Of a stretch of 13,375 bases of DNA, positions 1 to 13,375 are shown piece by piece. Numbering within the stretch: position 1 is the stretch's first letter; each line of letters begins with the position of its first letter. The stretch is from Candidatus Auribacterota bacterium (GTDB lineage: Bacteria; Auribacterota; JAFGBW01): positions 1-13,375 of the forward strand of contig JAFGBW010000133.1 of assembly GCA_016932965.1 (NCBI GenBank), given 5' to 3'. The notes beneath the pieces were generated by a model. The model did not search any database and had not been told where the DNA came from. It saw only the letters and a program-made list of their open reading frames with translations. The position numbers were made by a program, and so were the translations under genes.

Positions 1-467
1 CGGAGGATATATTTTCTCAGGTTTTTCATAAATTTGTCAAATATGCTCAACATCATGCTGTTCAAATGGCAACGATAAAAAGTTTTATATTTACCATTGC
101 TTCAAACACGATGAAGGATTTTTTTAGAAAAAGACGGCTCTATCGGATATTGACATTTAACTTTAGTAATGCCAGTGAGAATCATGAACCAATGGATTAT
201 TTTCAAGTTCCTGATGGTTCAATTGACATTCCAACCCAACTTTATCAAAAGGAAATGATAGAAAAAGTCAATCAGATCGTATCAAAACTGCCGCCAAATC
301 AAGAAGAAGCATTCTATTTGAGATTCATGGAAGGGTTTTCTTTTATAGAGATTGCCGGGATTCAGCATGTCCCGGTATCCACGGTGCTTTCAAGGGTTCG
401 ATATGCTTTAAATAAAATAAAAGACGTTTTAATAAAAGAAGAGGCAGAAAATGGAAAGGGATTGTAA
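1..467 (+). CDS. ECF-type RNA polymerase sigma factor, 5' truncated by window edge
   Basis: The frame is open to the window edge. Codons upstream of the ATG at 66 (from base 3) read EDIFSQVFHKFVKYAQHHAVQ, which is sigma region 2.1/2.2, so 66 is an internal Met and the true start lies outside the window. Region 2.3/2.4 follows as IKSFIFTIASNTMKDFFRKRR, the pattern of ECF factors that melt and read the -10 element. Region 4 is at the C-terminus: a SKLPPNQEEAFYLRFMEGFSF helix, then IEIAGIQHVPVSTVLSRVRYAL, the -35-binding helix-turn-helix. The linker between the regions is short, with no region 3, as in ECF sigmas. The stop lies 17 bases inside the next gene, which encodes an anti-sigma factor, so the two are probably translationally coupled. 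The ECF family is clear; the subgroup and target promoters cannot be told. Confidence 0.93.
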   Translation, partial: EDIFSQVFHKFVKYAQHHAVQMATIKSFIFTIASNTMKDFFRKRRLYRILTFNFSNASENHEPMDYFQVPDGSIDIPTQLYQKEMIEKVNQIVSKLPPNQEEAFYLRFMEGFSFIEIAGIQHVPVSTVLSRVRYALNKIKDVLIKEEAENGKGL

Positions 468-906
468 AGATATTCAAAATAGGATCCTTGAGGGGAAAAT
501 GGATGAGATACAGACTCATCTCACCCAATGTAACAAATGCCGGGCATTTTATCAATCATTACAGGTCATTTCGGCATTACCAGTGAAGAACATCCCTTGC
601 CCGTCTCATTTGAGACTTGAAATCATGAAACAGCCTTTGGAAGGAAATTTTTCTAATAGCTTATATTTTAAGTGGGCCCTTCCGGTAGCTGCAGTTTTAC
701 TGCTTGCAATAGGGGGGTTGTTTCCTTTTCATAAATCAGGGCCTGCTTATTCATCTCTTTTGAATTCAAGTCAAATTTTTCAGGAGATAGAGGAATTAAA
801 TGAGGAGGTTTACAGTCTGGAAGATCATTTTTTGCTTCAGGATGATCTGATCGGCTGTGAGATTGAATCGCTGTATACATCCATTAATGAATTACAGGAG
901 GTGTAA
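451..906 (+). CDS. Membrane-anchored zinc-finger anti-sigma factor
   Basis: A 151-residue protein overlapping the sigma gene by 17 bases, with a GAGG ribosome site at 441-444. The N-terminal cytoplasmic part has the ZAS-type metal ligands: Cys5, then His23-x3-Cys27-x2-Cys30 (HLTQCNKC). In this family the domain sequesters the cognate ECF sigma. One hydrophobic segment at about residues 75-93 (WALPVAAVLLLAIGGLFPF) is the likely membrane anchor, leaving about 58 residues outside. That tail is acidic and helical (QIFQEIEELNEEVYSLEDHF), unlike a folded sensor domain, and may pair with the exported helical protein encoded next. Gene order and motif make the anti-sigma call firm; the inducing signal is unknown. 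Confidence 0.88.
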   Translation: MERDCKDIQNRILEGKMDEIQTHLTQCNKCRAFYQSLQVISALPVKNIPCPSHLRLEIMKQPLEGNFSNSLYFKWALPVAAVLLLAIGGLFPFHKSGPAYSSLLNSSQIFQEIEELNEEVYSLEDHFLLQDDLIGCEIESLYTSINELQEV

Positions 907-907
907 A

Positions 908-1549
908 ATGAAAAAGTCGGTTTGGTATTTGTTTTTGATGATGTTGTTGGTCGTTCCTTATTTTACTGCAGCAGAAGATGTTATCAAAGAGGAAGATCCT
1001 GCAGAGTCCGCTCAATTTGAGGAAGGAAGGGATTATCCTGATCCGGGTCATTTTAACAGGAGGGAAGGCAAGCAGTTGGAAAGAAAAAAGATGCAGAACC
1101 GCTGGATGGAGAAAGAGATGCCGGAACTAGCCAATAGACTAAAAAAGATCAGGAAAGAGGATCCGTCTGTTTTTCGGTTGTTTGTGCGTCAGCGCCGGGA
1201 AAATTTTCATGAACTCATGATCGGGAAAAAACACGGCACTGATAAAGAAACAAAACAACTCATTGAAGCGTATTTGAATAATGAGTTGGATAGTTTGCAG
1301 AAGGCGAAAAAATACAAAGAAACCACCAATGAAAAAGACCAAGAAAAAATGGAACAGGATTTAAAGGCAACTTTAAATACAGGATTTGATTTAAAGGAAA
1401 AGCTGCAATCAAAAATGATAGACAAGATGAATAAAAGGATAGAGCATTTGAGGCAGATGCTTGAAAAGAGAAAAGAACTTAAAGAGCGTATTATTTCTGA
1501 AAGATTCAGTGAGCTGACACAAGATGAAGAGCAGGACATCAGATGGTAG
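908..1549 (+). CDS. Exported, charged alpha-helical protein of a sigma/anti-sigma operon
   Basis: The start at 908 is preferred because AGGAGG at 896-901 lies 6 bases upstream and the protein then opens with a signal peptide (MKKSVWYLFLMMLLVVPYF, cleavage likely near TAA/ED). An in-frame GTG at 857 would bury that signal. The mature part of the 213-residue product is almost all Lys/Arg/Glu/Gln-rich helix, with long coiled-coil-prone stretches at about residues 60-125 and 140-205. No cysteines, histidine clusters or enzymatic motifs stand out. Size, periplasmic location and neighbourhood recall Spy/CpxP/ZraP-type periplasmic sensors or chaperones controlled by their own sigma system, but I see no diagnostic LTxxQ motif; the nearest is SELTQDEEQ near the end. 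It could act as a ligand or co-regulator of the anti-sigma factor. Family unassigned. Confidence 0.8.
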   Translation: MKKSVWYLFLMMLLVVPYFTAAEDVIKEEDPAESAQFEEGRDYPDPGHFNRREGKQLERKKMQNRWMEKEMPELANRLKKIRKEDPSVFRLFVRQRRENFHELMIGKKHGTDKETKQLIEAYLNNELDSLQKAKKYKETTNEKDQEKMEQDLKATLNTGFDLKEKLQSKMIDKMNKRIEHLRQMLEKRKELKERIISERFSELTQDEEQDIRW

Positions 1550-1553
1550 CACC

Positions 1554-1594
1554 TCACCTAAAATCCTGCCGGAATCCGGCAGGATTTTAGGTGA
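1554..1594. terminator. Bidirectional terminator, perfect 20-bp inverted repeat
   Basis: Arms 1554-1573 and 1575-1594 are perfect reverse complements around a single base. The GC core CCTGCCGG/CCGGCAGG is flanked by AAAAT on one side and ATTTT on the other, so each strand shows a GC stem running into T residues. It lies between two convergent genes, 4 bases after the plus-strand stop. The minus-strand ybeY stop codon (1587-1589) is inside the second arm. Confidence 0.85.
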
Positions 1595-2120
1595 AAGCGG
1601 AAAACAGATCCATATAAAACCGCTCCCTTTGGCGCATGACTTTCATTAAGGATTTAGAGGTATCATCGTAGCCGAAACAATGCAGTATTCCATGAACAAG
1701 ATATAATCTGATTTCCCTCTCCAGCGTGGAATGAAACAGCTTGAAATTTTGTTGTGCCTGGTCAACGCAGACAAATACTTCTCCTAATATATAGTTCATG
1801 ATGGTTTTTCCCGGTTCGATATAACTATAAGACAACACATCAGTCGGAACAGTCAGGCCCAGGGTTTGACTATGAAGTGAAATCATTTTTTTTTCGTCAA
1901 GGAGGCTGATGGTGAATTCATATTCTTTTAAAGGAAACAATGTCTGATAGCGCAGGATATATAACTCCCTTTCATTCAGCACGATAAAAGAAGCTATGGA
2001 TTTTAATTGATTGAGATTCAGCTTGAAAGAAGTCTGCCGGTTAAAGATCCGGATATGCACGGAAGATAAATTCATCATCTGGTCACGATGTTGCATGGAT
2101 GGGATTATTTTTGTAACCAT
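1587..2120 (-). CDS. ybeY: Endoribonuclease YbeY (rRNA maturation factor)
   Basis: A 177-residue protein of the UPF0054/YbeY family, which is a metal-dependent RNase acting in 16S rRNA 3' maturation and ribosome quality control. The family signature HGxLHxxGYD is present near the C-terminus (VHGILHCFGYDDTS), preceded by the usual strand with acidic residues (GEVFVCVDQA) and followed by a helix containing MRQRE. The third metal-ligand position, usually His at +10 from the first His, is Asp here. The N-terminus is weakly conserved and somewhat long. The ATG at 2120 has only a poor AAAGGG-like ribosome site about 13 bases upstream, so the later Mets at residues 9, 15 or 16 are possible starts. 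The customary phoH neighbour is absent. An integron cassette sits directly upstream. Confidence 0.88.
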   Translation of the reverse strand: MVTKIIPSMQHRDQMMNLSSVHIRIFNRQTSFKLNLNQLKSIASFIVLNERELYILRYQTLFPLKEYEFTISLLDEKKMISLHSQTLGLTVPTDVLSYSYIEPGKTIMNYILGEVFVCVDQAQQNFKLFHSTLEREIRLYLVHGILHCFGYDDTSKSLMKVMRQRERFYMDLFSAFT

Positions 2121-2150
2121 AAGGTGGCTGGCCCTTTATTATGCTCATTA

Positions 2151-2215
2151 AACTAACGATCAAGCTAAGGGGCAAAACACGCAGTGTTTTGCCCGCTTGA
2201 GTGCGTTGTTATATG
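2151..2215 (-). other. Integron attC recombination site of the cassette
   Basis: Read on the minus strand from 2215 to 2151. R'' is ATATAAC (2214-2208) and L'' is CTCAAG (2201-2196). An 11-bp stem GGGCAAAACAC/GTGTTTTGCCC (2194-2184 and 2180-2170) closes on a 3-base loop. L' is CTTAG (2169-2165) and R' is GTTAGTT (2157-2151). L'' pairs with L' except for one extra C (2199), the same extrahelical-base position as in the classic aadA site (TTCAAG against CTTAA). A second bulged C is at 2195. The AAC and GTT cores are intact; R' departs from GTTRRRY at one position. The crossover point would be between 2157 and 2156. At about 65 bases it is among the short attC sites. A plain terminator would not explain the outer boxes. 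Confidence 0.83.
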
Positions 2216-2697
2216 TTTTTATTATCCGTCAACGGAGATTTCTGATGCAACACCATTTTCAAAATAAACCGTGAATGTATGATCTTGATCAGATTTACAC
2301 TCAAAACTAATATCCCAACCGTTATTTATATCACCATTCTCTGGAGTTGATAAACCTATTAAAGCAAATTCATCAAAAAAGTTGTCAGGAACAGGTTTTT
2401 GAAGAAAAGATTCAAATTGTTCTGATATTTTTAGTTTTAATTTTTTAATTGTTTCATCGAGATTTGAAAGTATATTTTTTGTAAAGTTTTCGTGTGGTTC
2501 AAAAAGGCCATTCTCATGTGCGTTTACTGAAACGCTAATATTAGAGTAATTGCCATAGGTAAGTTCTTCGACTTCCCAATATCCTCCAGCATAGAGCATT
2601 TTTCCAAAGAAAGGGTGATCAATATCTGGAACACTGTTTGATTTAAATAATTTTTTAGAGAAATTTTTCATTTAATTCCTTTTTATTTTTCATATAA
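2157..2697 (-). mobile_element. Lone integron gene cassette (541 bp)
   Basis: The layout is that of a mobile gene cassette: a boundary G|TTATATG at 2698-2691, a 26-base leader with AAGGAA ribosome site, one ORF, then attC. The decisive observation is that the boundary bases GTTATATG are the exact complement of the R'' region CATATAAC (2215-2208) of the attC 480 bases away. Excision and circularisation would rebuild a matched R''/R' pair, as cassette recombination requires. The interior looks more AT-rich than the flanking efflux genes. No integrase gene, attI or second clear attC lies in the window. Flanking genes in the same orientation are chromosomal (an efflux operon and ybeY), so this is either a cassette inserted at a secondary site or the residue of a decayed array. 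Confidence 0.8.
2222..2671 (-). CDS. Cassette-borne protein of unknown function
   Basis: A 149-residue soluble, acidic protein without signal peptide, membrane segment or cysteine-rich motif; it has one Cys. The start at 2671 is supported by AAGGAA about 5 bases upstream. An N-terminal half reads FFGKMLYAGGYWEVEELTYG, the middle is a helical stretch (NFTKNILSNLDETIKKLKLK), and the end is a strand-rich block WDISFECKSDQDHTFTVYFE closing on an Asp-Gly. This alternation resembles small single-domain families common among immunity proteins and cassette ORFs (DUF2004- or DUF2262-like in feel), but I cannot place it in one. The stop is 7 bases before the attC R'' box, the tight spacing normal for cassettes. 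With its own ribosome site but no obvious promoter, it is probably read from the upstream efflux operon. Confidence 0.82.
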   Translation of the reverse strand: MKNFSKKLFKSNSVPDIDHPFFGKMLYAGGYWEVEELTYGNYSNISVSVNAHENGLFEPHENFTKNILSNLDETIKKLKLKISEQFESFLQKPVPDNFFDEFALIGLSTPENGDINNGWDISFECKSDQDHTFTVYFENGVASEISVDG

Positions 2698-2744
2698 CAG
2701 GTTATTCAGCATGATCCGTTACCGGCTGTACGGTTAATATAAAT

Positions 2745-3161
2745 CTATTGATTAGATTTTCCAGCCGGGTTTTCAGCTTTTTTAACGGAAATAAACGGAC
2801 CTTTCCGTTGTTGACATAACGGGCATTTCTTTCCTATTTCATCCATCATCTTTTGCATTCCTTCGATATCTATCTTGATTTCCACTTCTTTTTTCAATTC
2901 CAGATTTTCATCATATTTTAGAATTTTATTGCCCATAATCACAAATAGTCCGCCATCTGGCGCGGATAATACAGTTTTATCCAGTATCAGCTTTTTGATC
3001 ATTTGGCATTTGGCACATTTTGCATGATTAGGCGTGATTCCGCTGGCTTTCATCCGCATCCCTTTTGCTGCAGGACTCATCGGATCGTTTCCTTCTGCAG
3101 TCAGGTTTGTTAAAACCAATGACAATAAAAACGGTAAGACCATTTTCAAGATTTTATTCAT
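2745..3161 (-). CDS. Small exported protein with two CxxC motifs
   Basis: A 138-residue product with a signal peptide (residues 1 to about 22, MNKILKMVLPFLLSLVLT then AEG). The mature part has Cys49-AK-Cys52 and Cys113-PL-Cys116, spaced like two halves of a metal-binding ribbon or redox pairs. Between them is a DGGLFVIMGNKILKYDENLEL segment that looks like a beta-hairpin repeat unit. The N-terminal mature stretch is Met- and His-bearing (MSPAAKGMRMKASGITPNHAKC). A strong GGAGG ribosome site precedes the ATG. It lies 49 bases after the RND pump stop in the same orientation and is probably the third gene of that operon. A periplasmic metal- or thiol-handling accessory to the pump is an inference; the family is not recognised. 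Confidence 0.78.
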   Translation of the reverse strand: MNKILKMVLPFLLSLVLTNLTAEGNDPMSPAAKGMRMKASGITPNHAKCAKCQMIKKLILDKTVLSAPDGGLFVIMGNKILKYDENLELKKEVEIKIDIEGMQKMMDEIGKKCPLCQQRKGPFISVKKAENPAGKSNQ

Positions 3162-3210
3162 CAGTGACCTCCTTTTTTAAAGCCGGAGTTAAAACAATTT
3201 TATCCCGTGC

Positions 3211-6200
3211 TCATGAATCCTGTTTCTTTGCCCTCAATGAATATAAAACAGGGACAATGATCAACGTGACAGTTGTAGCAAAAAGAAGCCCCCAGGACAA
3301 GGCAAGCACCATGGGAACCAGAAAGGGTTCTGTGCCGCTCCATCCATATGCGGAGGGTAAAAGTCCGCAAACAGTCGTTAGAGTGGTCAGAATGACCGGC
3401 CTCAATCGGGTGCAGGCTCCGTCTCTTATCAGATCCAATGTCATGACATGGTTATTTTCATATAAATGGTTTAAATGGCTTACCATCACAATCGAATCAT
3501 TCACAACCACGCCAATCATGCCGAGAGTGCCGATCAGTCCCATGAAACTCAGGGGCAGATGATGAAAGTAAAATGCGGTCATCACGCCAATCATGCCAAA
3601 GGGGATGGCCAGCATGATCAATATCGGCTGGCGAAAGGAATCAAAAATCAAAACCAGGATGAAATAGATGGCAAAAATGGCGCAGATAAATGCGATGAGA
3701 AAGTTTTTCATGCTCTCCATGGTTTCTTTTTCCTCACCGCCGAATATGATCTGAAGCCCTGGCGTAGAGAGTATTTTCGACTCAAAGTTCTTTCTGATTT
3801 TTTGGTTGGCCTCAGCCGATGTGATGATTTGATCATGCACTTTAGCGGTGATGGTGATGCATTTTTTACCGTTGTAATGCTCAATGGTCTGTTTGGATAT
3901 CCCTTCTTCAAACCGGCCGATATTTTTAACCCTGATCAGCCTGTTCTGGTTGTTGGGGATTTGCAGATCATTTAAAATATTCAGGGAATTTCTCTGCTCA
4001 TCGAGAAGCTTGATGCGGAAATCAATTTCCTCTCCCTCCCGTCTTAAACTCGTGGCGATCATTCCGTCATAGGCCATTAAAGCGGTATTGGCCACATCAG
4101 AGGCGCTGGTGCCAAGTTTTGACATGGCATCGTAATCCAGCATGATGCGCAGCTCTTTTTTGCCCTCCAGATTAGAAGTGTTAATGGAATGCACCCCGTT
4201 CGTGTTATGTAAAAAGGAAAGGATGTCTGAAGCCTGTTTTTCACAAAGTTCAATATCATCTGAAACCAGCCGGATCGTAATGGGTTCTCCGACAGGAGGG
4301 CCGTCTTTTAATTCCCTTACATCCAGTTTTACAAAACCAGTTATACTGGAGACCTCATTTTTAAAATCCTCGATTATTTTTTCGCTGCGCACATTCCTTT
4401 TTGATGAAGGATGGAGAAAGACGCTGATGAGCGCCCAATTCTCATGCAGGGAAGGATCGGCTGCAGCTTCATCAGTCCGGTGATCCCCGATGATTGTTTT
4501 ATAGCCTATCATCAGATTTCTAGGTATCTTGGCAACGTGTTTTTCCACAGAGGAGACTTTCTCGCTCATTTCATCCAGAGAAACTCCTGTTTTGGCTTCC
4601 ATGACAATGTAAAACAGGTCAAAGTCTTCTGTAGGAAAAAGATCAAACTTGAGTACTTTTGAATAAAACCCGAATGATCCTGCAAGATAAAGGACCAATA
4701 TAATGATACTCAATGCCCGCTTTTTTAAAAATACGTAAAGGATTGAGCCGTATATTTTCTTTAATTTTTCCATCCAGGGAGAGGGTTTTTTAACGCTGAT
4801 CTTTTTTGAACTCAGATGAGCCGGCAGACAGGTGAAACTCTCAAGAAGACTGAGTCCCAAAGTCAGCATTACAACAGCGGGAATGGACTGGATGAATTTA
4901 CCGAGGATACCGGTCATGAAAAACATGGGGACAAAGCAAATCATGGTTGTGATGATGGTTCCCATGACGGGTTTAAACATTTCCAGGGTTCCCATGACAG
5001 CGGCTTTGATGATTTCAACGCCCTGTTCCTGATAGCGGTGGATGTTTTCACCAACGACAATCGCATCGTCAACAATCATGCCGAGCACCATGATGATGGT
5101 GATGAGGGTGACCTGATTGGTGGTGATGCTGAAAACCGGAAAGAATATGAAGGAGCCCAAGATGCAGAACGGTATTCCTGTCGCAATCCAGAAAGCAGAA
5201 CGAAAATCCAGAAAAATAAAAAGACAGAGGCACACCAGAAAGAATCCTATCAGCGCGTTTTTATTCACGATGTTTAAAAGGCTTTTTGTGTAATAACTGT
5301 AATCAACTACCTTGGATATGCTGATGCCCTGTTGTTGATAGGCATTCTGATATTTTTGAATGATGCGGTCTATTTTTTCACTCAAACGGATGATATCAGC
5401 TGTTCCCATCCTTTTTACAAGTAGATTGATGCTGTTGATCCCGTTTGTCCTGCAGTAACGGTCGCGTTTTTTGAAGTTATCCCTGATGGCCGCCACGTCT
5501 GAAACCCTTACGCATTTTCCGGAAAAATTGCTCCTGACAATCACATCCCCCACTTCCAGGTTGTTCTGAAACTCGGAAAAGGTGACGATCTTTTTTTCGT
5601 CTGTGGTAGATTCCAGGGTTCCGGCGGACATCCTGATATTCCGGGAGCGGATCGCATCAAAAATTTCCATGAAGGAAATCTGCTGTTCATCCATCTTGGC
5701 CGCATCGCAGAGAATCTGTGTTTCACGCTTACGGTAGTTGATTTTTTCAACAATGCCCACATCCGGCAGAGCCTTGAATTCGGACTCCATGTCCTTGGCA
5801 ATTTTTCTCAAAAATAATTCCTCGGCAGAGTCTCCGGATATGGCGACTTCAAGAATCGGGAAATCGGTGGTTTTAAGCTCCTGCACAACGGGTTTGTCTT
5901 CGATCTCTTTCGGTAGATTGCGCACGCGGTCTACAGCGGAACGGATGTCGTTTTTGATGCGGGGGGTATCATCAGCGTCAGGATCAATACGAATAACGAT
6001 ATAGGACATTCCCTCAATGGAGAAAGAGCTCATTTCTTCAATGCCGTCAACAGCTTCCAGCTCATCTTCAATGGGATCCGTCACCTTGATTTCAACATCT
6101 TCAGGCGAAGCACCTGGATAATAGGTGAAAATCAGCACGATATTGAAATCCACATTGGGCATGTCCTGCCTGGGGCTGTTGACCATGCAGAGCATGCCTG

Positions 6201-6270
6201 TAAACATGACGAAAAAATAAACCAGGAAGCTTAATTTTTTTCTTTCAACAAAATAACGGGGAATGTTCAT
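3211..6270 (-). CDS. RND-family inner-membrane efflux permease (AcrB/HAE1-like)
   Basis: A 1019-residue proton-driven pump with the RND plan: TM1 at about 12-32, a large periplasmic loop 33-330, TM2-6 at about 335-480, TM7 near 520-540, a second loop 545-850, and TM8-12 at about 855-1010. TM4 carries the proton-relay pair Asp401-Asp402 in GMIVDDAIVVGENIHRY. The region matching the AcrB Lys940 motif in TM10 reads GVVVNDSIVM, so Asn replaces the Lys and an Asp follows, as seen in non-canonical HAE1-like clades. Periplasmic porter signatures include YYPGASPEDVE and the following DPIE. The ATG overlaps the TGA of the outer membrane gene by 4 bases (ATGA), so the two are coupled. No adaptor gene accompanies them. 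The substrate cannot be predicted; the lipophilic-compound class is likelier than metals because heavy-metal RND signatures are absent. Confidence 0.94.
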   Translation of the reverse strand: MNIPRYFVERKKLSFLVYFFVMFTGMLCMVNSPRQDMPNVDFNIVLIFTYYPGASPEDVEIKVTDPIEDELEAVDGIEEMSSFSIEGMSYIVIRIDPDADDTPRIKNDIRSAVDRVRNLPKEIEDKPVVQELKTTDFPILEVAISGDSAEELFLRKIAKDMESEFKALPDVGIVEKINYRKRETQILCDAAKMDEQQISFMEIFDAIRSRNIRMSAGTLESTTDEKKIVTFSEFQNNLEVGDVIVRSNFSGKCVRVSDVAAIRDNFKKRDRYCRTNGINSINLLVKRMGTADIIRLSEKIDRIIQKYQNAYQQQGISISKVVDYSYYTKSLLNIVNKNALIGFFLVCLCLFIFLDFRSAFWIATGIPFCILGSFIFFPVFSITTNQVTLITIIMVLGMIVDDAIVVGENIHRYQEQGVEIIKAAVMGTLEMFKPVMGTIITTMICFVPMFFMTGILGKFIQSIPAVVMLTLGLSLLESFTCLPAHLSSKKISVKKPSPWMEKLKKIYGSILYVFLKKRALSIIILVLYLAGSFGFYSKVLKFDLFPTEDFDLFYIVMEAKTGVSLDEMSEKVSSVEKHVAKIPRNLMIGYKTIIGDHRTDEAAADPSLHENWALISVFLHPSSKRNVRSEKIIEDFKNEVSSITGFVKLDVRELKDGPPVGEPITIRLVSDDIELCEKQASDILSFLHNTNGVHSINTSNLEGKKELRIMLDYDAMSKLGTSASDVANTALMAYDGMIATSLRREGEEIDFRIKLLDEQRNSLNILNDLQIPNNQNRLIRVKNIGRFEEGISKQTIEHYNGKKCITITAKVHDQIITSAEANQKIRKNFESKILSTPGLQIIFGGEEKETMESMKNFLIAFICAIFAIYFILVLIFDSFRQPILIMLAIPFGMIGVMTAFYFHHLPLSFMGLIGTLGMIGVVVNDSIVMVSHLNHLYENNHVMTLDLIRDGACTRLRPVILTTLTTVCGLLPSAYGWSGTEPFLVPMVLALSWGLLFATTVTLIIVPVLYSLRAKKQDS

Positions 6271-7706
6271 GTGTTTTTGGTTTCATCATGTATGCGGTCC
6301 AGGAGCCTGTCTTGAATCGCTTCATATTCCGCGTAAAGCTGATGCCATAAAAAGGTGTTGCCGGCATAGGAGAGTTTTGCGTCAAGTTCAGAGTCCCTGC
6401 TTTGAATGACAAAGGTAAAATCACCGCGTCCCTGATTGTAATTTTTAAGTTCTTCCTCAGTCCTTCTCATGGTGGAGCGTATGGATTCCCTGTTGAGCTC
6501 AAGTATGTTATCCATGTATTTAAGACGGATAATGATTTCGGAAGCAGCGGCTGAAAGCTCAAGGATGACTTTGTTTTTTTCTTCTTCAAACACCATAATT
6601 TTTTTTTCAATACCGGATAAAAGGTGTTTGAGTCGTGTATTGGGTATCGCAAAATTCATCTTCAATCCCAAAAGCGCATGTATTTCATTGAAGTCAATAG
6701 AATCTGAAAAAGACGCCTCCGTCTGATTGACTCCCGATTCGGCCATCAGGGATAAATCCGTTCTCATTTCATTTTGATAGGCTTTTTTCATGGCCTCGAG
6801 TTGAATCAAATGAGTATCAAGGGGTTTGATGAGCCTAGAATGAGAACAGAGATATTCTTTTGCCTTTTCAGGTTCTTCAATGTATCTGGTTTTGTAGAAA
6901 TCAAATTCAGGTGAATAATCCACAGCCTTTTTTTCGTTAGCGATATTCAGAATATAAGACAATAACGCTTTCCATTGGGTTTCTGTCTGTAAAAGATACT
7001 CCTTTGTCTTTATCAGCTGTCCTTCGGCTCTCAAGACATCTACTTCATCCACGAGATTGGAGCTTCTTTTTTTCTGTATGTCTGAAAGCAGTTCCTGGCT
7101 TAAATGAAGCCGTTCAGAAAGGATGCTTTTACAGGCGTCCGTATAGGCCCATTCCAGATATTTGAGCGTGCATTGTTTGATAAAATTTTCCTGCTGCTCT
7201 TCGGCAAGGACCCGGGTCATATCGATGTCATACTTTTTGAGGTCAAAGGCAAGCCTGCTTAACATCCCTTTTTTATTTCGGATCAAAGGATGGGTGTATC
7301 GGACAATCAAGCCATTTGAATAGGCGTCCTTTAAAAAAAAATCCTCGTTTCCAGAATAATCCGTTCTGGAGGAAAAAAAATTGGCAGACAACTCCCCGCC
7401 GGTTTTCCAGAATTTTTTTTCTATTCCTATGCTTGCCTGGCTTTCATTCTTTTCATCATAGTATAAAAATACCTTGTTGGCTGTATCATGGCTTAAGCGG
7501 GCATCCGCAAACAGGTTCCAATCCTTATCGCCTTTGAGGCTTTCTCTTTCATCCTGCAGGGAGAGCACCTCCCATTGGGCTTTTGTCAGGGCCGGATGCT
7601 TTCGAAGCATGCTGTAAAAATCTTTTAGACTGAGTCCTGCAGCATGAGATGAGAAGGCGATTGATGTGAACATCAAAAGGACTAATGGTTTATTTGTTTT
7701 AATCAT
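6267..7706 (-). CDS. TolC-family outer membrane efflux protein
   Basis: A 479-residue protein with a signal peptide (MIKTNKPLVLLMFTSIAFSS, cleavage near SHA/AG). It has the TolC plan of two long helical repeats separated by strand segments: the first helical hairpin starts at SLKDFYSMLRKHPALTKAQWEV, the strand LFADARLSHD follows, helices of about residues 145-260 include LRAEGQLIKTKEYLLQTETQW, and a second half repeats the pattern to the end. In the family it forms the trimeric outer-membrane channel of tripartite pumps. GGGAG lies about 7 bases upstream of the ATG. It is the first gene of the minus-strand operon, preceding the RND permease, whereas the usual order puts the outer membrane gene last. 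Confidence 0.88.
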   Translation of the reverse strand: MIKTNKPLVLLMFTSIAFSSHAAGLSLKDFYSMLRKHPALTKAQWEVLSLQDERESLKGDKDWNLFADARLSHDTANKVFLYYDEKNESQASIGIEKKFWKTGGELSANFFSSRTDYSGNEDFFLKDAYSNGLIVRYTHPLIRNKKGMLSRLAFDLKKYDIDMTRVLAEEQQENFIKQCTLKYLEWAYTDACKSILSERLHLSQELLSDIQKKRSSNLVDEVDVLRAEGQLIKTKEYLLQTETQWKALLSYILNIANEKKAVDYSPEFDFYKTRYIEEPEKAKEYLCSHSRLIKPLDTHLIQLEAMKKAYQNEMRTDLSLMAESGVNQTEASFSDSIDFNEIHALLGLKMNFAIPNTRLKHLLSGIEKKIMVFEEEKNKVILELSAAASEIIIRLKYMDNILELNRESIRSTMRRTEEELKNYNQGRGDFTFVIQSRDSELDAKLSYAGNTFLWHQLYAEYEAIQDRLLDRIHDETKNT

Positions 7707-7793
7707 ATCAATCTCCCGCAGTTTGCTGTGGCAGGATCTCCGTTCTTAAAGAAGGCCTTTGTTCAGGATGAGGTTTTATTTGATACAAACAAA

Positions 7794-7802
7794 GGGGGGG
7801 GG
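7794..7802 (+). repeat. Homopolymeric G tract (9 G)
   Basis: Nine consecutive G on the plus strand, 87 bases upstream of the TolC-like start and 234 bases upstream of the LPP20-like start. Tracts of this length can slip during replication. It would be C9 in the leader or promoter of the efflux operon. Confidence 0.9.
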
Positions 7803-7862
7803 AGTCTTTTCACAACCGGATTTTTTAGAGTTTGTACCGTAACTGATGAGGAAAAGTAAAGA

Positions 7863-7880
7863 ATTCATATTATGAATATG
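7863..7880. promoter_or_regulatory. Palindromic operator candidate
   Basis: ATTCATA-T-TATGAAT (7863-7877) is a perfect 7+7 inverted repeat, overlapped by a second one, CATATT-ATG-AATATG (7866-7880). Nested palindromes in a divergent intergenic region suit a dimeric repressor, but AT-rich sequence gives such matches by chance and no local regulator is linked to it. Confidence 0.3.
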
Positions 7881-7957
7881 CCGATGGAATGGGAATTTCT
7901 ATGTTTTAATTATATTTGGAAAATTTTTTTTTCTATGATAGTGAATAAGAAAGGTGG

Positions 7958-7986
7958 TTTAACGTCTGAATAGACAGGAATACTAT
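7958..7986 (+). promoter_or_regulatory. Sigma-70-like promoter for the LPP20-like gene
   Basis: TTTAAC (7958-7963), a 17-base spacer and TACTAT (7981-7986) make a reasonable -35/-10 pair, giving a start near 7993 and a leader of about 45 bases before the ATG at 8037. Confidence 0.4.
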
Positions 7987-8036
7987 TATCATGATTAACC
8001 GACATGGATGTCAATCATAATAAGGGAGAGCAAAGA

Positions 8037-9185
8037 ATGAAAAAAAGTATCATCCTATTGATGGTGTGGGGCTTTTTCTGGATTCCCGTCAGTCCGGCTG
8101 CTGATTATATCCAGTCTTTTGGTCAGGATTCCTATGTCAACTGGACCAAGGGGGAAATTTGTGCAACTGGGTCAGGCATCATCAAAGGCAAGCCCACTAA
8201 TAAAAATAAAATGAATGCCTACAGGGCTGCCACGCTTGATGCCATGAGAAAGCTCACGGAAGTGATCAATGGAGTGTACGTGGATTCAGACACGAAAATT
8301 GAAAAATTCACCGTGAAGGAAGACACCATCAGGACAAAAGTTTCAGGGATTGTTAAAAATTTTACCGAAAAGGAAATCCGTTATCTGGATAATGGGATAT
8401 GTCAGGTGAATGTTTCCATTCCCATCAACGGCGACGGAAGCATAGCCGAGATTTTTCTTGGGGGATTGGAAATGCCCAAAATCGTGGATAACACCGTTTC
8501 CGTTGAAACCGTATCAGTCAAAGAGCCAACGATGCTGGCGAAAAAACCGGAAACAGCGCCTGCTCTTCCGGGTACGCAAGATGTGCAGGAAGAAAGTCCT
8601 GTTCAGGAAACCGGGATCATTGAACAGGCAGCGCAGGAAGTGAATGCTGAAACAGAAACTATTCAGGAAGAAAACATTCAGCAGGACACGAAAAAAACAA
8701 AAGAACCGGTTTTATTAGCTATGAACAAGGCTGAGACGCCGCCGTCATCGGAAACAGCTGCACCTGGCACGACCGATGCAGTTTCTTCTGAAAACGCTGC
8801 CGCTTCTCAGGAAGGCGCTTTGAAAAATCCTAGTACGCCGGTATCGGGGCTGGTGGTGAATGCTTCCGGATATTCGGTGCGGCCTGCCCTGGTACCAAAG
8901 ATTGTTTCGGACACTGGAGAAGAAATATACGGTTTTAACAAGGCGGACCGAAATTACAGAAAATTAAACGGCATGGCTTCCTACACGACGACACTTGATG
9001 ATGCGGAATTGGATAAAAGAGTGACTGAAAATCCCTATATTGTGCCGGCGGTCAAAGTGGATGAAACCAAACCCGCTACGGTTGTGATTTCCGGGGAAGA
9101 CGCAAAAAGATTCAAGGAATTAAAAGGAAATGAGCGCATTTTAAGCCGTTGCCGTGTCATTATTGTTTCTGAAAAAATCGCTTGA
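8037..9185 (+). CDS. Exported LPP20/FlgT-N-like protein with a C-terminal conserved domain
   Basis: The start at 8037 is chosen over 8004 because AGGGAG at 8023-8028 lies 8 bases upstream and the product then opens with a signal peptide (MKKSIILLMVWGFFWIPVS, cleavage near PAA/DY). There is no lipobox Cys. The 382-residue product has three parts. Residues about 35-142 look like the LPP20/FlgT N-terminal fold: an invariant-looking AYRAATLDAMRKLTEVINGV helix, then VSGIVKNF and a beta end. Residues about 150-270 are a Pro/Ala/Glu/Gln/Thr-rich linker. Residues about 280-382 are a compact domain (VPKIVSDTGEEIYGF ... RCRVIIVSEK). LPP20/FlgT-like proteins are often linked to flagellar basal structures or the outer membrane, and motor genes lie nearby, so a role at the motor or envelope is plausible but unproven. 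Confidence 0.78.
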   Translation: MKKSIILLMVWGFFWIPVSPAADYIQSFGQDSYVNWTKGEICATGSGIIKGKPTNKNKMNAYRAATLDAMRKLTEVINGVYVDSDTKIEKFTVKEDTIRTKVSGIVKNFTEKEIRYLDNGICQVNVSIPINGDGSIAEIFLGGLEMPKIVDNTVSVETVSVKEPTMLAKKPETAPALPGTQDVQEESPVQETGIIEQAAQEVNAETETIQEENIQQDTKKTKEPVLLAMNKAETPPSSETAAPGTTDAVSSENAAASQEGALKNPSTPVSGLVVNASGYSVRPALVPKIVSDTGEEIYGFNKADRNYRKLNGMASYTTTLDDAELDKRVTENPYIVPAVKVDETKPATVVISGEDAKRFKELKGNERILSRCRVIIVSEKIA

Positions 9186-9256
9186 TTAAGCAGATATTCC
9201 GCTGTTAAACCCTTTGGACAGCAAAGATGGACACTGTGATGATAGGAGGATAGACC

Positions 9257-10373
9257 ATGATGGACATATTGGAAGTCGGTGAAAAGCTGGCTGATTTCAA
9301 GTTGAGGTTTTCGGACCTCGGGAGGTTTCTTTGACATCGCCCGGCTTGGAAAAGAAAATTCGGAACTAGAAAATCAGCTTGGGGCACCGGGATTCTGGGA
9401 TGACAAGGATAAGGCCCAGCGGATTGTTTCGAGGATTTCAGAAATCAAGGGGATACTCACTCCCTATTTTCAATTGGAAAAAGACCTTCGGGATCATCTG
9501 GAATTGTATGAATTCATCCGGGTTGGGGAACACAGTGAATCTGACAAGGACTATTTCCTCAATGAGCTGAAGAAGATAGAGAAATCGCTTCAGGAAACGG
9601 AAATCCGGGCAAAATTGAGCGGCAAATTCGATGCCTGTAATGCCATTGTCAATGTGAATGCAGGGGCGGGAGGAACGGAATCCTGTGATTGGGCGGCCAT
9701 GCTTATCCGGATGTATCAGCGTTGGGCAGAAGATCACGGTTATAAATTTGAAATGGCGGATGTACTGGCCGGCGAGGAAGCAGGGATAAAGAACAGCACT
9801 TTTCTGGTGAATGGAAAATACGCGTATGGATATCTTAAATCTGAAAAAGGCGTTCATCGGCTGGTGAGGATTTCTCCTTTTGACGCGAATAAACGCAGGC
9901 ATACTTCTTTTGCCTCTATTGACGTCATGGCAGAGCTGACAACGGATATGGATGTGGAGATCAAGGATGAGGATATAAAAATCGACACTTTCCGTTCCAG
10001 CGGTGCGGGAGGACAGCATGTCAATACCACGGACTCGGCTGTCCGGATTACCCATCTTCCGACAGGCATCGTGGTGGCCTGTCAGGCTGAACGGTCGCAG
10101 CATAAAAACAGGGCTACTGCGATGTCCATCTTGAAAGCTAAATTATTTGAAAAAATGGAGGAAGACAAAAGGCGGGAACTGCAAAAAGAATATGGTGAAA
10201 AACAGGAGATCGCATGGGGGAGCCAGATCCGTTCGTATGTTTTCGCCCCTTATCAAATGGTCAAGGATCACCGCACAAAAGTCGAAACCGGCAATGTGCA
10301 GGCCGTGATGAACGGAGACATAGATCTTTTTATCGAAGCGTTTCTGAAATTAGATAAACAAAAGGATTTTTAG
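9257..10373 (+). CDS. prfB: Peptide chain release factor 2, with +1 programmed frameshift
   Basis: Translation starts at the ATG at 9257, with AGGAGG at 9244-9249. The zero frame runs 25 codons to an in-frame TGA at 9332-9334; skipping T9332 resumes in the frame that continues to 10373, giving 371 residues (E. coli RF2 has 365). RF2 recognises UAA and UGA stops and triggers peptide release on the ribosome. The stop-recognition tripeptide SPF is at residues 206-208 (RISPFDANKRRHTSF) and the catalytic GGQ at 251-253 (SSGAGGQHVNTTDSAVR). The N-terminal domain has the usual APGFWDDKDKAQ motif. The first part is short enough to be missed by automatic gene calling, which would report a truncated start near 9474. 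It follows the LPP20-like gene after 71 bases. Confidence 0.96.
9320..9335 (+). promoter_or_regulatory. RF2 autoregulatory recoding site
   Basis: GGGAGG (9320-9325) acts as an internal Shine-Dalgarno, followed by TTT, the slippery CTT (9329-9331), TGA (9332-9334) and C9335. This matches the E. coli AGGGGG-TAT-CTT-TGA-C layout base for base in spacing. Low RF2 slows termination at the UGA and lets CTT slip +1, so synthesis adjusts to RF2 level. Confidence 0.95.
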
Positions 10374-10568
10374 GATAGATTTTATCTCTCATCACTCTTT
10401 TTACTTTTTGTGTTCGTTATTTCCTTCACGGTTAAAAAATTGAAAAGGATGATCAATGCTTTCATCCGACAGAGTGTACTCGCGGCGGGGTTTAATGCAA
10501 CATTATCCCCCCTGTGAGAAGCTGAATGTTAGAGATAACCGATTTTTAATTCATCAAAGGGATCAGAT
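10374..10568. other. Convergent intergenic region prfB/motB
   Basis: This 195-base gap should end both transcripts, but no strong terminator is visible. Weak candidates are GATA-GATTT-TATC (about 10374-10386) followed by a T-rich stretch, GGATGA/TCATCC (10447-10452 and 10462-10467), and AACATT/AATGTT around 10500-10530. An open frame starting at 10456 runs into motB antisense and looks non-coding. Confidence 0.5.
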
Positions 10569-11414
10569 TTATATTGAGGGATGGGTGCGGGGCAGTAAAA
10601 TAACGAGACTGACCCTTCGGTTTCGGGGATTTTTTGGATCTTCTTTTATATAAGGCCGAGTTGAACCATAACCAATGATCATGGACAGGCGTTTGAGGTC
10701 AAAGCCGTTTTCTTCGAGTTCCCGTCTCACAGCCAGTGCCCTGTCCGCCGAAAGCTCCCAGTTGGTGTAAGCTTTTCCTGGTTTATAATGAAAAGCGTCC
10801 GTGTGTCCTTCAATGATGATTTTATTATCGATCCTGACAAGGATTTCATTGGTCAATTCTTTCAAGATGGATTTCAATGTGGGATTGATTTCAGTTCCTC
10901 CCTTGGGGAACAAAGTATCTTCTTCTATATCCATGATGTCCACACGAACCCCGTCTTCTGACAGACTGACGCTCAAATGATTTTTGAAAACAGCCAGACG
11001 GCTGCGTATGTTTTTTCTGATCCGGTCTCTCAGTCCAACGGCATGGATACCAACCGGCAGATTTTTAACATTTTTTTGCCCGGATTTGCCCTTGTCTTTC
11101 TCATCATCTGAGGGTGGAACGGAAAATTTGGGTTTCAACACAATGGGCTGGTCATCCATCATTTTGATTGTTTCCTTGTCCAGAAGTCCCGCGCCGTCCT
11201 TTGGGAAAATGGTAAAACTCCTGAAATAATAGGAAACCCCCGCCCTTTTTTCCGGCGAGACCATGCTGAGCAGCCATAAAAGAAGAAAAAAAGCCATCAT
11301 GGCAGTCACAAAATCAGCATAGGCTACTTTCCATGATCCGCCATGACTCCCGCCAGTGACCTTTTTCACCTTTTTGATAATGATGCTTTTTGACTGTTGC
11401 GGTTGCTCGGGCAT
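10569..11414 (-). CDS. motB: Flagellar motor stator protein MotB
   Basis: A 281-residue protein with a short basic N-terminus (KKVKKVTGGSHGGSW), one membrane helix at about 30-51 (KVAYADFVTAMMAFFLLLWLL) and the ion-binding Asp34 in YADF, equivalent to E. coli Asp32. The C-terminal OmpA-like peptidoglycan-binding domain covers about 150-275, with EGHTDAF at 202-208 and NWELSADRALAVRREL at 218-233. The long charged linker (about 95-120) is typical of the segment that plugs and regulates the channel. It anchors the stator to the cell wall while MotA/MotB conduct ions to drive the flagellar motor. The start abuts the MotA stop with no gap (TAA then ATG), so the pair is coupled. The sequence does not settle H+ against Na+ coupling. 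Confidence 0.95.
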   Translation of the reverse strand: MPEQPQQSKSIIIKKVKKVTGGSHGGSWKVAYADFVTAMMAFFLLLWLLSMVSPEKRAGVSYYFRSFTIFPKDGAGLLDKETIKMMDDQPIVLKPKFSVPPSDDEKDKGKSGQKNVKNLPVGIHAVGLRDRIRKNIRSRLAVFKNHLSVSLSEDGVRVDIMDIEEDTLFPKGGTEINPTLKSILKELTNEILVRIDNKIIIEGHTDAFHYKPGKAYTNWELSADRALAVRRELEENGFDLKRLSMIIGYGSTRPYIKEDPKNPRNRRVSLVILLPRTHPSI

Positions 11415-12272
11415 TTATTTTTTTGCCTTGATTGAAGCTTCGAGTTCGGCAAAATCGGGTTTTTCTCCAGGCGGTATGGCTCGCCGTCCGAATTCAACGG
11501 CAATTTGCGGAGCGCCGCCGCCGGCAAAAGATACCAGTGCTACCTTGATCACCTGAAGAGCCACTATATCTTCATTGGCTTTTTGTTCCAGATGCGCTGA
11601 CAAAGGTCCGACAAAACCGTAACACATCAGCACACCGAGAAAAGTTCCGACAAGAGCGGCCCCGATGCTTTCACCTAACACTTTAGGAGGCTGGTCTATT
11701 TTGCCCATGGTGAGGACCACTCCCAAGACAGCTGCCACGATACCTAGTCCTGGTAAACCGTCTGCTGTTCTGCCCACGATATGGGATGGAATAAGCCCTT
11801 CGTGATGAAGGGATTCAATCTCCTGATCCATGAGGCTGTCCAGTTCGTGGGGGGGGATAGCGGCTGTGATCAGGACTTTTAAGTTATCGCAAATAAAATT
11901 GATCACTTCCGGTTCATGCAGAATATGGGCGGCATATTTTTTAAACAATTCGCTTTCCTGAGGATTTTCAATATCGGCTTCAATGGAAAAAAGGCCGTCT
12001 CTCCTGATTTTTCCGAATATCTGATAAAGAAGAGATAAGAGATCCAGGTAGTATTGCTTGCCCGGCCCGCTTGATTTGATGATAGCGATGACATTTTTAA
12101 TCACTCCAGCAATGAATTTAGGCGGGGCGGAAATCAAAAAGGCGCCGCCGGAGGCCCCGAAAATAATTACGAGTTCGGCCGGTTGAAAGAGAACATGCAG
12201 GTTTCCGTGTTCCATTAAATATCCGCCAATGACTGCGGCAAATACTGTGATTATGCCGATGATGATAAACAT
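11415..12272 (-). CDS. motA: Flagellar motor stator protein MotA
   Basis: A 285-residue membrane protein, nearer H+-type MotA (about 295) than Na+-type PomA (about 253) in length. TM1 is about 1-20, TM2 about 33-50, then the cytoplasmic loop with Arg90 and Glu98 (RRDGLFSIEADIENPQESE), the residues that contact the rotor in E. coli. TM3 contains DGLPGLGIVAAVLGVVLTMG with the key Pro174, and TM4 contains FVGPLSAHLEQ with Pro223. Seven of these units surround a MotB dimer in the stator of this family. The start lies 2 bases after the regulator stop, with AGGAA upstream inside the end of that gene, so regulator, motA and motB form one transcript. Confidence 0.95.
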   Translation of the reverse strand: MFIIIGIITVFAAVIGGYLMEHGNLHVLFQPAELVIIFGASGGAFLISAPPKFIAGVIKNVIAIIKSSGPGKQYYLDLLSLLYQIFGKIRRDGLFSIEADIENPQESELFKKYAAHILHEPEVINFICDNLKVLITAAIPPHELDSLMDQEIESLHHEGLIPSHIVGRTADGLPGLGIVAAVLGVVLTMGKIDQPPKVLGESIGAALVGTFLGVLMCYGFVGPLSAHLEQKANEDIVALQVIKVALVSFAGGGAPQIAVEFGRRAIPPGEKPDFAELEASIKAKK

Positions 12273-12274
12273 GC

Positions 12275-13375
12275 TTAATTCCTGAATAGTTCCGCTTTTA
12301 CGATACCCAATTTATCCATTTTATATTTCAAAATGCGCCGGGTTGTTCCCAGGTATTTGGCTGTGGAAGTCAAAACACCGTTGTGCCGGATGAGTGCGGT
12401 TTGAATGGTTTCTTTTTCAATGGCATTTAAAAGATTCACGCCCTCTTCACTTTTTGATTTTTCAGGCGCTGTCAGAGTGTTTTGCTGTTTATAGGAGGAT
12501 AAAGCCTGGGGAAGAAGGAGTTCTGTCAGAATGAGATCATCACTCAATAGGATCATGTTTTCGAGGGTGTTTTCCAGTTCACGGATATTACCCGGCCACG
12601 CATAATTCAGAAAGGCAGTCATGACTTCTTCCGATACAGGGGGCGCTTCCATTTTAAAACGAGTACAGATTTTATTAATCAGAAATTCAGTCAATTCTGG
12701 GATGTCTTCTTTTCTTTCCCTAAGCGGGGGAAGCTGAATGGGAACCACATTCAGGCGGTAGTAGAGATCTGCCCGGAATTTTTCTTCCTGAACCATTTTA
12801 TAGAGGTCTTTGTTGGTCGCGGCAATGACACGGGCATTGGTTTTTCTGATGGCATTATCCCCCACTGCCTTGAATTCCCTTTCTTGAATGAGGCGAAGGA
12901 GTTTGATTTGAACCGGTTCGCTGATTTCCGCAATTTCATCCAGGAAAAGGGTGCCTCCTTCTGCAGAATCAATGGCTCCTTTCCGATCTTTGTCTGCGCC
13001 TGTGAATGCTCCTTTCACATGTCCGAAAAGCTCGCTTTCAATGAGGGTGCCTGAAAGGGTTGCCAGATGGATCGGAATAAACGGCTCTGATGCGCGTGAA
13101 GAAAGATGATGAATGGAACGGGCAATCATTTCTTTGCCTGTCCCTGATTCACCGGAAATGAGGACCGTTGAATTGGTGGGGGCCAGCCTTTGGATGAGCT
13201 TGAATACCTGCTTCAATGATGTGTCGCTGCCTATAACCTGTAAAGGAGAAAAAGAAGAGGTTTCTTTTACCGGATCAGAAGAAAACAGGGTTTCTTTAAT
13301 GATTGCCTGGATTTCTTCCACATTGTAAGGCTTGGTGATATAATCAGATGCCCCATATTTCATGGCTTCTACGGC
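12275..13375 (-). CDS. NtrC-family sigma-54 activator, 5' truncated at window edge
   Basis: The frame runs to the window edge; the first visible codons ([18 protein letters not shown]) are the end of a receiver domain, including the conserved Lys of TKP, so this is a response regulator whose phosphorylated Asp lies outside. Numbering from the Met at 13363: Walker A GESGTGKE at 71-78, sigma-54-contacting GAFTGA at 118-123, Walker [10 protein letters not shown] at 136-144, arginine finger around [11 protein letters not shown] (197-206), sensor [12 protein letters not shown] at 256-265, and a Fis-type DNA-binding helix-turn-helix at 318-354 ([20 protein letters not shown]). The intact GAFTGA loop means it should open sigma-54 promoters. 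Placement directly before motA suggests control of flagellar or motility genes. The subfamily is not certain; a paired histidine kinase is not in view. Confidence 0.93.

Follow-up and report, generated by a model that had tools for sequence, protein, structure and literature searches.

A single integron gene cassette between an efflux cluster and ybeY in an uncultured bacterial phylum, probably inserted at an attG-like site

An integron gene cassette usually consists of one ORF with a short leader and little or no promoter, oriented with its attC site, and the target form in cassette recombination is G|TT. Loot et al. (Nat Microbiol 2024) have reportedly described integron cassettes inserted outside integrons, at attG sites. 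Such insertion is treated as established in those passages of PMC12901181 and PMC12444791 that cite it. By default IntegronFinder 2 reports a CALIN (a cluster of attC sites lacking an integron-integrase) from at least two attC, and its description states that a hit with one attC may be a true positive (PMC9024848); in another survey singleton attC were excluded (PMC9668308). Single cassettes outside integrons are a known kind of element, though rarely catalogued; since surveys skip single attC sites, most natural insertions of this kind have gone uncounted.

Here we describe such a cassette in a window of 13.4 kb, by which we mean the whole stretch of DNA analysed (Table 1). On one side of it is an efflux cluster, whose last gene ends 47 bp from the cassette, and on the other ybeY, which starts 36 bp past the attC recombination point, so that the gap between the two host genes would measure 83 bp with the cassette taken out; efflux genes, cassette and ybeY are all co-directional. 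Nowhere else in the window is the AT content as high as in the cassette (31.6% GC, against 42.4% for the window), and the third-position GC content (GC3) of its ORF is the lowest in the window, the other measured genes having 0.38-0.53.

Table 1. Features of the locus and attC matches in its genome.
Feature	Position	Strand	Basis or remark
Whole integron gene cassette	2157..2697	minus	541 bp, opening with TTATATG and closing on the G that precedes |TTAGTTT; delimited by the match of start and R'' and by attC R'
Upstream recombination boundary G|TTATATG	2691..2698	minus	Exact complement of R'' CATATAAC
Presumed downstream half of target site, TTAGTTT	2150..2156	minus	Deduced from joining both flanks
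Cassette ORF, 149 aa	2222..2671	minus	ORF list; AAGGA shortly before ATG; GC3 0.20
attC	2150..2215	minus	Covariance model R1, 32.6 bits, E 1.4e-6; DNA fold z -5.1
YbeY endoribonuclease, downstream host gene	1587..2120	minus	PF02130, E 1.9e-24
Upstream host gene, 138-aa protein, last of efflux cluster	2745..3161	minus	ORF list, Pfam
RND transporter, efflux cluster	3211-6270	minus	ORF list, Pfam
TolC-like ORF, efflux cluster	6267-7706	minus	ORF list, Pfam
attC matches in the genome	C37:7988 (37.7 bits), window (32.6 bits); weak: C37:6638, C140:1658, C37:5937		R1

The boundaries of the cassette are defined by its own sequence. An earlier note on this DNA had pointed to the octamer G|TTATATG at 2698-2691 as the exact complement of the R'' box at 2215-2208, with one ORF and an attC-like hairpin in between, and we located all of these: on the minus strand GTTATATG and CATATAAC are complementary at 8/8 bases, ORF and attC occupy 2671-2222 and 2215-2150, and the span of 2157-2697 that the note gave for the cassette is exact. 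This 8-mer has only these two copies in the window, counting both strands, against 0.18 expected, and just 1/200 of the shuffled windows held at least two. At the upstream boundary the G is host sequence, part of an attG-like site, and the cassette opens with TTATATG, so that the minus strand reads ...GCTGAATAACCTG|TTATATGAAAAATAAAAAGGAATTAAATG, the 149-aa ORF, and TAATAAAAACATATAACAACGCACTCAAGCGGGCAAAACACTGCGTGTTTTGCCCCTTAGCTTGATCG|TTAGTTTAATGAGC... in this order. After the G|TTATATG start there follow a Shine-Dalgarno-like GGA, the ORF, whose leader is 26 bp long and whose direction matches that of attC, and the attC itself; promoter-like matches in the cassette region were not more frequent than in shuffles. 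It is on the attC architecture, the complementarity of start and R'' and the one ORF with a short leader that we assign the stretch to the integron gene cassettes.

The attC identity was examined with a covariance model, R1, which we trained on 27 attC sites of arrays that are either known or clear-cut, all of them outside this phylum: plasmid resistance cassettes, a Klebsiella plasmid array, an Arenimonas array and Thermoanaerobaculia sites. Its structure, made of the R box, an L box whose R'' side has one unpaired base, and the start of the terminal stem, has covariation well above that of shuffled and slid controls. A model of this sort had been named in the earlier note as a possible refutation, and the outcome was in favour of attC: R1 matched the site over its full length, the E value being 1.4e-6 when the window was searched and 3.2e-4 for the whole genome. 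Sites of known arrays score mostly 28-59 bits under R1, many of them being training sequences, so that this range is a scale and not a test; the window site lies within the range of true sites. R'' is CATATAAC (2215-2208) and R' is GTTAGTTT (2157-2150), whose last 7 bases come from the host flank; L'' and L' have one unpaired base, like known attC, one internal L-box pair is mismatched, and the variable terminal structure is a short stem. Past GTTAG, R' differs from GTTRRRY, which is to be expected if it is host-derived and is equally expected from decay. The hairpin folds as single-stranded DNA in the window's plus strand, which is the attC bottom strand. An exact-word search with the R''-L'' sequence led to the Arenimonas attC array, beside an intI-like recombinase, and to the Thermoanaerobaculia attC sites. 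An Rfam search of the cassette region gave no match.

The ORF adds a line of evidence of its own. No relative of it was found among 384 genomes, genome contigs, viral contigs and phages, and tblastn against plasmids returned only two. The better one is WP_181486560.1, with 28% identity in 138 columns and E 4e-9. It is encoded on pRHBSTW-00464_5 (NZ_CP056487.1), a wastewater plasmid from Klebsiella, in an array of about eight attC, where it is flanked on both sides by attC among small co-directional genes that attC sites separate; the closest relative that we could detect for the ORF is therefore itself a cassette. Eight attC were extracted from this array, several with cassette starts matching their own R'', and seven score 28-40 bits under R1, most of these having been training sequences. 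The attC that precedes WP_181486560.1 ends in CCCCTTACCTTGAACGTTAG where the window attC has CCCCTTAGCTTGATCGTTAG, a similar L'-R' half. The best Pfam match of the cassette ORF is DUF6985 (PF22481) at a sub-threshold E of 0.011; since the plasmid homolog has no match to DUF6985, we do not rely on this label. An NCBIfam search of the ORF returned no match, and its predicted structure, made without an alignment, had a mean pLDDT of 41.5 and was not used.

A genome-wide search for intI, which the earlier note had asked for beforehand, gave no match to the integron integrase model (TIGR02249) over the cut-off; two weaker recombinases match it with positions of about 175-235 skipped, as Xer-like recombinases would. 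Hence the locus is not a complete integron, there being no detectable intI in the genome, and it is not a CALIN, for which two attC within 4 kb are required where the window has one. At 92.6% completeness, the assembly (in 300 contigs, with contamination estimated at 2%) could lack one gene such as intI; a resident integron, however, should have left well-scoring attC sites in an array as well, and the genome search met no such array. The contig ends 2.15 kb past the window attC, with ybeY intervening after 36 bp.

Over the whole genome R1 gave only five matches at E<=10, with the window attC second, and a simple pattern search had also met all five or neighbours of them. The word "lone" in the earlier note accordingly holds for the locus and fails for the genome, in which there are three weak sites on contigs C37 and C140 and a second well-scoring cassette on C37. 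This second cassette (about 7175-8036) starts with G|TTAGATG, encodes a 262-aa methyltransferase and ends in an attC at 7988-8044, the start lying 813 bp before R'' and complementary at 8/8 bases; its attC directly precedes the start codon of another gene, the N-terminus of whose product resembles N-termini of other proteins of the contig. Two of the weak sites, C37 5937-6009 and C140 1658-1729, are nearly identical attC-like hairpins of about 15 bits each, sharing R'' AAGATAAC and the A-rich stretch that precedes it, and they may be attC that have diverged, or else a hairpin repeat of another kind; the one on C140 is near a transposase-like gene. The same two contigs encode many predicted secreted proteins, two of them adjoining attC sites, with a short motif such as CLAPR, CLSPK, LAPG or LSPRS just past the signal peptide, and this motif may be a lineage-specific sorting signal.

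Integrons themselves are present in the phylum. Taking one genome per species, intI over the cut-off was found in 13/44 genomes and attC at E<=1e-3 in 14/44, several genomes having both on one contig; the nearest relative, from the same order, has two intI and 22 attC at E<=1e-3. An exact complement of the R'' 8-mer lies at most 1200 bp upstream in 16/30 attC hits of the phylum, compared to 17/818 (2.1%) when R'' and upstream sequence were paired from different contigs. Four further attC with exact boundaries have no other R1 match within 4 kb (contigs G008:C118, G011:C22, G030:C26 and G030:C44, where G numbers denote genomes); in three cases the contig breaks off no more than 2 kb from the attC, and only the G008 cassette is securely alone. 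Apparently single cassettes with exact boundaries are thus seen in the genome studied here, G000 (window and C37), and in G008, G011 and G030, with G000 and G008 having no detectable intI.

Taking these data together, we consider it probable, at roughly 0.8, that the lone cassette was inserted as a circle by IntI at an attG-like G|TT, with intI acting in trans or since lost. The event that we infer would start with a promoterless cassette, composed of start, ribosome-binding site, ORF and its own attC, excised elsewhere as a circle. Through the bottom strand of its attC in the folded state, IntI would then recombine this circle with a G|TT trinucleotide in the 83 bp that separated the efflux operon from ybeY, with CCTG|TTAG as the exchange point. 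The integrase may have been supplied in trans, by a plasmid or a neighbouring integron, or by an integron that was lost or is missing from the assembly. Oriented with the operon, the cassette could be read by upstream transcription, which makes read-through expression plausible. The target is recognisable only as G|TT, a common sequence, and we call it attG-like in that the junction has this trinucleotide and is enclosed by host genes. The predicted empty site is CCTG|TTAGTTT, and a cassette-free allele would have ...AATAACCTG joined to TTAGTTTAATG.

For the gap in the window, the nearest relatives among the genomes compared belong to the same order and are too distant to be aligned there. Empty sites were sought at other single-attC loci. 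A comparison of G035 with G016 at a single-attC locus gave no homologous locus. In another pair about 1.1 kb of G026:C33, holding a single attC, is absent from G004:C34, the left edge of the absence being at a TT site and the right edge off the attC, with a further deletion in G004 nearby; the G004 locus may be a naturally empty site lacking one or two cassettes, but the case is ambiguous. At about 9326-9417 of G026:C33 there is a stretch with ACAAAACCCCACAAATTGCGAATTCGTATATTATAT, of which some ten repeats occur in genomes G004, G019 and G026 of the same genus, in places paired 120-150 bp apart and promoter-like in look.

That the stretch is a single cassette, as the earlier note had read it, is supported by the attC model and the cassette-borne homolog of its ORF; the choice between insertion and the remnant of an array is a matter of inference. 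An array, either a decayed integron or a CALIN, may once have stood between the efflux operon and ybeY, with one cassette left of it, and the occurrence of integrons and arrays in the phylum and the three attC-like sites, two of them weak, within 2.1 kb of C37 agree with such a history. However, upstream of G|TT there is no remnant of attC or intI, the next-best R1 match in the window scoring 8.5 bits, and the host gap, only 47 + 36 bp and operon-like, has no space for debris. We regard a decayed array as improbable, and less likely than insertion, because it needs the loss of all other cassettes and of the integrase with no debris left in 83 bp.

A cassette-bearing contig of another organism might also have been joined to this genome or binned with it, and both the fragmented assembly with its contamination estimate and the composition of the cassette, unlike that of its flanks, could be cited for this. 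Yet the edges fall exactly at recombination points and not at arbitrary joins, both flanks are co-directional, and another contig of the same bin has a second cassette with exact boundaries, which leaves an artefact very improbable. It is hardly credible that a resident gene has come to stand by a stable hairpin, a terminator or another palindrome, which resembles attC by chance, for although intergenic hairpins are common, this one has its attC model score, the exact match of start and R'' and a cassette-borne ORF homolog to set against that, has no T run after it and was not called a terminator.

The case is recognisable by three independent lines: the attC model, the identity of start and R'', and the cassette-borne homolog. 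The match of start and R'' suggests a cheap genome-wide filter for true single cassettes. What is new here is a natural example in an uncultured phylum, together with a hint of wider scatter there. One may go further and suppose that integrases routinely scatter single cassettes in chromosomes of this phylum, where host operons would be the expression platform in place of the attI-Pc integron; we offer this speculatively and think it on the whole doubtful.

Among the described systems, CALIN share with our locus an attC without a nearby integrase, and differ from it in being clusters, where the window has one attC only. The attG insertions are alike in that one cassette, complete with attC, occupies a G|TT in genomic DNA at a distance from intI and attI, whereas the case in the window comes from a naturally occurring genome, that of a member of an uncultured phylum, with no detectable intI and with a target deduced from the junction. 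The cassette of WP_181486560.1 has a homologous ORF, but it belongs to a long array, and the plasmid with this array is mobilizable.
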